Shown here one piece after another: positions 1 through 64,000 of a DNA stretch of 64,000 bases. The stretch spans positions 1 to 64,000 of the forward strand of contig NZ_FNQV01000004.1 of assembly GCF_900107735.1 (NCBI RefSeq), read 5' to 3'. A program made the position numbers and the translations under genes. Numbering within the stretch: the first letter of the stretch is position 1; each line of letters starts with the position of its first letter. Source of the stretch: Bowdeniella nasicola (lineage in GTDB: Bacteria; Actinomycetota; Actinomycetes; Actinomycetales; Actinomycetaceae). The notes beneath the pieces are model-generated. The model saw only the letters and a program-made list of their open reading frames with translations, was not told where the DNA came from and ran no database searches.

Positions 1-285
1 TTCGCTATGGACTGTTTTCGAAGTCGTACCGTTACGCGAATTCGCGTGCGCTGCCGCGTCAGCTGCGCCTTTCTCGTACCCCAGGTGGCTCGTCAGCTCC
101 GCTTGCAGGCCACGTTCAAGAGCTGCTTTAACCAGGGCAGGCACGAAACCACCATCACCAGTCAGCTCCACCTCCCCCGCATCGATCTGAGCGAACAAGG
201 CATCAAGCTGCCCCGAAGCTTTGAGCTGGTCAACCAGGTCCTGACCCGAAGGCCTACCCGGCAAAGATTTATCGAACATAGTCAT
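1..285 (-). CDS. IS256-family (mutator type) transposase, N-terminal fragment cut by the window edge
   Basis: The first 95 residues of a DDE transposase that would mobilise the element around it. The frame starts at an ATG at 285 (Met-Thr-Met-Phe-Asp-Lys) after a GGAAGGA ribosome-binding site and is open to base 1. It shows the family's N-terminal signature: a segment reading LTGDGGFVPALVKAALERGL, followed by an LTSHLGYEKG block and an NSRNGTTSKTV block, which precede the catalytic domain in IS256 transposases. The catalytic residues are outside the window, so intactness cannot be judged. The next ATG, at 279, is an alternative start. Confidence 0.85.
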   Translation of the reverse strand, partial: MTMFDKSLPGRPSGQDLVDQLKASGQLDALFAQIDAGEVELTGDGGFVPALVKAALERGLQAELTSHLGYEKGAADAAAHANSRNGTTSKTVHSE

Positions 286-337
286 GATAATCACCGTTCC
301 TTCCGACACGGCTTACACAAACTATTTGACACCCCCC
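1..337 (-). mobile_element. IS256-family insertion sequence, 5' end only
   Basis: The left part of an insertion sequence: a transposase reading frame runs off the window edge and is preceded, on the minus strand, by a terminal segment at about 311-337 whose outer end reads GGGGGGTGTCAAATAG. G-rich ends of the form GGGTGTCAAA are usual in actinobacterial IS256-type elements. The other terminus and any target duplication lie outside the window, so the exact boundary (about 337) is an estimate. Confidence 0.75.
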
Positions 338-398
338 TCTGACCCCGGACGATCTCGCACCTCTCGCGCTTCTCCGGGGCGTGCAACTTCTGCCGCCC

Positions 399-867
399 TT
401 ACCCGCCAACACGCTTCGTTCCCAGCTGCGGGATCTGCGGCACGAAAAGATCATCACGCACCTACCCATCCGAATTGGGCTGTTCCTTCGCGGCCCGGTA
501 TCCGCGAGAAATGAAACACACACCATATACCGCACACAACGCACGGCAGAGGAATACGACTCTGACACGATCACAATGCTCGTCAACCAATCCGATCAAT
601 TCGTTCGGTACCGGTCGAGTTGCTTCCCGAAAACACGCTCGCAGCTTTGATAAGCTAGGTTCCCTTCTTCACCTCGGCGATCTCGCGGCGCAAGCGCCAA
701 TTCTCCTCTGCCCTGTCAGTAGTAAAACCGGACTTTAAACCAGTATCGATCACATAGAGGCGCTGCCACACGCGCAGTGTCTCAAGGTTCACTTCCAGCA
801 GCCCACCAACGTCACTGCAGGTCGCAGCCAGTGACTCGTGCTCACAACTGGTCTCAGCGAGCAGGCA
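399..867 (-). pseudogene. Degraded IS3-family transposase (orfA and orfB remnants)
   Basis: Two decayed pieces in the order expected for IS3 elements. At 867-655 the minus strand encodes an orfA tail containing LETLRVWQRLYVIDTG, a spacer, then RLRREIAEVKK and a stop at 655; IS3 orfA proteins usually carry ETLRKWVRxAExDxG and RLRREVAELK at this place. Downstream, from about 645 to 399, another frame encodes a segment like the start of orfB, with LIGLVDEHCDR, FISRGYRAAK and VRDDLFVPQI, interrupted by an in-frame TAG. A stop at 868-870 cuts the orfA part off from any start. No catalytic DDE region remains. The 170 bases up to 1041 hold nothing recognisable. Confidence 0.7.
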
Positions 868-1041
868 CTACCGGAGTTCGGGATCGACCTTGCTTGTATT
901 CCCTCCCCCTACAAAAGTCGGAATCCTCACCAGGCCAATTTAATCTCCCTACTGGCACCCAAAGAAACACCCTCACCTACCAGGCACCGAACAGAACGCC
1001 TTCCAATGAGTTCATCATTAACGGATACAACCAAATCGCTA

Positions 1042-1779
1042 CTAATCCCTCAAGCTCTCCGGAAACTGTGGGCATCGATCGATGACGTCACTTGGCGCAT
1101 CGACGATACTTGCAGGCAATTTGTATGTTCGCTCTGCGAAGTAGCCGTCAACGAAAGCGCCCTTGGAAGGAAAGCCCGTAACGGTATAGCCCTCGCGAGC
1201 AAGGCATGGGATGGACTCATCCATACTCCACTGCCATAGCTCGCCGATTTCACGCTCATTCATCGGTGGACGCATCTTCTTCGGATACTGTCCGTAGCAC
1301 GTATAGCGAGAGATATCGAAGGCCGCCGACTGACCGGCCGGGACTTCCACTTCCACCTCGTCAACATCGGGGAAGTACTTCGTTTGACTCCACCCCTGCT
1401 GCTTTAAGCACTCAGCGTAAGGGCCCATCGATTCCTGATACGCAACTAGGCTGACTGACGGCCGCTCCGGAGAAACTGCTCCCTCCGGAAGACTCGCAAG
1501 GACTTCTTCCCACATCACGTCTAGCATCTCTTGGTGCGTTTGCTCCGGAAAAGACCGTTCTCCGTTCGCATCGACTTTGACTTCAGGAAGGTCTTCCCGA
1601 TTCACCCCGTCGTCGGACTGAATCGAGCTTTCGGCAGGCTCCGGAGAAGTAGAAGTCGATGCGCCGCCTGACGTGCAGCCAGCAATCAGCATTCCCAAAG
1701 TGGCGAAGACTAAGCCAGCCTTAAGCGCTCGCCAATGCGTCGGACAAGACTCGGTCGCCCTCGATGCTTGTTCGGTCAT
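1042..1779 (-). CDS. Predicted lipoprotein of unknown function
   Basis: A 245-residue exported protein. A positively charged N-terminus and a hydrophobic stretch lead to the lipobox LIAGC near residue 34, so it should be lipid-anchored to the outer face of the membrane after signal peptidase II cleavage. A Ser/Thr/Ala/Pro linker follows, then a soluble domain with four cysteines (in YAECLKQQGW, RYTCYGQY, PCLAREG and DRCPQFP) that could form disulfides. I do not recognise the domain. The ATG at 1779 lies 6 nt after a TAGCAT -10 box, which fits leaderless transcription and fixes the start. It is a single gene beside the IS remnants, divergent from the LytR_C-domain gene. Confidence 0.7.
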   Translation of the reverse strand: MTEQASRATESCPTHWRALKAGLVFATLGMLIAGCTSGGASTSTSPEPAESSIQSDDGVNREDLPEVKVDANGERSFPEQTHQEMLDVMWEEVLASLPEGAVSPERPSVSLVAYQESMGPYAECLKQQGWSQTKYFPDVDEVEVEVPAGQSAAFDISRYTCYGQYPKKMRPPMNEREIGELWQWSMDESIPCLAREGYTVTGFPSKGAFVDGYFAERTYKLPASIVDAPSDVIDRCPQFPESLRD

Positions 1780-1785
1780 TCACTC

Positions 1786-1791
1786 ATGCTA
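1786..1791 (-). promoter_or_regulatory. -10 box TAGCAT of a probable leaderless promoter (lipoprotein)
   Basis: TAGCAT on the minus strand is followed by exactly 6 nt and the ATG at 1779. With transcription starting 6-8 nt after the -10 box, the mRNA would begin at or next to the start codon. No convincing -35 box is seen. Confidence 0.5.
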
Positions 1792-1910
1792 TGCGGCGCA
1801 TCACACTGGTGCCACCCCTTGACGCCACCGAGACCAAACCGTTACAGTCTCCACCAATTTTCCGGGTCGCATCGTCCTCAGGGTCGATCACATCAGGACC
1901 GTTTATCTAC

Positions 1911-1916
1911 TACGGT
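1911..1916 (+). promoter_or_regulatory. -10 box TACGGT of a probable leaderless promoter (LytR_C-domain gene)
   Basis: TACGGT is followed by 7 nt and the GTG at 1924. There is no Shine-Dalgarno sequence before the GTG, so a leaderless start is the simplest reading, and it supports this GTG over upstream in-frame starts. Confidence 0.45.
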
Positions 1917-1923
1917 AAATTCT

Positions 1924-2538
1924 GTGACCCCCTCAGATTCGAATCCGACCAAGGAACGTCATCGTCGCCTGTGGCAACGCCAGGCGGTGATCTTTGGTGG
2001 CCTCGGACTGCTCCTCGCGCTCGCGCTCGTGTTGTCTCTTGCTCAGTTCTCCGGATTGCTCCCTTCCCCGTTCGCGCGCGATTTCACCGTGCCAGAGGAA
2101 GAGGAGACCGGGAATACGACTGTGGCCGTATGTCCTCCGGCCGACTCGGTGCCGGTAGCGCTGAAAGATCTACCCGTAGATGTCTACAACGGGACGAGCC
2201 GCGTTGGCCTCGCGGGCGCAACTGCAAAGGAGCTCAAGGACCTCGGACTCAAGGTCGGTCAGACGGGCAACTTCGATGCGGGCTATCCCGGCACGGCCCT
2301 CATTCGCGTCAATCAGTCACAGATCGTTCAGGGCTACACCATCTCCCGATTGTTTCCCGATTCCGTCGTCACGCTCGAAGAGCGCGATACGGAGTCGATC
2401 GATGTCATCGTCGGCGATGAGTACAGCCAAATGGCGGGTGCTGATGCCGTCGGAGATAAGCCGTTCGTGGCCCCAGAAGGATGCAAAACACCGCCGGAGC
2501 CCCCTGAAGAGGAGGCCCCGGCGGAAGGTGACGGCTAG
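1924..2538 (+). CDS. Membrane-anchored LytR C-terminal-domain protein
   Basis: A 204-residue cell-envelope protein. After about 30 polar residues there is one membrane helix (IFGGLGLLLALALVLSLAQF), an acidic linker, and an extracellular domain that resembles the LytR_C fold, with LPVDVYNGTSRVGLAGATAKE, then L(G)L and RLFPDSVV. LytR_C domains sit at the C-terminus of LytR-CpsA-Psr wall-polymer ligases and also occur alone behind a membrane anchor, as here; the catalytic LCP domain is absent. The Pro/Glu-rich tail is probably disordered. The frame is open back to 1735, but the upstream part reads as non-coding and the GTG at 1924 has a well-placed -10 box. The stop lies 3 nt from the convergent permease gene. 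Confidence 0.75.
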   Translation: MTPSDSNPTKERHRRLWQRQAVIFGGLGLLLALALVLSLAQFSGLLPSPFARDFTVPEEEETGNTTVAVCPPADSVPVALKDLPVDVYNGTSRVGLAGATAKELKDLGLKVGQTGNFDAGYPGTALIRVNQSQIVQGYTISRLFPDSVVTLEERDTESIDVIVGDEYSQMAGADAVGDKPFVAPEGCKTPPEPPEEEAPAEGDG

Positions 2539-2541
2539 GAA

Positions 2542-3924
2542 TTAGCGAGACTTGCGGACTCCGCGCCCGAAGTCCTCACCATTCAGCTCGACTCCGCCCG
2601 GCGCTGATGCCGGGGAGGCCGGTTCGAACGACGTCCCCCGCCAGCGGGAGATTGCCCGCATGACGTGGTAGATGATGATCGCGGCCGCCGAGCCGAGAGC
2701 GATTCCCTCGAAGCTGATCTGTCCCACGTTGATCGTGTAGTTCGCGATCGCGACGATGAGGGCGATAGCAGCGGTGTTGAGGTTCACGGGATCGGAGAAG
2801 TCCACTTGGCGCTGGACCCAGATCCGCACCCCGAGCATGCCAATCATGCCGTACAGGACGGTAGCTGCGCCGCCGAGCACGCCGGCGGGGATCGTCGCGA
2901 TTGCTTCACCGAACTTCGGCAACATCGAAAGGCCCAGCGCGAAGAGCGCGGCACAGACATAGGCAGCGGTCGAGTACACGCGCGTGGCTGCCATGACGCC
3001 GATGTTCTCGGCGTAGGTCGTCGTGCCGGAGCCGCCTCCGGATCCGGCCAGCATGGTCGATACACCATCGGCGATGAGCGCACGCCCGGTGACATCGTCG
3101 AGATTGTCTCCCGTCATCGCCGCCACCGACTTCACGTGCCCGACGTTTTCTGCCACGAGCACGAGCACCACCGGGACAAAGAGGCCGAGGTAGCTCGGGT
3201 CGAATGCGGGTGCGTGGAACGCGGGAAGGCCAACCCAGGAGGCATCTCCGATGGCTTCGAAATTCACTTCGCCGCGAATGGCAGCGGTGACATATCCGAC
3301 CAGAACACCGAGCAGGATGGACAGGCGTCCGACGATTCCCTTAAACAGGACCGTGATGAGCAGAATCGCGACAATGGTTATCACGGCGGTCACGGGCGCC
3401 TGCTTCACCCAGTTCCATGCGGCCGGCGCTAGGTTGAAGCCAATGAGGGCAACGATGGCGCCGGTGACGACCGGAGGCATGACCGCATCGATCCAGCGGA
3501 CACCCGCGAAGTGGACGATGACACCGACGACCGCGAGCGTGAGTCCAACTGAGATGATGCCGCCCTGGGCGAGCGCCATCTTGTGTGGATCCAGGGCTGT
3601 CCCCTCACCGGGCACGAACCCGGTCACAGCCCCAATCGGGGCAAGGAGCGCGAAGGATGAGCCAAGGTAGCTCGGGAGCCTGCCCGCAGTCGTGATCAAG
3701 AAGATCAGCGTGCCGATTGCGGTGAAGAACAGCGTGGTTGAGGGCGGGAAGCCGGTCAACAAGGGCACTAAAAAAGTGGCCCCAAACATGGCCACTACGT
3801 GTTGTGCTCCGATCCCTGCGGTGAGAGACCAACTCAACCGCTCATGCGGGGTGACGATCTCACCGGGACCGATCTTTTTTCCGTCGCCGTGAAGCGTCCA
3901 GAATCCTTTGGTGGGGTTTGACAT
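2542..3924 (-). CDS. Uracil/xanthine permease family nucleobase transporter (NCS2)
   Basis: A 460-residue polytopic membrane protein that imports a nucleobase with protons. It matches the NCS2/UraA family in length and layout: an N-terminal Q-H-V-V-A-M-F-G block (AGIGAQHVVAMFGATFLVP), the central LVLVAENVGHVKSVAAMTG segment, and GGSGTTTYAENIGVMAATRVYS, the family's substrate-binding signature. About 12-14 hydrophobic helices are visible. The AENVGHV/TTTYAENIG pattern is closer to uracil carriers than purine carriers, but the substrate is inferred. The ATG at 3924 has a GGAGG site 7 nt upstream; the longer frame to 4086 has none. A TACAGT -10 box lies at 3965-3970. Confidence 0.88.
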   Translation of the reverse strand: MSNPTKGFWTLHGDGKKIGPGEIVTPHERLSWSLTAGIGAQHVVAMFGATFLVPLLTGFPPSTTLFFTAIGTLIFLITTAGRLPSYLGSSFALLAPIGAVTGFVPGEGTALDPHKMALAQGGIISVGLTLAVVGVIVHFAGVRWIDAVMPPVVTGAIVALIGFNLAPAAWNWVKQAPVTAVITIVAILLITVLFKGIVGRLSILLGVLVGYVTAAIRGEVNFEAIGDASWVGLPAFHAPAFDPSYLGLFVPVVLVLVAENVGHVKSVAAMTGDNLDDVTGRALIADGVSTMLAGSGGGSGTTTYAENIGVMAATRVYSTAAYVCAALFALGLSMLPKFGEAIATIPAGVLGGAATVLYGMIGMLGVRIWVQRQVDFSDPVNLNTAAIALIVAIANYTINVGQISFEGIALGSAAAIIIYHVMRAISRWRGTSFEPASPASAPGGVELNGEDFGRGVRKSR

Positions 3925-3964
3925 GGGTTTCCTCCGTGGTCGGCCGTGGCCTTTTTCCGGGAAC

Positions 3965-3970
3965 ACTGTA
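3965..3970 (-). promoter_or_regulatory. -10 box TACAGT upstream of the nucleobase permease
   Basis: TACAGT on the minus strand about 40 nt upstream of the permease ATG. Unlike most first genes here, this would give a leader carrying the GGAGG ribosome-binding site. The intergenic region is shared with the divergent DUF4190 promoter. Confidence 0.35.
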
Positions 3971-4004
3971 CAACCAGCGCCGAGACTGCCCCCTCGACAC
4001 GCCG

Positions 4005-4010
4005 TATGCT
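4005..4010 (+). promoter_or_regulatory. -10 box TATGCT of a probable leaderless promoter (DUF4190 gene)
   Basis: TATGCT is followed by 6 nt and the ATG at 4017, with no ribosome-binding site between. The geometry matches several other first genes in this window. Confidence 0.5.
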
Positions 4011-4016
4011 GAGCAC

Positions 4017-4355
4017 ATGACCCGCCAGCCGCCCGTATCTGACCCCGTGGACCTTGTGTTTCCTGGTACCGAAGATATAGACGCATCCGCCGTTTTTTCC
4101 GGACCGGGCTACAAAGCGCCCGAGATTAAGACGGAGTCCACGGCAGTGACGAGTTTGGTGCTGTCCCTCCTCTTCTTCATCCCTGCGCTACCGCTGCTGG
4201 GTGTGGTTTTTGGGGTCGTGGGACTACAACGGTGCGCCAACCGCCGCCGCAATGGCCAGGGGCTAGCAATTGCCGGCATCGTTATCGGCTCGGTTGTCAC
4301 GGCAATACAGCTGATGGTGCTCTACCTGTACTTCTCCTTTATGGGAGCGGTATGA
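4017..4355 (+). CDS. DUF4190-type small membrane protein
   Basis: A 112-residue protein with a polar N-terminal 40 residues and two membrane helices (AVTSLVLSLLFFIPALPLLGV and GLAIAGIVIGSVVTAIQLMV) joined by a short basic loop with NRRRNGQG. The pair of helices, with a Gly-rich loop before LAIAGIVIG, is typical of DUF4190 proteins; their function is unknown. The ATG at 4017 is chosen because a -10 box ends 6 nt before it. The last codons overlap the next gene (ATGA), so the two are translationally coupled. Confidence 0.7.
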   Translation: MTRQPPVSDPVDLVFPGTEDIDASAVFSGPGYKAPEIKTESTAVTSLVLSLLFFIPALPLLGVVFGVVGLQRCANRRRNGQGLAIAGIVIGSVVTAIQLMVLYLYFSFMGAV

Positions 4356-5083
4356 AGCCGTTTGTTCTGATTGCCACGCGTCCCGAGGACGAAACCGCCG
4401 ACGCCGAATACGAACTCTTCTTACGTTTTGGAGGGCTAAAGGAAACCGAGCTCATCCGGATCCGGCTGGAATCTGAGCCGCTACCCGAGATCGACCTGTC
4501 AGCGATCTCCGGAATCATGCTCGGAGGCAGCCCGTTTACGGGCTCGATTCCGCGGGAACACAAATCCGACACCCAGATTCGAGTCGAGCACGAACTCTCG
4601 GGACTCCTGGATCGAGTAGTTCCCCAAGACATCCCCTTGCTTGGCGCATGCTACGGGGTTGGCACCCTCGGGCGGCACCAGGGCGGACAGATCGACTTCA
4701 CCTACGGCGAAGAGATCGGCGCCCCCATTATGAGGATCACCGACGCCGGTCTTTCCGACCCACTACTGGAAGGGATCCCGCGCGAGTTCAGGTCCTTTGT
4801 CGGCCATAAGGAGGCCTGCTCGAAACTACCCGCGCACGCCACCTTGCTCGTGTCATCTCAGGCGTGTCCCGTGCAGATGTTTCGGATCAAGAACAATCTC
4901 TACGGCACGCAATTCCATCCCGAACTCGACATCCCCGGGATTCACTTGCGGATCGATGTGTACAAGGACGCGGGGTACTTCCCGGCCGAATCAGCACAAG
5001 AGGTCAAGGATTACACGGCAAAGTTCGACGTCTCGGCATCCCACAAGATCGTGCGTAACTTCGTCGATTACTACCGCCGCTAG
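4352..5083 (+). CDS. Class I glutamine amidotransferase domain protein
   Basis: A 243-residue stand-alone glutaminase-type domain of the kind found in GMP synthase. The nucleophile elbow is LLGACYGVG (Cys100) and the catalytic pair is in QFHPEL (His189, Glu191), so the triad is complete. There is no synthetase domain fused or adjacent, so it resembles the small GuaA-like amidotransferases that hydrolyse glutamine or a gamma-glutamyl compound; the acceptor is not evident. It starts at ATG 4352 inside the stop of the DUF4190 gene and ends convergently with the CPBP gene, the two stop codons sharing the CTAG at 5080-5083. Confidence 0.85.
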   Translation: MKPFVLIATRPEDETADAEYELFLRFGGLKETELIRIRLESEPLPEIDLSAISGIMLGGSPFTGSIPREHKSDTQIRVEHELSGLLDRVVPQDIPLLGACYGVGTLGRHQGGQIDFTYGEEIGAPIMRITDAGLSDPLLEGIPREFRSFVGHKEACSKLPAHATLLVSSQACPVQMFRIKNNLYGTQFHPELDIPGIHLRIDVYKDAGYFPAESAQEVKDYTAKFDVSASHKIVRNFVDYYRR

Positions 5084-5841
5084 AGCCAGGCGAGCCAGCT
5101 CTCGGGCAGAAGGGTATATCCGACGAAAGCCACCAGGTCGATCAGTGTGTGAGCAACGACGAGCGGCATGACGCGCCGCGTACGCCGGTAATACTCGGCA
5201 AAGACCACACCCATGACGACGTTGCCGATCCCCGGACCGATGCCCTGATAGAGATGATAGGTGCCGCGCAGCAGAGCTGACGCCGTAAGGATGGCCGGCA
5301 CTTTCCAGCCCATCTGCTCCAGGCGCTCATACAGGTAACCAACGGCGATGACCTCTTCCAGCACCGCGTTTTTCAGCGCCGCCAGGATCAAGACCGGTAC
5401 CGCCCACCAATATGACGGCAACCCCGCCGGCGAGACGTTCACGGTGATACCGATGAGCCGCCCCAGCAGGTAGAACCCGAGTCCCGGGATCCCGATGAGG
5501 GCGCCAAGCCCAATTCCGGCCAGCAGGTCACGCCCGGGACGACGACACTCGAATCCGATTCGGGCCAGTGCGCTCTTGCCGGAATCTGACAGGAAATACA
5601 GCGCTAGCACCACAGGCACGAGGGCGAAGCCAATCGCCAGCAGCTGGTAGGTCAGATCCAGATACGGGCGCGCGCTCAAGGACGTGTTCAACCCGGCGCT
5701 CTGCTGGCGCAGCGGCGTCGCAGCGGTCAGACGCGCGATGATATTGACGATGGAATAGATGCCCGATTGGCCGAGCGAGAGCCCAAGGACAATGAGGACT
5801 TCGGGCCCCAGGCGGCTCCGGCGCTCCCCTTGCTCGATCAC
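5080..5841 (-). CDS. CPBP-family intramembrane glutamic endopeptidase
   Basis: A 253-residue membrane protein of the CAAX protease/bacteriocin-processing (Abi) family. Motif 1 appears as AVLEEVIAVGYLYERL with the paired glutamates, motif 2 as GTYHLYQG with the histidine, and a later N/H position lies in VVAHTLIDL. About seven hydrophobic helices are predicted. Such proteins are thought to cleave substrates within the membrane; some protect against self-made bacteriocins. It starts with GTG at 5841, overlapping the CorA stop by 4 nt (GTGA), so it is the second gene of a corA-led operon. Confidence 0.85.
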   Translation of the reverse strand: MIEQGERRSRLGPEVLIVLGLSLGQSGIYSIVNIIARLTAATPLRQQSAGLNTSLSARPYLDLTYQLLAIGFALVPVVLALYFLSDSGKSALARIGFECRRPGRDLLAGIGLGALIGIPGLGFYLLGRLIGITVNVSPAGLPSYWWAVPVLILAALKNAVLEEVIAVGYLYERLEQMGWKVPAILTASALLRGTYHLYQGIGPGIGNVVMGVVFAEYYRRTRRVMPLVVAHTLIDLVAFVGYTLLPESWLAWL

Positions 5842-6839
5842 AGCCAGTCCTTTCGCTTCATGACGACGTAGACGCTGGCCGAGAGCCCCACAACAAGGAC
5901 AATCGAGGCGATGAGCCCGGCGGCATTACCTTCTCCCGGAAACGGCACGTTTTGTCCAAACCATCCGGTCACAAGCGTCGGGACCGCGATGATCGCGGCC
6001 CACGCCGCAAGCTTTTTCATCACCGTGTTCAGCCGCGAGTCCTGCAGCTGCAGATGAGTCTCCACGAGGTTTTGGATGACATCGCGCAGCGAATCGGTCC
6101 ACTCGCTCGCACGCAAGACGTGATCCATGAGGTCTTGGAACCAGGGATCGGGCCGGTCGGCGAACTCGTGCCGGATCAGGCCGAGCACCACCTCGCGCAT
6201 CGGCACCACGTAGCGCCGCAGCTTGGCCAGGTCCTTCCTGACCGCATAGGCCTTGGCCGAGAACTCGGGCCCAGGACCGCCCTCAGCAAACAGCTCGTCT
6301 TCGAGGTCTTCGAGATCACCGTCGATGAGCTGAATCGTCTCAAAGTGGCCATCCACGATGTAGTCAAACAGGACATGGACCAGAACACCGATGTCATCGG
6401 AGCTGCGAGCAGCCAGCTCTCGGTCCGCGTTGGCCATGATGCGCGGAATATCGATGTCCTCATCGAGCCGCACCGTCACGAGGCCATGATCGAGCAAGAA
6501 CCCCGAGACTCGCGAGGTTTGCAACCGGCCCGCTTCCCGGTCCTCGGCCCGGCTTTCCATATCGGTGGCGTAGACGACGAAGAAGAGCCGGCCATCGATC
6601 TCGGTGAGCTTGGGACGCTCATGGGGTGCGAGCGCGTCCTCGACCGTCGTGGGATCGAGCCCCAACTCGTCGGCGAGGTGGCCGAGCTGCTCGGGGCTCG
6701 GTGCCACGAGATCGATCCAGCACAGCGTGCTTGGGTCTTCCAGGGCGTGGCGGATCGTCGCCGGCTCCAGGTCGGTATCGACGGGCTCACCATCGATCCA
6801 GGTACGGGCGTGGATCGCGGCGGAAGTGGCGGGACGCAT
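5838..6839 (-). CDS. corA: CorA-like divalent cation transporter
   Basis: A 333-residue member of the CorA family, with a long acidic N-terminal cytoplasmic domain, a coiled helix (LRDVIQNLVETHLQLQDSRLN) and two C-terminal membrane helices. The pore signature that reads GMN in classical CorA is GWFGQNVPFPG here, that is GQN, a variant often seen in actinobacterial CorA-like proteins. It probably moves Mg2+, Co2+ or Zn2+; the substituted signature leaves selectivity open. The frame continues upstream to 7157, but the ATG at 6839 is the start because the family N-terminus begins there and a CACAAT -10 box precedes it by 7 nt. Divergent from the thiamine-binding gene with only 27 bp between. Confidence 0.82.
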   Translation of the reverse strand: MRPATSAAIHARTWIDGEPVDTDLEPATIRHALEDPSTLCWIDLVAPSPEQLGHLADELGLDPTTVEDALAPHERPKLTEIDGRLFFVVYATDMESRAEDREAGRLQTSRVSGFLLDHGLVTVRLDEDIDIPRIMANADRELAARSSDDIGVLVHVLFDYIVDGHFETIQLIDGDLEDLEDELFAEGGPGPEFSAKAYAVRKDLAKLRRYVVPMREVVLGLIRHEFADRPDPWFQDLMDHVLRASEWTDSLRDVIQNLVETHLQLQDSRLNTVMKKLAAWAAIIAVPTLVTGWFGQNVPFPGEGNAAGLIASIVLVVGLSASVYVVMKRKDWL

Positions 6840-6846
6840 GAAGACT

Positions 6847-6852
6847 ATTGTG
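6847..6852 (-). promoter_or_regulatory. -10 box CACAAT of the corA promoter (probably leaderless)
   Basis: CACAAT on the minus strand ends 7 nt before the corA ATG at 6839. It lies only 2 bp from the opposing -10 box of the divergent gene, so the two polymerases would compete for the same 27 bp. Confidence 0.4.
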
Positions 6853-6854
6853 CC

Positions 6855-6860
6855 TACAGT
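6855..6860 (+). promoter_or_regulatory. -10 box TACAGT of a probable leaderless promoter (thiamine-binding protein)
   Basis: TACAGT ends 6 nt before the ATG at 6867 and there is no leader room for a ribosome-binding site. Confidence 0.5.
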
Positions 6861-6866
6861 TGAGGC

Positions 6867-7175
6867 ATGCTTGTTGCTTTCTCTGTTGCCCCCTCCGGCT
6901 CCGCTGATGAATCCGGATCCGTGGCCAAGGCCGTCGCCGCCGCCGTCGAGGTCGTGCGTGCCTCCGGGCTTCCTAACCGCACCGACGCGATGTTCACGAC
7001 GATCGAGGGCGAATGGGATGAGGTCATGGATGTCGTGAGGCGCGCGACCGAGGCCGTCGGCGCCTACGGTTCTCGCGTCTCGCTCGTCCTGAAAGCCGAT
7101 ATTCGCCCCGGTTTCACCGGTGAGCTCGATGGCAAGGTCGAGCGCCTCGAGGCCCACCTCGCCGAGCGCGAATGA
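6867..7175 (+). CDS. MTH1187/YkoF-type thiamine-binding protein
   Basis: A 102-residue cytoplasmic protein of the MTH1187 (DUF77) family. It shows the typical pattern: [11 protein letters not shown] at the start, [18 protein letters not shown], then a segment that reads [17 protein letters not shown], and [16 protein letters not shown]. Proteins of this fold form ferredoxin-like oligomers that bind thiamine or related pyrimidines and may buffer or salvage the vitamin. It overlaps the downstream uracil-DNA glycosylase start by 4 nt (ATGA). Its role fits with the riboswitch-controlled thiamine transporter at 28.5-32.3 kb. Confidence 0.8.
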
Positions 7176-8020
7176 GTGAGGCCGGCGAACCGCCGTGCCC
7201 GCTGCTCGCCCACCCCGGCACCGGCCAGCTGTTTGCCTCCCCCGTCCCTCCCGGCACGGGCTGGCCGGGCGATCCAGCTACCGCCGCGACGGCGGTGGCA
7301 ACGAGCGCCGCTGAGGTCTCCCACCTCGCGACCTCATGTGAGGCGACCGAGCAGCTCGATGCCCACGTCACGGTGTGCCAGGCGTGCCCTCGCCTCGTCG
7401 CCTGGCGGGAAGACCATGCACGGGTAAAGCGCGCCGCCTTCGCCGATGAGCCCTACTGGGGACGCCCCGTTGCGAGCTTCGGCAACCCCGCCGCGCGGCG
7501 CCTAATCGTCGGGCTCGCGCCAGCCGCCCACGGCGGTAATCGCACCGGTCGCATGTTCACCGGGGATCGCTCCGGCGACTGGCTCTTCGCCTCGCTGTTC
7601 CGCGTCGGCCTCGCCTCCCAGCCCTCGAGCGAGGAGGCCGCCGACGGCCTGGACCTGTTCGGCGCGCGCATGGTGGCCCCCGTGCACTGCGCGCCACCCG
7701 CGAACAAACCGACCACCACCGAGATTGCGACGTGCGCGCCCTGGATCGAGCGCGAATTCGCGCTCATTCGCCCGATCGCTCTCCTCGCGCTCGGCGGTAT
7801 CGCCTGGCAGTCCGTGCTGCGAACCGCTCGCGCGCTCGGCTGGCAGGTGCCGCGACCCGCGCCGCGATTCGGCCACGGCGCGGAGGTCGAGCTGGTGGCA
7901 GATTACGGCAGCGTGCGCCTTTTCGGCTGCTATCACGTCTCGCAACAAAACACGTTCACGGGCCGCCTCACCGAGGCCATGCTCGATGCCGTCATGACTC
8001 GATTCGCGTCCGCCTCCTGA
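7172..8020 (+). CDS. Family 5 uracil-DNA glycosylase (UDGb type)
   Basis: A 282-residue base-excision repair enzyme that removes uracil, and often other deaminated purines, from DNA. Motif A is [16 protein letters not shown] at about residue 113, characteristic of family 5, and motif B is [13 protein letters not shown] near the end with the catalytic-loop histidine. Cysteines in VCQACPRL and in the VHCAPP...IATCAPW region match the [4Fe-4S] ligands of family 4/5 enzymes. The first roughly 65 residues, rich in Pro, Ala and Thr, are an extension not needed for the fold, so a later start is possible; the ATG at 7172 is favoured because it overlaps the upstream stop (ATGA). Confidence 0.85.
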
Positions 8021-8054
8021 ACGGTTAATGTGGCATTAGGTAGGTGAGAACTGC

Positions 8055-8996
8055 GTGAGCGATAACGATAAGACCAGCGAACGCTGCTCGATGGGATCGG
8101 CGGGGATCGACGAGATCGCGGCGGGCACCGCGGCCCGCGCGACCTGCTGGGTCATGCTCGAACAGCCCGGCGCGTGGGGCCGTAAGGCCGTCACCCAATC
8201 GGACCTCGATCCGGAGCTCGGCGCCCGCATCGACGCGCTCGTGAGCTCCGTCGGCGGCCGCTTTGGCCTCATCCGAGAGCCCAATAAGCGCGTGAGCGAG
8301 AGCGATGACAAGCGCGTTCTGCTCATCGCGGGCGGACTGAGCGGCGAGCCGTGGCTCGTGCGCGGCACCGTCACGGATCCCGCCAAACTGGAGCGCCTGA
8401 CGCCCGAGGCGCTGACCTCCCCCACCCCCGATGCGGTGCTCGCCCTGTTTTACCGGTTCGTTGTCTCTCGCGAGGCCGTCGCCCTCGTGTGCACCAACGG
8501 CACGCGCGACCTGTGCTGCGCGCTCGAAGGCCGGCCCGTGGCGATCGAGGCGGCGCAGCAGCGCGGCGGTCTCGTCTTTGAAACCTCGCACACCGGCGGT
8601 CATCGCTTCGCCCCGACGGGAGTACTGCTGCCGAGCGGCTTCACCTTCGCGCGAGCGAGCGCCGAGAGGGTCGTCGCCGCGATCGATGCGGGCTCGATGG
8701 GCATCATCGCGCCCGACCTGAACGACACGTGGCATAACCGCGGGATGTCCGCACTACCTCCCGAACAGCAGGTCGCGCTCGCCACGGTCCAGGAGCAACT
8801 CGGGGTCGCGCGTTTGACGGGTTGGCAGCTCACGACGCTATCGGCCGAGGCCGACCGCTGGCAGATCCGCGTGCGGCGCGAGGATACCGACGAACTCGTC
8901 GAGGTCATCCGCGATACGGCGGCGGGCGAGACGCGCCCGCTGTCATGCGGCGCCGAGGCCAAGCTCCTGGCGCGATGGCGCGCCACGATAATCTAG
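8055..8996 (+). CDS. Sucrase/ferredoxin-like (Apd1-type) thioredoxin-fold Fe-S protein
   Basis: A 313-residue protein of the sucrase/ferredoxin-like family, also called Apd1-like. The conserved elements are CTNGTRDLCCALEGRPVA, carrying two of the cluster Cys positions, and the pattern HTGGHRFAPTGVLLPSG, where histidines replace cysteines as in this family. Members bind a [2Fe-2S] cluster in a thioredoxin-like ferredoxin fold; the metabolic partner is generally unknown. It starts with GTG at 8055 after a weak purine-rich site (TAGGTGAG). It is followed after 73 bp by the Pup operon in the same direction. Confidence 0.75.
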   Translation: MSDNDKTSERCSMGSAGIDEIAAGTAARATCWVMLEQPGAWGRKAVTQSDLDPELGARIDALVSSVGGRFGLIREPNKRVSESDDKRVLLIAGGLSGEPWLVRGTVTDPAKLERLTPEALTSPTPDAVLALFYRFVVSREAVALVCTNGTRDLCCALEGRPVAIEAAQQRGGLVFETSHTGGHRFAPTGVLLPSGFTFARASAERVVAAIDAGSMGIIAPDLNDTWHNRGMSALPPEQQVALATVQEQLGVARLTGWQLTTLSAEADRWQIRVRREDTDELVEVIRDTAAGETRPLSCGAEAKLLARWRATII

Positions 8997-9010
8997 TACG
9001 ACCGTCCCAT

Positions 9011-9029
9011 TACCGCGGTTTTCGCGGTA
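9011..9029 (+). promoter_or_regulatory. Hairpin/palindrome in front of the Pup operon
   Basis: A perfect 7-bp inverted repeat, TACCGCG and CGCGGTA, separated by GTTTT, in the 73-bp gap between the sucrase/ferredoxin-like gene and arc. There is no T-tract after it, so it is a weak terminator at best; an operator or attenuating hairpin are the alternatives. A possible -10 box (TACCAT, 9028-9033) overlaps its right arm. Confidence 0.35.
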
Positions 9030-9069
9030 CCATAGCCGTATCCGCAATGGCGCATGTGAAAGGCGAACG

Positions 9070-10602
9070 ATGAGCGAGACCGAAGACCAGCTCGCGCGCA
9101 AGAATGCCCGCCTCGCCCACGCCCTGTCCGCCGCCCGCCAGGAGCTTTCGAGCCTGCGCCAGGAGATCGACCGGCTCACCGCGCCCCCGCTCAGCTTTGG
9201 CACCTACCTGCGCACCGTCGACGCCCTCCAGCGCATCGTCGACATCTCCGCGGCGGGCCGCAAGATGCGCGTGGCCGTCTCCCAGCAGGTCCCGCTCGGC
9301 GGCCTGCAGGCCGGCACCGGCGTCATCCTCGATGACCACCTCTGCGTCATCGCCACCACCGAAGCCGAGGACACCGGCGATATCGTCGCCGTCGAACAGC
9401 GCCTGGATGACGACCACGTCCTCGTCATCGTGCGCGGCGAGGACAGCCGCGTCCTGCGCTTGGCCGGGGACCTCGCCCGCGAGCGCCTGCGCCTTGGCGA
9501 CTCACTGCTCGCCAATCTGCGCGACGGAATCGCGCTGCGCCGGGTGCTGCGCGCCGAGGTCGAGGACCTGCTGCTGGAGGAGGTACCGCACACGCCGTGG
9601 GAGGCAATCGGCGGGCTATCCGAGGCGATCGAACAGATCCGCGACGCCGTCGAACTGCCCGTCACCCACCCCGAACTCTTCACCGAACACCGCCTGCGCC
9701 CACCGAAGGGCGTGCTGCTCTACGGCCCGCCCGGCTGCGGCAAAACCCTCATCGCCAAGGCGATCGCCACCTCGCTGTCACGAACCGCGGGCGCCGACGC
9801 CTACTTCCTCAACATCAAGGGCCCCCAGCTGCTGGACAAGTACGTTGGCGAAACTGAGCGACGCATCCGTCTCATCTTCGCGCGGGCCCGCGACAAGGCC
9901 GCGCTCGGCCTGCCCGTCGTGATCTTTTTCGACGAGATGGAATCGCTCTTCCGCACGCGCGGTTCGGGGGTCTCCTCCGACGTCGAGACGACGGTCGTGC
10001 CGCAGCTACTCGCCGAGATCGATGGCGTCGAGGAATTGCGCAACGTGATCGTCATCGGTGCCTCCAACCGCGAGGACATGATCGATCCGGCAATCCTGCG
10101 CCCCGGCCGCCTCGACGTCAAGATCCGCATCGACCGACCAGATGAGGCCGGCAGCGCCGAGATCCTCGCCCGCTACCTCACCGCGGACCTGCCAATCGCC
10201 GAGGCCGAGATCGAGGCCGCCGGGGGCGTCGCCGAGGCCGTTGCCGCCATGCGCTCGGCCCTGCTGGCCGCCATATTCACCCGCGACGAGCACACCGCGC
10301 TGCTGACGGTACGCCGCCGCTCGGGGGCGACCGAGACGTGGCACCTCGCCGATCTCGTTTCGGGCGCCATGATCGCCACGATCGTTGATCGCGCAAAGAC
10401 GGCGGCGATCAAGACCTACCTCGAGACCGGCACGCGCGGGCTCAGCACGGATCACCTCCGTCACGCGCTGCAGCGCGAGCTTGCCGACAGCGCGGATCTG
10501 CCGGGGGCGAGCGACCCGGAGGAGTGGGCCCGCGTCATCGGGCGGGGCCGCGGCGGCGATCCCATCGTCGCGGTGATCCCCGTGGCCGGTGGTGACGCAT
10601 GA
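9070..10602 (+). CDS. arc: Proteasome-forming-type AAA ATPase ARC/Mpa, lacking the C-terminal docking motif
   Basis: A 510-residue ring ATPase that recognises pupylated proteins and unfolds them. An N-terminal coiled coil (residues 1-38, ARLAHALSAARQELSSLRQE) would bind Pup; tandem OB-type domains follow; then the AAA module with Walker A GPPGCGKT at 219-226, Walker B VVIFFDE near 283-289 and ILRPGRLD. Proteasome-bearing species end this protein with Gly-Gln-Tyr-Leu, which docks into the 20S core; here the tail is VIPVAGGDA, with no Tyr near the end. Start ATG 9070 follows AAAGGCGA. It overlaps dop by 4 nt. First gene of the arc-dop-pup-pafA operon. Confidence 0.95.
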   Translation: MSETEDQLARKNARLAHALSAARQELSSLRQEIDRLTAPPLSFGTYLRTVDALQRIVDISAAGRKMRVAVSQQVPLGGLQAGTGVILDDHLCVIATTEAEDTGDIVAVEQRLDDDHVLVIVRGEDSRVLRLAGDLARERLRLGDSLLANLRDGIALRRVLRAEVEDLLLEEVPHTPWEAIGGLSEAIEQIRDAVELPVTHPELFTEHRLRPPKGVLLYGPPGCGKTLIAKAIATSLSRTAGADAYFLNIKGPQLLDKYVGETERRIRLIFARARDKAALGLPVVIFFDEMESLFRTRGSGVSSDVETTVVPQLLAEIDGVEELRNVIVIGASNREDMIDPAILRPGRLDVKIRIDRPDEAGSAEILARYLTADLPIAEAEIEAAGGVAEAVAAMRSALLAAIFTRDEHTALLTVRRRSGATETWHLADLVSGAMIATIVDRAKTAAIKTYLETGTRGLSTDHLRHALQRELADSADLPGASDPEEWARVIGRGRGGDPIVAVIPVAGGDA

Positions 10603-12266
10603 TCTCGGTCTCGCGCATCCAGGGCGTGGAAACCGAATACGCCCTGCTCGATCCCGCTGATCCGGACGCCGATCCGGAGGAATTGGCGACCAAACTGCTC
10701 TTCACCTACGCGCGCGCCCTGGCCGCCGAGGGCCAGCCGAGCCAACTCCACGTCCCCGCGGCCACCGGCCGGGCACTCGAGGCGGGGGCGGGCACGCGCT
10801 TTGACTACTCGGGCGAAGCCCCGGGATCCGACGCTCGCGGTTTCACCCACACGAACCTGCCGGCCGAGGCCCGCACCAACGAAGGCGCCGGCGCGGCGCT
10901 GACATCGGCCGCCACCCGCTGGGTCACGCGCCTGACCCCCTTTGAGGCGCACTACTACCGCGGCTCGGCGATCCACGGCCCGAACGGTGCGCGTCTGTAC
11001 GTCGACCACTCCCACCCCGAATACGCCGCGCCCGAGGCCCTCGGTCCGCGAGAGGCCATGCGTTATGACCTCGCCGGCGATCGCCTCATGCAACGTGCTG
11101 CCGCCGATCTGCGCTGCGTGCTCGTGAAGAACAACGTCGACGGCAAGGGCCAAGCCTGGGGCGCCCACGAGTCCTACCTCATGTCGCGCGCCACCAGCTG
11201 GGACCTCATCACGGCAACCCTCCTGCCCTTCCTCGTCACCCGGCCCATCATCGGAGGCGCGGGCCGCGTCGGTATCGGGCGCCGCAGCGAAGAACCCGGC
11301 TTCCAGATCTTCGCGCGCGCGGACTTCATCGAGCAGGAAACCTCCCTGTACACCACCCGCGAGCGCCCCATCATCAACACCCGCGACGAACCGCACGCGA
11401 GCGGCAACCGGTGGCGCCGCCTACACGTCATCACCGCCGATTCCTCCGTTCTCGCGCCGACGATCCTGCTGCGCCTGGGAAGCCTTTCCGCCGTCCTATC
11501 CCTCATCGAGAACCACCCCGAGGACGCGGCCGACCTCGCCGAACGCTTCCGCCTCGCCGATCCGGTCGCCGCCGTGCGCACCTTCAGCTATGACCCGACG
11601 CTGTCGGCCACCGCGCCGCTGGCCGCCGGCGGGCAGGCGAGCGCCCTGCAGATCCAGCGCGCCTTCCTTGCCGCCTGCCGCGCGCATCGCTGCGATGCGG
11701 AAACCCGCGAGGTGCTCGACCTGTGGTCCGAGGCCCTCGACGCCCTTGCGGTCGGCCCGCACGCCGCCGCCAGCCTCGTGCAGTGGTGCGCGAAGTACGA
11801 GCTGCTGCAGCGCCTACGCGCGAAGTATTCCTGCGGCTGGGACGATCCGCGCATCGCGGCCGCCGACCTGCAATTCGCGATGCTCGATCCGGCCGCTTCG
11901 CTCGCCGCCGCCCTGCAGCGCGCCGGCACGATCCGCCAGAACATCGACGACGAGGAGATCGCGCGGGCCGAGCTCGCCGCCCCTGAGAACACGCGCGCCG
12001 GCGGCCGCGCCGCCTTCCTTGCCGCCTATCCGGACCAGATCTGGGCCGCGAGCTGGACCTCCCTCGTCGTGGACTCGGCGCGACCCCACCTGCTGCGCGT
12101 CACCCTGTCCGATCCGCACCACCCCACCGCCGCCGAAGCCCGCGCCGCGATCGCCGCGACCGATAGCGCGCTCGCCGCACTGACGCACCTGGGCCTCGAT
12201 GTCCCACCCGATCCACACACCGAGGGCTGGGACGAAGGCATCTACCATGAACCCAAGGAGGAGTAA
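10599..12266 (+). CDS. dop: Pup deamidase/depupylase Dop
   Basis: A 555-residue carboxylate-amine ligase-fold enzyme. It deamidates the C-terminal Gln of Pup to Glu, making it ready for ligation, and also removes Pup from substrates. The N-terminal RIQGVETEYALL carries the nucleotide/metal-binding glutamates and RLYVDHSHPEYAAPE carries the catalytic Asp. Between them lies the extra segment of about 35 residues (around 50-85, ending SDARGF) that distinguishes Dop (the Dop loop) from PafA. Further signatures are NVDGKGQAWGAHESYL and NTRDEPHASGNRWRRLH. Coupled to arc by ATGA and to pup by TAATG. Confidence 0.95.
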   Translation: MISVSRIQGVETEYALLDPADPDADPEELATKLLFTYARALAAEGQPSQLHVPAATGRALEAGAGTRFDYSGEAPGSDARGFTHTNLPAEARTNEGAGAALTSAATRWVTRLTPFEAHYYRGSAIHGPNGARLYVDHSHPEYAAPEALGPREAMRYDLAGDRLMQRAAADLRCVLVKNNVDGKGQAWGAHESYLMSRATSWDLITATLLPFLVTRPIIGGAGRVGIGRRSEEPGFQIFARADFIEQETSLYTTRERPIINTRDEPHASGNRWRRLHVITADSSVLAPTILLRLGSLSAVLSLIENHPEDAADLAERFRLADPVAAVRTFSYDPTLSATAPLAAGGQASALQIQRAFLAACRAHRCDAETREVLDLWSEALDALAVGPHAAASLVQWCAKYELLQRLRAKYSCGWDDPRIAAADLQFAMLDPAASLAAALQRAGTIRQNIDDEEIARAELAAPENTRAGGRAAFLAAYPDQIWAASWTSLVVDSARPHLLRVTLSDPHHPTAAEARAAIAATDSALAALTHLGLDVPPDPHTEGWDEGIYHEPKEE

Positions 12267-12451
12267 TGGCCAAGCGCATCCAGAAAGAAACCACCCACGA
12301 GGACGCGGCCGAACCCATCGAGCCGCCCACGCCCGCCGGTCCTAACCCCACGGCCCAGGGCCTCGATCAAGTCCTGGCCGATATCGACGACGTCCTTGAG
12401 ATAAACGCCCTGAGCTTCGTCCAAGGATTCGTGCAAAAGGGCGGCCAGTGA
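12266..12451 (+). CDS. pup: Prokaryotic ubiquitin-like protein Pup
   Basis: A 61-residue disordered tag protein that is attached through its C-terminal residue to lysines of target proteins. The C-terminal half (LDQVLADIDDVLEINALSF, then VQGFVQKGGQ) matches the region that folds onto the ARC coiled coil, and the protein ends in Gly-Gly-Gln, so it needs deamidation by Dop before use. The N-terminal half is Pro/Glu-rich. It starts within the dop stop codon (TAATG, after AAGGAGGAG) and its stop overlaps the pafA start (GTGA). Confidence 0.95.
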   Translation: MAKRIQKETTHEDAAEPIEPPTPAGPNPTAQGLDQVLADIDDVLEINALSFVQGFVQKGGQ

Positions 12452-13863
12452 GCCCTGCCGGGCCGCTCACCCGTGCCTGCGGGATCGAAACTGAATACGG
12501 CGTGGCGAGCGCGCACCTGGCGCGGGTCCCCGACGATAGCGCCCCGCCCCTTGCCGCCGAGGCCGCGGTCAACGAGATTTTCCGCCACACGCCGCAGCGC
12601 CACCGCAGCGCGCACCACTTCTTAGCCAACGGCTCCCGCCTCTACGTCGACATCGGCTCCCACCCCGAATACGCCGGCGCCGAATGCCGCTACCTATCCG
12701 ACGTGCTCGCCCAGGACCGCGCGGGCGACGCCATCCTCGCCGACATGCTCGCCACCGCCAACGCTGACCTCGCCACGCGAGAGCCCGCGGCGCGCATCCA
12801 CCTGCTGAAATCAAACGCCGATGCCCACGGCAACACCTTCGGCTGCCACGAGAACTACCAGATTCGCCGTAGCCCCGAGCTGCCCACCGCCGGATTCGTC
12901 GGCTTCCTCGCCGCCCGCCAAATCCTCACCGGCGCGGGCCTGCTGCCCTTCCCCGGCGAGGTCGCCCACACCGAGCGCCCCACCTCGGCGCTCGCCCCGC
13001 TGCTGTTTTCCGCCCGCGCACCCTTCATGACAGCACCCACCTCCGCGGACCCCACCCGCGGCCGCGCCTTCATCAATACCCGCGACGAACCCCACGCGGA
13101 CAAGACCCGCTGGCGCCGCCTGCACATCATCGCGGGCGACGCGGCCAGGTGTGAGGCGACGACGGCCGTCAAGGTGCTGCTCGCCGACGCCCTGCTCGCC
13201 CTGATCGAGGCCGGCGGCTGGGACCTGGTCGAATGCGAGCTCGCCGATCCGATCGCCGCCACGCGGGCCTGGAACCTGGACCCGAACTCGCCCGCCGAGC
13301 GCACCGGCGGCCGCTCGCCCATCACCTGCCCCGAGCTCCTCACGCTCGTGTGCGACCGGATCGCGCCCACCCTGCCCGACGATCCGCTCACCGCCCGTAC
13401 CTTCGATCTCGCGCGCCGTGGCATTGCGGCCCTCGAATCGGGCGATTACTCGAGCGTGCAAACCGAGCTCGATTGGGCGATCAAGGCCACCCTCGCGCGC
13501 CACGTCGCCGCCTCGGCGCCCGAGGGCTACGCCGACCCGCGCGTGCTGCGCACGATGCTTGCCTTCCACGACATCTCCGATACCACGGGCCTCGCCGCGG
13601 GCCTGCGCCGCGCGGGCCTCATGGCTAGCTGGGTCAGCCCCGAAGAGGTCGCCGCCGCCCGCACCACCCCGCCCACGGGCACCCGCGCCCGCATCCGCGG
13701 CGCCTTCGTCGCGGCGTGCGCAGCGGCGGGCCGCTCCGCCTCCGTCGGCTGGGCCCACATCCGCCTCGACTCCCCACCACGCCCCCAGATCGATCTACCC
13801 GATCCGCTCTCCGATGACGACGCCCAAGCCGCAGCCCTCATCGCGGAGCTCACCGAAAGGTAG
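12448..13863 (+). CDS. pafA: Pup--protein ligase PafA
   Basis: A 471-residue ligase that uses ATP to join the C-terminal Glu of deamidated Pup to substrate lysines. The N-terminal GIETEYGVASAH and RLYVDIGSHPEYAGAE (catalytic Asp) blocks are intact, followed by SNADAHGNTFGCHENYQI and NTRDEPHADKTRWRRLHII. It lacks the Dop-specific loop, which sets it apart from the paralogue upstream. It starts with GTG at 12448, overlapping the pup stop. In Mycobacterium prcB and prcA lie between pup and pafA; here the two genes overlap, so there is no room for them. Confidence 0.95.
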   Translation: MSPAGPLTRACGIETEYGVASAHLARVPDDSAPPLAAEAAVNEIFRHTPQRHRSAHHFLANGSRLYVDIGSHPEYAGAECRYLSDVLAQDRAGDAILADMLATANADLATREPAARIHLLKSNADAHGNTFGCHENYQIRRSPELPTAGFVGFLAARQILTGAGLLPFPGEVAHTERPTSALAPLLFSARAPFMTAPTSADPTRGRAFINTRDEPHADKTRWRRLHIIAGDAARCEATTAVKVLLADALLALIEAGGWDLVECELADPIAATRAWNLDPNSPAERTGGRSPITCPELLTLVCDRIAPTLPDDPLTARTFDLARRGIAALESGDYSSVQTELDWAIKATLARHVAASAPEGYADPRVLRTMLAFHDISDTTGLAAGLRRAGLMASWVSPEEVAAARTTPPTGTRARIRGAFVAACAAAGRSASVGWAHIRLDSPPRPQIDLPDPLSDDDAQAAALIAELTER

Positions 13864-13865
13864 CC

Positions 13866-14792
13866 ATGAAATTCCTCATTATCGGATCCGGCGCGATGGG
13901 CCTGTACTTCGCGGCCCGCCTCACCCAGGCCGGCCACCACGTCACCGTCCTCGCCCGCCCCACCTCAAAAGAAGCAACCGCCGTGCGCTTCACCCGCGGC
14001 GAGAACACCGGCACCATCGCGCCCCTCCCGATTGTCTCGAGCCCACCGCCCCGCGCGCCCGACTGCATCATCCTGGCCACCAAGGTCTGGCAGGCCCGCG
14101 AAGCCCTGCAGCGCATCGAGGGTCGCTACGATGCCCGCACGCCGATCCTCACCCTGCAAAACGGGATCGACGCCCCCATCATCGCGCGCGAGCTCTTCCC
14201 CGACGCGCCCATCCTCGCCGCCACCTGCGTCGTGCATGTCCAGTGCACCGCCCCCGGCGCGCTCACCCTCCTCGGGGCGGACGCCACCCTGCTCGTGGGG
14301 CTCTTCGATGCCATCGGCGACGCCGCCCCGATCGTCGCCGCGATCGACGAATCGGCGATCGCTGCCAGCCTCGCGCCCGACATCCACCTCGCGCTGTGGA
14401 AGAAGCTCGCCCTCATTGCCTCCTACGGCGGCATCGGGGCCGTTTCCGGGCTGCCTGTCGGCGTCACTCGCGACCACCCCGAGACCCGCCGGCTCGTGCG
14501 CGAGGCGATCACGGAGGCGGCCAACGTCGCGCGCGCCAGCGGCGTTAACTTCACCGACGCCGACGAGGAGGAGACATTCGCGATCTATGCCGAGTCCTTT
14601 GCGCCCGATGCGACGTCCTCGATGCAGCGCGATCTCGCGGCCGGTCGCCCGAGCGAGCTCGCCGCCCAAAACGGCGCGATCGTCTCGCGTGCCGCGACGC
14701 TCGGCGTGCCGGTGCCGATCCACTCCTTCATCTACCGCACCCAGCTGCCGCGCGAGCGCGAGGCCCGCCATCAGGGCCCTGGGGCGCAGTAG
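13866..14792 (+). CDS. panE: 2-dehydropantoate 2-reductase (ketopantoate reductase family)
   Basis: A 308-residue NADPH-dependent reductase of the ApbA/PanE family, which in pantothenate synthesis reduces 2-dehydropantoate to pantoate. It shows the N-terminal Rossmann motif FLIIGSGAMGLYFAARL, the conserved TLQNGIDAP, LWKKLALIAS (catalytic Lys region) and the C-terminal SSMQRDLAAGRPSELAAQNG, which is typical of the family and carries substrate-binding residues. It begins 2 nt after pafA with AGGTAGCC before the ATG, so it is probably the last gene of the Pup operon. Other family members act on other 2-oxo acids, so the substrate is inferred. Confidence 0.85.
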   Translation: MKFLIIGSGAMGLYFAARLTQAGHHVTVLARPTSKEATAVRFTRGENTGTIAPLPIVSSPPPRAPDCIILATKVWQAREALQRIEGRYDARTPILTLQNGIDAPIIARELFPDAPILAATCVVHVQCTAPGALTLLGADATLLVGLFDAIGDAAPIVAAIDESAIAASLAPDIHLALWKKLALIASYGGIGAVSGLPVGVTRDHPETRRLVREAITEAANVARASGVNFTDADEEETFAIYAESFAPDATSSMQRDLAAGRPSELAAQNGAIVSRAATLGVPVPIHSFIYRTQLPREREARHQGPGAQ

Positions 14793-14836
14793 GCTAGACG
14801 TATCGGCAATGGGGCCGATGGGGAAAGGAGAAACCC

Positions 14837-15226
14837 ATGGCAGGACGAGACTTTTCCGCCCATCTTCGCGGCAGCAGTGAGCCCTTTGGCATGTCGGTCC
14901 CGCTGGTGATCGACGGGGGCCTTGGCGCCGAGCTCACGGTGACGGCCGATTTTTCGACCAATGCCAAGGACGCCCCGAGCTTCACGTGCGCCTTCACCGG
15001 CGGCGCCGTCCAGCGCGAGGATCGCCCCCTCGCCGTCATCGGTGTAGCGCTCACCTCGGTGGGCACCCTGGAGTACGAGGATCCCGCGATGCTCGTCCCA
15101 CTTGCGGCCTTCGACTCCGAGGACGCCGCGATCGAGCACGCCCATGCGGCCATCCGCGACCTCGACGAGGCGGCGATGCTCGGCCTGCTGCGCGAGGCCT
15201 ACGGCTGGCTGTTTGCTGAACGCTAG
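14837..15226 (+). CDS. Conserved-looking protein of unknown function
   Basis: A 129-residue soluble, acidic protein with no signal peptide or membrane helix. An AAAGGAG ribosome-binding site lies 8 nt before the ATG at 14837. It has a beta-rich middle (LVIDGGLGAELTVTADFSTN; SFTCAFTGGAVQRE) and a helical C-terminus (EDAAIEHAHAAIRDLDEAAML). I do not recognise a family. It ends convergently with the 15223-16179 gene, sharing the palindromic CTAG as stop codon. Confidence 0.6.
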   Translation: MAGRDFSAHLRGSSEPFGMSVPLVIDGGLGAELTVTADFSTNAKDAPSFTCAFTGGAVQREDRPLAVIGVALTSVGTLEYEDPAMLVPLAAFDSEDAAIEHAHAAIRDLDEAAMLGLLREAYGWLFAER

Positions 15227-16179
15227 AACTGCGGGATGACGGACAGGTAGATCGCGGGCCGACGCTCGCGCCAATTGCCCTGCCAGCCCGAGGCGCTGCG
15301 CACGAAGTCGGTGCGCTCCATCCGGATGGCGCGCACCTCGCGGTTATCGACCTCGAGGGTGGCCGGCAGCGGCCGCGAGGCCGCGACGTTACAGCTCGGC
15401 CCCGCATCGATCGGCTGCACGCCCGCAAGCGAGGTATCGCCCGCGAAGTCATCGCCGCGCGCCTCGGCGAGGAAGCGAGCGGCCGCGGCGATCTGCCGCA
15501 CCCGCTCATGCTCGGGGATGTCCTGCGCCGTCACCATCGTCACGCCGGGCCGCGAGCCGCAGATCGTCACGAGGTGCCGATCGACCACGGCCCGCCCCTC
15601 CACGGTGTAGAGCGCCTGTAGCTCTGCCTGATCGATGCTTGCCACGTAGGGCGCGTCCGGGCTATCGGTCGGCGTAAAGGCGAGCCCGACGGCCTCGCTC
15701 GGATCCCCATAGGCGATGAGCTGGCAGGCGTCTGCCGGCAGCAATCGGATGCGAAACCCGACGTGCCGCCACACGCCGTAATAGCCCGAGCGGATGATCG
15801 GAATGAAGCGATCATCCGAGGGCGTCGTCGGTTCGAACCACGGATTGGTGGGCGCATCGCAGCAGCGACCGGCCAAGCGCGGCCCCTCGCCCGCGGGCAC
15901 CACATCGGGCACGTGCGAGAGCTGGCGGGTAACCACGGCGTTCGGGATGGAGCGCAACTGCAGGCGCAGGTCCCACGGGTCGTAGGAGTCGTTGAGGTCC
16001 GCCAGGACATCATGCGCGAGAAGATCGAGCTCGCGCACGTTCGTGAGCTCCCCCGGCTCGACGTGGACCTCGCCCGCGAGGTCAGCGTAACTGCCATCCG
16101 CGCGGCGAAAGAGCACGCGGTCGCGAAACGCGACGCCGCCCGCAAAGCCCGAGGCAAGAATGACCGGATGCTCCATCAT
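15223..16179 (-). CDS. Protein of unknown function coupled to a GH13 enzyme
   Basis: A 318-residue soluble protein without signal peptide. It starts MMEHPVILASGFAGGVAFRDRVLF and has a C-terminal half with CGSRPGVTMVTAQDIPEHERVRQIAAAARFL. I recognise no family. It is translationally coupled to the glycosidase upstream (ATGA overlap at 16176-16179), the third gene of a DUF3151/GH13/unknown operon, so a role in carbohydrate handling is possible but only inferred from position. Two adjacent ATGs (16179 and 16176) could serve; the first overlaps the upstream stop. Confidence 0.6.
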   Translation of the reverse strand: MMEHPVILASGFAGGVAFRDRVLFRRADGSYADLAGEVHVEPGELTNVRELDLLAHDVLADLNDSYDPWDLRLQLRSIPNAVVTRQLSHVPDVVPAGEGPRLAGRCCDAPTNPWFEPTTPSDDRFIPIIRSGYYGVWRHVGFRIRLLPADACQLIAYGDPSEAVGLAFTPTDSPDAPYVASIDQAELQALYTVEGRAVVDRHLVTICGSRPGVTMVTAQDIPEHERVRQIAAAARFLAEARGDDFAGDTSLAGVQPIDAGPSCNVAASRPLPATLEVDNREVRAIRMERTDFVRSASGWQGNWRERRPAIYLSVIPQF

Positions 16180-17402
16180 GCCTGATCCGCCCAGTAGGCG
16201 ATGTCATGCGCGCGAACGTCGCGGTCACCGACGCGCGCCTGCTCATCGCCGATGTTGAGCGCGAGGTAGACGGGCGCGGCCGCCTCCTCGCGTGGCGTGA
16301 GCCGCAGCGCGAGCAGCGTGTTGGTCAGCTCGATGACCTCCAGGTGGGCATCGTGCAGCCAGCGGTGGCGGCGCCGGAAGCCGAATAGCTCCTGGTAGCG
16401 CGCCCGCAGGCCGCGTCCCAACTCGGATAGCTCCGCGGGCGAGGCCGGCAGCTGCGGCCGGATCTCCGCATCGCCCCCGAGCCGCTCGTACTTCGTGCCG
16501 GTAAAGCCGTCCTCGTCGCCGTAGTAGATGCTCGGCGTTCCGGGCACGAGCGCGAGCAGCGCCACCGCGTGGACCAGATGCCGCCGGTCGGTAAGCCGCG
16601 AGGCTATCCGTGTGACGTCGTGATTGGAGACGAACGTCTGCGGAATGAAGGTTTCAAGGAAGGACGCGTGCCGCGCCAGCGCATGTTCAAGCTCGTAGAA
16701 ATTGGCATCGTTCAGCGCCGACCACGTCGCCTTCCACAGCTCGTACTGCGTCACCGAGTCGAATCCCGATTCCGCGACGATCGCCGGATAGTCCCCGTGG
16801 ATGACCTCGCCGAAGATATAGAGCTCCGGGAAACGTTCGCGCACTGGCGGCAGGATCGTCTGCCACGTGGCGGGGTTCATGGCGTAGGCAGCATCCATCC
16901 GCCAGCAATCCACCCCGCGCTCCGACCAGTACGTCAGCACCTCGGCAACGAGCGGGCTTGCGGCCGGATAATCCAGGTTGACCAGGCCCGAGTGCCCTTC
17001 AAAAAATGTCGTCGACGGGTCATCCAGGCGATCCGCGACTAGGGCATGGCCGCGCCCGACGTGGTTGAACACCCCGTCGAGCCCAACCTTGATGCCCCGC
17101 TCGTGGCAGGCCGTGATGAGCTCGATGAGGTCCGCTTCATCACCGAGCCTCGAATCCACGCTGAAGTGATCGAGCGTGTCATAGCCGTGGGAATAGGAGG
17201 AAAAGACCGGCCCGAGCAGCAGCCCGTTGCACCCGATAGCGAGCAGGTGGTCGAGCCAGCCAATCAGATCCGGCAGCCGGTGGGCGATGCCGTCCGGCCC
17301 CGCGAGGGGGTCCTCGTCATCGCGGGTATCGGGCGCACCGAGCGCGCCGAGGGGAAAGACGTGCCAGAAGATGGCGTCTTTCACCCAGCCGGGCTCGCTC
17401 AC
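16176..17402 (-). CDS. GH13 alpha-amylase-family glycosidase
   Basis: A 408-residue cytoplasmic glycoside hydrolase or transglycosidase acting on alpha-glucans or related sugars. The (beta/alpha)8 motifs are all visible: GLDGVFNHV (region I), CWRMDAAYA with nucleophile Asp170 (II), YIFGEVIHGD with acid/base Glu199 (III) and FVSNHDVTRI with Asp262 (IV). There is no signal peptide. It is shorter than many amylases and has only a small C-terminal beta domain, so specificity cannot be assigned. It starts with GTG at 17402, overlapping the DUF3151 stop by 4 nt. Confidence 0.88.
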   Translation of the reverse strand: MSEPGWVKDAIFWHVFPLGALGAPDTRDDEDPLAGPDGIAHRLPDLIGWLDHLLAIGCNGLLLGPVFSSYSHGYDTLDHFSVDSRLGDEADLIELITACHERGIKVGLDGVFNHVGRGHALVADRLDDPSTTFFEGHSGLVNLDYPAASPLVAEVLTYWSERGVDCWRMDAAYAMNPATWQTILPPVRERFPELYIFGEVIHGDYPAIVAESGFDSVTQYELWKATWSALNDANFYELEHALARHASFLETFIPQTFVSNHDVTRIASRLTDRRHLVHAVALLALVPGTPSIYYGDEDGFTGTKYERLGGDAEIRPQLPASPAELSELGRGLRARYQELFGFRRRHRWLHDAHLEVIELTNTLLALRLTPREEAAAPVYLALNIGDEQARVGDRDVRAHDIAYWADQA

Positions 17403-17803
17403 TGCTCGCTCTTGGGTGCGATCGAGGGGTCAGCGTCGGACAGGAATTCGACGATGCGCTCGGCCTCGTCGTCCTCCCCGATCGCTGCGGCGGCCTTACC
17501 TAGCGCCATGAGCGCGCGCAAGAAGCCCTGGTTGGGCAGGTGATCGAAGGGGATGGGGCCGGCGCCGCGCCATCCCGCGCGACGCAGCGCGTCCAGGCCG
17601 CGATGGTAGCCGGTACGTGCATAGGCGTAGGCGGCGACGTCGTCGCGCTCGGCGAACGCCTGCTCCGACAGCAGCGCCCACGGCAGGGAGGATGCCGGAT
17701 GCTGGCGGGCGACCTCGTGCGGGCTAGCGCCCTCCTCGATGAGGGGTGCCGCAGGATCTGCGGGAAGCAGCGTCGGTTCGGGGCGGAGCAGATTCTGTTT
17801 CAT
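17399..17803 (-). CDS. DUF3151 family protein
   Basis: A 134-residue actinobacterial protein with the DUF3151 pattern: HPASSLPWALLSEQAFAERD, then AYAYARTGYHRGLDALRRAG and a stretch reading NQGFLRALMALGKAAAAIGE. The helical, TPR-like repeats suggest a scaffold or binding role; no activity is known. First gene of the operon with the GH13 gene. A GACACT -10 box lies 6 nt before the ATG. Confidence 0.82.
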   Translation of the reverse strand: MKQNLLRPEPTLLPADPAAPLIEEGASPHEVARQHPASSLPWALLSEQAFAERDDVAAYAYARTGYHRGLDALRRAGWRGAGPIPFDHLPNQGFLRALMALGKAAAAIGEDDEAERIVEFLSDADPSIAPKSEQ

Positions 17804-17809
17804 GGCCCC

Positions 17810-17815
17810 AGTGTC
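17810..17815 (-). promoter_or_regulatory. -10 box GACACT of a probable leaderless promoter (DUF3151 operon)
   Basis: GACACT on the minus strand is followed by 6 nt and the ATG at 17803. It keeps the key A at position 2 and T at position 6 of the -10 consensus. Confidence 0.35.
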
Positions 17816-17832
17816 TCACTTTGGATAGACCT

Positions 17833-17864
17833 CGGGACGGGAACTGTGGAGAGTTCCCGTCCCG
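17833..17864 (-). terminator. Long hairpin downstream of hsp20
   Basis: A perfect 13-bp inverted repeat (CGGGACGGGAACT and its complement) around a 6-nt loop, 8 bp after the hsp20 stop codon and before the DUF3151 promoter. No clear T-tract follows, but position and stability argue for a transcription terminator separating the two units. Confidence 0.65.
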
Positions 17865-17871
17865 GGGCGCG

Positions 17872-18303
17872 TTATTCGGCGTCGTGCTCGATGGTCTGTC
17901 GGGAGCCGCCGTGCGAGACCTGAATCTTGCGCGGCTTGGCCTCCTCCGCCACCGGAATGGTGAGGGTCAAAACGCCATCGGCGTAGTCGGCCTCGATCTT
18001 GTCCGGAGCCACACCCTGGCCGAGACCAATCTGGCGGGCGAAGGTCCCCGTCGGACGCTCGTGGGTGAGCCATTCCAGATCCTCGCCGGTCACCGAGCGT
18101 CGCTCGGCGCGGATCGTCAGGGTCCGATCCTCGACGTCGATATCGATCGAGGACGCGTCCACGCCCGGCAGATCAATCTGGGCGACGAACTTATCGCCGT
18201 CCCGGTACAGGTCGAGCGGCATGCCCGGAGAGACCGGGGCCTGTCGCACGGATGCGTTAAACAGTCGATCCATTTCGCGGAACGGATCATAGCGAGTTGC
18301 CAT
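17872..18303 (-). CDS. Hsp20/alpha-crystallin small heat-shock protein
   Basis: A 143-residue ATP-independent holdase that binds unfolding proteins under stress. After a short N-terminus (MATRYDPFREMDRLFNASV), the alpha-crystallin domain has IDLPGVDASSIDIDVEDRTLTIRAER and ends with the signature GVLTLTIPVAEEAKPRKI. ATG 18303 is preceded by GGAGG at 8 nt; the open frame continues to 18387 without a better start. The upstream region carries a CIRCE-like and a HAIR-like inverted repeat (separate entries), pointing to control by HrcA and HspR. Confidence 0.93.
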   Translation of the reverse strand: MATRYDPFREMDRLFNASVRQAPVSPGMPLDLYRDGDKFVAQIDLPGVDASSIDIDVEDRTLTIRAERRSVTGEDLEWLTHERPTGTFARQIGLGQGVAPDKIEADYADGVLTLTIPVAEEAKPRKIQVSHGGSRQTIEHDAE

Positions 18304-18356
18304 CGTCGAAACCTCCAAGTCAGTGCTGCCCGGCGTTCCGGGCCGATACCCCATTA

Positions 18357-18383
18357 TTGGCACTCGAGGACCGAGAGTGCCAG
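18357..18383 (-). promoter_or_regulatory. CIRCE-like operator (HrcA site) upstream of hsp20
   Basis: TTGGCACTC, 9 nt, GAGTGCCAG. The CIRCE consensus is TTAGCACTC-N9-GAGTGCTAA; the 9-nt spacer and the inner GCACTC/GAGTGC are exact, with changes only in the outer positions. It lies 54 bp upstream of the hsp20 ATG. Confidence 0.75.
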
Positions 18384-18405
18384 CCATGATCGCCCTGGGC
18401 GAAAA

Positions 18406-18426
18406 GTTGAGCCGCCTTCGCTCAAC
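18406..18426 (-). promoter_or_regulatory. HAIR-like operator (HspR site) between hsp20 and manA
   Basis: GTTGAGC, 7 nt, GCTCAAC: a perfect 7-bp inverted repeat with the 7-nt spacer of the HspR element (consensus CTTGAGT-N7-ACTCAAG). The TTGAG/CTCAA core is conserved. It is about 100 bp upstream of the hsp20 ATG. Confidence 0.65.
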
Positions 18427-18495
18427 CTGCGGACGCAGTGCCCTAAATTGCGGGAAATTCGGCCAGTCTCAAGCCGCAGCTGCGTTGCGAGCGCG

Positions 18496-18501
18496 TACAC
18501 T
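18496..18501 (+). promoter_or_regulatory. Probable -10 box TACACT of manA
   Basis: TACACT about 30 nt upstream of the manA ATG. It would give a short leader that contains the GGAGG ribosome-binding site at 18523-18527. Confidence 0.4.
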
Positions 18502-18532
18502 GGTGAGACGCTCGTTGCCAATGGAGGTTTGC

Positions 18533-19735
18533 ATGTATCGCATGAGTGGCGTTCGCCGCACGTATGAGTGGGGGTCACGCGATGCCATCCCGTGGCTCAT
18601 GGGGGAGGAGGTAACCGAGGATCCGGTCGCCGAACTGTGGTTTGGCGTGCATCCGACGGGTCCTGCTGAGCTACCCGATCATGACGAATTTGCCGACCTG
18701 CGGGCGCTGATCGAATCCGATCCGCTCGGCACCCTCGGCGAAGACGTGCGCACCCGCTTTGGCGATACCCTGCCGTTCCTCATGAAGCTCATCGCGCCCG
18801 CGAAGCCGCTCTCGCTGCAGGTCCATCCCAGCGCCGAGCTCGCCGCCGAGGGCTATAAGAAGGAAGAAGCTGCGGGCATTCCGCTCGATGCCCCGACCCG
18901 CAACTACCGCGATCCCAACCACAAGCCCGAGATGGTCATCGCCCTGACCAGACTCGAGGCGATGTGCGGCTTCCGGGCTCCCAGGCGGGCAATCGAACTC
19001 CTGGAAGACCTCGATGCGCCGCTGGCCGAGCGCCTCATCAAGGTGCTGCGCGATGACCCGACTGCCGCCGGCATGAAGCGCGCGTTTGCGCTGCTCGTGT
19101 CCGGGCCGCGCCGGCCATCGCAAGAAGACGTCACGGCGGTTGCGGAGGCGTGCGCGAAGCGCCTTGCCGCCGCCGAATCCCCCTCACCGCGAGCCGACTC
19201 CATCGTCGGGCTGCTGCAGTCCGAACACCCGGGTGATCCCGGCGTGGTCGCGGCTCTGCTGCTCAACCCGGTGACGCTGCGCGGCGGCGAAACCCTCTTT
19301 GTTTCGACCGGCACCGTCCACGCCTATCTGTCCGGCCTCGCCGTGGAGGTCATGGCCTCCTCCGACAACGTGCTGCGCGCGGGGCTGACCCACAAGCACG
19401 TCGACGTCGATGAGATGCTGCGCTGCGTCGACTTCGTCGCCGCGCCTCCCATCCGGCTCGCGCCCGAACTTTTTGGCAGCGCCACCGAAGTCTTCTACGC
19501 CCCGGTCGATGACTTCGAACTGAACGTCACGCGGCTGCGCGAAAGCCACGGCCGCCAGGTGGTGCGAGGCCAGGGTCCGCGTGTCATCCTGTGCGTCGAC
19601 GGCAAGATCTCGGTCTGGAATGAAGCGGGCGAGATGCTGCGGCTGAAGTGCGGCCAGGCCGTCTTCGTCCCCGCGAGCGATGGCTGCATCGAAGCCAAGG
19701 GCTCGGGTACGCTCGTCCAGGCGGACGTGCCCTAG
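18533..19735 (+). CDS. manA: Mannose-6-phosphate isomerase, class I
   Basis: A 400-residue zinc enzyme interconverting mannose 6-phosphate and fructose 6-phosphate, which links mannose use to glycolysis and supplies GDP-mannose synthesis. It has PLSLQVHPSAELAAEGY (Gln and His zinc ligands), DPNHKPEMVIAL (Glu ligand) and FVSTGTVHAYLSGLAVEVMASSDNVLRAG (His ligand plus active-site Arg). ATG 18533 is preceded by GGAGG; the frame extends to 18323 but that part covers the heat-shock operators. Its stop codon shares CTAG with the convergent MFS gene. Confidence 0.93.
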   Translation: MYRMSGVRRTYEWGSRDAIPWLMGEEVTEDPVAELWFGVHPTGPAELPDHDEFADLRALIESDPLGTLGEDVRTRFGDTLPFLMKLIAPAKPLSLQVHPSAELAAEGYKKEEAAGIPLDAPTRNYRDPNHKPEMVIALTRLEAMCGFRAPRRAIELLEDLDAPLAERLIKVLRDDPTAAGMKRAFALLVSGPRRPSQEDVTAVAEACAKRLAAAESPSPRADSIVGLLQSEHPGDPGVVAALLLNPVTLRGGETLFVSTGTVHAYLSGLAVEVMASSDNVLRAGLTHKHVDVDEMLRCVDFVAAPPIRLAPELFGSATEVFYAPVDDFELNVTRLRESHGRQVVRGQGPRVILCVDGKISVWNEAGEMLRLKCGQAVFVPASDGCIEAKGSGTLVQADVP

Positions 19736-20937
19736 CGCCCGGTATCGCGCCCCACCGGCGCGGTCTCGCGTGCCGGCAGCCAGCCGATAGCCGCGGCAAT
19801 CATCATGAGCCCGGACAGGGCGAACCCGAGCGAATAGCCGGCCGTATCGACGATGAGACCGACGAGTATCGGGCCGACAATCGCACCAAAGTCCGAGAGC
19901 ATCATGAAGGTCGCGATCACCTTGCCCGCAGCCCGTTCCGGCCCGACGATATCGGCGACGGTCGCCTGCTGCGCCGGGTTAAGGATGCCCGAGCCGAGCC
20001 CGGCCAGCGCGCACAGCGTGATGAGCAGCCAGATCGAATCAGCCAGCCCCAGCACGGCGGTCAGGCTTCCGGCCACGAGCAGCCCGACGATGATCGGACG
20101 ACGCCGCCCGATGCGGTCCGTAATGCGCCCCGCAAACAGCAAAATCGAGGCATTGCCGACGGCAAAGGCCGTAAGGGCCGCGCCCGCGACCCACGTCTGC
20201 GTCGCGATTGTGGCGGCAAAGAGCGGCAGAATCGAGACCCGCACCCCGAAGTTCGTCCAGCCGTTAGCAAACGAGGAGCCGAGCGCCGAGCGGAACGCGG
20301 AGTCCCGCAGCGCCTCCGGCACGGTCATCACGGGCAACGCGGGCGTCGCGGGATCGCGCCGCAGACTCGCCCCCGAGAGGAAAACCCCGACGACGGCGGC
20401 CGCCATAATGAGCGCGACGCCGTAGGCCACGAACGGCACCCAGATCGCGATCTCGGCGAGCAGGCCGCCAAGCAGCGGGCCGATCACGTTACCGATGAGG
20501 AACGCGCCGCCGTAATAGGAGGAGACGCGCCCGCGGATCTTTGGCGGCGCGAGCCGCACAATGAGGGAGGCCGCGGAGACCGTGAACATGACCGAGCCGA
20601 TACCGCCAAGGCCCCGGTAGATGATGAGCTGCCAATAGGAGTTCGCCGTCGCCACCGCGAGCGTGGACAGCGCCACGATGAGCACGCCGCTGATATAGAC
20701 CGGCCGCTCCCCCAGCTTGTCGATGAGCGCCCCACCCGCGGGTGCAAACAGCAGCCGGAAGACGGCAAAAATCGAGACGACGATCGTCGCCGCGGTCACG
20801 GAAACATCGAAGGACTCGGCGAATCGCGGCAGCACAGGAGCGATCAGTCCGTAGCCGACGGCGATCACGAAAGCCGCCACGACCATCACCCAGATTTCGG
20901 CGGGAACCCGCACCTGCGCTTCGGAAGAACTGGTCAT
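19732..20937 (-). CDS. Major facilitator superfamily transporter (drug-efflux type)
   Basis: A 401-residue membrane protein with 12 predicted helices. The inter-helix 2-3 loop reads GGALIDKLGERPVYISG, the MFS motif A; RGLGGIGSVMFTVSAAS and the GAFLIGNVIGPLLGGLLAE motif C-like segment are typical of 12-helix drug/H+ antiporters. The substrate is unknown. Either M at 20976 or MTSSSEAQ at 20937 could start it; the latter gives the usual short cytoplasmic N-terminus, with GACAAT 9 nt upstream. Divergent from the DUF4921 gene. Confidence 0.85.
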   Translation of the reverse strand: MTSSSEAQVRVPAEIWVMVVAAFVIAVGYGLIAPVLPRFAESFDVSVTAATIVVSIFAVFRLLFAPAGGALIDKLGERPVYISGVLIVALSTLAVATANSYWQLIIYRGLGGIGSVMFTVSAASLIVRLAPPKIRGRVSSYYGGAFLIGNVIGPLLGGLLAEIAIWVPFVAYGVALIMAAAVVGVFLSGASLRRDPATPALPVMTVPEALRDSAFRSALGSSFANGWTNFGVRVSILPLFAATIATQTWVAGAALTAFAVGNASILLFAGRITDRIGRRRPIIVGLLVAGSLTAVLGLADSIWLLITLCALAGLGSGILNPAQQATVADIVGPERAAGKVIATFMMLSDFGAIVGPILVGLIVDTAGYSLGFALSGLMMIAAAIGWLPARETAPVGRDTGR

Positions 20938-20982
20938 AGCGGACCCATTGTCTCCCGCACCACCGCGCCGAGCCAATCGGCC

Positions 20983-20988
20983 TACAGT
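20983..20988 (+). promoter_or_regulatory. -10 box TACAGT of a probable leaderless promoter (DUF4921 gene)
   Basis: TACAGT, 6 nt, then GTG at 20995: the same hexamer and spacing as at 6855-6860. Confidence 0.5.
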
Positions 20989-20994
20989 AGAGGG

Positions 20995-22329
20995 GTGGAA
21001 ACCTCAACGCTGAATCTGCCCGCGACCGCCCCGATCACCCGCATGGCCGATGGCACGATCAAGCAAATCAATCCGCTCTCCGGCACCGAGGTTTGGACGA
21101 TCCCCGGCCGCGCCAACCGCCCGCTGCGGCCCGCCAACCCCGAGCCCGGGCCCGTCGATACCGCCCGCACCGGCCACCACTGCGCCTTCTGCTCCGGCCG
21201 CTACCTGGAAACCCCGCCGGAAAAAGCACGCATCATCACCGAGGACGGCGCCTGGCGCACCCTGCTGAACGTGCCCGCCTCTAAGCTTTTTGACACGACG
21301 GCCGAATTCCGCCGCATCCCGAACCTCTTTGAGATCCTCTCGCTGGAGTACTGGCAATCGAACTACGGCTACCAGATCCCCTCCCAGGTGATCGACCGGC
21401 GCGATGCCTACCTCGTCGAAGACGCCGGCTGGGAGCACGTGCTCGCGATCGTGCGCACCAAACTCCTCGCCTCCGGCTTCACCGCATCCGAGATCGACGC
21501 CCTCGATGAGCGCACCCTCATCTCCTTTGCCGACGCCTTCTTCGCCTCCGGCCACGACGTCATCGTCGCCCGCCGCCACTATGTCGACGACGCCCGCTCC
21601 ACCGCCGATCTCGCCGCCTCCGGCTCGCTCAGCCCCGACGAGCACCACCAGTACATCGCCATGACAGTGGAAACGATGCGCGATCTGTACCGCAAATACC
21701 CGCAGGCCAAATACGTCGCGGCCTTCCAAAACTGGCTCAAGCCCGCCGGCGCCTCCTTCGACCACCTGCACAAGCAACTCGTGACGATCGACGAACGCGG
21801 CGTGCAGGCCGAACGCGAGATCGCCAAGGTAGCCCTCAGCCCCGATATCTACAATCGCCTCGCCCTGAACTACGCCATCGCCCACGGCCTCGTCATCGCC
21901 GAAAACGAGCACGCCATCGCCTTTGCCGGCTTCGGCCACCGCTTCCCGACGCTTGAGATCTACTCCAAGGCCGCCGCAAACTTCCCCTGGAAGCACCACC
22001 CCGACGCCGTACGCGGCATGTCCGATCTCATCCACGCCTGCCACGTCGCCACCGGCCCGGAGATCGCCACCAATGAGGAGTGGTACCACCGCCCGCCGGA
22101 TACCGAAACCAAGATGCCCTGGCGCGTCATGCTCAAATGGCGCGTGTCCACGCTCGCGGGCTTCGAAGGCGGCACGAAGATCAACGTCAACACGATCGAC
22201 CCCTTTGCCCTGGCCGACCGCGCCCTCACCCAACTCACCGCCCACCGCGAGCGCCTCGCCTCCGGGATCGCACTCGGCGCCGAATGCGATGCCCGCCCCG
22301 GCAGCCTCGCCTACCAATCGGAGAAATAA
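20995..22329 (+). CDS. DUF4921 family protein (galactose-1-phosphate uridylyltransferase-like)
   Basis: A 444-residue protein of the DUF4921 family, distantly like GalT/HIT-fold nucleotidyl transferases. HHCAFCSGRYLETPPEK near residue 60 looks like a metal-binding Cys pair, and FDHLHKQLV near residue 260 resembles the HIT-fold His-x-His active site, preceded by FQNWLKPAGAS. The substrate is not established. The frame is open upstream to 19648 but that is antisense to the MFS gene; GTG 20995 is chosen for the -10 box 6 nt before it. The aldo/keto reductase follows after 2 nt, so they form an operon. Confidence 0.8.
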   Translation: METSTLNLPATAPITRMADGTIKQINPLSGTEVWTIPGRANRPLRPANPEPGPVDTARTGHHCAFCSGRYLETPPEKARIITEDGAWRTLLNVPASKLFDTTAEFRRIPNLFEILSLEYWQSNYGYQIPSQVIDRRDAYLVEDAGWEHVLAIVRTKLLASGFTASEIDALDERTLISFADAFFASGHDVIVARRHYVDDARSTADLAASGSLSPDEHHQYIAMTVETMRDLYRKYPQAKYVAAFQNWLKPAGASFDHLHKQLVTIDERGVQAEREIAKVALSPDIYNRLALNYAIAHGLVIAENEHAIAFAGFGHRFPTLEIYSKAAANFPWKHHPDAVRGMSDLIHACHVATGPEIATNEEWYHRPPDTETKMPWRVMLKWRVSTLAGFEGGTKINVNTIDPFALADRALTQLTAHRERLASGIALGAECDARPGSLAYQSEK

Positions 22330-22331
22330 CG

Positions 22332-23402
22332 ATGACCTATCCCGACGTCTACCGCGCCGCCGAGAACCGCCACGACCAGCTTCCCACCGCCCGCTGCGGC
22401 GCGACGGGCCTCGTCCTGCCGCGCATCAGCCTCGGCCTATGGTGGAATTTCGGCGACGACCGCCCCCTTGCCACCCAGCGCGAGATCATCCGCCGCGCCT
22501 TCGATCTCGGCGTCTTCCATTTCGACCTTGCCAATAACTACGGCCCGCCCTTCGGCTCCGCCGAGAAGAACTTCGGGCGGATTTTCGCTGAGGACCTACG
22601 CCCCTACCGCGACGAGCTCATCATCTCCACCAAAGCCGGCTGGGACTTTTTCGCCGGCCCGCACGGCATCGGCGGCAGCGCGAAGTACCTCATGGGCTCG
22701 CTGGAGAACTCCCTGCGCTCGCTGCGGCTGGACTACGTCGATATCTTCTACTCTCACCGGCCCGATCCCGACACGCCGCTCGAAGAAACCCTGCGCACCC
22801 TCGATCTCATCGTGCGTCAGGGCAAGGCGCGCTATGTCGGCATCTCCTCCTACAGCGCCGACCAAACCCTGCGCGCCCAGGAGATCACGCGTGAGCTCGG
22901 CACCCCGCTCGCCATCCACCAACCCTCCTATTCGATGCTCAACCGCTGGGTGGAAGACGAGCCCTCGCTGCTCGCCGCCTGCGCGGCCGCCGGCATGGGC
23001 ACGATCGTCTTCTCCCCGCTCGCCCAAGGACTATTGACGAACAAGTATCTCGTCGACGATCCGGCCAGCCAGCTCACCTCTTCACGCGCGGGTTCCTCGC
23101 TCACGGCCGACATGCTGAACGAGCACACCCTCACGCGCATCCGCCACCTGGATGCGATCGCCAAGGAACGCGGCCAGAGCCTCGCCCAGCTCGCGATCTC
23201 CTGGGTGCTGCGCGACCAGGGCGAGCAGACCGTCACCTCCGCGCTCATCGGCGCCTCGCGCACGAGCCAGCTCGAGGAGAACCTCGCGGCGGCATCCCGC
23301 ACCGATTTCACCGACGACGAGCTCGACGCCATCGAGCACTACGCCGTGGATTCGGGCATTAACCTGTGGGCCGAGGCGACGAAGTCGACGGCCGGTTCCT
23401 AG
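22332..23402 (+). CDS. Aldo/keto reductase, YghZ/L-glyceraldehyde-3-phosphate reductase type
   Basis: A 356-residue NADPH-dependent oxidoreductase with a TIM-barrel fold. The catalytic tetrad positions are seen in FDLANNYGPPFGSAE (Asp, Tyr), ISTKAGWDF (Lys) and IFYSHRPDPDTPLEE (His). HQPSYSMLNRWVE and the C-terminal IGASRTSQLEENLAA are typical of the AKR14 group, whose E. coli member YghZ reduces L-glyceraldehyde 3-phosphate, a toxic triose. It is cotranscribed with DUF4921. The long frame from 22080 overlaps DUF4921; the ATG at 22332 gives the family N-terminus. Confidence 0.88.
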   Translation: MTYPDVYRAAENRHDQLPTARCGATGLVLPRISLGLWWNFGDDRPLATQREIIRRAFDLGVFHFDLANNYGPPFGSAEKNFGRIFAEDLRPYRDELIISTKAGWDFFAGPHGIGGSAKYLMGSLENSLRSLRLDYVDIFYSHRPDPDTPLEETLRTLDLIVRQGKARYVGISSYSADQTLRAQEITRELGTPLAIHQPSYSMLNRWVEDEPSLLAACAAAGMGTIVFSPLAQGLLTNKYLVDDPASQLTSSRAGSSLTADMLNEHTLTRIRHLDAIAKERGQSLAQLAISWVLRDQGEQTVTSALIGASRTSQLEENLAAASRTDFTDDELDAIEHYAVDSGINLWAEATKSTAGS

Positions 23403-23409
23403 CAGCGAA

Positions 23410-23439
23410 AACGGGCCCCGGGATTTCCCGAGGCCCGTT
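23410..23439. terminator. Bidirectional terminator between the aldo/keto reductase and surface protein genes
   Basis: AACGGGCC and GGCCCGTT flank an inner CGGG/CCCG pair, forming a nearly continuous 12-bp stem between two convergent genes. It starts 8 nt after the reductase stop and ends 12 nt before the end of the surface-protein gene. T-tracts are short (AAAA on one side), so efficiency is uncertain. Confidence 0.7.
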
Positions 23440-23450
23440 CGCGTTGACCG

Positions 23451-26400
23451 CTAGCTCACGTAGCGGCGGCGGATCATCGCGGCGCCAGCCCCAACTAGGG
23501 CGAGCATCACGAGGATCGGACCGGAGCTATCGCTGCCTGTGATCGGCAGTTCAGGCTTGATCGGCGGCTTCGGCGGCACGGGCGCATCCTTACAGACCTT
23601 CGCCTGCGCGCTATCCTTATCGCCGGTTTCCTCGATCCAGGCAGTGTTCGTCACCTCGATACACTCCCCAGCCTTGGGCTCCAGCGTCAGCGAGTAGGTG
23701 AAGACGGCAGCGCCATCAACGACCTCGTAGCCCTCGCCCGGCTGGACCTTCCCGTCGGCATCGACGGTCACGACCCCGAGCGTATGCTCCTCGCCGGCAA
23801 CCGTCTTATCGTCGATGATCGTCACCTTGTCCCCGACGAGGCTGCCGAGCTCGAAGTCGAGCTCCGCGTTCGCATCGATCGAGCCCGTCGTGCCCACCGC
23901 GTCCGTGTAGTGCGCGCTCGCGGTGTTCATCGTGGCATCGCCGTCCGTGAAGGCGCACTCATAGCTGAGCGTGAGCGATGCCCCAGCCTCGAGCGTCAGC
24001 GGGAAGTCGACCGCCTCGCCCGCACTGGTGCGCAGCTCGCACGTCGCCTCGCCATCGGGCACGTCCAGCACGTCGGTGATGGTGTACGTGCCAGCGGCGA
24101 AGTCCGTCGGGTTGGCAACGGTGATCTCGCCGCTCGCGACGTAGGCCGAATCGCTGTGGCCGGCCACGCGCGCGCTCACGGTGTAGTCGACGCGCCCGTC
24201 CTTGCCGGGTTTGCTCGCCTGCTTATCGATCGACCAGTCGAAGGTGCGCTCGAACGTGCCCGCGGCGGTCTTGTCCACCTCGAGCGGCGCCAGCTCGCAC
24301 ACCTCGGTCACGGCCTCATCGGCGACGCGACCCTCGGCATCGTCCACGCCCCACACCTTGTTGGTGTAGCTCGTGCACTGCCCGGCCTCGCCCGCAAGCT
24401 TAAGCTCGTAGGCGAAGACGGCCTTACCGTCGATCACCTCGTAGCCCTCGCCCGCCTGCACGGCGCCATCCTCATCGATCGTCACGACGCCAAGCTCGAC
24501 CGGATTGTCCGGATCGGTCTTGTCATCGGTGACGGTCAGGTTGGCGTTGACGACGTTGCGCAGCAGCCATTCGGAGACCTCGGCGGTCGCGCTGACGTGG
24601 GAATCGCCCCAGCTCAGCGTCGCCGTGTTGGTCCCGACGTTGGTCGTTTCCACGTCGCAGCGGTACAGGAAGGTCGTCGTCTCAGTGATATCCATCGGGA
24701 ATTCCACCTCGACGCCGCCCTGCGTCATGATCGTGCACGACTGCGCTGCGGGCAGCTCATCGCGCAGGGTCGCACCCGGCAGGGTCACGCCCTCGGGCAC
24801 CGTCACCGTGATCGCACCGCCGACGAACTGCGGCGTATCGACCGGATCGCTCGCCCACGCGTGTACCCAGTATTCGACGTTCGCCTGCTCGCCGGCGGAG
24901 ACCACCTGCGAGTCGGGATCGACGGACTTATCGAGGTGCCACGTGAATGCGCGATCGACGTTGCCGTAGGCGTTCTTTTCGATCGCCGGGGCGCACACGT
25001 CAACGCTCGCGGAGGCGGACTTATCCAGCACCGATGCGGTATTCGGGTAGGTCACGCACTCGCCCGGCGTCGGCTTCATCGAGACGTTGTAGGTAAAGAC
25101 CGCCGCATTATCGACGACCTCAACATCAATGCCCTCGATCGCGGTTGCCGAGGTGATGACGCCGGCATCATCGACGCTCACCCAGCCCACCTCGACGCGG
25201 CCCAGATCGTTAAAGTTGTCGTAGACGGTGACCTGCTGGTTCGCGATCGCACCCGGCTCGCCGACGGCAACATCCGCGCGCGCGGTTGCCGAGGTATGCG
25301 GCGTGGGAATCCGCAGCCCGTCGACGATGCCGTGATCCCACGTCAGCAGCGCGGTGTTAACGCCACCGCTGACCGCGGTGAAGTCGCCCTCGCACACGTA
25401 GGGAACCGTGATGGTGGCGCTCGCCGCGACCTCTTCAGGTGCGACCAGTTCGCACGCCAGCCCGGCCTCCGACAAACCCGTCACGACGTCGGTGAGCCCC
25501 GTGACCGGGACCGCCCACGCGTTCGGGTTCTTGATCGTGATCTCACCGGTGACGGTGCTCGCGGTATCGATCGGCGCCGACGGCGTCACCGTCAGCGTGT
25601 AGTTGGGCGTCGCGAACTCGTCATCGCCGAGCAGGAAGTCCGCCCGATCAACGCTCTTCGTCAGATCCCAATCGAACGCCCGATCGTAGGCGACGGCGGC
25701 CGTCTTCGTGATCGCCAGATCCGATCCGACGCAGAGCTTGACGTTCGCATCGGCGGACTTCTCGAGCCCGTCCGCGCTCACGAGGCTGGCCGTGTTGGTG
25801 TAGGTCTCACACTCACCCGGCGTGCCATCAAGCGTCTTGGTGTAGCCGAAGGTGTGGACCTTGCCCTGCTCCGACCACGTCAGCTCGACGGCGTCACCGA
25901 ACTCGGCGAACGTATCGCTCACGGTGACGCTCTTGTGTTTCGAGCTGGCTTCCACGAAGCCGGTCTCGGCGCTCGCGCTCGCCGTGTAGCTCGCGTCGGC
26001 TGCCCGCTGCGGGTAGTCCTCCTGGGACCAGGCCACGCTCGCCGTGTTCGTCACGGTCTCAGCCGGCTCGTCCGCGAAGGAGCACATGTAGGCGTAGCTC
26101 GCCGAGCCCGCCGGCACGCTCACCTGCAGCCCATCGGTCGCCGGATCAACGTCCGCGACGTCCGGGAAGGTGCACGTCGCGCCCGCAAGCGTATCGCTCA
26201 GCGTCGCCACGACGGGCTCGTCGTTCGGGTTCGAAACGGTGACGTTGCCCGCGACGACATAGTTGCTCGTGGTGCGCGCACCCTCGGTGACGATCACCTC
26301 GTAGGACGCCTCGTGCTGCGTGCCTTCGGCAATGCCGACGAGCGAGCGATCCACGCCCTTGGTGATGTCCCAGTCGTAGACGGCGTCATAGCGCCCCTCG

Positions 26401-27791
26401 GCGGTCTTGGTCACCGCGAGCGGCTCATAGTACTTCTGCTCGAGGTTTTGCACGACGCAGGAGACGACCTGCTCGAAGCCGACGGGAACGACGAAGCCGT
26501 TCTCGCCCACATTGGTCACGGCAACGGGCGCGCCGCCCACCGTACAGACGGCATTCTTGCCGTCCTGCGGGAACAGCTGGAAGTTGTCCTGCAGCCGCTC
26601 GCTGACGGTGACGTCGCGGCTCTCGCCCGGCTGCATCTCAGCGAGCTTGAAGCTGACGGCGCCATCAGCGCCTGTCGTGGCACTCCCCGGCGAGAGACCC
26701 TCGCCCGCCGCATCGAACGTCCAACCTTCGCCGACGCCAATGACGTTGCCAGCCTCGTCGACGATCTGCTTGACGATATTGACCGTGCCGCCACACGTCT
26801 TCAGCGCAATCTCCTTCAGCGCCGCGGCCAGCTGGTCGTAGTTACCAATGGCGTAGTAATCGGTCCCAGCGCGTGGGCCCGACACCGCGGCAATGTTGGC
26901 GTAGTTGATGTCGCTGCCCACGGCCAGCCCCATGACGAAGGTGCCCGCGTTCTTCAGCGCATTGGCGGCGTGCACCGCGCTGTCGAGATCGATCTGGTCG
27001 AAGCGCGAGCCATAGTCCGGGTTGCCAGGCGCGCCCGGCGTGCCATAGGCCGTCGGATTGCCGTCGGTCACGAAGATGACGAGGTCGTAGCCCTCGCCTA
27101 TCTGACGCAGCCCCGCGTCCCAGTTCGTACCGCCGCGGTTACTCGGCGGGGCTTGCAGCCCGTCGATCTTGGCCTTCACCGCATTCGCGCCACCCGCCGT
27201 CGCGATCGACGTCGCAGGCAGGTTGGAATTGCCTGTCGCCGGCGCAAACGAGGCAAAGCTATAGACTCCGACGCTCGACGGCGTGCCGGCAAGCGTATCC
27301 ACGAACTGTTTGCCCGCGGCTTTGGACTGCTGCACGTCGCTCGCGCTGAGCGAGTTCGACAGGTCGAATACGAGCGCGATCTTCAAGCCACATTGCCCCG
27401 GCAGCTCCGGGTTCGGAACCGTCGACACAGTGGGCGCGCGCATCGCCGAGCGTGTCTGCGGGCCATCGATCGGCCCCGTGGACTCGGGCTCCGCGCTCGG
27501 CGCAGGTTTCTCCACCGGCGCGGGCTTTTCCACCGGCGCGGGCTTCTCGGCCGGCGCAGGCTTCTCGACCGGCGCAGGTTTCTCCACCGGCGCAGGCTTC
27601 TCGACCGGCGCCTCCGGACTCTCCTCGACGGCCTCCGGCGGTGCGACGCTCTGCTCTACCGCAGGTGTCGCCTCCCCTTCGGCAAACGATGGTGGCACTG
27701 CAAAGCCACCGAACAACAGCGCTATTCCCGCTGTGATAGATAGGGCTCTCCGGCGCCGATAGGCGCGGGAGCCTGATTGATGTTTCGCCAC
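23451..27791 (-). CDS. Large cell-wall-anchored vWA surface protein with four repeat modules (LPITG)
   Basis: A 1446-residue secreted protein, probably an adhesin or pilus-like surface structure. Order: signal peptide to about residue 38 (ALSITAGIALLFGGFAVPPS); a repeat of EKPAPV units at about 63-98; a von Willebrand A domain from about 135 to 335 with a complete metal-binding (MIDAS) set (DLSNS at 143-147, Thr222, Asp243); a SpaA-like segment; four related modules of roughly 240 residues, each opening with a K-T/N-A stretch and (Y/F)(D/T)W(D/H/S)(I/L)(T/D)K and ending near a T-N-(T/K) segment; then LPITG at 1415, a hydrophobic helix and RRRYVS for sortase. It starts with GTG at 27791 after GGGAGAG. 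Confidence 0.88.
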   Translation of the reverse strand: MAKHQSGSRAYRRRRALSITAGIALLFGGFAVPPSFAEGEATPAVEQSVAPPEAVEESPEAPVEKPAPVEKPAPVEKPAPAEKPAPVEKPAPVEKPAPSAEPESTGPIDGPQTRSAMRAPTVSTVPNPELPGQCGLKIALVFDLSNSLSASDVQQSKAAGKQFVDTLAGTPSSVGVYSFASFAPATGNSNLPATSIATAGGANAVKAKIDGLQAPPSNRGGTNWDAGLRQIGEGYDLVIFVTDGNPTAYGTPGAPGNPDYGSRFDQIDLDSAVHAANALKNAGTFVMGLAVGSDINYANIAAVSGPRAGTDYYAIGNYDQLAAALKEIALKTCGGTVNIVKQIVDEAGNVIGVGEGWTFDAAGEGLSPGSATTGADGAVSFKLAEMQPGESRDVTVSERLQDNFQLFPQDGKNAVCTVGGAPVAVTNVGENGFVVPVGFEQVVSCVVQNLEQKYYEPLAVTKTAEGRYDAVYDWDITKGVDRSLVGIAEGTQHEASYEVIVTEGARTTSNYVVAGNVTVSNPNDEPVVATLSDTLAGATCTFPDVADVDPATDGLQVSVPAGSASYAYMCSFADEPAETVTNTASVAWSQEDYPQRAADASYTASASAETGFVEASSKHKSVTVSDTFAEFGDAVELTWSEQGKVHTFGYTKTLDGTPGECETYTNTASLVSADGLEKSADANVKLCVGSDLAITKTAAVAYDRAFDWDLTKSVDRADFLLGDDEFATPNYTLTVTPSAPIDTASTVTGEITIKNPNAWAVPVTGLTDVVTGLSEAGLACELVAPEEVAASATITVPYVCEGDFTAVSGGVNTALLTWDHGIVDGLRIPTPHTSATARADVAVGEPGAIANQQVTVYDNFNDLGRVEVGWVSVDDAGVITSATAIEGIDVEVVDNAAVFTYNVSMKPTPGECVTYPNTASVLDKSASASVDVCAPAIEKNAYGNVDRAFTWHLDKSVDPDSQVVSAGEQANVEYWVHAWASDPVDTPQFVGGAITVTVPEGVTLPGATLRDELPAAQSCTIMTQGGVEVEFPMDITETTTFLYRCDVETTNVGTNTATLSWGDSHVSATAEVSEWLLRNVVNANLTVTDDKTDPDNPVELGVVTIDEDGAVQAGEGYEVIDGKAVFAYELKLAGEAGQCTSYTNKVWGVDDAEGRVADEAVTEVCELAPLEVDKTAAGTFERTFDWSIDKQASKPGKDGRVDYTVSARVAGHSDSAYVASGEITVANPTDFAAGTYTITDVLDVPDGEATCELRTSAGEAVDFPLTLEAGASLTLSYECAFTDGDATMNTASAHYTDAVGTTGSIDANAELDFELGSLVGDKVTIIDDKTVAGEEHTLGVVTVDADGKVQPGEGYEVVDGAAVFTYSLTLEPKAGECIEVTNTAWIEETGDKDSAQAKVCKDAPVPPKPPIKPELPITGSDSSGPILVMLALVGAGAAMIRRRYVS
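27498..27611 (-). repeat. 18-bp tandem repeat coding the EKPAPV stretch
   Basis: About six to seven imperfect 18-bp units within the surface-protein gene, each encoding Glu-Lys-Pro-Ala-Pro-Val or a close variant. Being a multiple of 3, changes in copy number would lengthen or shorten the stalk without breaking the frame. Confidence 0.8.
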
Positions 27792-27853
27792 TGACTCTCC
27801 CGAAAATCACGAAGGCGGTCAGGCCTCCCTTGGCGCTGCACTGGCAGGCAGCG

Positions 27854-27874
27854 ATGCCTCCACGATGGAGGCAT
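27854..27874 (-). promoter_or_regulatory. Perfect 9-bp inverted repeat in the leader of the surface-protein gene
   Basis: ATGCCTCCA, CGA, TGGAGGCAT, 63-83 bp upstream of the GTG. It could be an mRNA hairpin in the 5' leader or an operator. The rest of 27792-28067 is AT-richer than its surroundings and looks like a promoter region, with a TTGACG at 27905-27900 on the minus strand, but no well-spaced -10 box is clear. Confidence 0.45.
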
Positions 27875-28067
27875 ACACTCCTAACTCTAGTGACATCAAC
27901 GTCAACTAAAGCATATAAGCTACAGTGGTCTATTTGACATGCAGGGTCGGCACAATTCGCCCCTAAAAATCGGCCTAGAACCGATCAATGAGCTATTCCC
28001 AGCAAGGCGCCTTGTTATCGTGCGGCTCACACACCAATGGATATACCAAAAACAATATCCGTATACA

Positions 28068-28571
28068 TCAGGCCCCAGGTATGAGCGTCGCGGTCGAAAC
28101 CCCCTCGACCCATTTTTCGGTGGAGCGCAAACTCAACAGGACCCACGACCCATCGCGATGCCCAAACTTCGCCCGATAGTTCACCGAGGATATATCCCCC
28201 TCATCCATATCCTTCGGGCCACGCACGTAGCTCACGTCCTCGAAACCTTGTATCTCCACGACGGAACCATGCTGGAGGGCCTGCGAAGTAGTGTGAAAGT
28301 CGACGTCGACCAAGATCGGGCGCTGCGGGTCGCGCCTGCCGCGCGCACGAAGGTCATCGGTATCGACGAACGCCACCGATACGTCCGCAGGAATGGAGTG
28401 CAACTCAGCGGGCCGGTCCTCCATATAGATCTTCCAGCGCTCCTCCAGCACATCCTCGACGATGGCGGCGAGCTCGTCGGCCTGCTCCGGCGGAATAGGT
28501 TCGGGTCCGCAGGCGGCGAGCATACCTGCGACGCTCAACGCAGCAACCGCCGCGCGCAGCTTAGTTTTCAC
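28068..28571 (-). CDS. Small lipoprotein, last gene of the thiamine transporter operon
   Basis: A 167-residue predicted lipoprotein with a signal ending in the lipobox MLAACG. The mature part is acidic and starts PEPIPPEQADELAAIVEDVLEERW, with a C-terminal beta-rich region (VNYRAKFGHRDGSWVLLS). I recognise no family. It starts with GTG at 28571 after GAGGAG and overlaps the thiQ stop by 4 nt (GTGA), so it is expressed with thiBPQ and therefore under the TPP riboswitch, unless a second promoter exists. A role beside thiamine uptake is an inference from this coupling. Confidence 0.7.
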   Translation of the reverse strand: MKTKLRAAVAALSVAGMLAACGPEPIPPEQADELAAIVEDVLEERWKIYMEDRPAELHSIPADVSVAFVDTDDLRARGRRDPQRPILVDVDFHTTSQALQHGSVVEIQGFEDVSYVRGPKDMDEGDISSVNYRAKFGHRDGSWVLLSLRSTEKWVEGVSTATLIPGA

Positions 28572-29533
28572 GCCGCACTCCTCACGATCGGGCACATCGA
28601 CAGGCGCAAGGTGGCGAGCTGCCGCGTCCCCACCAAAACGGCCGGGTCGAGCTTTGCATCCGTGACCCGCGCCCGCGCTTCCTGCCCCTCCAGCCTAACG
28701 ATGAGATCGCTATATCCGCGCCGCACACGCACATCCAGCACCTCAACCTCGACCTCAATGCCAGGCGCCGGCTGCGATGAGACGGTCAGCGCCCCCGGCG
28801 CGATGGCACGAAGGCCGCCCTCGCTCGATACGAACGGGCCATATCCCAAAAACTGCGCAACAGCGACGGTTTGCGGATCGCGCCACACCTCCTCCGGGGT
28901 CCCCTGCCGCGCCAACTCGCCATCGATGAGAATCGCGATCCGGTCCGCGACGGTGAATGCCTCATCCTGATCATGCGTGACGTAGATGCTGGTCGAATTC
29001 GACCGTTTCAAGATCGCGCGAATCTCGGAGGCAAGCCGCTCTCGCATCGCCCGATCCAGCGACGACAGCGGCTCATCAAGCAACATGAGCCGCGGATCCG
29101 GGGCAAGCGCCCGAGCGAGTGCAACGCGCTGCGCCTGCCCACCCGACAGCGAGGTCACCGAGCGATGCGCCATGTCCTGCAGGCCGACGAGCTCCAGCAT
29201 GTCCGCCACCCGCTCGGCGCGCTCCTTGCGCGGGAGACCATACCCAACGTTGCCCCCGACGTCGCGATGCGCGAACAATTGGCCGTCTTGGAACATCAAA
29301 CCAAAGCCGCGGCGATGGACCGGCACATCGATAACGGACTCCCCCGCAAACAGCACGTCCCCGGCCGCAACGGGCTCCAGCCCCGCGACGGCACGCAGCA
29401 GCGACGACTTGCCCGAGCCCGAGGGCCCCAGTAGGGCGACAATCTCGCCCGGCGCCGCCGTCAGCGACACCCCGTTGACGGCGATGTTATCCCCGTACCG
29501 TACGACGAGGTCGCGCACCTCAAGCCCGATCAT
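28568..29533 (-). CDS. thiQ: Thiamine ABC transporter ATP-binding protein
   Basis: A 321-residue ATPase of an importer. Walker A GPSGSGKSS at about 36-44, Q-loop in LMFQDGQLFAH, signature LSGGQAQR, Walker B LMLLDEPLSSLD and H-loop VTHDQDEAF are intact. It is longer than E. coli ThiQ (about 230 residues); the extra C-terminal part (GIEVEVEVLDVRVRRGYSDLIVRL) looks like a regulatory TOBE-type domain. The same frame is open far upstream, but ATG 29533 overlaps the thiP stop (ATGA). The substrate is inferred from the riboswitch and from ThiB. Confidence 0.88.
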   Translation of the reverse strand: MIGLEVRDLVVRYGDNIAVNGVSLTAAPGEIVALLGPSGSGKSSLLRAVAGLEPVAAGDVLFAGESVIDVPVHRRGFGLMFQDGQLFAHRDVGGNVGYGLPRKERAERVADMLELVGLQDMAHRSVTSLSGGQAQRVALARALAPDPRLMLLDEPLSSLDRAMRERLASEIRAILKRSNSTSIYVTHDQDEAFTVADRIAILIDGELARQGTPEEVWRDPQTVAVAQFLGYGPFVSSEGGLRAIAPGALTVSSQPAPGIEVEVEVLDVRVRRGYSDLIVRLEGQEARARVTDAKLDPAVLVGTRQLATLRLSMCPIVRSAA

Positions 29534-31182
29534 GCAAACTCTCCCGCCTGCGAGGGCCGACCTCGCTCCACGATGACCATGACAACCGCCGCGAGCGCGG
29601 CAAGCAGCACGCTTGCCGCCATCGCCATCCCCTGCTCGAGCGCGCCCGGGCGCGAGATGAGGCGATAGATGACGACGGGCAGCGTGGGTGATTCCGGCCG
29701 CGCCAGGAACGACGTCGCGCCGAATTCCCCAAGCGAGACCGCCAACGCAAATCCGGCGGCGACGGCTCCCGCGCGCACCAGGTGCGCGCCGTCGATCGTT
29801 GCGAGTACCCGCCCCGGCGACGCTCCCAAGGACGCCGCCGCCTCCCGCTGCCGGGGCGAGATCGCGCGCAGCACCGGAGCGATCATCCGCACGACGAGCG
29901 GCACCGCGACCACCGCCTGCGCGATCGGCACGAGCCAAAACGAACTGCGCAGGTCCAGCGGCGGCCGATTGAGCGTAATGAGGAAACCGAACCCAACCGT
30001 CACGGCCGATACCCCAAGCGGCAACATGAACGTGGCGTCGAGGAAAGCGAGCGCGTGCCGCCCGCGCCGCGTGCGCGGCCGTCGCGTCACGACCAGCGCC
30101 ACCGCCACTCCCACGACGAGCGCGATCAGCGCCGCAATAAGCGCAATCCCGATGGACGTACCCGCGGCCTGCAGCGCGGAAACCCGCACCGCGCGCGTGG
30201 CATCGGCGTTCGCGAGATTGCGGTAGTGCTCGAGGGTGAAGCGGCCCCCGCTGTGCAGCGAGCGCCACACGAGCTGCGCAATCGGCAACACGATGAGCCC
30301 CGCGACGACGATCCCGGTGACGACGAACGCGGGCACATCGGCACCGCGCGGCCGGTGCGTCACCGGATCGGGCCGCAGATTCAGCGCCCGCTCGCTGCGT
30401 TTGCGCGCCTGCCCCGCCGCCCACAGCGCCACCGCAATGACAAGGAGCTGGACGACGGACAGCACCGCGGCCCCACGCAGGTCCAAGAACGTGGTCGTCA
30501 GCAGGTAAATCTCCGACTCGATCGTCGCCAGCCGCACCCCGCCCAGGATCAGGACGATGCCAAAGGCCGTCGCGCAAAACAGGAACACCACCGACGCCGC
30601 GGAGACGATCGCCGGCGCCAGCGCCGGCAGCGTCACCGTCAAAAACGCCCGCAGCGGCGTGGCCCCGAGCGCCCGCGCGGCCTCCACCTGCCGCGGATCG
30701 AGCCGCGCCCACAGGTTCCCGACGTTGCGCACCACGAGCGAATAGTTGAAAAACACCATGGCCGCGACGACGGCGACGACGCTGCCATCCAGCCCCAAAA
30801 AGTCGAGCCACCCGCCGCTCGCCAGCAGCGATCGAAAAGCGACGCCGACGACGACGGTCGGCAGGACGAACGGCACGGCAACGATCGCGCGCGCCACCAT
30901 CATGCCGGGGAAGCGGCAGCGATACAGCGCATAGGCCCCCGGCACCCCGAGGAGCACCGCCAGCACCGTGCCGGCCGTCGCCATCCCTAGCGTCAGCCCA
31001 ATGATCCGCCACGTGCGATCGCGCGCGAAGACCTCGGAAAACGCCCCGAAGTCCCAGCCGCCCTCGGGCGAGGTGAAGCCGCGCAGCACGAGCGTGGCGG
31101 CGGGCCACGCAAAGAACAGCGCGAGGAAGACGAGCGGGAGCCCCGCCGCCAATGCCCACCCGAGGATCCGCTGGGCCTTCAC
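29530..31182 (-). CDS. thiP: Thiamine ABC transporter permease, fused two-domain
   Basis: A 550-residue inner-membrane permease with two similar halves of about six helices. Each half has the cytoplasmic EAA-type loop that contacts the ATPase: ARALGATPLRAFLTVTLPALAP and AASLGASPGRVLATIDGAHLV. A duplicated single-chain permease of this length is characteristic of ThiP and of Fe3+ (FbpB) transporters; the riboswitch upstream selects thiamine. It starts with GTG at 31182 immediately after the thiB stop (TAA then GTG). Confidence 0.88.
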   Translation of the reverse strand: MKAQRILGWALAAGLPLVFLALFFAWPAATLVLRGFTSPEGGWDFGAFSEVFARDRTWRIIGLTLGMATAGTVLAVLLGVPGAYALYRCRFPGMMVARAIVAVPFVLPTVVVGVAFRSLLASGGWLDFLGLDGSVVAVVAAMVFFNYSLVVRNVGNLWARLDPRQVEAARALGATPLRAFLTVTLPALAPAIVSAASVVFLFCATAFGIVLILGGVRLATIESEIYLLTTTFLDLRGAAVLSVVQLLVIAVALWAAGQARKRSERALNLRPDPVTHRPRGADVPAFVVTGIVVAGLIVLPIAQLVWRSLHSGGRFTLEHYRNLANADATRAVRVSALQAAGTSIGIALIAALIALVVGVAVALVVTRRPRTRRGRHALAFLDATFMLPLGVSAVTVGFGFLITLNRPPLDLRSSFWLVPIAQAVVAVPLVVRMIAPVLRAISPRQREAAASLGASPGRVLATIDGAHLVRAGAVAAGFALAVSLGEFGATSFLARPESPTLPVVIYRLISRPGALEQGMAMAASVLLAALAAVVMVIVERGRPSQAGEFA

Positions 31183-32199
31183 TTAGCCGATGACCTCCGC
31201 CTGCCAGGCGCGCAGCCACGCTTCGGCGTTGGCCGCTACCTCATCGGCGGGCAGCGCGGTCATCTCCGTTGCGAGCGGACCGAAGTTCACGAGGTCCTCG
31301 GGAGCATTCGCCTCCGGGTTCGCCGGATGCATGTACGTGACCTCGCTGATCGCCTCTTGCACCGCCGGCGTCAGCATGAACTCGACGAATTTCGCCGCGG
31401 CTTCGGGATTCTTACTTCCCTGCAAGACGCCCGCATACTCCACTTGCCGGTAGCACGTCTGCGGCAGCGCCGCCGTCGTGCTCTCGGTCTTCGCCTCATT
31501 AACCGAATACGCCGGCGAGGACCCATAAGAAACCATCATCGGGAACGGCCCGGCGCCTTCACCAGCGGAATAATCGACGCTGAACGCATCCGACCAGCCG
31601 TTCGTAATCTTCACGCCGTTATCGCGCAGTTGCTTCCAATAGTCGAGCCAGCCGTCCGTACCGAAGTGCTCGATCGTGGCGAGCATGAAGGCCATTCCCG
31701 GGGTCGACGACGCCGGGTTCATCGCGACGAGCAGTCCCTTGTATTCGGGCTTTGCCAGGTCCTCGAACGTCTGCGGCGGCTGCTTGCCCTGGAACCACGC
31801 CTTATCGTAGTTGACGCACACATCCCCCTGGTCGATCGGGATGAGCCCGGGTTCGCCCGCATAGTCGAGCGCCTTATCCGGCGACGCGACGGACGTCTCC
31901 GCAATGACGTCCTGGCCCGAGATGCGATACGAGACGGTGTTGTCGAGCCCGTAGACGACGTCCCCGAGCGGCGCATCCTTGGTCAAGACGAGCTGGTTGG
32001 CGAGCTCGCCGCCGTCACCGATCTGCTGAATGGAGACGTCAATGCCGGTCTCCTCAGCGAACTGCTTGATGAGCGTTTCCGGGAAGTCGAACGAATCGTG
32101 AGATAGGACGACGAGCGATTCAGGCTGCTCGGCGCTACTGCAGGCGCTAAGCCCCAGGGCGAGCGCACTGACGAGCGCGAGGCCGATCTTGCTGGACAT
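31183..32199 (-). CDS. thiB: Thiamine ABC transporter substrate-binding lipoprotein
   Basis: A 338-residue periplasmic-type binding protein anchored by a lipid (signal with lipobox LGLSACS). The mature part begins SLVVLSHDSFDFPETLIKQF and has WLDYWKQLRDNGVKITNGWSD and PMMVSYGSSPAY, which match the TbpA/ThiB group that binds thiamine and its phosphates. ATG 32199 follows the strong AAGGAGG site; the frame running on to 32388 would pass through the riboswitch. First gene of thiB-thiP-thiQ-lipoprotein. Confidence 0.9.
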   Translation of the reverse strand: MSSKIGLALVSALALGLSACSSAEQPESLVVLSHDSFDFPETLIKQFAEETGIDVSIQQIGDGGELANQLVLTKDAPLGDVVYGLDNTVSYRISGQDVIAETSVASPDKALDYAGEPGLIPIDQGDVCVNYDKAWFQGKQPPQTFEDLAKPEYKGLLVAMNPASSTPGMAFMLATIEHFGTDGWLDYWKQLRDNGVKITNGWSDAFSVDYSAGEGAGPFPMMVSYGSSPAYSVNEAKTESTTAALPQTCYRQVEYAGVLQGSKNPEAAAKFVEFMLTPAVQEAISEVTYMHPANPEANAPEDLVNFGPLATEMTALPADEVAANAEAWLRAWQAEVIG

Positions 32200-32207
32200 A
32201 AAAATAA

Positions 32208-32222
32208 CCTCCTTGCCGGAGG
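32208..32222 (-). promoter_or_regulatory. Shine-Dalgarno-sequestering hairpin of thiB
   Basis: On the minus strand CCTCC, a 5-nt loop (GGCAA) and GGAGG: the ribosome-binding site of thiB pairs with a CCTCC just before it. Together with the riboswitch upstream this could switch translation initiation. A second hairpin (CGCCGCA-CCC-TGCGGCG, 32230-32246) lies between it and the aptamer; no T-tract follows, so control by transcription termination is less likely. Confidence 0.6.
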
Positions 32223-32259
32223 GGTTCGGCGCCGCAGGGTGCGGCGTACCGGAGATTGC

Positions 32260-32338
32260 GACTCCCTTCGCCGGCATGATCCGGATCAGGTTCGTAGGGT
32301 CTGCGTTCGCACTCTCAGCGCCAGGCGGCGCTCCCCTG
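32260..32338 (-). ncRNA. TPP riboswitch (THI element) controlling thiBPQ
   Basis: The minus strand carries the thi-box landmarks in order: CGCTGAGAGT (32320-32311), GACCCTACGAACCTGATCCG (the conserved ACC...GAACCTGATC core), GGATCATGCCGGCGAAGGGAGT (to 32261). These match the aptamer that binds thiamine pyrophosphate. It sits 60 bp upstream of the thiB start. Thiamine sufficiency would therefore shut down uptake. Confidence 0.95.
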
Positions 32339-32695
32339 TCCACGCGCATAAGTATACGGCAGCTCTTCAGTCGGCTCGGTCGTGCCACACTCGACTGCGA
32401 ACTCCGCGTCCGTCATCTTGACGACCTCGCGGTCGGTGTAGACGTCGTGGCGGTTGCCTTCGTTGAGCACCCAGGTGGTGCCGTCTTCGCTGAGGATCCA
32501 GCCGTGCTTCCAGTAGGAAACAACGTCGTAGAACTCCTTGGTCTCACACTGCGGGGTGCGGTCGACGATCTGAGAGCGCTGGACATCTTCCGGCTTCTCG
32601 CCCGGTCCGGCGGTGCACTCAGCCGCGATTTCCGCGGGCGTATCTCCCAGGATTCCTTCAGGTTGGCTCGCGGAATTGTGAACTTTCCTGATCGC
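32315..32695 (-). pseudogene. Orphan coding fragment related to the neighbouring secreted repeat protein
   Basis: An open frame of 126 codons with no usable start, from a TAA at 32696-32698 to a TGA at 32315-32317 that lies inside the TPP aptamer. The translation has strong protein-like character: DTPAEIAAECTAGPGEKPED, then CETKEFYDVVSYWKHGW, SEDGTTWVLNEGNRHDVY, and EVVKMTDAEFAVEC. The Trp-spaced, Cys-ended layout resembles the C-terminal repeats of the secreted protein at 32751-33803, whose stop is 53 bp away. Most likely the remains of a longer or duplicated protein; a missed frameshift in the neighbour is the alternative. Confidence 0.6.
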
Positions 32696-32750
32696 TTATG
32701 CCACGTTTGATGGCGAACTATTGGGTCGGGCGACTAGCCTACGACGTTCA

Positions 32751-33803
32751 CTAATCGCCCCAGGTCAACAAATCGGACAGCGACAGCCATCCCGGGACCT
32801 GGCAGCGGGCCGTTTCCGTCTCGGTCATCGGGCGGTAGGTGCTCTCCGGCCGAGGCACGGCGATGTCCTCCCAGATCCGCTCGACGGGATTGAAGGCTCG
32901 AGTCGAGGTGACCTTCGTGCGCTGCCGCTCGACAGTCTTCGTCGTGCAGTCCTGGCGCACGTCGCGCCACGGCGTGTACGTCACGGTCGCAGGTGCGGGG
33001 CACTCCTTGAGCTCCGCCGCATTCAACTGGCGGGTGCGCTGCTCGGTCTCGCGGGCGGGCTCCCCCGTTACCCAGGCGGCATCGGCTTCGCTCCAGATGT
33101 AGGCCGTGGCGGTCTTGACGCGTTCTTGGCTAGCGGTGCCGTCGGCGCACATCAGCTCAACGTCGCGCCACGCCGTATATGAGGTGACATCGGCCGGTGG
33201 GGTCGTCGAACAGCCCTCAATGGTGCCCGTCAGCGAGCTTGTGAGCAGCGGTAGCTCGCCCTTGACGTGGGCGGTGACCTCAAAGGAGAAGGACGCATCC
33301 GCGGGCAGCTGGGTGAAGGACACCTGCAGCTCGTTGCCATCGTCTTCGAACTGCACGGAACCGATCCCGACCGCGGCTACCGACTCAGACCCGGCCGGGC
33401 TAGTGAACGCCGTCGCTGAATCCGGCTCGAAGCGGAAGCCGTCGCTCGCCTGCACCCGGAAGGAGGCGTTGGTAAGGTCCTTCGTCGTCGAACCGCTCAG
33501 GCGAATGGTGCGCGTCTGCTCGCCGGGGCCGATCTCCGTGGCTAGATCACCGAAGGCGTCACCGGTATCGGTGCGCGAGGCGGTGAGGACGGACTCGTCG
33601 GCGACGAGGTAGGTGCGCTGGGAGATGACCTGCTGGCAGGGCTCGCCGGCGGGGCGGCTCGGCGCTTCGGGCAGGATGGATTCATCGCCGCACGTTGAGA
33701 GCACGCTCCCATCGCGCGTCCACGTGTAGTGACAGTCGTTTTCGGCCACGGCGGGCACGGCAAAGAGGGTGAGCGCTCCGAGTGCTGCAGCTAAGCGGAT
33801 CAT
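32751..33803 (-). CDS. Secreted Cys/Trp-rich repeat protein of unknown function
   Basis: A 350-residue exported protein with a clear signal peptide (MIRLAAALGALTLFAVPAVA). The N-terminal half is beta-rich; the C-terminal half has two related units, each with a cysteine, a Y-x-W-R-D-V stretch (TSYTAWRDVELMC and VTYTPWRDVRQDC), an R-V-K/Q-R-T pattern, a Trp and an E-x-x-x-C end. No sortase motif or anchor is seen. I do not recognise a family. ATG 33803 follows GGAGGT, and a TATAAT -10 box with an adjoining palindrome lies upstream. Confidence 0.75.
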   Translation of the reverse strand: MIRLAAALGALTLFAVPAVAENDCHYTWTRDGSVLSTCGDESILPEAPSRPAGEPCQQVISQRTYLVADESVLTASRTDTGDAFGDLATEIGPGEQTRTIRLSGSTTKDLTNASFRVQASDGFRFEPDSATAFTSPAGSESVAAVGIGSVQFEDDGNELQVSFTQLPADASFSFEVTAHVKGELPLLTSSLTGTIEGCSTTPPADVTSYTAWRDVELMCADGTASQERVKTATAYIWSEADAAWVTGEPARETEQRTRQLNAAELKECPAPATVTYTPWRDVRQDCTTKTVERQRTKVTSTRAFNPVERIWEDIAVPRPESTYRPMTETETARCQVPGWLSLSDLLTWGD

Positions 33804-33828
33804 GTCACCTCCAGTCGTGAAGATGACT

Positions 33829-33834
33829 ATTATA
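33829..33834 (-). promoter_or_regulatory. -10 box TATAAT of the secreted repeat protein gene
   Basis: A consensus TATAAT on the minus strand 26 nt upstream of the ATG, the only perfect -10 hexamer noted here. It gives a short leader that carries GGAGGT. Confidence 0.6.
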
Positions 33835-33840
33835 GGCGGT

Positions 33841-33852
33841 TTTTCGCGAAAA
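33841..33852 (-). promoter_or_regulatory. Perfect palindrome TTTTCGCGAAAA overlapping the -35 region
   Basis: A 12-bp perfect palindrome 6 bp upstream of the TATAAT box and just after the DUF4235 gene. The position is right for a repressor or activator site on the secreted-protein promoter. Confidence 0.45.
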
Positions 33853-33854
33853 CG

Positions 33855-34109
33855 CTACGCTTCCACTTCGCGATTGCCACCGTACCAGCGCGAGGCGCCG
33901 GTCAGCGCGAGCTGGCGAGCAAGGCCCATCAGGGCGCCGGAGATGAGCGCGAACGTGAGGACCTCTGCGAGGCGAACGCCCGGATCTTCCGGGTCCTCGG
34001 GCGGGTTATGACCAGTCACGGCCTTCCAACCGACATTGACGACCTTGGAGGCCACCATGCCTGCGACGGCCATCGAGCCTGCTGAGACGATCTTCCAACC
34101 GATATCCAT
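33855..34109 (-). CDS. DUF4235 small membrane protein
   Basis: An 84-residue protein with two helices (IVSAGSMAVAGMVASKVVNV and EVLTFALISGALMGLARQLA) separated by the GWKAVTGHNPPEDPEDPG loop, the DUF4235 pattern. The function is unknown. It lies 3 nt after mnhG in the same direction, so it may be the last gene of the Mrp operon, though a CATGAT -10-like box 6 nt before its ATG could also drive it alone. Confidence 0.78.
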   Translation of the reverse strand: MDIGWKIVSAGSMAVAGMVASKVVNVGWKAVTGHNPPEDPEDPGVRLAEVLTFALISGALMGLARQLALTGASRWYGGNREVEA

Positions 34110-34112
34110 GCC

Positions 34113-34490
34113 TCAATCATGCCGCATCTCGTCATCGGCGGCGCGCTGTGCCACGGCGCGAAGCGCCCGCCGCTTATCGCGCCGATACTCATCGACGATG
34201 AGCGCGCGGCTGGGGGCGTGCCCGGTGCGGAAGCCCGCACGCGAGGCCAGGTGGGCGGAAATCGGGCTCGTGACGAGTGTGAAGGCGACGACGAGTGCGA
34301 GCGCCCAGATCGTCGTCGGACCGCGCAGCGTCAGGGCGAGGCCAGACATGAGCATCATGGTGCCGAAAGTCTGCGGCTTGGCGGCGGCGTGCAGGCGCTT
34401 GAGCAGATCGTCGAAATGCATGATACCGATCGCGGCGATCAGGATAAAGAACGCGCCGATCGCGATGAAGATCGAGCCGAGCAGGGTCAT
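34113..34490 (-). CDS. mnhG: Mrp-type cation/proton antiporter subunit G
   Basis: A 125-residue subunit with three hydrophobic helices. LGSIFIAIGAFFILIAAIGIMHFDDLLKRLHAAAKPQTFGT is the family core, with the F-x-D-x-x-x-R-x-H-A-x-x-K pattern of MrpG. It is part of the hetero-oligomeric complex that exchanges Na+ (or K+/Ca2+) for H+ and helps resist alkali and salt. It overlaps mnhF by 4 nt. Confidence 0.9.
   Translation of the reverse strand: MTLLGSIFIAIGAFFILIAAIGIMHFDDLLKRLHAAAKPQTFGTMMLMSGLALTLRGPTTIWALALVVAFTLVTSPISAHLASRAGFRTGHAPSRALIVDEYRRDKRRALRAVAQRAADDEMRHD
34116..34121 (-). promoter_or_regulatory. -10-like box CATGAT before the DUF4235 gene
   Basis: CATGAT then 6 nt then the ATG at 34109, overlapping the end of mnhG. 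It could be an internal leaderless promoter, but coding sequence constrains it, so the match may be chance. Confidence 0.25.
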
Positions 34491-34870
34491 GATGGCTCCT
34501 CGCGAGGGGTGTCGACGTCGTGCACGGGCTCGGCCTCGTCGGCGATGAGCTTGTTGATGCGCTCGACTTCCGCAGCCTCCTGCTCGTTCATGATGCGAGC
34601 TTCTTCCGGGTCATCGATGACGGCGAACCGGGCGATCGTCGTCGTCCCAATAAACCCGACGACGGACAGCGCCACGAGCGCGGGGATGAGATCGAGTCGG
34701 CTCGTCAGCGCCGAATAGATCGCGACAGCGCCGATCATGGCCGCGGTGACCACGTCCATCGAGATCGCGCGATCCAGCATCGAGGGGCCGCGCGACAGGC
34801 GGATCAGGACGACGACCGTCGCGATCGCGACGCAGGCGAAGGAGATGTACAGCAGCCACGTACTAATCAT
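34487..34870 (-). CDS. mnhF: Mrp-type antiporter subunit F
   Basis: A 127-residue subunit with three helices and the diagnostic segment IRLSRGPSMLDRAISMDV (G-P-x-x-x-D-R in MrpF). The C-terminal 40 residues form an acidic cytoplasmic tail (EEARIMNEQEAAEVERINKL) longer than in Bacillus MrpF. ATG 34870 overlaps the end of mnhE by 8 nt; the frame open to 35035 is antecedent sequence of mnhE. Confidence 0.9.
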   Translation of the reverse strand: MISTWLLYISFACVAIATVVVLIRLSRGPSMLDRAISMDVVTAAMIGAVAIYSALTSRLDLIPALVALSVVGFIGTTTIARFAVIDDPEEARIMNEQEAAEVERINKLIADEAEPVHDVDTPREEPS

Positions 34871-35492
34871 GGGCGGCCTTCCGTTCGAGGCGGGCGCCCA
34901 CGGCATCCGGCCGGAAATAGCTCGGGCCCTGGCAGCGCCACCCGGTGTCGTAGCCGGCATCCAGCAGTTCGTCATCGGAGGCGATCGCGCGCAGCAGGCG
35001 CTCCTCCTGCGCGACGACGGAGGCGCGGAAATCATCGAGCGAGGCCCGCGGGTTATCCGGATCGACGTCGAGGACGTGCACGTAGAGCAGCCCCGAGTGC
35101 TTCAGCGCCTCGATCGCCACCGAGCCGGGCACGAGCGTCGTGAGGCCGGCCGTCGCCGTGAGGTAGAGGTCATTGTGGCTGCGCGTCTGGATCCGCGCGA
35201 CGGCGCACGTCGGATCGGCGCGTTTCAGCACGAGCTTGGCCACGTGGAAGGAGGCGACAACGACGTCGTAGAGGAACCGCACGACGAGGTAGATAACCGC
35301 GAGCGGCCGGATCTTGAAACGCGTGACGAGGCGCGGCAGCGGCGCGAGGTAGGAAATGATGAGCGAGAGCAGGATGCCGTTGGCGATATTGCCCCACGAC
35401 AGGTCGCCCCACAGCAGCAGCCAGACTCCCGTCAGCCAGATGATCATGCCGAGCGAGGTGGGTCCGCGGCCGCGCAGCTGCTTAATCGCCAT
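34863..35492 (-). CDS. mnhE: Mrp-type antiporter subunit E
   Basis: A 209-residue subunit. N-terminal helices (GMIIWLTGVWLLLWGDLSWGNIANGILLSLIISYLAPLP contains the W-x-x-x-x-G-D-x-S family pattern) precede a soluble domain with LTATAGLTTLVPGSVAIEAL and LLYVHVLDVDPDN, typical of MrpE. The C-terminal 50 residues go beyond the short Bacillus form. ATG 35492 lies within the end of mnhD (11-nt overlap). Confidence 0.9.
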   Translation of the reverse strand: MAIKQLRGRGPTSLGMIIWLTGVWLLLWGDLSWGNIANGILLSLIISYLAPLPRLVTRFKIRPLAVIYLVVRFLYDVVVASFHVAKLVLKRADPTCAVARIQTRSHNDLYLTATAGLTTLVPGSVAIEALKHSGLLYVHVLDVDPDNPRASLDDFRASVVAQEERLLRAIASDDELLDAGYDTGWRCQGPSYFRPDAVGARLERKAAHD

Positions 35493-37056
35493 CGTGATCC
35501 GCCTCCGGGTTCTCCTCTTCCTGCGGCGTCGTCTCCGTCGTATCGGAGGACTGGCCCTGGCCGCGCAGGCCATCGGGCAAGACGGCGTTGATGTAGTAGT
35601 TCGGATTCGACAGGTTCGCGGCGGCATCGTCGGTGTAGTTGATGACGCGGCCGCCCGCGATCGACAGCCCCATCGCAAGGACGACGAGCGAGGTTGCGGC
35701 GCCGATCATCGGCAGCGGCAGGCTCGTGGCGGGCATCGGTTCTTCCGCCTTCTGCCAAAACGCCATGTTCCAGGCTTTCACGACGGCATACAGGGTGAGG
35801 ATCGAGGTGATGAGCGCACCCGCAATAAGCGTGTAGTCCAGCGCGCTCGCGCCGCTGGCCGCTGCCTGCAGCAGGCCCACCTTGCCGATGAAGCCGGTAA
35901 ACGGAGGGATTCCCGCGAGGTTCAGGGCCGGCACGAGGTAGAGCACTGCGACGAACGGGATCGCGGTGGCGAGCGAACCGAGACGGATGAGGGAGGTCGT
36001 GCCGCCGTAACGTTCGACGAGGCCCGCCACGAGGAAGAGCGAGGTTTGCACGGTGATGTGGTGCACGACGTAGAACACGGCGGCGGATAGCCCCTCGGGG
36101 GTGTTCGTCGAGATGCCCCAGATCATGAAGCCAATGTGGGAGACCAACGTAAAGGAGAGCATACGTTTGAGGTCGTTTTGCGCGACGGCGCCGAGGATGC
36201 CGACGAGCATCGTCGCGAGCGCCACCCACGCGAGCAGCGTGTTGAGATCGTCGCCGGGAAACAGCAGCGTCTCGGTGCGGATGATCGCGTAGACGCCGAC
36301 CTTGGTCAGCAGGCCGGCGAAGACGGCGGTGACGGGCGCGGGCGCCGTCGGGTAGGAGTCGGGCAGCCACGCCGACAGCGGGAAGACGGCGGCCTTAATG
36401 CCGAATGCCGCGAGCAACGTTAGGTGCAAGACGGTGCGCAGAGACGGATCGAGATCCGCGAGGCGCTCGGCCAGGTGCGCGAAGGACACCGTCCCGACGG
36501 CAGCGTAGATGAGCGCGATCGCGAGGAGGAAGAGCACCGAGGAGACGAGGGAGACGACGACGTAGATCGTTCCCGAGCGGATGCGATCGCGCGAGCCGCC
36601 GAGGGTAATGAGCACGAAGGAGGCGGCGAGCAGGATCTCGAATCCGACGTACAGGTTGAACAGGTCGCCGGTCAAGAAGGCGTTGGACACGCCCGCCGAT
36701 AGCACGAGGAACGTCGGGTAGAAGACGGCAACGGGCGCGCCTTCGTCCTCGTCTGCCACTCCCTGCGCGGTGGAATAGACGAGCACCGCGAGGGTCACCG
36801 CGATGGAGATCGTCAGCATGAGGGCGGAGAAGCGGTCGACGACGAGGGTGATGCCGACAGGCGCGGCCCAGGAGCCGACGTCCAGGGCGAGGGCGGAGGA
36901 ATCGACGACGACGAGCAGCAGGATCGCGATGCCGAGCGAGATCGTCAGGGCTGACAGCGCGATCGCGCGCGAGATGCGCGGGTGGCGGCCGAGTGCGAGC
37001 GCGGCGCCGGCCGAAAACAGCGGCACGAGGACGGGCAGCGGCACGATCCAGTTCAC
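35482..37056 (-). CDS. mnhD: Mrp-type antiporter subunit D (NuoL/M/N-like)
   Basis: A 524-residue proton-channel-like subunit homologous to complex I NuoM/N. FLTGDLFNLYVGFEILLAASFVLITLG carries the conserved Glu of helix 5; FGIKAAVFPLSAWLPDSYPTAPAPVTAVFAGLLTKVGVYAIIR has the Lys and broken-helix motifs. The acidic C-terminus (ETTPQEEENPEADHDGD) is cytoplasmic. Overlaps mnhC by 4 nt. Confidence 0.93.
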   Translation of the reverse strand: MNWIVPLPVLVPLFSAGAALALGRHPRISRAIALSALTISLGIAILLLVVVDSSALALDVGSWAAPVGITLVVDRFSALMLTISIAVTLAVLVYSTAQGVADEDEGAPVAVFYPTFLVLSAGVSNAFLTGDLFNLYVGFEILLAASFVLITLGGSRDRIRSGTIYVVVSLVSSVLFLLAIALIYAAVGTVSFAHLAERLADLDPSLRTVLHLTLLAAFGIKAAVFPLSAWLPDSYPTAPAPVTAVFAGLLTKVGVYAIIRTETLLFPGDDLNTLLAWVALATMLVGILGAVAQNDLKRMLSFTLVSHIGFMIWGISTNTPEGLSAAVFYVVHHITVQTSLFLVAGLVERYGGTTSLIRLGSLATAIPFVAVLYLVPALNLAGIPPFTGFIGKVGLLQAAASGASALDYTLIAGALITSILTLYAVVKAWNMAFWQKAEEPMPATSLPLPMIGAATSLVVLAMGLSIAGGRVINYTDDAAANLSNPNYYINAVLPDGLRGQGQSSDTTETTPQEEENPEADHDGD

Positions 37057-37541
37057 AGCGCACGCTCCTCGGCTTCGGAGACTTCCTCGTGGGGCTTGCC
37101 GCCGGTCTCATCGCGCGCGAGCGCGGCATCGGCTTCGACGGGCGTGCCGTCGTCATCGAGGCGGCGCGCGGCAATGCGTTCGCGGATCTTGCGGTCTGCG
37201 ATGCGGCGATCCTCGAGGTCGTCTTGCACTTCGTCGTGACCATTGAGCTGCCAGGAGCGGTAGGCCATTGCGAGCAGGAACGCCGTGATGCCGAGCGTGA
37301 TGACGATCGCGGTCAGGACGAAGGCCTGTGGCAGCGGGTCGGAGATGCGCGAGGGATCGGGGCGGCCGATGAGCGGGGGCGCGCCCGCCTGCCCGCCCGC
37401 GATCAGGATCATGATGTTAATGCCGTTGGACAGCAGCGAGAACCCGATGATGATGCGCGTCAGTGAGCGCTCCAGCAGCAGGTAGACACCGATCGCGACG
37501 AGGAAGGCCGCGAGGATCACAAGGACGAGTGCAGGGCTCAA
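37053..37541 (-). CDS. mnhC: Mrp-type antiporter subunit C (NuoK-like)
   Basis: A 162-residue subunit with three helices (VLVILAAFLVAIGVYLLLE; IIIGFSLLSNGINIMILIAGG; LPQAFVLTAIVITLGITAFLL), matching MrpC/NuoK. A charged tail of about 55 residues extends past the usual family length. It starts with TTG at 37541, overlapping the mnhA stop (TTGA). Confidence 0.92.
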   Translation of the reverse strand: MSPALVLVILAAFLVAIGVYLLLERSLTRIIIGFSLLSNGINIMILIAGGQAGAPPLIGRPDPSRISDPLPQAFVLTAIVITLGITAFLLAMAYRSWQLNGHDEVQDDLEDRRIADRKIRERIAARRLDDDGTPVEADAALARDETGGKPHEEVSEAEERAL

Positions 37542-40500
37542 TTCGTGACCTCCTCGGCGCGGGCGGCGTCTTCGGTGATGAGCGCCGCGGTCTCATCGGC
37601 TTCGCTATCGCCCTCGCCCTCGATCTCGGCGTGGCGGTCGATCTCGGCGCCAAGCGAGCGCAGGATATCGAGCACGAGGCCGACGACGAGGACGTAGACG
37701 CCGACGTCGAAGAGGATCGCCGAGGCGATGTGGATATTGCCGTAGATCGGGACGGTGAAGTCGAAGACGGTGGTTTGCAGGATCGTGCCGCCGAAAAAGA
37801 CTGGCAGCAGGCCGGCGAACGCGGCGAGCGCGAGGCCCGTGCCAAGGAGGTGGCCGGCGTTCAGCGGCATGGCTTCGCCGAGCTCGTAGCGGCCCGCGGC
37901 CAGATAGCGCACGATGAGCGCGGTGCCGGCCATAAGGCCGCCGGCGAAGCCGCCGCCGGGCGCGTTGTGGCCCGCGAATAGCAGGTAGAGCGAGACGAGG
38001 ATCATCGTGTGGAAGACGAGCCGGGCGCCGATCTCGAAAATGATGGAGCGGCGGCGCGGGGCGAGCGTGAGGGAGCCGGCGAGCCAGGTCCGGCCGCGGC
38101 CCGGCTGGCGCAGTTCGTAACCCTGCTGCTTCAGCTCCGCGGCGCGTTTGGCGGCGGCGCGGCGGGTGGCGTCGTGCAGCGCGGCGGCATTGTGCAGCGC
38201 CCGGGAGTCCCACACGGCGGAGGTCGATTCGTCGCGGCGGTTGCGCGCGCGATCGACGATGCCGGCGCGCGAACGCAAGAACAGCAGCGAAGCGACGCCC
38301 GTGGCCGCGACGAGGACGACGGAGATCTCGCCGAAGGTGTCCCACGCTCGGATGTCGACGAGCGTGACGTTAACGATGTTGTGGCCGTAGCCGAAGTTCA
38401 GCGCTTCGGCGGGGAAATTGGCGGAGACGGGATCGGCGGTGCGCCCGGAGACGGCGATGACGCCGAGGACCGCGACGATGAGGCCCGCGAAACCGCCGAG
38501 CGCAGCCCGGAAGTAGCGTGAGGCGCGCAGCGGCCGGTTGGAGAAGTAGGCGGGCAGGCGGCGCAGCACGAGGATGAAAACGACGAGCGTGACCGTCTCG
38601 ACGAGGACCTGGGTGAGCGCCAGATCGGGGGCGCCGTGCAGCGCGTAGGTCAGGGCGATGCCGTAGCCGGACACGCCCATGAGCAGCACGGCCTTCAGGC
38701 GGCGCCGGGCGCGGGCGGCGAGCACGGCGGCGACGATCGTGACGATCGCGACGGGCACCTGCGCGATGTTGTCATACAGCCGCATGCCGCCGATGTGCGG
38801 GGTGCGCGCGAGGACGGCAATGAGCAGGGCGCCCATGACCGTGCCGATCACCGTCGCGAGGTAGAACGGCAGCGAACCGCGCTGGGTGCGCGCGGTGACG
38901 GCCGCGGCGCCATCTTCCAGCGCCTGCTCGCTGCGACGGAAGGACTCCTCGGGATCGGGCAGGAACGCGACCCGGCGCTGCAGCTCCTCGATGCGAGTGC
39001 GCATGGCGAACATCGCCGCGCCCGCCGCAATAATGACGACGGTGACCCCGAGGGTGACGGTGAATCCGCCCCACAGCGTGAGATGGCCGGGTTCCCCGGG
39101 CGCGATCGTCGTCGCCGGTGCGAGGGCGTCCTCCATCGCCGACGGCATCAGCCCGAGCAGGGCGCCGGCCGCGAGCACGATGGGCGAGAACTGGATGATC
39201 GGGCTGAGCGCGTGGCCGTCGACGGGCGCGACGCCGGGCTTCGTGGCAAAGGCGCCCCAGTAAAAGCGCAGCCCATAGGCGAGGGTGAGGATCGAGCCGA
39301 GCGCAAAGGCGATCAGGACGAGCAGATCGCGCACCCAGTCATCGCCGCCGAGCGCCACGGCGTGCACGAGGCCCTCGATCGCGGCCTCCTTGCCGAGGTA
39401 GCCCAGCAGCGGCGGCAGGCCCACCATCGAGGCGGTCGCGACCGCGCCCGCGATCGCCATGAGCGGCATCTTCCGGGCGATTCCCGACAGTTCACGCAGA
39501 TCGCGGGTGCCGACGCACCAGTCGATGACGCCAACGGTGAGGAACAGTGAGGACTTAAACAGGGCGTGCGCGACGATGAGGGTTAGGCCCGCGAGCATGA
39601 GCGCCTTGGAGCCCTGGCCGACGATCGCGATGATCATGCCGAGCTGGCTGATCGTGCCGAAGGCGAGCAGCAGCTTGATGTCGTACTGGCGCAGCGCGCG
39701 GTAGCCGCCGAGGATCATCGTCGCGAGCCCGAGCCCCAGGACGATCGCCTGCCAGACGCCAAGGTGGGCGTAGCCGGGGGCAAAGCGCGCGACGAGGTAG
39801 ACGCCCGCCTTGACCATCGCGGCCGCGTGCAGGTAGGCGGACACGGGGGTGGGCGCTGCCATCGCGGCCGGAAGCCAGAAATGCGTGGGGACGAGCGCCG
39901 ACTTCGAGCTCGCGCCAAACAGCAGCAGGATGATCGCGGCGATGACGAGCCCCGTCGTCTCCGGCGGGTTCGTCACGAGCTGTGAGATCGAATACGAGCC
40001 GCCGGGCAGCTGCCCGAGCAGGATGATGCCGCCCAGCATGGCCAGGCCCCCGAGCGTCGTGAGGATGATCGCCTGGTGCGCGGCGCGCCGCGAGGTCTGG
40101 CGCTCGTGGTGATGGCCGATGAGCAGGAAGGAGAAGACCGTCGTCGCTTCCCAAAAAATGTAGAGCGCTAGCGTGTTATCCGTCGTCACGAGGCCATACA
40201 TCGCGCCGGCAAACGCGACGAACACGGCGCCAAAGCGCGGCAGGGATTGGGCGTGCCGGGCGAAATACGGCGAGCAGTACACGAGCACGAGCGCCCCGAC
40301 GCCGGAGACGATGAGCGCCATGATCGCGGCAAGCGGATCGAGCCGGAAGGCGAAATCCATCTCGAGCGCGGGCACCCAGGAGATGACCTCCGTCGGCGGA
40401 TTATCGGAAAACGCGGCGCGCAACTGGGTGAGCATATAGCCGAAGGCCGCCGCGGGCACGAGCGCGAGAATCAGGAAACCGCGTCGCCCCAGGCGCATAA

Positions 40501-40552
40501 TTGCGGGCGCTACCAGCGCGGCGAGCGCGTGCAGGGCGACGAGTAAGGTCAC
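37538..40552 (-). CDS. mnhA: Mrp-type antiporter, fused subunits A and B
   Basis: A 1004-residue polytopic protein. Residues 1 to about 770 are MrpA (NuoL-like): YIFWEATTVFSFLLIGHHHE with the conserved Glu, SSKSALVPTHFWLPAAMAAPTPVSAYLHAAAMVKAGVYL with the essential Lys/His channel residues, and the extra C-terminal MrpA region (GYGIALTYALHGAPDLALTQ). After a cytoplasmic linker, residues from about 830 form an MrpB domain (YLLFAGHNAPGGGFAGGLMAGTAL). Such A-B fusions are usual in actinobacteria. It starts with GTG at 40552 and leads the operon mnhA-C-D-E-F-G, all genes overlapping. Confidence 0.93.
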   Translation of the reverse strand: MTLLVALHALAALVAPAIMRLGRRGFLILALVPAAAFGYMLTQLRAAFSDNPPTEVISWVPALEMDFAFRLDPLAAIMALIVSGVGALVLVYCSPYFARHAQSLPRFGAVFVAFAGAMYGLVTTDNTLALYIFWEATTVFSFLLIGHHHERQTSRRAAHQAIILTTLGGLAMLGGIILLGQLPGGSYSISQLVTNPPETTGLVIAAIILLLFGASSKSALVPTHFWLPAAMAAPTPVSAYLHAAAMVKAGVYLVARFAPGYAHLGVWQAIVLGLGLATMILGGYRALRQYDIKLLLAFGTISQLGMIIAIVGQGSKALMLAGLTLIVAHALFKSSLFLTVGVIDWCVGTRDLRELSGIARKMPLMAIAGAVATASMVGLPPLLGYLGKEAAIEGLVHAVALGGDDWVRDLLVLIAFALGSILTLAYGLRFYWGAFATKPGVAPVDGHALSPIIQFSPIVLAAGALLGLMPSAMEDALAPATTIAPGEPGHLTLWGGFTVTLGVTVVIIAAGAAMFAMRTRIEELQRRVAFLPDPEESFRRSEQALEDGAAAVTARTQRGSLPFYLATVIGTVMGALLIAVLARTPHIGGMRLYDNIAQVPVAIVTIVAAVLAARARRRLKAVLLMGVSGYGIALTYALHGAPDLALTQVLVETVTLVVFILVLRRLPAYFSNRPLRASRYFRAALGGFAGLIVAVLGVIAVSGRTADPVSANFPAEALNFGYGHNIVNVTLVDIRAWDTFGEISVVLVAATGVASLLFLRSRAGIVDRARNRRDESTSAVWDSRALHNAAALHDATRRAAAKRAAELKQQGYELRQPGRGRTWLAGSLTLAPRRRSIIFEIGARLVFHTMILVSLYLLFAGHNAPGGGFAGGLMAGTALIVRYLAAGRYELGEAMPLNAGHLLGTGLALAAFAGLLPVFFGGTILQTTVFDFTVPIYGNIHIASAILFDVGVYVLVVGLVLDILRSLGAEIDRHAEIEGEGDSEADETAALITEDAARAEEVTN

Positions 40553-40600
40553 GGGCGGGCCTCACGGTTGGGGGCGTTCGAGGGGTACCACGTCATTGTA

Positions 40601-40629
40601 ATGGCTCGAGCCGGATAGGATCGAGCCAT
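40601..40629 (+). promoter_or_regulatory. Inverted repeat over the start of the DtxR-type regulator gene
   Basis: ATGGCTCGA, 11 nt, TCGAGCCAT, a 9-bp inverted repeat that ends on the start codon and encloses the TAGGAT -10 box; its left arm is also part of a GGCTCGAGCC palindrome. A regulator bound here would block the promoter, so autoregulation is plausible. It does not match the classical DtxR box. Confidence 0.45.
40616..40621 (+). promoter_or_regulatory. -10 box TAGGAT of a probable leaderless promoter (DtxR-type regulator)
   Basis: TAGGAT ends 6 nt before the ATG at 40628; no ribosome-binding site is present. Confidence 0.5.
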
Positions 40630-41290
40630 GCTCTCTTCCACGACCGAGGACTACCTCAAGGTGATTTGGGCGCTGAGCGAATGGAGCGAGGACCCCGTCA
40701 CCATCGGCTCGCTCGCCCGCTCGCTCGGGCTGGCCCCCTCCTCGGTGTCCGAGACGATCAAGCGCCTTGCCTCCCAGGGCCTGGTCGATCACGAGCCCTA
40801 CCGCGGCATTCGCCTGTCCGAGCGCGGCGAGGCCGCCGCGGTGACGATGATCCGGCGCCACCGCGTGCTGGAGACCTACCTCGTGCGCGTCTTTGGTTAC
40901 ACCTGGGATGAGGTCCACGATGAGGCGGAGGCCCTCGAGCACGGCGCCTCCGATCGGCTCATCGACGTCATGGCGAGCGCCCTTGGCAACCCGGCCGTCG
41001 ACCCGCACGGTGATCCGATCCCGCGCGCCGACGGCTCGCTGCCCGAATGTCCCGAGCACGTCATTAGCCTCGCGGAGCTCGCCCCCGGCCGCGAGGCCGA
41101 AATCGTGCGCGTGTCCGACGCAGCGCCCGAGCTGCTGCGTTGGTGCGAAAAATCGGGTCTGACGCTCGGCGCGCAGGTGCGCGTCACCGACGTCATCGCC
41201 GCCGCCCAGCTGCTCGAGGTGGCCGTCGCCACCGCGCCCGAGCCGCTCACCCTCTCGCTCGCCGCCGCCGGCTCGATCTGGGTGCGGTAA
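40628..41290 (+). CDS. DtxR/MntR-family metal-dependent transcriptional regulator
   Basis: A 220-residue metal-sensing repressor. The winged-helix domain (TIGSLARSLGLAPSSVSETIKRLASQGLV) is followed by RHRVLETYLVRVFGYTWDEVHDEAEALEHGASDRLIDVM with the His/Glu metal ligands, and LPECPEH, which corresponds to the Cys102 region of DtxR. A C-terminal SH3/FeoA-like domain completes the usual three-domain layout. The metal (Fe2+ or Mn2+) is not decided by sequence alone. Divergent from mnhA; the Fe-S oxidoreductase gene starts directly after its stop. Confidence 0.88.
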   Translation: MLSSTTEDYLKVIWALSEWSEDPVTIGSLARSLGLAPSSVSETIKRLASQGLVDHEPYRGIRLSERGEAAAVTMIRRHRVLETYLVRVFGYTWDEVHDEAEALEHGASDRLIDVMASALGNPAVDPHGDPIPRADGSLPECPEHVISLAELAPGREAEIVRVSDAAPELLRWCEKSGLTLGAQVRVTDVIAAAQLLEVAVATAPEPLTLSLAAAGSIWVR

Positions 41291-43300
41291 ATGCTGCTCA
41301 TCGCCCTGCTTGCCACCCTCATCGGCGTCGCCGTCTTCACCTCGGGCGTCATCCGCATCGTGGCGCGGCTGCGCAAGGGGAAGGACGCCGATCGCCTCCG
41401 CCCCGTCGGCGCGCGCGCCTGGCTGACGCTCAAGGAGATCCTTGGCCACGGCCGTTTCACCCACAAGCCCGTCGTGAAAATCGCGCACTGGCTCGTCATG
41501 ATCTCGTTCCCCGCGCTGTTCCTGACGCTGCTCGCGGGCTTCTTCCAGCTCACCAACCCCGCCTTCGCGCTGCCGCTGATCGGCCAGTTCCCGCCGTATG
41601 AATGGGCTGTCGAGCTCATCGCCTGGGCGTGCCTGATCGCGATTATCGCCCTCGTCGCCATCCGGCTGAAGAACCTGCCGCGCGACCGCTCCTCGCGCTT
41701 CTTCGGCTCCAGCCAGTGGCAGGCGTTCTTCGTCGAGGGCGTCATCGGCGCCGTCGCGGTGTGCATCATCGCGCTGCGTGCCCTGGAGTACGCCTACCTG
41801 TCGGCCGCGCATCTGCCCGGCGCGAGCCTCGCCCATTTCCCGACGACGGCCTGGCTCGCCCCCACGGGCCATAGCCTCGAGGCGCTCGCCCGCGCCATCG
41901 CCATCGTCGCGCTCACCAAGATCCTCGTGTCCAACGCCTGGTTCATCGTCGTCGGCCTACAACCGACGATGGGCATTGCCTGGCACCGTTTCCTCGCGAT
42001 CGTCAACGTCTATGCGCGCCGCAACCTCGACGGCTCCCCCGCGCTCGGGCCCATCCATCCGCTTATCGTCGACGGCGTCGAACTCACGGCGGAAACGATG
42101 GAGGAGCTCGACGAGGACGCGACGCTCGGGGTGGGCAGCCCGGGCGATTTCACCTGGAAGGGGCTGCTAGATTTTTCGACGTGCACCGAGTGTGGGCGCT
42201 GCCAGGACGTGTGCCCGGCGTGGAATACCGGCAAGCCGCTCACGCCCAAGGGCCTGATTATGGACCTGCGCGATCAGACGACGGACGTCTTCGAGGCGGC
42301 GCTACAGATCGATCCGGACGTGCTGTGGAGTTGCACGACGTGCGGCGCCTGCGTGGAGATGTGCCCCGTCGACATTGAACACATCGATCACGTCACCGAT
42401 CTGCGGCGCTACCAGGTGCTCATGTCATCGGCGTTTCCGCAGGAATTCTCGCGGATGTTTCGTTCGCTGGAGACGAAGGGCAACCCGTACAACCAGAGCG
42501 CGCGCAAGCGCCTGGAGTGGGCTAAGGGGCTCGATGTCCTCGTCGCGGGCGTGGATATCGACTCGCTCGACGAGGTCGACTACCTCATGTGGGTCGGCTG
42601 CGCGGGGGCCTATGACGCGCGGGCGCGGCAGACGACGCGGGCCGTCGCGGAGCTGCTGCAGACCGCGGGCGTGCGCTTTGCGGTGCTGGGCGATGGCGAA
42701 TCGTGCACGGGCGATCCGGCGCGACGTGCCGGCAACGAGGTGCTCTACCAGATGCTCGCGGCGCAAAACGTCGAGGTGCTGAACGAACTCGGGGCGACGA
42801 AGATCGTCACGAGTTGCGCGCACTGCCTGAACACCCTGGGGCGCGAATATCCGCAGCTGGGCGGCACCTACGAGGTCGTCCACCACACGCAGCTGCTGAA
42901 CCGCCTCGTGCGCGAGGGCGCGCTGAAGCTCGCGCCACCGGAGGCCGGCACCATCACCTACCACGATCCGTGCTACCTCGGGCGCCACAACGACATCTAC
43001 CGCCCACCGCGCGAGCTCGTCGGCGACGTCGCCACCAGCGTCGTGGAGATGCCACGCCACGGCGATCGCGCCATGTGCTGCGGGGCGGGCGGCGCGCGCG
43101 TGTGGACGGAGGAAAGCATTGGCGAGCGCATCAACCAGGTGCGCGCAAAGGAAGCGGCCGACACGGGCGCCGATATCGTGGCGACGGCGTGCCCATTTTG
43201 CACGCAGATGCTCTCCGACGGCGCCGCGGCCAACGGCGATGAGATCCAGGTGCGCGACGTCGCGACCCTCATGCTCGACGCCGTGCGCCGCGCCACATGA
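41291..43300 (+). CDS. Membrane Fe-S oxidoreductase, EtfD-like (CCG-domain)
   Basis: A 669-residue protein of the type of mycobacterial Rv0338c (EtfD), which accepts electrons from electron-transfer flavoprotein during fatty-acid oxidation. The N-terminal third has about six helices, resembling a nitrate-reductase-gamma haem b subunit. Two [4Fe-4S] motifs follow: CTECGRCQDVCP from residue 298 and CTTCGACVEMCP about 50 later. The C-terminal half has two cysteine-rich domains, the second clearest in VTSCAHCLNTLGREYP and DRAMCCGAGGARVW. ATG 41291 abuts the regulator's TAA. No etfAB genes are near. Confidence 0.85.
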   Translation: MLLIALLATLIGVAVFTSGVIRIVARLRKGKDADRLRPVGARAWLTLKEILGHGRFTHKPVVKIAHWLVMISFPALFLTLLAGFFQLTNPAFALPLIGQFPPYEWAVELIAWACLIAIIALVAIRLKNLPRDRSSRFFGSSQWQAFFVEGVIGAVAVCIIALRALEYAYLSAAHLPGASLAHFPTTAWLAPTGHSLEALARAIAIVALTKILVSNAWFIVVGLQPTMGIAWHRFLAIVNVYARRNLDGSPALGPIHPLIVDGVELTAETMEELDEDATLGVGSPGDFTWKGLLDFSTCTECGRCQDVCPAWNTGKPLTPKGLIMDLRDQTTDVFEAALQIDPDVLWSCTTCGACVEMCPVDIEHIDHVTDLRRYQVLMSSAFPQEFSRMFRSLETKGNPYNQSARKRLEWAKGLDVLVAGVDIDSLDEVDYLMWVGCAGAYDARARQTTRAVAELLQTAGVRFAVLGDGESCTGDPARRAGNEVLYQMLAAQNVEVLNELGATKIVTSCAHCLNTLGREYPQLGGTYEVVHHTQLLNRLVREGALKLAPPEAGTITYHDPCYLGRHNDIYRPPRELVGDVATSVVEMPRHGDRAMCCGAGGARVWTEESIGERINQVRAKEAADTGADIVATACPFCTQMLSDGAAANGDEIQVRDVATLMLDAVRRAT

Positions 43301-44643
43301 CCTGGCAGCGCCGCCCGGAGGTTACGGCGGCTCGTCGTCGCTCGGTCACAACGCTTGCCGCCTCCCAGGTCCTGTCCTCGCTGGCCATCGGCGTTGGCCC
43401 ATCGGTGGGCGTGCTGCTCGCGGCCGAGGTCACGCATTCGGAGGCGTGGGCCGGTATTGCGCGCGCGTCCATGACGATCGGCGCGGCGCTCGTTGCCATG
43501 CCGCTCGCAGCCCTTGCCGCCAGTCGCGGCCGGCGCGCGGCGCTGGGACTCGCCTTTAGCGTCGCGACGTTGGGGGCGGGCCTCGTCGCCCTATCTGCGC
43601 AGTTCACCTCTGCGCCGCTGTTCGTCGCGGGGATGCTCGCGATGGGCTTCGGCACGGCCGCGGGCCTGCAGGCCCGATTCGCGGGCGCCGACCTGGCCGA
43701 GCCGGATCGCCGCGCCCGCACCCTCTCGCTCGTCGTGTGGGCCGGCACGGTGGGAGCCGTCCTCGGCCCCTCGCTCGCCGAGCCCGGGGCGGCGTTCGGC
43801 GGCGTCTTCGGCTGGCATCCGTTCGCGGGAGCCTTCGCGATCGCCGCGCTGCTAGCCGCCCTGACGACCGTGCTCATCGTCGTCTTCCTGCGCCCCGATC
43901 CGCTCTTGCTCGCCCAGCGCTTCGAAGCCGCCGCTGCCGCCGCCCCTACGACCCAAGCCACGCCGGCTCAGGCTGCCTCCGCCACCCAAGCTGCTGCCCC
44001 CACCCGAGCCACAGCCACTCACGCCCAGCGCCGCTGGGCCTTCGCCCCCGCTTGGCGCGCAATCGCGCATGTCCCCGCCGCGCGCGACGCCCTCATCGCG
44101 CAGGTCCTTGCCCACCTCGTCATGGTCTCGATCATGACCATGACGCCCGTCCACCTGCACCACGGCGACCACGGCCTCGGCGTCATCGGCGTCATCATCT
44201 CGCTGCACGTCGCGGGCATGTGGGCCTTCGCGCCGCTGTTTGGCTGGGGCTCGGACCGCCTGGGCGCGCGTCGCATGATCCTCATCGGCGCGGCCATCCA
44301 GCTGCTCTCGTGCGTGATCGCCTTCATTTGGGCGGGCGCCATGCTCGGCGTCGCAATCGCGCTCTTCCTCCTGGGCTTCGGCTGGTCAGCCATCACCGTG
44401 CCCGCGGCCGCCATGCTCACCCACGCGGTCGCACCCGCGCAGCGCCCCTACGTCCAGGGCTTCGGCGACTTCTCGATGAACGCCGTCGCAGCCTTCGGCG
44501 CAGCGATTTCCGGGCCCGTCATGGCCTACACGAATTTTTCCGCGCTCGCCGCCATCGGCGCCCTCGCGATCCTGCCGGTTATTGGATATCGACGAGGAAC
44601 CCGTCATCATCCGCGACGACGCCGGGCGCGAGCGCCACAATAG
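43297..44643 (+). CDS. MFS transporter with an Ala/Thr-rich central loop
   Basis: A 448-residue 12-helix transporter of unknown substrate. MFS motif A-like loops are ALAASRGRRAAL and FGWGSDRLGARRMIL. Between helices 6 and 7 there is a low-complexity loop (residues about 205-245, built of Ala, Thr, Gln and Pro). It starts within the upstream stop (ATGA), making it the third gene of the dtxR-type operon. Its C-terminus (RRGTRHHPRRRRARAPQ) is very basic and runs 65 nt into the convergent gene, so the native stop may have been lost or the tail is read-through. Confidence 0.8.
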   Translation: MTWQRRPEVTAARRRSVTTLAASQVLSSLAIGVGPSVGVLLAAEVTHSEAWAGIARASMTIGAALVAMPLAALAASRGRRAALGLAFSVATLGAGLVALSAQFTSAPLFVAGMLAMGFGTAAGLQARFAGADLAEPDRRARTLSLVVWAGTVGAVLGPSLAEPGAAFGGVFGWHPFAGAFAIAALLAALTTVLIVVFLRPDPLLLAQRFEAAAAAAPTTQATPAQAASATQAAAPTRATATHAQRRWAFAPAWRAIAHVPAARDALIAQVLAHLVMVSIMTMTPVHLHHGDHGLGVIGVIISLHVAGMWAFAPLFGWGSDRLGARRMILIGAAIQLLSCVIAFIWAGAMLGVAIALFLLGFGWSAITVPAAAMLTHAVAPAQRPYVQGFGDFSMNAVAAFGAAISGPVMAYTNFSALAAIGALAILPVIGYRRGTRHHPRRRRARAPQ

Positions 44644-45445
44644 CGCGGCAGGCCGCTTCGATGACGCGCGCCGCCGCGGACCGCTCGCGCCGCTGCGCGA
44701 GACTCAACTGCCGCAGATCCTCGTTCTCGGCAATGAAGCGCACGGCGTAGGCGACGGCACCGCCCGCCGCCCAGTCAAATGCCGCGATCGAGGGCGGCAA
44801 AAACTCCTCGGCCTGCACCTCGATGCTAATCTGCCCCCCGGCGATCGGCGCATAGATGCTGTACGCATCGAGCACGACGTCCTCGGCCAGCTCATAGCTG
44901 TCGGCATCCTGCAGCGAGCTGTGCGCACCCGCAAGAATCGGCGCGAGTCGCGCATCCAGCGTGTCCGGATCGAGCCAGATCGGCGAATACACGCTCAAGT
45001 CTGGCCGCTCGTCGGGATCGGGCACGACGATCGACCCGCCCGCGAGAACGAGCGCTCCCCCAAGCCGCCTCGCCGCTGCCCGGAAGAAATCTAGCGCCCG
45101 CGCCTCCTCGCCCTGGGGCAGCCCCTCGGGGTAGGCGTCCCAGACGGGATCGATGCCCGCGAGCTCGCTGGGCAGCGCCGCTCCCCGATCGGGCGGCACG
45201 TGGGCGACGAAAGCGGAATGCGCCCAGGCCGGAATATCGAGTTCGCGCCGGATCTCACTCGCCAAGCCGTAGGCGCCCGAGATGCTGTAGTCGGCCGCGA
45301 GCGCGAACGTGTACTCGTCTTGCGGATAGACGTCCGGGAAGTAGGACGCCGCGAGCGCATGGATGTCCGCGTAGCTCAGGCCCTCGGGCACTACCAGGAT
45401 GTGGTGGGCGCGCGCCGCGGCGAGCGCGAGCTGCAGATCCGCCAC
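44579..45445 (-). CDS. Hypothetical protein coupled to dcd
   Basis: A 288-residue soluble protein starting with GTG at 45445, 3 nt after the dcd stop. It has an AARAHHILVVPEGLSYADI start, an acidic composition, and a helical C-terminus (LSLAQRRERSAAARVIEAACRAIVALAPG). I do not recognise a family. The 3' end overlaps the MFS gene by 65 nt on the other strand. Confidence 0.62.
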   Translation of the reverse strand: MADLQLALAAARAHHILVVPEGLSYADIHALAASYFPDVYPQDEYTFALAADYSISGAYGLASEIRRELDIPAWAHSAFVAHVPPDRGAALPSELAGIDPVWDAYPEGLPQGEEARALDFFRAAARRLGGALVLAGGSIVVPDPDERPDLSVYSPIWLDPDTLDARLAPILAGAHSSLQDADSYELAEDVVLDAYSIYAPIAGGQISIEVQAEEFLPPSIAAFDWAAGGAVAYAVRFIAENEDLRQLSLAQRRERSAAARVIEAACRAIVALAPGVVADDDGFLVDIQ

Positions 45446-45448
45446 AGC

Positions 45449-46030
45449 CTAATCCCCGACGCGGATGCGCGAAAACCCGAGGTGGGAGCGGCTCGCGGTC
45501 GGTCCGCGTTGCCCCTGGTAGCGTGACCCGCTAGCGCCGGCGCCGTAGGGCCGCTCCGCGGGCGAGGTGAGCCGGAAGAAGCAGAACTGCCCGATCTTCA
45601 TCCCCGGGTAGAGCCGAATCGGCATCGTCGCCGTATTCGACAGCTCGAGCGTCACGTGCCCCGAAAACCCGGGATCGATGAACCCGGCCGTGGAATGCGT
45701 CAGCAACCCCAGCCGCCCCAGCGAGGACTTACCCTCCAGCCGCGCCGCGATATCGTCGGGCAGCGTCAGGTACTCGTGCGTACTGCCGAGCACGAACTCC
45801 CCGGGATGCAGGACGAACGGCTCGTCACCCCCGACGTCAACGAAGCGCGTCAGGCCCTCCTGCTCCTCGGCCGGGTCGATGACCGAGTATTTGTGATTGT
45901 CAAAAAGCCGGAAGTACCGGTCGAGCCGCACATCAATCGACGCCGGCTGAATCATGTCGCGGTCCAACGGGTCGAGTTTGATGCGCGCAGTATCGATTTC
46001 ACGGCGGATGTCACGATCGGAGAGAAGCAC
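45449..46030 (-). CDS. dcd: dCTP deaminase (possibly bifunctional, dUMP-forming)
   Basis: A 193-residue homotrimeric nucleotide enzyme turning dCTP into dUTP, or directly into dUMP as in Mycobacterium, for thymidylate synthesis. It has [49 protein letters not shown] (active-site Ser-Ser-x-x-R region), [20 protein letters not shown] with catalytic Glu, and [11 protein letters not shown] 46030 gives the family N-terminus (LLSDRDI) and has CAGAAT 6 nt upstream; the open frame to 46414 is antisense to the AMIN-like gene. Confidence 0.93.
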
Positions 46031-46036
46031 GTTTCG

Positions 46037-46042
46037 ATTCTG
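46037..46042 (-). promoter_or_regulatory. -10 box CAGAAT of a probable leaderless promoter (dcd)
   Basis: CAGAAT on the minus strand, 6 nt, then the GTG at 46030. It supports the GTG as start. Confidence 0.4.
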
Positions 46043-46066
46043 CCATCTCGACGCGAAAAGGTCCGC

Positions 46067-46072
46067 TATCGT
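46067..46072 (+). promoter_or_regulatory. -10 box TATCGT of a probable leaderless promoter (AMIN-like lipoprotein)
   Basis: TATCGT, 7 nt of C-rich sequence, then the ATG at 46080; no ribosome-binding site. Confidence 0.45.
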
Positions 46073-46079
46073 CGCCCCC

Positions 46080-46721
46080 ATGAAACGCTGGACCATCATC
46101 GCCGCAGCAGCCCTCCTCGCGGGATGCAATGCCACCGAAACCACCCCAGCTACCGAAACCACCCCAGCCGAGACCTCCCCCGCCACCGAAACCACCCCAG
46201 CCGAGACGTCCCCCGCTACCGAAACTACGCCCCCAGCAGAGACTTCCCCAACCGACGAGACCGCACCAGCCAACGATCCGTTCCAGGCCGCACCGCTTAA
46301 GGGCAACGACTTCCCCGCACTGAACACCTCCCGCCTCATCACCGACATCCGCGCCGGCGAGCACGACGACTTCGCCCGCCTCGTCATCGAACTCTCCGAG
46401 GACGCGAGCGGCAAGGAGGACGCGTCGGTCGGCTACTCCCTCGACTACGTCACCGAGGCGATCTCCGACGGCAAGGGCGAGCCCATCAAGGTCACGGGCG
46501 AGAAGATCCTCGACATTCGCCTCTCCGGCATTCTCATGCCCGAAGAAGCAAAGACGCGGCCCTTCGGCGAGGTTCCCGGCACCGAAACCTTCACCCAGAT
46601 CGAATCCGTCGGCCCGTTCGAGGGCATGAGCCAGATCGTCATCGGCCTCACCCACGAGGGCCCCGTGCGGGTCACGGAACTGACAGACCCCTACCGCCTC
46701 GTCATCGACGTCGAGAAGTAA
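46080..46721 (+). CDS. AMIN-like domain lipoprotein
   Basis: A 213-residue exported lipoprotein: [16 protein letters not shown] is a short signal with lipobox LAGC. Residues about 17-65 are a linker of [11 protein letters not shown] repeats, probably glycosylated or disordered. The C-terminal domain ([54 protein letters not shown]) matches the AMIN-like beta-domain that occurs in wall-associated proteins. Divergent from dcd. Confidence 0.8.
46128..46255 (+). repeat. Imperfect tandem repeat coding the Thr/Pro-rich linker
   Basis: Units of ACCGAAACCACCCCAGCC and variants, encoding T-E-T-T-P-A and A-E-T-S-P-A. The unit length is a multiple of 3, so copy number can vary in frame. Confidence 0.7.
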
Positions 46722-46755
46722 TTTCCGCCAGCACCCGCTATACTTGACGACGCAC

Positions 46756-46829
46756 GCGGGTGTAGTTCAATGGTAGAACTCCAGCTTCCCAAGCTGGTAG
46801 CGCGGGTTCGATTCCCGTCACCCGCTCCA
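46756..46829 (+). tRNA. tRNA-Gly (anticodon CCC)
   Basis: A full cloverleaf: acceptor GCGGGTG pairs with CACCCGC, D-arm TAGTTCAATGGTAGAAC, anticodon stem CCAGC/GCTGG around TTCCCAA (anticodon CCC, reading GGG), T-arm GCGGGTTCGATTCCCGT, discriminator T and an encoded CCA (46827-46829). Confidence 0.95.
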
Positions 46830-46866
46830 TGTCCCGCGTCATCGATGGCGTGGGACATTACTTTTT
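46829..46866 (+). terminator. Rho-independent terminator after tRNA-Gly
   Basis: ATGTCCC and GGGACAT form the base of a long hairpin (46829-46858) that continues inward with GC and wobble pairs to a TCGA loop; TTACTTTTT follows. Confidence 0.8.
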
Positions 46867-46969
46867 GGGCGTGGCTGAACCCTCCAAATCTCGCGGCCCG
46901 TTGTCCCACCCGCACGCCCTCGAATGGCGCTAATGTGAGAGCTAAGCGTTGATTTACTGAGGGGCAACT

Positions 46970-47965
46970 ATGAAACGCGGCGTCCGCACCGGGGTCGTCA
47001 TCACGACCGCTGTCATCGTCTCACTTATCGGCGCACTGGTCGCCGGCTACTTCATCCGCGACCACCTGGCGAAAACGACGTACGGCCCGCAAGGCCGGGT
47101 CGAAAGCTATCTCGCGGCGCTCGTCGAGGGCCGCGCCACGGACGCGATCGCGCTGCTCGATCCGGACGTCACCAGCGCCGAACGTGTCCTCCTCACCGAC
47201 GAGGTCTACCGCTCCGCCGACATCCGGCCCACCGGCTACGAGATCCTCGACGTGCGCATCGGGGAGAAAACCGCGACCGTCGACGCCTCCCTGACGATGG
47301 ACGCCAAGCGCTATCCCGTCGCCTTCGAACTGCGCAAGAGCGGCACGGTCAATATCTTCTTCGACGACTGGACGCTCACGAGCGGGCCGCGCCAGTCAGT
47401 CCAGGTCAGCGGCGCCGCCACCGCGTCGCGCGTCAACGGCGCCCAGGTCAATCTCACGAGCGTCGCTGTCTCCGACGTGCTCGCCGTCCTGCCCGGCAGC
47501 TATATCTTCGATGCGCCCAAGGGCACGGACTACCTCAGCTTCGGCTCGCCGCAAACCGTCGTCGTCGTGCCCGGCGCGGCGCCCGCAGAGGTGGCGTTTT
47601 ACCAGTCCTGGACGCCGGCCGCCAGCACCGACGCCATCGCCCAGGTCAACGAGCGCATCGCCACGTGCATGACGTCCAACAAGTTCCACCCCGCGGGCTG
47701 CGAGAACGTCCTAGCGATGACCGACCCGGGCTATGCCGTCACCGCGATCGAGCGGCGCTGGCTGCGGGAGCCCGCCATCTCCTTCGACGACGGCGTCGTG
47801 CTCATCGACGGCGGCGAGATGAAGATCGACTACAAGTGGCGCTGGAGCGAGGACGATACCTGGGAGCCGGATCACCGCTCCTATTCGCACGTCTTCGAGA
47901 TGATCGAGGTTCCCGTCACGATCGGCGACGACGGCACGCTCGCGCTGGACTTTTCCGCCTTCTAG
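46970..47965 (+). CDS. Membrane-anchored extracellular protein of unknown function
   Basis: A 331-residue protein with one N-terminal helix (VVITTAVIVSLIGALVAGYF) and a large outside domain. The first part (VESYLAALVEGRATDAIALLD) resembles small NTF2-like/DUF4878 domains used as extracytoplasmic folds, followed by beta-rich segments and one Cys pair (TCMTSNKFHPAGC). The function is unknown. ATG 46970 follows GAGGGGC. Its stop codon shares CTAG with the convergent disrupted gene. Confidence 0.72.
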   Translation: MKRGVRTGVVITTAVIVSLIGALVAGYFIRDHLAKTTYGPQGRVESYLAALVEGRATDAIALLDPDVTSAERVLLTDEVYRSADIRPTGYEILDVRIGEKTATVDASLTMDAKRYPVAFELRKSGTVNIFFDDWTLTSGPRQSVQVSGAATASRVNGAQVNLTSVAVSDVLAVLPGSYIFDAPKGTDYLSFGSPQTVVVVPGAAPAEVAFYQSWTPAASTDAIAQVNERIATCMTSNKFHPAGCENVLAMTDPGYAVTAIERRWLREPAISFDDGVVLIDGGEMKIDYKWRWSEDDTWEPDHRSYSHVFEMIEVPVTIGDDGTLALDFSAF

Positions 47966-48649
47966 TCCGCATACGGCAGCACCGCGAGCGGCGAGCCGAT
48001 AGGCACGGTCTCCTGCTCGAAGACCTCCAGCTGATCGGGCAGCACGAGCAGGCAGATGTGCACGGCAAGCAGCGCGCCGTCGGCATCGACGGCCTCCACG
48101 ACCGGGAACTGGCCGTCGTCGCACATGACGATCACGATCTGCCCGTCGATGTTGGCAAGCCCGTCGGCCGCGAGGAGCGGATCGATGTAATCCTCGGCCA
48201 GCTCGGTTTCGACGTCGGTAAACATGACGATGCCGTCGTCGACGGACAGCGCGCGGAAGCCGCCGGGCCCCAGGCCATAGGCGAGCTCATAGTGGTCGAC
48301 GGTGCCGTCGGCGACGTGGATAGGCGACGTGCTCCTCGGCCAGGGTGGCGCGCACCTCGTAATCGCCCGGCGGCACGTCGAAGCCGATGGGTGTGCCACC
48401 GCCCCAGGCGCCGACGGTGCCGGACCACGTGTGCAGCGTGCCGAGCGAGGTGGCGCCGGTCAGCTGCGGGAAGGCGCCCGGGCCGAAGATGACGGGGCTC
48501 GCGCCGCCCTCGAGCCGCGGCGAGACGGCCCGCACCCCCGCTGGCGGCCGTCCCAGGCGGTACGTGCTGTGGGCGGGCCGGCCGCGCCTGAGCCGCAGCA
48601 CCGCCACAATGGCTATCGCGACCAGCCCTATGATCGTGAGCGTTTCCAT
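47962..48649 (-). pseudogene. Disrupted membrane-anchored protein (frameshift)
   Basis: A gene split into two frames. The first, from ATG 48649 (GGAGG upstream), encodes a membrane helix (TLTIIGLVAIAIVAVLRL) and a domain with VIFGPGAFPQLTGATSLGT and GGTPIGFDVPPGDYEVRATLAEEH; near 48330-48320 the coding sense jumps to another frame, continuing IHVADGTVDHYELAYGLGPGG to the stop at 47962. Joining the halves requires a net change of 1-2 bases. The protein family is unknown. A real mutation or a sequence error cannot be told apart here. Confidence 0.7.
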
Positions 48650-48756
48650 GACTGCCTCCAAGAATCCGAGAAACCTCATCCCGCGAGCATCGAAGCCCGC
48701 GGGCCGCGGCACCTACCACTCCTAGGCCAGAAGAACCTGATGCGAAAGGGACATCA

Positions 48757-49161
48757 TGTTTACTGCTTCTACCTCCATCACCCGCGACGCCGGCATGAAA
48801 GTCGAATGCGAAGCCCGCGGCAAGACGATCATCCTGGACGAGCCGCCCTCGCTCGGCGGCACCGACTTCGGCATGCGCTGCTGAGCGCCCTCGGCGCGTG
48901 CAAGTGCATCGTCGCGAAAGCCTTCGCCCCCAGCACGGCATCAACCTCACCTCAATCCGCATCGAGCTCGATCCCGACGGGTTCCTTGGCAAGAATCCCG
49001 ACGCGAAGATCGGCTTTTCGACGATCACCGAGCGGTTCTACATTGAGGCCGATAACACCGAAGAGGAGCTCGAGGCGTCCCTCGACTTCATGGAGACGCA
49101 CTGCCCGGTGATGGACACGCTCGTCAACGCGCCAACCTTTGTGCGGGAGTTACATCGCTAA
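48757..49161 (+). pseudogene. OsmC-family protein, disrupted by two small deletions
   Basis: OsmC/Ohr-type proteins reduce organic peroxides with two cysteines. The N-terminus (MFTASTSITRDAGMKVECEA...LDEPPSLGGTDFGM) stops at 48882 after a deletion that, by comparison with the family (G-M-N-P-V-E-x-L-L), appears to have removed about 13 bases; LLSALGACKCIVAKAFA resumes in another frame; a further single-base loss in the next codons shifts to the frame of QHGINLTSIRIELDPDGF, which runs to 49161. Both Cys regions can be recognised only across frames (GACKC and ETHCPVMDTL). Confidence 0.8.
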
Positions 49162-49164
49162 GAT
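49159..49164 (+). promoter_or_regulatory. Probable -10 box TAAGAT of tdh-kbl
   Basis: TAAGAT 45 nt upstream of the tdh ATG, overlapping the end of the OsmC pseudogene. It would give a leader with the TAGGAG ribosome-binding site at 49200-49205. Confidence 0.35.
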
Positions 49165-49209
49165 AGTGACCGGCGAGCCGACACGCGGCCCGCGCACGTT
49201 AGGAGCATC

Positions 49210-50262
49210 ATGCGCGCACTGGTCAAAGCGGAGGCAGCCCCCGGGCTCGTCCTCAAGGACATCCCGGAGCCGAATCCGGGCCCGGGCGAAGTCAAGATTC
49301 GAGTGCTACGCGCAGGGCTGTGCGGCACCGATCTGCACATTTATAACTGGGACGACTGGGCCGCCTCGATGCTCAAGCCGCCGCTGACGATCGGCCACGA
49401 GTTCTACGGCGAGATCGTCGAGATCGGTCCGGACGTCGCCGAGGGCGATGATGGTTTGAAGGTCGGCATGGGCGTGTCCGTGGAGGGGCACGTCGTGTGT
49501 GGGCGGTGCCGCAACTGCCGCGCGGGGCGTCGTCACATGTGCATCCGCACCAACTCGATCGGCGTCAACCGCGACGGCGCGTTCGCCGATTACGTCGTCG
49601 TTCCGGCAACCAACGTGTGGGTGCAGCCGCCCGCGATCGATCCGGAGCTTGGCGCGATCTTCGACCCGCTCGGCAACGCGTTCCACACGGCGCTGCAAAC
49701 GCCCATGATCGGCGAGGATATCCTCATCACTGGCGCGGGCCCGATCGGCTGCATGGCCGCCGCGATCGCCAAGCATGCCGGGGCGCGTAACGTCGTCGTC
49801 ACCGACGTCGCCGAATTCCGCCTGGACCTCGCCCGCAAGGCCGGCGCCACCGTCGCCGTCAACGTCGCCGAACGCAGCGTGCGCGACGTCCAAAACGAGC
49901 TCGGCATGCGCGAGGGCTTCGACGTCGCGATGGAGATGAGCGGCGTGCCCTCGGCGATGGCCGACATCCTCGATAACTGCACGCACGGCGCCCGGATCGC
50001 GATGCTCGGCCTGCCGAAGGACCCCTTCCCTATCGACTGGGGCAAGGTCATCACGCACATGTTCACGATCAAGGGCGTCTACGGGCGCGACATGTTCGAC
50101 ACCTGGTACCACATGACGTTTTGCATGGAGTCCTCCGAGTCCTTCCGCGAGGCGATCCGCGGCGTCATCACGCACCGCTTCGCCGCCGAGGACTTCGAGG
50201 AGGCCTTCGCCGCCGCGGCCACCGGCACGTGCGGCAAGGTCATTATGGACTGGTCGAAATAG
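49210..50262 (+). CDS. tdh: L-threonine 3-dehydrogenase
   Basis: A 350-residue zinc-dependent medium-chain dehydrogenase that oxidises threonine to 2-amino-3-oxobutyrate with NAD+. Catalytic zinc ligands are in [15 protein letters not shown] (Cys) and [12 protein letters not shown] (His, Glu); the structural zinc site is [15 protein letters not shown]. The Rossmann motif is [20 protein letters not shown], and the C-terminus [19 protein letters not shown] is specific to Tdh rather than to other alcohol dehydrogenases. It starts 11 nt before kbl, with which it forms the Tdh-Kbl pathway. Confidence 0.93.
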
Positions 50263-50273
50263 CTAGGAGAATC

Positions 50274-51452
50274 ATGACTTTTCTTTCCGACGTCGAGGCT
50301 GAGCTCGCCGAGATCGAGGCCGCGGGGCTGACCAAGCGCGAGCGGCAGCTCACGAGCGCGCAGTCCGCTCACATCGCGACGACGAGCGGCGATGCGCTGA
50401 ACTTCTGTGCGAACAACTACCTGGGGCTCGCCGACGAGGAATCGATCGTCGCCGCCGCCAAGGACGCGCTCGAGCAGTGGGGCTTTGGCATGGCCTCGGT
50501 GCGTTTCATCTGTGGCACCCAGACGCAGCATCGCGAGCTGGAGGAATCGATCGCCGAGTTCGTCGGCACCGAGGACGCCATCTTGTTCTCCTCCTGCTTC
50601 GACGCCAACGGCGGCCTGTTCGAGGTGTTCTTCGGGCCCGAGGACGCGATCGTCTCCGATGCGCTGAACCACGCCTCCCTCATCGACGGCATCCGGCTGA
50701 CCAAGGCCAAGCGCCTGCGCTACGCGAACGCCGACATGAGCGAGCTGCGCGCCCGCCTGCAGGAGGCCAAGGACGCCGGCGCCCGCCGCATCGGCATCGT
50801 CACCGACGGCGTCTTCTCGATGGACGGCTATTACGCGCCGCTCGATGAGATCTGCGACCTGGCCGACGAGTTCGGCGCGCTCGTCATCGTCGACGACTCC
50901 CACGCCACGGGCTTCGTGGGCGAGCACGGGCGCGGCACGCACGAGCTGCTCGGCGTCATGGATCGCGTCGACATCATCACCGGCACGCTCGGTAAGGCGC
51001 TCGGCGGCGCCTCGGGTGGCTTCGTCGCGGGCCCACGCCCCGTCGTCGAGCTGCTGCGCCAGCGCGCCCGGCCCTACCTGTTTTCCAATGCCGTGGCGCC
51101 AAGCGTCGTCGCCGGATCACTGCGGGCCCTGCAGCTCGCGCGTGCGGCCGACGACGCGCGCGCCCAGCTGGAGCGCAACACCGAGCTCTTCCGCTCCCTC
51201 ATGACGGAGGCCGGCTTCGAGATTCTGCCCGGATCGCACCCGATCACGGCCGTCATGTTCTCAGGGGAGGACGGCGCCCGGCGTGCCACCGAGATCGCCG
51301 ACGCCATGCTCGAGCGCGGCGTGTACGTCATCGCCTTTTCCTTCCCCGTCGTGCCGAGGGGCCAGGCGCGCATCCGCGTCCAGCTCTCCGCGGGCCACAG
51401 CGAGGCCGACGTGCGCGCCTGCGTGCAGGCGTTCATCGAGGCTCGCGGATGA
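50274..51452 (+). CDS. kbl: Glycine C-acetyltransferase (2-amino-3-ketobutyrate CoA ligase)
   Basis: A 392-residue PLP enzyme that splits the product of Tdh with CoA into glycine and acetyl-CoA. Family features are [61 protein letters not shown] (PLP-binding Asp and His), and [17 protein letters not shown], whose Lys forms the Schiff base. ATG 50274 follows AGGAGA 8 nt after tdh; the frame open to 50121 overlaps tdh. The stop overlaps the start of the following disrupted gene (ATGA). Confidence 0.93.
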
Positions 51453-52127
51453 TCCTGGTGACGGGCGCGCACGGCAACGTCGGCGCGGTCGTCGCCACAT
51501 CCTTGCGCGCCGCCGGCCCTTAGCAGCCACGAGGTGCTGCCCGCGCTAAAGTTCGGGCGCGAGGCGGGGCTCAAGCACGTCGTCTTCCTCTCGCTGCAGG
51601 GCGCGGAAAAGAACCGCGTCGTGCCGCATGCCGCGATCGAGTCCTACCTGAAATCCTCCGGCATGAGTTACACGTTCGTGCGCGCATCCTTTTTCAATCA
51701 GAACCTCTCGACGACGCACCTCGCCGATATCCGCGATCGCGACGAGATCATGGTGCCCGCGGGCGGCGGCGCGATGGCCTTCGTCGACGCACAGGACGTC
51801 GGCGAGGTGGCCGCGGCCGCCCTGCTCGAACAGTACCGAAACCGCGCGTGGACCGTGACCGGGCCCGAGGCGCTGACCTATGGCGAGGTCGCCGCGATCC
51901 TTTCCGCCGCGCTCGGCCGGCCGATCCGTTATCGCCGCCCGGGCCTGCTGCGCTACTGCTGGCATGCTCGGCGCAGCATGCCGCTGCCGATGGTGGCGGT
52001 GACGGCGGCGATCTACACGACGGCGCGCCTGGGGCTAGCGGCCGGCCTCACCGACGACGTCAGGCGCGTCCTTGGGCGCGATCCGATCTCGTTTGCCGAA
52101 TTCGCGCGTCGGGAGTCGTGGACATGA
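51449..52127 (+). pseudogene. NAD(P)-binding NmrA-like protein with an internal deletion
   Basis: The frame starts at ATG 51449 with a perfect Rossmann motif, [23 protein letters not shown], and hits a stop at about 51520. The rest of the protein resumes in another frame: ALSSHEVLPALKFGREAGLK, HVVFLSLQGAEKNR, SYTFVRASFFNQNL, VGEVAAAALLEQ and TVTGPEALTYGEVAAILSAA to 52127. In NmrA-type reductases roughly 40-50 residues normally separate the two parts, so an out-of-frame deletion of about 120-150 bases is likely. Coupled to kbl by ATGA. Confidence 0.75.
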
Positions 52128-52539
52128 TCATCGCTCCGGGCGTCGCCGTCGCCACGAGCCGGCTCTACCGCACCACCTCGTGCACCTGGAGCTCATCACC
52201 CACGACGCCCACGCGCCCGGCCATACGGCGATCTGGTTGCCGGAGCCGCGCATCCTCATCGCGGGCGACATGCTGAGCGACGACGAGCTGCCGCTGCCCT
52301 TCGCGCCCGACGACGTCGACGCGTACCTGGCGGGGCTGGACGCGCTCGAGCCGTACGTCGAGCAGGCGGCGCTCATCGTGCCGGGCCATGGCAGCGTCGG
52401 CTCGGATGCGCGCGAGCGCCTCGCGGCTGACCGGCGCTATTTCGCGGCCGTGCTCGCTAGTAAGGAGCCGGACGATCCGCGCCTAGCGGATCCCGAGCAG
52501 CGGGTAGCGCTCGCCCGCCTGCAGCGCATCGTGTCCTAG
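52124..52539 (+). pseudogene. Metallo-beta-lactamase-fold hydrolase with an internal deletion
   Basis: The start (ATG 52124; IIAPGVAVATSRLYRTTS) resembles the first strand of MBL-fold hydrolases and the end, in another frame, is the last part of the fold: LITHDAHAPGHTAIWLPEPRI, LIAGDMLSDDELP, ALIVPGHGSVGS. The central section with the zinc-binding H-x-H-x-D-H motif is missing; the two parts meet near 52180. The downstream half (about 52180-52539) is intact but could not bind the metal pair. Stop shares CTAG with the convergent nuclease gene. Confidence 0.75.
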
Positions 52540-53717
52540 CCGCGCTTGGAGCACACGCACCACGTCTTGCCGCCGGGCTTGTAGCACCGCGGGCCGTTGT
52601 AGCCCGGGGGCGCCACGCCGTGCGGGTAGCAGCCGCCCGTCACCTTCGGCGGCGTCTTTTTGGGAGCAGGCTTCGGCGCCGGAGCCTTCTTCGGCGCGGG
52701 CGCTTTCTTCGGCGCCGGCTTCGGAGCCTTTTTCGCTTCGGCCTTTCGCTTCTCCTCGGCCCGACGGTTGTCCTCCGCCCGCTTCGCTTCTTCGGCCCGC
52801 TTCGCTTCTTCGGCCCGCTTCGCTTCTTCGGCCCGCTTCGCTTCTTCGGCCTTGCGCGCTTCTTCGGCCTTTCGCTCTGCCTCAGCGCGCTCCGCTGCCT
52901 CCCGAGCCTGCTCTGCCCGCATCGCTTCTTCCTTGGCGGCGTCGAGGGCCTGATCGAAGCGCTGCGCGTCGCGCTGCGCCGGCTCCAAGACCTCACTGCG
53001 CGCCTTGCGCACCAGGCTCGCGTGGTAACTGCGCGCCCACTCGTTAGCGAACAACGCATTGCGGTGCGACGTCGCGCCATCGAGCGCCTCATAGGCCGCG
53101 AGGATGGCCGCGAGCGCCGCCGCGTTGTGGCCGCTCGTCGTCACATCCTGTTCCAGCTCGCCGCTGAGCTGCGATGCGATCGGCTGCTGGGACATCACCG
53201 CCGTCGCGAGGGCTGCGATGGTGCAGTCGCGCGCCGGGTCGAACACACCGCGCTGCTGCGCCTGAGCTTCGTCGGCGGCCGCCTTGACGTCGGCATAGAA
53301 CTTACGATTTTGGCCGAAAACGACGGGAATGCCGAAGCCCTCGCGCGCGATTTCGGCGTTGATGAGCTGGTCCCCGACGAACACTCCCGCGAGCCGGCGC
53401 CCGAACCGATCATCGCGCTCGACGTCGTATTCGAGTCGCAGCGCCGTGCCAGCCGGGAGCTTCTTGCGCAAGAACTCGGTTGCCTCCGGACCCATACACT
53501 GCACCTCCTTGTCGGGGTGCTTGGTCTCCGGACTGTCGACGTTCAGCAGCCGCACGGTATACGTGCTGAAGCCTTCCTTCACGACGATCGTGTCGCCGTC
53601 GACGACGTGTTTGACGGCGGGCTGGGCGTTCGCCGCTTGGACGGCGATGAGGCCACCACTGGTGGCGACCCCGATGGCGACGAGGCCGGCAAGGATTTTG
53701 GTGCGGGCGAGGGCCAT
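52536..53717 (-). CDS. Secreted thermonuclease-like (SNase) protein with a charged repeat stalk
   Basis: A 393-residue exported nuclease. After a signal peptide (to about residue 32), the staphylococcal-nuclease fold spans about 34-165 with DGDT (40-43), VRLLNVDSPET (Arg56, Asp61, Glu64) and DDRFGRRLAGV (Arg107), so the catalytic Arg/Glu/Arg set is present. A helical region follows, then about 60 residues of E-E-A-K-R-A repeats (charged single helix or coiled coil), a Lys/Pro/Ala-rich stretch, and a C-terminal Cys-rich end (GGCYPHGVAPPGYNGPRCY and WCVCSKRG). It probably degrades extracellular DNA or RNA. ATG 53717 follows GGAG. Confidence 0.87.
   Translation of the reverse strand: MALARTKILAGLVAIGVATSGGLIAVQAANAQPAVKHVVDGDTIVVKEGFSTYTVRLLNVDSPETKHPDKEVQCMGPEATEFLRKKLPAGTALRLEYDVERDDRFGRRLAGVFVGDQLINAEIAREGFGIPVVFGQNRKFYADVKAAADEAQAQQRGVFDPARDCTIAALATAVMSQQPIASQLSGELEQDVTTSGHNAAALAAILAAYEALDGATSHRNALFANEWARSYHASLVRKARSEVLEPAQRDAQRFDQALDAAKEEAMRAEQAREAAERAEAERKAEEARKAEEAKRAEEAKRAEEAKRAEEAKRAEDNRRAEEKRKAEAKKAPKPAPKKAPAPKKAPAPKPAPKKTPPKVTGGCYPHGVAPPGYNGPRCYKPGGKTWCVCSKRG
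52779..52870 (-). repeat. 18-bp tandem repeat coding the EEAKRA stalk
   Basis: Five nearly identical 18-bp units in the nuclease gene, each encoding Glu-Glu-Ala-Lys-Arg-Ala. Identity between units is high, which suggests recent expansion. Confidence 0.85.
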
Positions 53718-53797
53718 GTATCACTCCTGGTGTTGTCACCGTCATTTTGGCACCGTTTTTTCAGCGGTTTCGCCAATCGAGATGAGGCGGGGAGCGT

Positions 53798-53824
53798 AAA
53801 AAAGGCCCGGCAGTAATGCCGGGC
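53798..53824 (-). terminator. Rho-independent terminator of the DUF222/HNH gene
   Basis: On the minus strand GCCCGGCA, a 4-nt loop, TGCCGGGC, followed by C and TTTTTT (53803-53798). It lies 33 bp after the HNH stop and before the nuclease gene. A second GC hairpin (CCCCGCC...GGCGGGG) lies between them. Confidence 0.85.
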
Positions 53825-53856
53825 AGGCGAGACGCCCCGCCATAGGGGGCGGGGTG

Positions 53857-55068
53857 TTACGCCGATGCTTTCGGTGGTGGGATCTTGGGCCGGAAGCGTT
53901 CGTGGAACCGGGGGCGTCGCTGCGGGTCGATCCGGGAGGGCGGAATGGCGGCGGGAATGCCGTCGATGAGCTTGATGCACCACCCGGTGTCGTCGTCGAA
54001 TGTGTTTTCAAACTCGGGGTGGTGCCGCGTGCACAGCAGGCACATGTTCTCGGCCGTCGTCGGTCCCCCATCGGACCATTTCACGATGTGGTGGCCGTCG
54101 CACAGCTCCGCCCGGACGTGACACCACGGGACGACGCAGCCGCCGTCGCGCGCTGTGAGGCGATGCCGCAGGCTCGGGCCCATAAGCCGCGCCGTCGGGT
54201 CCTCGGCGATTGCGGAGTTCGTCGGCGCGGGGCTGGCCGATGCGGTGTTCGAGTCCATGGGCGCGGAGTTGGCTGGCGCGGGGCTGGGCGGCGCGGCCCT
54301 GGCCGGCGCGGCGCTGGCGAGGGAGACGAGGGCGTCGAGAGTGCGGGTCGCCTCCCCCGCTACCGGTTGGCGGCGAGCACGTGCCTTGCGCAGCAACCGG
54401 TTGGATTCGCGGTCGAGCCAGCGCATGACAGCTGCGGCGTGGCGGCCGGGCAGGTGCCCCCTAATGTCGTATCCGTTGACGTTGTCGCCGATGAAGACGA
54501 GGAAGCGCTTGGCTTCGGACGCCTTGCGGATGGCGTCATCCTGCTCGGCGCGGGTGCGCGCGCCCTGCAGATCGATCTCGTCCTTGAAGGCGCGGCAGCG
54601 GCGTTTGAATGCCGCGGGCATAGAGAACTCCGCGTCGTTGAGGAGTACGCGCGTGGCCTCGGCGGTAGCGTCGTCGGTGAGGAAGGGCCGCAGTTCCTCG
54701 AGCGTTTGACAGATTGTTGCCGCGTTGGGCTCGGAGATGCGGCCGGTGGCCTGCGCGGTGAGGACCTCGGGATGGTTGGCGTGCCGGCGCGACTTCTTCA
54801 CGATCGAATCCGCGAGCTTCGTGGGCAGCTTGCGCACCTCGGAGATGATGGCCGACGTCGTACGGCCGCGTTGACCGCGCCGCGAGCGATCGACCTGCGC
54901 GATGAGGCGAGTAACGGTCACGGACAGGTGCGCGGTGACGGCCTCGAGGGTTTTGAGGGCTTCGACCGCTTCGTCGCGGTTTTTGGCGATGACCCCGTGC
55001 TGGGAGGCGCGGGCATGCAGGGAGCGGAGAACGTCGAGCTCGGCTTCGGTGAGTGCGCCGTGTGACAT
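53857..55068 (-). CDS. DUF222/HNH endonuclease domain protein
   Basis: A 403-residue protein of the family with an N-terminal DUF222 helical domain and a C-terminal HNH nuclease domain. The HNH core is RDGGCVVPWCHVRAELCDGHHIVKWSDGGPTTAENMCLLCTRHH, with zinc-type Cys pairs, the H-H catalytic pair and the Asn. A Pro/Ala-rich linker (about residues 255-290) separates the domains. This family is common in actinobacteria, frequently in many copies, and some members sit in mobile introns or 13E12 repeats. The function is not known. It has its own terminator. Confidence 0.85.
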   Translation of the reverse strand: MSHGALTEAELDVLRSLHARASQHGVIAKNRDEAVEALKTLEAVTAHLSVTVTRLIAQVDRSRRGQRGRTTSAIISEVRKLPTKLADSIVKKSRRHANHPEVLTAQATGRISEPNAATICQTLEELRPFLTDDATAEATRVLLNDAEFSMPAAFKRRCRAFKDEIDLQGARTRAEQDDAIRKASEAKRFLVFIGDNVNGYDIRGHLPGRHAAAVMRWLDRESNRLLRKARARRQPVAGEATRTLDALVSLASAAPARAAPPSPAPANSAPMDSNTASASPAPTNSAIAEDPTARLMGPSLRHRLTARDGGCVVPWCHVRAELCDGHHIVKWSDGGPTTAENMCLLCTRHHPEFENTFDDDTGWCIKLIDGIPAAIPPSRIDPQRRPRFHERFRPKIPPPKASA

Positions 55069-55150
55069 GTGTGCCTCCTTCCTGCTGGGTGGTCCCAGTC
55101 AACCCCGGTCTGGGGCGGCGCGCTAGGGGGTAGGCAAACCTGTGGATAAC

Positions 55151-55191
55151 ACAAAACCGTGGCCAGCCGGAATCTCCGACTGGCCACGGTT
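55151..55191 (-). terminator. Rho-independent terminator of the catalase gene
   Basis: A perfect 12-bp inverted repeat (AACCGTGGCCAG and CTGGCCACGGTT) around a 13-nt loop, starting 9 bp after the catalase stop; TTTTG follows the stem on the minus strand. Confidence 0.82.
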
Positions 55192-55199
55192 AGTGGGGA

Positions 55200-56765
55200 T
55201 TAATCGTCGCTAGCGTGCGTCTTTTCGCCCGCGACCTCGCCCTGATCGGCGTGGGCCTGGGCATCATCCGGGGCGCCACCGGGCAGCGGATCGGCGTTGC
55301 CGCCGGACTCGTGGAACTCGCGGATGCGTCGACCGATGTCGCCATCGATCTGCGTCCAGTACCAGTAGACGCGCTCGCGGACTTCGTCGGTGAGGTCACC
55401 GATGATGCCGCCGACGGTCTCGACGAGGCGAGCACGCTGCTCGTCGTCCATGACCTCGCGAACGAGGATGCCGGGCTGGGTGAAGTCGTCGTCATCCTCG
55501 CGCAGCGTGTAGGCCTGGCGAACGAATTCGCCGTCGGCCTCCCACCCGTTGTCAACGACGCCTTCGAAGTCCGCGTAGCTGTGGCCCTTGGAGTTCGGGA
55601 CGTAGGTGGCGCGGTCATCGCTCTGGTCGAAGTTCATGTTGCCGTCGAAGGCGTAGACGTTGACCTCGGTCTTCGGCCGGTTGACGGGTAGCTGGTGGAA
55701 GTTCGTGCCGATGCGGGCGCGGTGGGCGTCCGGGTAGGCGAAGACGCGGCCAAGCAGCATCTTGTCGGGCGAGAATCCGATGCCGGGAACGAGGTTAGAC
55801 GGCGAGAAGGCCGCCTGCTCGATCTGGGCGAAGTGGTTCCTCGGGTTCTCGTTCAGTTCGAACTCGCCGACCTCGATCAGCGGGTAGTCCGCGTGCGGCC
55901 AGGTCTTCGTGAGGTCGAAGGGGTTGATGCGGTAGGTCTTGGCCTCCTCATAGGGCATGACCTGGACCGAGAGCTTCCAGCGGGGGAAGTCGCCGCGCTC
56001 AATGGCTTCGAACAGATCGCGACGGTGGAAGTCGGCGTCTTCACCGGCGATGCGGGTGGCTTCGGCGGATTCGACATTCTCGACGCCCTGCTGGGTGTGG
56101 AAGTGGTACTTGACCCAGAAGCGCTCTCCGGCCTCATTGACCCACATGTAGGTGTGGGAGGAGTAGCCGTTCATGTTGCGCCACGTCTTGGGCAGGCCGC
56201 GGTCGCCCATGAGGTAGGTGACCTGATGCGCCGATTCGGGGTTGAGCGTCCAGAAATCCCACTGCATGTCCTGATCGCGCAGGCCGGAGGCCGGCAGGCG
56301 CCTTTGGGAACGAATGAAATGCGGGAACTTCATGGGGTCGCGAACGAAGAAGATCGGCGTGTTGTTGCCGACCATGTCGTAGTTGCCCTCGTCGGTGTAG
56401 AACTTCAGAGCAAAGCCGCGCACGTCTCGCCAGGTGTCGGGCGAACCGAGCTCGCCGGCGACCGTCGAGAAGCGGGCAAGCATCTTGCACGAGGCGCCCG
56501 GCTGAAACAGGCTCGCCTTCGTGTATTGCGAAACATCGCTCGTCGTCCGCCAGGTACCGAACGCGCCGGAACCCTTGGCGTGGGGCTTGCGTTCTGGAGT
56601 GTTTTCGCGGTTGAAGTGGGCGAGCGTGTCAACGAGATGGAAATCGTGCAGCAGGATCGGGCCATCGGGCGAAACCGTCAGGGAGTTACGGTCCGAGTCT
56701 GCGGGGGCTCCATTGAAGTGTGTGGAACCGTCGGGCCGGATGGAGGCATCGGGCATATCAGACAT
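55200..56765 (-). CDS. katA: Monofunctional haem catalase
   Basis: A 521-residue enzyme dismutating H2O2. The distal His is His62 in [13 protein letters not shown] (the family usually has ERVVHAKG), the distal Asn is in [16 protein letters not shown], and the proximal Tyr is in [15 protein letters not shown]. The NADPH-type C-terminal helices and an acidic disordered tail are present. ATG 56765 is chosen over 56783 because GGAAGGA lies just before it. An inverted repeat (56802-56818) lies upstream. It ends at its own terminator. Confidence 0.93.
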
Positions 56766-56801
56766 AGCGTGTCCTTCCGTCATGGCAGCAACATCACCGC
56801 C

Positions 56802-56818
56802 GTTACGTCTACCGTAAC
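56802..56818 (-). promoter_or_regulatory. Inverted repeat upstream of katA
   Basis: GTTACG, 5 nt, CGTAAC, about 40-50 bp upstream of the katA ATG. Possible operator for a peroxide or iron regulator; the identity of the protein is not evident. Confidence 0.4.
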
Positions 56819-56845
56819 CGCCTTGTCAGGAATCTGCTTGAGATG

Positions 56846-57946
56846 TCACCCTCGGTCTCGGTGGCCGGGCGGAATGCCCCGTCCGTGGCCCTTTCCGGGC
56901 TTCACGACCTCATCCGGGTCCTCCGGCGCCGGGACGAAGGGCTTCACGACCTCGTCGCTGCCGTCCTCTGGCTCGGGAGCCAGCTCTGGCGATGGGGTCG
57001 GCGTCGGGGTTGGCTTAGGCGGCGCGGTTGGCTTAGGTGGCGGGGTCGGCTTCGGAGCAGGCTCGGTTTCACTCGGCTCCGGGCTCGGTTTGGGAGCGAG
57101 GGTCGGTTTGGGTGTCACCGGGCGCGGTTTTTCGATGGGCGGTTGCTTCGCCGGGGGATCCGTGACGAGATCCGGTTCAACCTCGACATCCGGAACGGTA
57201 GCTGCCGCTTCCGCCAGCCGCTTCTTGGCGGGCGCGACATAGGAGTTCCAGTATTCGCGTTTGAGTTCGTCGACGTAGCGCTCCGACCACGTCGAGCGCA
57301 GCACCATGTTTCGATTGCCCTTGGCTGCGCCGATGTTCTCCCAGGTATGAATGAGGCTCCGCACGTCGGCTGTCATCGCGAGCACATCATCGCGCTGGTA
57401 GGCGCCCGGCGGCTGCTCGGTGAGACGGGCCGGGAGTTTGGCGCTTCGAACCTCGGCCGCCAGTGTGCACGTCACGCTCGGGTCAAATAGTCCGAGCTTG
57501 GCGGCCCGCGCATGGATGGCGCCCGATTCGATCGCGGAATAGAACCGGTCGGGCGAATCCAGCGCGATCGGCACGGCAAACCCGGCCCGAGCAAGCTCGG
57601 CGTTAATGAGGACCCCGTTGCGGTAGACGCCGGCAATGCTGCGGCCGTGGCTATCGCGGGCGGCGGCGTCGATCATAATGGGAGTTCCCGCGGGCAGGAG
57701 TTCGCGCAGGAAGCTCACCGCTTCCTTGCCAAGGCACTGGGGAACCGTCGACTCCGAGCCAGAATCCGGGGTGTCGAGGTTCGCGAGTCGAACCTCGTAT
57801 TCGCGAAAACCCTGCGCGACGACGATGGTATCCGCGTCGATGACTTCAGCGACGACGGGCTGAGCCGTCAGCTGAAAAATCCCGGCCCCAATGGCCAGGA
57901 CACCGGCGGCGACGAATGCCGCGCAACGGAAACCAACGGACTCCAT
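56846..57946 (-). CDS. Second secreted SNase-like protein, paralogue with a changed active site
   Basis: A 366-residue relative of the 52536-53717 protein: signal or anchor helix (CAAFVAAGVLAIGAGIFQL), an SNase-like domain with VRLANLDTPDS and RDSHGRSIAGVY, and a long Pro/Thr/Glu-rich tail (KPTPPPKPTAPPKPTPTP). The catalytic Arg positions (53 and 102) remain, but the Glu that acts as general base in SNase is Asp61 here, so activity may be low or altered. There is no Cys-rich end. It lies 80 bp upstream of katA in the same direction. ATG 57946. Confidence 0.8.
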   Translation of the reverse strand: MESVGFRCAAFVAAGVLAIGAGIFQLTAQPVVAEVIDADTIVVAQGFREYEVRLANLDTPDSGSESTVPQCLGKEAVSFLRELLPAGTPIMIDAAARDSHGRSIAGVYRNGVLINAELARAGFAVPIALDSPDRFYSAIESGAIHARAAKLGLFDPSVTCTLAAEVRSAKLPARLTEQPPGAYQRDDVLAMTADVRSLIHTWENIGAAKGNRNMVLRSTWSERYVDELKREYWNSYVAPAKKRLAEAAATVPDVEVEPDLVTDPPAKQPPIEKPRPVTPKPTLAPKPSPEPSETEPAPKPTPPPKPTAPPKPTPTPTPSPELAPEPEDGSDEVVKPFVPAPEDPDEVVKPGKGHGRGIPPGHRDRG

Positions 57947-58193
57947 GAACCTCGAACTTATCTAGCGCAGTAACACCCCCGCGCTCTTATCATAAACGCG
58001 CGCGGAAGCGAAACCCAGAACCGTGACAGTTTCGAGACCTGAATAGGGGCTTCCCCTGACTTCCGACTGATGCTGCTTGCGCTCGTCTACGACCGAAGAA
58101 GGACTGCTGTTACCCGCACTTTCATGCGCCCGTCCGATCCGGTTTGGGTGCGTTCTTGCCACGATAAAGATGTCAGGAACATCAGGAGGGGAA

Positions 58194-58904
58194 ATGTCTC
58201 GCACCGTTCGCTCATCACTCTTACATCGCGTCGCGACGACGCTGATTGGCCCGGTCATCGGCGCGCTGCTCGGTCTCGTCACCGGCCTGCTCTTCGAGCT
58301 GGCTGTGTCCACGCCGTGGCTGTCGTTCAATGGCCTGTTCGGTTTCGGTGAGTACGTCGGGGAGCCCATCATGCTCGCCATCGCGACGCTCGCCGGGGCG
58401 CTCGGTGGCACGGTCTTCTCCGTCACGATGCTCTCCGAGGCGCTGCGCATGACGATTTCGCCCAAGGAGATCGAGATCGCGTGGGATGACGCCCGCGTGC
58501 AGGTACCGGCCGAGCTCGTGCGCTCCATCGTCGTCGACCGTGACTTCGTCGTCCTGGGCGATCACGATATCGAGCTGGCGCGCGTGCGCAACGACGTCGA
58601 TTCCGCCCACCTCGTCGATGCGCTGCTGGACTGCGGCTACACCTCGATCATCAACGGCGACCCCTTCGACTATGAGTTCCGCAGCGAGGAGGACTGCACG
58701 CTGTGCAACGACGTGAAGAAGCTGCTCTCGGCGCGGGCGCACGCGATCCGCGCGGGCGCGCACGGCGATGCGGAGCTGCTGCGCCGCCGTCTAGCCAGCC
58801 GCGGGGTCATGGTGCGCGATCTGCACCGTCGCGGACTGCGTCCCGTCGGACAGCAGTGGCGGGCCGTTGATGCCGACTTTCGGGAGCTCGCCGTCGTTGC
58901 GTAA
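58194..58904 (+). CDS. YqeB-family membrane protein
   Basis: A 236-residue protein like Bacillus YqeB. Two N-terminal helices (TLIGPVIGALLGLVTGLLFEL and AIATLAGALGGTVFSVTML) precede a cytoplasmic part with MTISPKEIEIAWDDARVQVP, VVLGDHDIELARV, INGDPFDYEFRSEEDCT and ASRGVMVRDLHRRGLRPVGQQWR, matching family blocks in order. The function is unknown. ATG 58194 follows AGGAGGGG; the frame from 58077 lacks such a site. Nearly touches the convergent exchanger gene (1 nt between stops). Confidence 0.8.
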   Translation: MSRTVRSSLLHRVATTLIGPVIGALLGLVTGLLFELAVSTPWLSFNGLFGFGEYVGEPIMLAIATLAGALGGTVFSVTMLSEALRMTISPKEIEIAWDDARVQVPAELVRSIVVDRDFVVLGDHDIELARVRNDVDSAHLVDALLDCGYTSIINGDPFDYEFRSEEDCTLCNDVKKLLSARAHAIRAGAHGDAELLRRRLASRGVMVRDLHRRGLRPVGQQWRAVDADFRELAVVA

Positions 58905-58905
58905 C

Positions 58906-60468
58906 CTAGCTCGCGACGATGACCGTCACGAGCACTATCTTTACTAGGATCCCCACCGCAAACAGTGCCGCGTACCCGGCTTCGATGCGATCGTCATCGC
59001 GCCGGGACGCGGCATACGCATATATGGCGGGCTGCCCCACGATGCCTGCGACGGCCCCGGCGGTGCGCGCGGCCGACAGGCCAAGCAGGCGCCCGGCGGC
59101 GACGGTGGCGAGCGTCGTGATGGTCACGACGACGATGGCGACGGCGCCGGCGGCAGCGCCCTGGGCGGTGAAGGCGAAGGACGCGAAGTTCGGCCCCGCG
59201 CTGAGGCCGACGGCCGCGAGGAAGATCAGCAGGCCCAGCTGCCGCAGCGTCAGGTTCGAGGCGAGCGGGAGCTGCCAGACGATCGGGCCGGTGCGCCCGA
59301 TATAGCCGAGGAGCATGCCCACCACGAGGGGGCCGGCGGCGGTGCCGAGGGAGAACGTCGTACCGCCGAGCGAGACCGTGACGAGGCCAAGGACGAGGCC
59401 GAGCGCCATGCCGACGCCCACCGATAGGGCCGAAAACGAGGAGATCGAACGCTCGGAATCGCCGAAGAACTGGGCGACGTCGTCGAAGGATTCGCGCGGC
59501 ACGACGACGAGCACGCGATCCGAGAGCTCGAGCACGAGATCGTCGGCGGCCAGCATCTCCTGATCGCCGCGCTTGACCCGGGTCATGACGCCGCCGAATC
59601 GGCCGGGCAGGTTCAGTTCGGCGACGGTTTTGCCGGCGAGCGTCGAATTGGATAGGACGAAGTGCTTGAAATCGACCTGGCCGCGATCGTGGGTGAGGTG
59701 CTCGGGCAGGCGCGAACCGACGGCGGCGATCGCTTTTTCGACGATGTCACGCGGGCCGACGAAGAGCACCTCATCGCCCGCACGCAATTCCTCACCGGGC
59801 GTGACGACGCGAGTGTGGCCCTCGCGGCGCAGGTAGCTCATGCGCAGGTGCTGCTCGGCGTAGCCGGGCACGCGGCGCACCGCCATCGGGCGGTCAACGC
59901 GCACCGAGACGGCCTCGATATCGCCGCTGGCTAGCGGCGCGGAGTCGCGCTTGCCGGGCCAGGAGCGGGTGACGACGGCGGCGACGACGATCATCGCGAC
60001 GATGACGCCGACGGGGTATCCGATGGCGTAGCCGACCGACGGCTCGTTCGACCCGGCCGCGGTGTTGGCTGCGGCGAGCGCCGGCGTCGTCGTGAGCGCA
60101 CCGGCGTAGACGCCCGCGCCGATCGGGGTGGAAACGCCGAGCAGCTTTGCCGCCGCGAGCGCACCTGCGGCCGCGAGCGCGAGGATGAGGGCCGCGACGC
60201 CGATGAGGGGCGCGGTGCGTTTCAGGTCGGCAAAGAACGGCTGGCCGGCGGCCAGCCCCACGAGGTAGACGAACAGAGCGAGGCCCAGGCTCTGGACGAG
60301 GGCGAGCTCGGCGCCGATATCCGGCACGGCGGCGCCGATGGCCAGGCCGACGAACAGCGCGCCGGCGGCCCCGAGCTTCAGCGGCCCAAGCGGGATCTGC
60401 CCGAGCAGCGAACCGAGGGCAACGACGAGGAAGATAGCAAGGAGTGGGGAGGCGGTAAGGAGGTCCAT
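58906..60468 (-). CDS. AspT/YidE-type exchanger with TrkA-C domains
   Basis: A 520-residue transporter of the aspartate:alanine exchanger family. Two membrane halves of about five helices flank a cytoplasmic pair of TrkA-C (RCK-C) domains (GEELRAGDEVLFVGPRD; LPGRFGGVMTRVKRGDQEMLAADDLVLELSDRVLVVVP). The repeated G-x-x-x-A-G-A-x-T-x-T-P-A block (GAGVYAGALTTTPALAAAN) and the second-half counterpart (AGIVGQPAIYAYA) are typical. The substrate is unknown. Its ATG overlaps the stop of the ABC exporter gene (TAATG). Confidence 0.85.
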   Translation of the reverse strand: MDLLTASPLLAIFLVVALGSLLGQIPLGPLKLGAAGALFVGLAIGAAVPDIGAELALVQSLGLALFVYLVGLAAGQPFFADLKRTAPLIGVAALILALAAAGALAAAKLLGVSTPIGAGVYAGALTTTPALAAANTAAGSNEPSVGYAIGYPVGVIVAMIVVAAVVTRSWPGKRDSAPLASGDIEAVSVRVDRPMAVRRVPGYAEQHLRMSYLRREGHTRVVTPGEELRAGDEVLFVGPRDIVEKAIAAVGSRLPEHLTHDRGQVDFKHFVLSNSTLAGKTVAELNLPGRFGGVMTRVKRGDQEMLAADDLVLELSDRVLVVVPRESFDDVAQFFGDSERSISSFSALSVGVGMALGLVLGLVTVSLGGTTFSLGTAAGPLVVGMLLGYIGRTGPIVWQLPLASNLTLRQLGLLIFLAAVGLSAGPNFASFAFTAQGAAAGAVAIVVVTITTLATVAAGRLLGLSAARTAGAVAGIVGQPAIYAYAASRRDDDRIEAGYAALFAVGILVKIVLVTVIVAS

Positions 60469-62255
60469 TAGTGCTCGATTCCGTAGCCGCGCAGACGCTT
60501 TTTCGCGGCGGTTGTGCCTTCATTCTGCAGCGCGAGGAGCTCGGCGTAAATACCGCCCGAGACGGCGAGATCGGCGGGCGCCCCCATCTCGTCGATGCGC
60601 CCGTCGCGCAGGGTGATGATGCGATCAACGCTCGAGATCGTGGAGAGCCGGTGGGCGATGATGAGCGAGGTCCGATCCGCCATGAGCGCGGCGAGCCCGG
60701 ATTGCACGAGGCGTTCGCTGCGCGTGTCCAGGGCGCTCGTGGCTTCGTCGAGCACGAGGATCGCGGGGTCCTTCACAATCGCGCGCGCCACCGAGATGCG
60801 CTGCTTCTGGCCACCCGAGAGTTTCAGGCCGCGTTCGCCGATGAGCGAATCGTAGCCGCGGGAAAACTTCGAGATGAAGCCGTCGGCGTTGGCGCGTGCC
60901 GCGGCGGCTTCGATGACGGCGCGGGGCGCATCCGGGTCCGCGTAGCCGATGTTCTCGGCGATGGTGCCCGAAAACAGGTTCGGCTCCTGGAAGACGACGC
61001 CGATCGCCGCGCGCAGCTGGCTGGTGGACAGGTCGCGCACGTCGTGACCCATGACGCGGATCGTGCCGGAGCGCACCTCGTATAGGCCCAGCAGGAGGTT
61101 GATGAGCGTCGTCTTGCCGCCACCGGATTCGCCGACGAACGCGACCTTCTCGCCGGGTTCGATCGCAAAGGAGACGCCCGCGAGCACGTCGGCGTCGTCG
61201 TCGTAGCCGAAACTCACGTCGTCGAATTCGACGGCGGGAACATCGGTGCGCAACTCCACCGTGCCGCGTACGGGTACGGGCGTTTCACGTTCGATGACGC
61301 GGAAGTAGTCCTTCGAACCGGCGATGGCGTGCTGGGCGCTGTCGACGATGTAGGACATTGAGGTGACGGGTGCGCGCGCCATGGTGACGAGTTGGATGAG
61401 CAGGACCATGTCGCCGACGCTGAAGCGGCCTTGCACGGTGTAGACAAAAATGATGGCGTAAATGCCGAAAAAGATCGCGGCCATGACGCCGCGGCGCAGC
61501 GCGTCCATGGCGTGCCAGTGCCGGGACTGATCGCGGGTGAGGCCGATCGTCTTCGCGAAGCGCTCGGCAAAGACCCGTAGCTCGCGGCGTTCCTGCACGA
61601 AGGATTTGACGACCTTGATCTGGGCGATGACCTCGGTGAAACGCCCGCCGGCGGCGTCGATCTCGTGGTTCTTCTTGCCCTCGATGACCTGCCAGCGCCG
61701 GGAGGTCAGCGCCGTGAGCCACAGGTAGATCGGGAAGACGATGGCGAGCAGCAGCGCGAGCGGCCAGGCATACAGCGCGGAGATCGCGAGGATCGCCACC
61801 GTCTGGATGAGCATCGTGAAAAAGGAGTTGGAAAACGCCTTCGCAAAGCCCGTGACCTCGGTGATGGAGCGATTCAGGCGCGAGACGATGCGGCCCGTCA
61901 GCTCGTTGTCGAAGTAGCGCTGCGGCAGTGCCAACAGCTTCGTGAAGTAGCGGTTGGACAGGATCTCGCGCATGCGTGCGCTCATGACGTCGCCCGCGTA
62001 GCCGCCGGCCGAGGAGATGAGGGTTGCGGCCAGTTCGACCGCCAGGAAGGCGGCAGCAAGCCACAGCACGGTGGTGACCGCGTCGCCGGCGGCGATGGCG
62101 CCCGTCGTCGCGTCGACGACGGTATCGGTGGCGCGGCCGATGATGAAGGGCGTGGCGAGGGCCAGGACGGCGGTCGCGACGGCGGCGAGCACGATTGCAA
62201 GATAGTAGGGTGCGAGCTCGCGCGTGAACGCAAGGATTTTGGCGAGGGGGCGCAT
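60468..62255 (-). CDS. ABC exporter, fused permease and ATPase
   Basis: A 595-residue half-transporter that works as a dimer to export an unknown lipid, peptide or drug. Six helices, with the intracellular loop YFDNELTGRIVSRLNRSITEV typical of type IV exporters, precede an ATPase with Walker A GESGGGKTT, signature LSGGQKQR, Walker B ILVLDEATSALD and H-loop IIAHRLST. The open frame also allows a TTG at 62267; ATG 62255 is chosen because TTGAAT lies 6 nt upstream. First gene of the pair with the exchanger. Confidence 0.9.
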   Translation of the reverse strand: MRPLAKILAFTRELAPYYLAIVLAAVATAVLALATPFIIGRATDTVVDATTGAIAAGDAVTTVLWLAAAFLAVELAATLISSAGGYAGDVMSARMREILSNRYFTKLLALPQRYFDNELTGRIVSRLNRSITEVTGFAKAFSNSFFTMLIQTVAILAISALYAWPLALLLAIVFPIYLWLTALTSRRWQVIEGKKNHEIDAAGGRFTEVIAQIKVVKSFVQERRELRVFAERFAKTIGLTRDQSRHWHAMDALRRGVMAAIFFGIYAIIFVYTVQGRFSVGDMVLLIQLVTMARAPVTSMSYIVDSAQHAIAGSKDYFRVIERETPVPVRGTVELRTDVPAVEFDDVSFGYDDDADVLAGVSFAIEPGEKVAFVGESGGGKTTLINLLLGLYEVRSGTIRVMGHDVRDLSTSQLRAAIGVVFQEPNLFSGTIAENIGYADPDAPRAVIEAAAARANADGFISKFSRGYDSLIGERGLKLSGGQKQRISVARAIVKDPAILVLDEATSALDTRSERLVQSGLAALMADRTSLIIAHRLSTISSVDRIITLRDGRIDEMGAPADLAVSGGIYAELLALQNEGTTAAKKRLRGYGIEH

Positions 62256-62319
62256 ATCTCTATTCAACGCCGTTCGGCGCGCGGCTCATCCCGGGTGCGG
62301 CTAGAGATTGGTCACGCCC

Positions 62320-62325
62320 TAGACT
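62320..62325 (+). promoter_or_regulatory. -10 box TAGACT of a probable leaderless promoter (mutT)
   Basis: TAGACT, 7 nt, then the ATG at 62333; no ribosome-binding site. Confidence 0.45.
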
Positions 62326-62332
62326 TGCTGGC

Positions 62333-62797
62333 ATGGTTCTCGTCGCTGCCGCCGCGCTGCTGCGCGGCTCCCAGCTGTTGTGTGCTCAGCGCTCCGCCCC
62401 GCCGGAGCTGGCCGGGCTGTGGGAGTTTCCGGGCGGGAAGGTCGAAGACGGCGAGGAGCCGCGCTCGGCCGCGCACCGGGAGCTCGCCGAAGAACTCGGG
62501 ATCGAGGTCGAGCTCGGGGAGCTCGTCGTCGGGCCGAATGCGGACGGTTCCTGGCCGGTGCTCGGCGATGCGCGGATGCTCGTGTGGCGCGGCGAGGTCG
62601 TCGGCGGTAGCCCGGCCGCACTGCAGGATCACGCGGACGTGCGCTGGGTGGAGCTAGCGGAGGCTCACACGCTCGCGTGGATCGAGGTCGATCGGCCGAT
62701 CCTAGCGGCGCTCATCGCGCTCGCGGGTGAGGAGTCTGTGCTTCAGCGTCAAGACCCGCAGCGGTTGGATCAAGGACCGCGACGACCAACGCCGTGA
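62333..62797 (+). CDS. mutT: MutT-type Nudix (d)NTP pyrophosphohydrolase
   Basis: A 154-residue Nudix hydrolase, probably removing 8-oxo-dGTP from the nucleotide pool. It has RSAPPELAGLWEFPGGKVEDGE followed by the Nudix box ending RELAEELGIEVE, and WEFPGGK is typical of MutT. The last 20 residues (QRQDPQRLDQGPRRPTP) are unlike the family and may be an extension past a lost stop. Divergent from the ABC exporter. Confidence 0.9.
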   Translation: MVLVAAAALLRGSQLLCAQRSAPPELAGLWEFPGGKVEDGEEPRSAAHRELAEELGIEVELGELVVGPNADGSWPVLGDARMLVWRGEVVGGSPAALQDHADVRWVELAEAHTLAWIEVDRPILAALIALAGEESVLQRQDPQRLDQGPRRPTP

Positions 62798-62856
62798 TCG
62801 CCAACACGTAAAGCGTCGTGAGTAGGTCTATAACCTGCACTTCCTATGCTGCCACG

Positions 62857-63555
62857 CTACCAGGCTTCGCCGGAGCCAAAGCCCTCGCCCTTGCGCTGCT
62901 CGCGCTGGCGCAGCTCGTCCTCGGCGTGGCGCTGGTTGTCCTCAAGCTCGTCCTGCTTGTCATCGAGCTTTGGTGTTGGCGTGACAGTGGAGTCGGGGAT
63001 CTTCTCCTCGGTTTCGCCGTCCGTCGTCGGTTGATCGGTGGGCTCGCCCTCGACGGCGCCCGCGGCGTCGCGCTGGCGCTGGTGGATGCGGTCCTCGTCG
63101 GCGGTGGAGCCGTCGCCGCCCTGGCCGTCCGTCGTGCACGGTTTGGAGGTCTCGGCGGCGAGGTTCATGCGTGCGAGGCCCTCGTCGTGCTTCCCGTCGG
63201 TGCCAAGCTTGAGCGCTTCGCCTTCGTAGGCGAGCGAGAGGTTGATGCGCACGCGACATTCGTCGCTGCCGGCGCGCGAGCCTGAGGTCTCGGTCGTGGG
63301 GACGCGGGTGAGGGCGCGCTCCAGCGGCGGGACCGCGCGGGAGTAGTCCTCGCTCATGAGGAGCGAGGTGCCCTCGTTATAGGGCGCGATCCAGCTGTGC
63401 GGCCCGGCGGGCACGATGAGGCCGTGGCCGCGGTAGATGCTGTCCCAGGTCTTGCCGGCGGTGCCGCGGCCCTGCCAGGCGCTCACGCTAAGCCAGGCAA
63501 GGACGAGGCCCACGAGGGCGAGCAGCGCGATGGCGGGGATACGGAGTTTAGACAT
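62857..63555 (-). CDS. TPR-type membrane-anchored protein of a Bat-like operon
   Basis: A 232-residue protein with an N-terminal helix (IPAIALLALVGLVLAWLSVSAW) and an extracellular TPR-like part (APYNEGTSLLMSEDYSRAVPPLERAL; CRVRINLSLAYEGEALKL), then a Gln/Glu/Asp-rich, probably disordered tail. Its ATG overlaps the end of the vWA gene by 8 nt. Bat operons (vWA proteins plus TPR proteins) are associated with MoxR ATPases and stress or envelope functions; the upstream partners are outside the window. Confidence 0.75.
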   Translation of the reverse strand: MSKLRIPAIALLALVGLVLAWLSVSAWQGRGTAGKTWDSIYRGHGLIVPAGPHSWIAPYNEGTSLLMSEDYSRAVPPLERALTRVPTTETSGSRAGSDECRVRINLSLAYEGEALKLGTDGKHDEGLARMNLAAETSKPCTTDGQGGDGSTADEDRIHQRQRDAAGAVEGEPTDQPTTDGETEEKIPDSTVTPTPKLDDKQDELEDNQRHAEDELRQREQRKGEGFGSGEAW

Positions 63556-64000
63556 CGAGACGCACCGCCTTATAGTGCCGGGCGAGCGCGAACAGTTCCC
63601 AGGCGATCAGCAGCGCGAGCGCGATCATGAACGGCCAGAAGACGCGCTCGGTGATCGCGACGTCCTTGCGGCCGTCCTCGGCGATCGTCGCCGCGTCGAT
63701 GGTCGTGGCGGCGGCGAGCGATCCCGGGCGGTGGACGTAGGGCACGCCGAGGGCGTTCGCGGCCTCGGATAGGGCCTTCTCGTCGAGCCGGGAGATCGCG
63801 TCGCCGCCGGAGTTCGGGTCCTTGATATAGGGTGCGTCAGTTCGGCTGGTGCCGTCGTATTCGCGCATCTTGCCGCCGGTCGTGGTGCCGTAGCCGAGGA
63901 CCGCGCCGCCATCGATCAGGGGTGCGAGCTCGGCGAAGGCGGCGGCGCTGCCGGTCTCGCCGGGGACGCCCTCCCCGCGCGTGGACTCGCCGTCGGTCAG
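63548..64000 (-). CDS. vWA-domain membrane protein (BatA/B-like), 3' part only
   Basis: The final 150 residues of a gene that enters from beyond base 64000. The first codons read LTDGESTRGEG, the TDG of the third MIDAS motif of a von Willebrand A domain, then AAAFAELAPLIDGGAVLGYGT and, at the end, one helix (VFWPFMIALALLIAWELFALA) followed by a short basic tail. The order vWA then TPR protein matches Bat operons. The start and the first two MIDAS motifs are outside the window. Confidence 0.75.
   Translation of the reverse strand: MTDGESTRGEGVPGETGSAAAFAELAPLIDGGAVLGYGTTTGGKMREYDGTSRTDAPYIKDPNSGGDAISRLDEKALSEAANALGVPYVHRPGSLAAATTIDAATIAEDGRKDVAITERVFWPFMIALALLIAWELFALARHYKAVRLDV

Follow-up and report, generated by a model that had tools for sequence, protein, structure and literature searches.

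The window analyzed in this work comprises 64,000 nucleotides of the Bowdeniella nasicola genome (assembly GCF_900107735.1, positions 1 to 64,000 of contig NZ_FNQV01000004.1). Positions 9070-13863 of its plus strand are occupied by a full Pup/PafA/Dop/ARC set with no broken genes, hereafter cassette B, whose features are the following:

arc-B, 9070..10602, plus strand: proteasomal-type AAA ATPase with two OB domains and an AAA domain, 510 aa, C-terminus VIPVAGGDA without GQYL
dop-B, 10599..12266, plus strand: Pup deamidase/depupylase-like protein, 555 aa
pup-B, 12266..12451, plus strand: Pup, 61 aa, C-terminal end SFVQGFVQKGGQ
pafA-B, 12448..13863, plus strand: B-type Pup ligase, 471 aa
Asp201 codon of pafA-B, 13048..13050, plus strand: aligns with Ala182 of M. 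smegmatis PafA, in the alpha-loop; B signature
Gly434 codon of pafA-B, 13747..13749, plus strand: aligns with Asp418 of M. smegmatis PafA

The overlaps reported in the first-pass annotation (ATGA at arc/dop, TAATG at dop/pup and GTGA at pup/pafA) were found at these coordinates, and the four-gene arrangement is intact. Profile searches gave matches above cut-off for ARC-B (TIGR03689, 699 bits) and for Pup-B (TIGR03687), which ends in QKGGQ. The best families for the other two proteins were TIGR03688 in the case of Dop-B (430 bits, below the curated cut-off of 492) and TIGR03686 in that of PafA-B (373 bits, below the curated cut-off of 551), and both were far above the cut-off of Pfam Pup_ligase. 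Dop-B contains the segments LYVDHSHPEY and DARGF; with the patterns used, VDHxHPE was detected in 17 of 21 B-type Dops and DARG in 11 of them.

The first-pass annotation had also pointed out that there is no prcBA in the cassette and that ARC is devoid of a docking tail, and both observations hold. ARC-B ends in PIVAVIPVAGGDA. A search of the whole B. nasicola genome (99.58% complete, 29 contigs) with PF00227, the profile of proteasome subunits, gave no matches, and the same was true for the 151 Actinomycetaceae genomes sampled (0/151); the control of this search was positive in 10 of 14 named genomes, including E. coli and B. subtilis, where HslV-type proteases are present. A hidden 20S core was rejected on the basis of this search in B. 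nasicola and the 151 family genomes, and so was HslV as a partner, given that the control detects E. coli and B. subtilis. When ARC C-termini were compared, as had been suggested, the GQYL tail and 20S genes were seen to go together in the named loci: the tail was present in 32 of the 37 scored loci with prcBA in the stretch and in 0/12 without it, with 31 of the 80 named loci being unscorable. GQYL was found in none of the 56 ARCs read from fetched Actinomycetaceae loci. A genomic prcBA accompanied by an ARC paralogue with a QYL-type tail was sought as well; a paralogue (ARC-A) is indeed present, but its C-terminus reads ...RVTDVATAE, and the search returned no 20S gene. The absence of 20S and the tail-less ARC are ordinary for Actinomycetaceae and already published, so there is no novelty in this part of the results: the excerpts consulted of PMC3511204 report proteasome-less actinobacteria whose retained ARC lacks the motif.

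A second complete cassette (A), with all four genes, was identified elsewhere in the genome (ARC match at G000:C2:129739-131208), the totals being two ARCs, four Pup_ligase matches and two Pup matches. The first-pass annotation, which implied a single cassette, had thus overlooked one of two systems, and the fixed stoichiometry it had suggested from the overlaps is not supported either, since in cassette A only pup and pafA overlap; what survives of that interpretation is the proteasome-less, tail-less part. Cassette B does resemble the proteasome-less system of C. glutamicum, as presented in excerpts of PMC3511204 and PMC8223512, in its four components, in having pup directly before pafA, in the absence of 20S genes and in an ARC without GQYL, and shows the traits of the Corynebacterium type (pup next to pafA, no prcBA, tail-less ARC). 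Bowdeniella differs from it in that there are two full sets, PafA-B has Asp182 and no Asp418, arc, dop, pup and pafA all overlap, and B lies off the shared locus of A. The picture of a single Corynebacterium-type cassette with fixed stoichiometry accounts for the missing 20S genes and docking tail and for the overlapping genes, but with two cassettes in the genome, and A being the one at the conserved locus, it is hardly credible.

Identity between the B and A proteins of B. nasicola is 55% for ARC, 38.9% for Dop and 41.8% for PafA, and the two Pups are 61% identical across the last 36 residues. A degenerate duplicate was rejected, both sets being unbroken in this genome. Two Pups were found in 23 of the 151 Actinomycetaceae genomes, and the gene maps of each show a single A-type locus and a single B-type locus; the A locus adjoins the same neighbour gene in 23/23 of these genomes, and the B locus in none. 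A is the cassette at a locus conserved family-wide, and the B cassette of the window is a divergent, separate lineage. The neighbours of cassette A were read from sequence as a putative trmI (tRNA methyltransferase) and a putative FKBP-like lipoprotein. The genes next to B in Bowdeniella (Suc_Fer-like, uracil-DNA-glycosylase-like and ApbA) were dismissed as partners because B has none of them as neighbours in other genera. Long open frames had raised the suspicion of a Dop-PafA fusion in genus g21, which was also discarded: gene maps show separate ORFs, and the suspected copies are A loci. There are exceptions to the integrity of the B set, namely genome G062, with a B cassette without dop, and G123, whose Dop-B sits apart from its cassette and belongs to another B subclade; the set is therefore not strictly indivisible.

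Trees split B from A in the case of ARC (supports 100/98), PafA (98/95) and, in a quick analysis, Dop (99), with one extra row in each. A further quick tree of PafA, which included 35 outgroup rows, grouped 22 B rows together (SH-aLRT 94). The PafA of G030 has a B-like alpha-loop, yet the PafA trees place it on the side of A. When genera g4, g5 and g11 are compared, ARC identity is 44-52% for A and 74-83% for B, and PafA identity is 43-52% and 62-70%, respectively. These comparisons suggest that B has been transferred among some genera. Part of this transfer signal may be due to ARC-B changing more slowly, because several other genus pairs, such as B. nasicola and G037 (A 55%, B 70%), also share more identity in ARC-B than in ARC-A.

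The two codons highlighted in pafA-B correspond to positions listed in Table 1 of PMC7947786 as distinguishing ligases from depupylases. At alignment position 182, within the alpha-loop described as important for target interaction (PMC7947786), Asp is present in 23/23 B ligases, and Ala in 31/31 A and 10/10 outgroup ligases. Position 418 is Asp in 31/31 A and 10/10 outgroup ligases and in just one of 22 readable B rows, the B residues being Ser (9), Gly (8), Thr (4) and Asp (1), plus one gap. The window PafA-B carries Asp and Gly at these positions in place of the canonical Ala182/Asp418, which lowers its membership of canonical PafA, not its ligase function. Loci L064, L083, L084 and L035, as well as rows shorter than 350 aa, were left out of the column counts for PafA, Dop, ARC and Pup. 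Among these loci, L083 (from G030) resembles B at the two positions (SADTT; Asn at 418), L084 has an A-like alpha-loop, and L064, an orphan ligase of G037, carries Asn in place of residue 182 and lacks the NTRDEPH segment.

These changes could reflect a drift of PafA-B towards Dop-like chemistry, in which case its activity might be weak, reversible or dual. The acidic residue at 182 recalls Glu217 of Dop, and the prevalence of Ser, Gly and Thr at 418 recalls its Ser450. Moreover, 81 PafA columns are conserved in A and the outgroup, and three (58, 182 and 418) of the four almost wholly lost in B (those three and 306) are ligase/depupylase discriminators, the change at 58 being conservative (Val to Ile/Leu). 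Glu217 is found in only 1/21 B Dops, the A Dops having Glu (21/32) or Gln (11/32), and, while AF2 models of PafA-A and PafA-B show a weak local difference only, there is a three-residue helical turn in the alpha-loop of the former and none in the latter. Against such a drift, the catalytic loop is still PafA-like (inserted residue, Gly59, HPE, Ala65), substitutions in the alpha-loop alone did not switch M. smegmatis Dop (PMC7947786), and the best fold match of the PafA-B model is 4bjr, a PafA-Pup complex (TM 0.86-0.87), ahead of Dop structures (0.81-0.82, with one chain at 0.70), though the other PafA structure, 4b0t, reaches only 0.80. Altogether, we find this explanation quite improbable.

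Another possibility is that B is a redundant second copy that does the job of A, through dosage or condition-specific expression, and has no separate targets. Much of the machinery is indeed conserved: Asp57, Gly59 and His61-Pro-Glu of the catalytic loop are kept in 23/23 B ligases, the window PafA-B has lost none of the known substrate-binding arginines of PafA (site 2), nor have most B rows, and the B ARCs retain, at a level of at least 90%, 104 of the 119 columns conserved in A and outgroup ARCs, with the R[P/A]GRLD motif and Walker B in 23/23 and GPPGCGKT in 20/23. At a 75% threshold no ARC column separates A from B, and insulation at the unfoldase is therefore not indicated; for Pup only one column does so, and the QKGGQ C-terminus is common to Pup-A and Pup-B of B. 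nasicola, which makes cross-talk between both sets possible. Evidence against redundancy comes from the identity of 42% between the ligases, an alpha-loop change fixed group-wide, the loss of Asp418 in 21 of 22 rows, the patchy distribution of B and its association with the operon described below, and we regard it as unlikely.

B co-occurs with an amidinotransferase (AGAT)/arginine-deiminase operon, and in one genus it is located inside the operon. The operon was detected in 22 of the 23 two-Pup genomes versus 16/128 of the others (genus-stratified exact P = 2.2e-4), whereas the control Cas1 was found in 16/23 and 71/128, respectively (genus-stratified P = 0.53). The AGAT marker matches human AGAT 1jdx with 285 bits and has a cysteine in the aligned GG[GA].HC segment; in the operon it is accompanied by genes for arginine deiminase, ornithine carbamoyltransferase, an amino-acid-kinase-family protein and transporters, and in some genomes creatininase. 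The kinase was read from sequence as carbamate kinase, the Pfam assignment being AA_kinase. The three two-Pup genomes of g21 have B flanked by the transporter and TetR genes of the operon; in G020, B and these operon genes share a strand and are separated by gaps of 44 and 15 bases. Of six AGAT-negative single-Pup genomes, one had a readable alpha-loop (Ala) and two a readable position 418 (Asp), so the others may contain a B-like ligase.

An alternative view of the association is hitch-hiking: B and AGAT would be accessory islands that bacteria of one host niche retain or exchange, without being functionally connected. The 16 genomes with AGAT and no second Pup fit this idea, as do the 14 of the 23 two-Pup genomes in whose fetched B locus AGAT was not seen. 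The AGAT proteins are 83-100% identical across genera in full-length matches, which may mean recent spread. Two further observations weigh against the reading favoured below: a B-type ligase was not seen in 15 AGAT-positive genomes (14 fetched plus G028), and in Bowdeniella AGAT (contig C5) and B (C12) are unlinked. Speaking against hitch-hiking, the association holds within genera and has no parallel in Cas1, B without AGAT occurs once only (G082, 76% complete), and B is nested in the operon in g21. Hitch-hiking is thus a serious contender, to which we assign a little less than an even chance.

The reading we favour, by a narrow preference and with insulation and clients inferred from comparative data, is that B may work in parallel to A as a pupylation-unfolding system whose clients are in part its own, without 20S degradation. 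Dop-B would deamidate PupB and later remove it, and PafA-B would attach it to lysines in targets that differ in part from those of A. ARC-B would then pull apart or unfold the tagged proteins, leading to release and recycling rather than 20S degradation, along the lines of the unfolding without degradation proposed for C. glutamicum ferritin in excerpts of PMC8223512. The most likely clients would be proteins of, or responding to, the co-occurring guanidino-compound/arginine operon. A more specific version, in which B serves as a second Pup code, dedicated and largely insulated, with PafA-B marking, through a rewired target-recognition loop, enzymes or transporters tied to that operon and ARC-B remodelling or extracting them without proteolysis, is put forward only tentatively, as something we would on balance doubt; a single cell would then operate two ubiquitin-like tagging routes that serve different clients.

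For what pupylation does without a proteasome, C. glutamicum ferritin is the one worked example in the literature consulted (excerpts of PMC8223512). Genomes with two sets offer an internal comparison, with the same cell, the same absence of 20S and ligases that differ at defined alpha-loop positions; with two diverged ligases in one cell, the way PafA chooses its targets and the non-degradative action of ARC become directly testable, and the co-occurrence with the AGAT/arginine-deiminase operon points to candidate clients. A literature search at listing level returned no precedents of a second Pup system beyond the cases in the excerpts of PMC3511204. According to these, Leptospirillum ferrooxidans (Nitrospirae) also has two divergent copies of the whole system in one genome, L1 and L2, with identical genetic context and an L2 Pup without the terminal GGE; in Bowdeniella, in contrast, A and B have different contexts, each Pup terminates in GGQ and the 20S search was negative. 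Compared with the mycobacterial Mpa-20S system, B has homologous ARC/Mpa, Pup, Dop and PafA, and differs in the lack of GQYL, with no PrcBA found, and in the presence of a second divergent set. As for ferritin itself, one match to the family (PF00210) was detected in the B. nasicola genome.

The pupylation cassette of the window (cassette B) consists of four genes that overlap one another at the arc/dop (ATGA), dop/pup (TAATG) and pup/pafA (GTGA) junctions:

9070-10602, plus strand, arc (AAA ATPase ARC; C-terminus VIPVAGGDA)
10599-12266, plus strand, dop (depupylase Dop)
12266-12451, plus strand, pup (Pup)
12448-13863, plus strand, pafA (Pup ligase PafA)

The expected Pfam domains are present in all four proteins. 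ARC and Pup scored above the curated NCBIfam cut-offs, and Dop and PafA had their own NCBIfam models as best matches, at scores below the cut-offs (430 bits vs 492 and 373 bits vs 551, respectively). Upstream, a tRNA-Pro (ggg) called by ARAGORN at 6575-6674 lies inside a minus-strand ORF (5838-7157) and is probably a false call.

A second complete set (cassette A), missed in the first-pass annotation, was found on contig C2 of the same genome (G000; 2.53 Mb in 29 contigs, 99.58% complete; Bowdeniella belongs to the Actinomycetaceae):

G000:C2:129706-131259, minus strand, ARC-A
G000:C2:128151-129692, minus strand, Dop-A
G000:C2:127962-128141, minus strand, Pup-A
G000:C2:126583-127965, minus strand, PafA-A

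Identity between A and B in this genome is 55% for ARC, 38.9% for Dop, 41.8% for PafA and 61% for the last 36 residues of Pup. Two Pups (PF05639) were present in 23 of 151 Actinomycetaceae genomes, and gene maps showed one A-type and one B-type locus in each of the 23. The gene preceding cassette A is, we presume, a tRNA methyltransferase (trmI-like); every one of the 23 two-Pup genomes has a homologue next to its A locus (for G082, on one of two contig pieces), and none has one next to its B locus. In an order-wide sample, two Pups occurred in 3/24 Actinomycetaceae vs 2/273 other genomes, one of the latter (G159) being 6% contaminated. The available text of PMC3511204 offers a precedent for duplication of the whole system in Leptospirillum ferrooxidans, and of parts of it in Saccharopolyspora erythraea and Salinispora tropica; among the papers listed, a literature search found no account of a second pupylation system in Actinomycetaceae.

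It had been proposed from the sequence that the window holds a full pupylation cassette with no 20S proteasome and with an ARC devoid of its docking tail, and this was borne out. When prcA and prcB were sought in the rest of the genome, the proteasome family PF00227 gave no match in G000, nor in any of the 151 sampled Actinomycetaceae genomes; order-wide, it was present in 166/297 genomes, with none of the 24 Actinomycetaceae among these, and Pup in 267/297. Comparison of ARC C-termini showed that the GQYL tail tracks prcBA, ending ARC in 32/37 named loci with prcBA in the stretch and in 0/12 without (one had GTYL), a count that covers 49 of 80 named loci (31 were unscorable), over-represents several genera and rests on a search for prcBA within the fetched stretch. 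The five prcBA loci without GQYL (L092, L093, L095, L096, L150) are all from Brevibacterium, an exception to the tail rule. GQYL ended none of the 56 ARCs read from fetched Actinomycetaceae loci, and ARC-A of G000 lacks it too. That actinobacteria missing proteasome genes retain ARC without the motif is already published, as the available part of PMC3511204 states, and for Corynebacterium glutamicum ferritin an unfolding role free of degradation has been proposed (PMC8223512, available part). Proteasome-less pupylation with a tail-less ARC is ordinary in Actinomycetaceae, and not new. Five of the 56 family ARCs end in YL, as DYL or GYL (L083, L085, L089, L046, L066), perhaps a relic of the docking tail. 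Two MAG contigs labelled Bifidobacterium breve (L142, L158) have Pup-proteasome loci in which the Pup ends resemble those of mycobacteria, and L158 clusters with Mycobacterium in the PafA tree; both are probably misbinned.

By the trees, B is a single lineage. One branch set apart 23 B rows plus G030 for ARC (support 100/98), 23 B rows and G037's orphan ligase for PafA (98/95) and 22 B rows plus G030 in a quick Dop tree (99); with 35 outgroup ligases, 22 B rows formed one PafA group (SH-aLRT 94). Several long branches lie near the A/B split, and B may have arisen either within Actinomycetaceae or earlier. G030, a small genome (1.5 Mb) with a single cassette (L083, G030:C1), is mixed: its ARC, ending NNDYL, and its Dop cluster with B, while its PafA branches basally on the A side and has Asn at 418 and a B-like sequence, SADTT, in the loop; no trmI-like gene was found in the fetched stretch of this cassette. 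The set is not strictly indivisible, since G123 and G062 have B cassettes without dop; the Dop-B of G123 is located away from the cassette and belongs to the window's subclade. The orphan of Actinobaculum massiliense (G037) is a third Pup-ligase-like protein of 544 aa (L064:6187-7821; G037:C3:152276-153637), without the NTRDEPH segment and with no Pup, Dop or ARC gene seen in the fetched 14 kb. In the sole cassette of G028, dop is spread over three ORFs (L084:7819-9396), through frameshifts or as a pseudogene, and the end of pafA sits in a further ORF; arc and pup look whole.

The B ligases carry a signature of their own (positions as in M. smegmatis; loci L064, L083, L084 and L035 and rows below 350 aa were dropped before counting). 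Position 182 is Ala in 31/31 A and 10/10 outgroup ligases and Asp in 23/23 B ligases, and 418, Asp in the same 31 and 10, is Ser (9), Gly (8), Thr (4) or Asp (1) in the 22 readable B ligases. In A and outgroup taken together, 81 columns reach 97% conservation. Of these, 50 hold at 90% or higher in B, and four (58, 182, 306, 418) are nearly gone from it, with Val replaced by Ile or Leu at 58. In the available part of PMC7947786, positions 58, 182 and 418 are among those distinguishing PafA from Dop (Table 1), and the alpha-loop, where 182 lies, is said to matter for target interaction and to be a factor discriminating ligase from depupylase. As Dop has Glu at 182 and Ser at 418, the B ligases look part Dop-like there; their catalytic loop remains ligase-like. 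The predicted structure of the window PafA (mean pLDDT 90.4) best matched the PafA-Pup complex 4bjr (TM 0.86-0.87), vs 0.81-0.82 for Dop chains (one 0.70) and 0.80 for PafA 4b0t. The modelled alpha-loop of the window PafA has no helical turn, and that of the B. nasicola A copy has one of three residues; we set little store by this predicted difference. At substrate-binding site 2, the arginines R130, R193 and R204 (according to the available text of PMC10465538) are all present in the window PafA; among the 23 B rows, 17, 20 and 16 have them, respectively. This conservation speaks against a wholesale change in target binding.

In nine two-Pup genomes (genera g2, g21, g22, g34) an amidinotransferase gene lies within 10 kb of arc at the B locus. 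Its product resembles L-arginine:glycine amidinotransferase (AGAT; 285 bits to the human enzyme), and its neighbours encode arginine deiminase, ornithine carbamoyltransferase, an amino-acid kinase that we take for carbamate kinase, transporters of the EamA and MFS types and TetR; some genomes have a creatininase gene as well. In G020, B sits on the operon's strand, 44 bases past the MFS gene and 15 bases ahead of the TetR gene; in g22 it adjoins the operon in opposite orientation. The operon was located as follows:

G000:C5:140590-147837 (L172:8591-15838), AGAT operon of G000, unlinked to the window's B cassette
L173-L191, L052 and L058, AGAT operon at further loci

AGAT matched in 39/151 family genomes, or 38/151 once G049 (27% identical) was excluded, and full-length matches are 83-100% identical. 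It occurs in 22/23 two-Pup genomes (the miss, G082, is 76% complete) vs 16/128 others (Fisher 2.9e-15, without regard to kinship; exact P = 2.2e-4 when stratified by genus), compared with 16/23 vs 71/128 for a Cas1 control (Fisher 0.26, stratified 0.53). Of the 16 AGAT-positive single-Pup genomes, 14 were fetched for ligase typing and their ligases are A-type, given Asp at 418 (14/14) and Ala at 182 (13/13 with a readable loop); in the other two, read separately, the alpha-loop is A-like (G028) or B-like (G030). Were AGAT to run in reverse, guanidinoacetate and ornithine would give arginine, feeding the ATP-yielding deiminase pathway, and the operon could be a route for life on guanidino compounds.

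The composition and intactness of B, its lack of a 20S match, its signature, distribution and operon association are direct observations. In the mechanism that we propose, PafA-B would conjugate PupB, Dop-B would remove it and ARC-B would remodel proteins without 20S; the target set of B would be partly its own, with clients near the AGAT operon. We lean slightly towards B being a parallel system with targets at least partly separate from those of A. A bolder form, in which B has operon-linked clients plus insulation, is put forward tentatively, as less likely than not.

Judging from identities, B has apparently passed between genera, at the least among g4, g5 (G004) and g11 (G043), where ARC-A is 44-52% and ARC-B 74-83% identical, and PafA-A 43-52% and PafA-B 62-70%. 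In other pairs ARC was closer for B (A/B identity 55/70% in G000-G037, 50/63% in G005-G004, 59/66% in G014-G117) or more distant (62/57% in G000-G014, 58/48% in G004-G117), and in all five PafA-B was equally or more distant than PafA-A. ARC-B may also have changed more slowly, which would contribute to the picture elsewhere.
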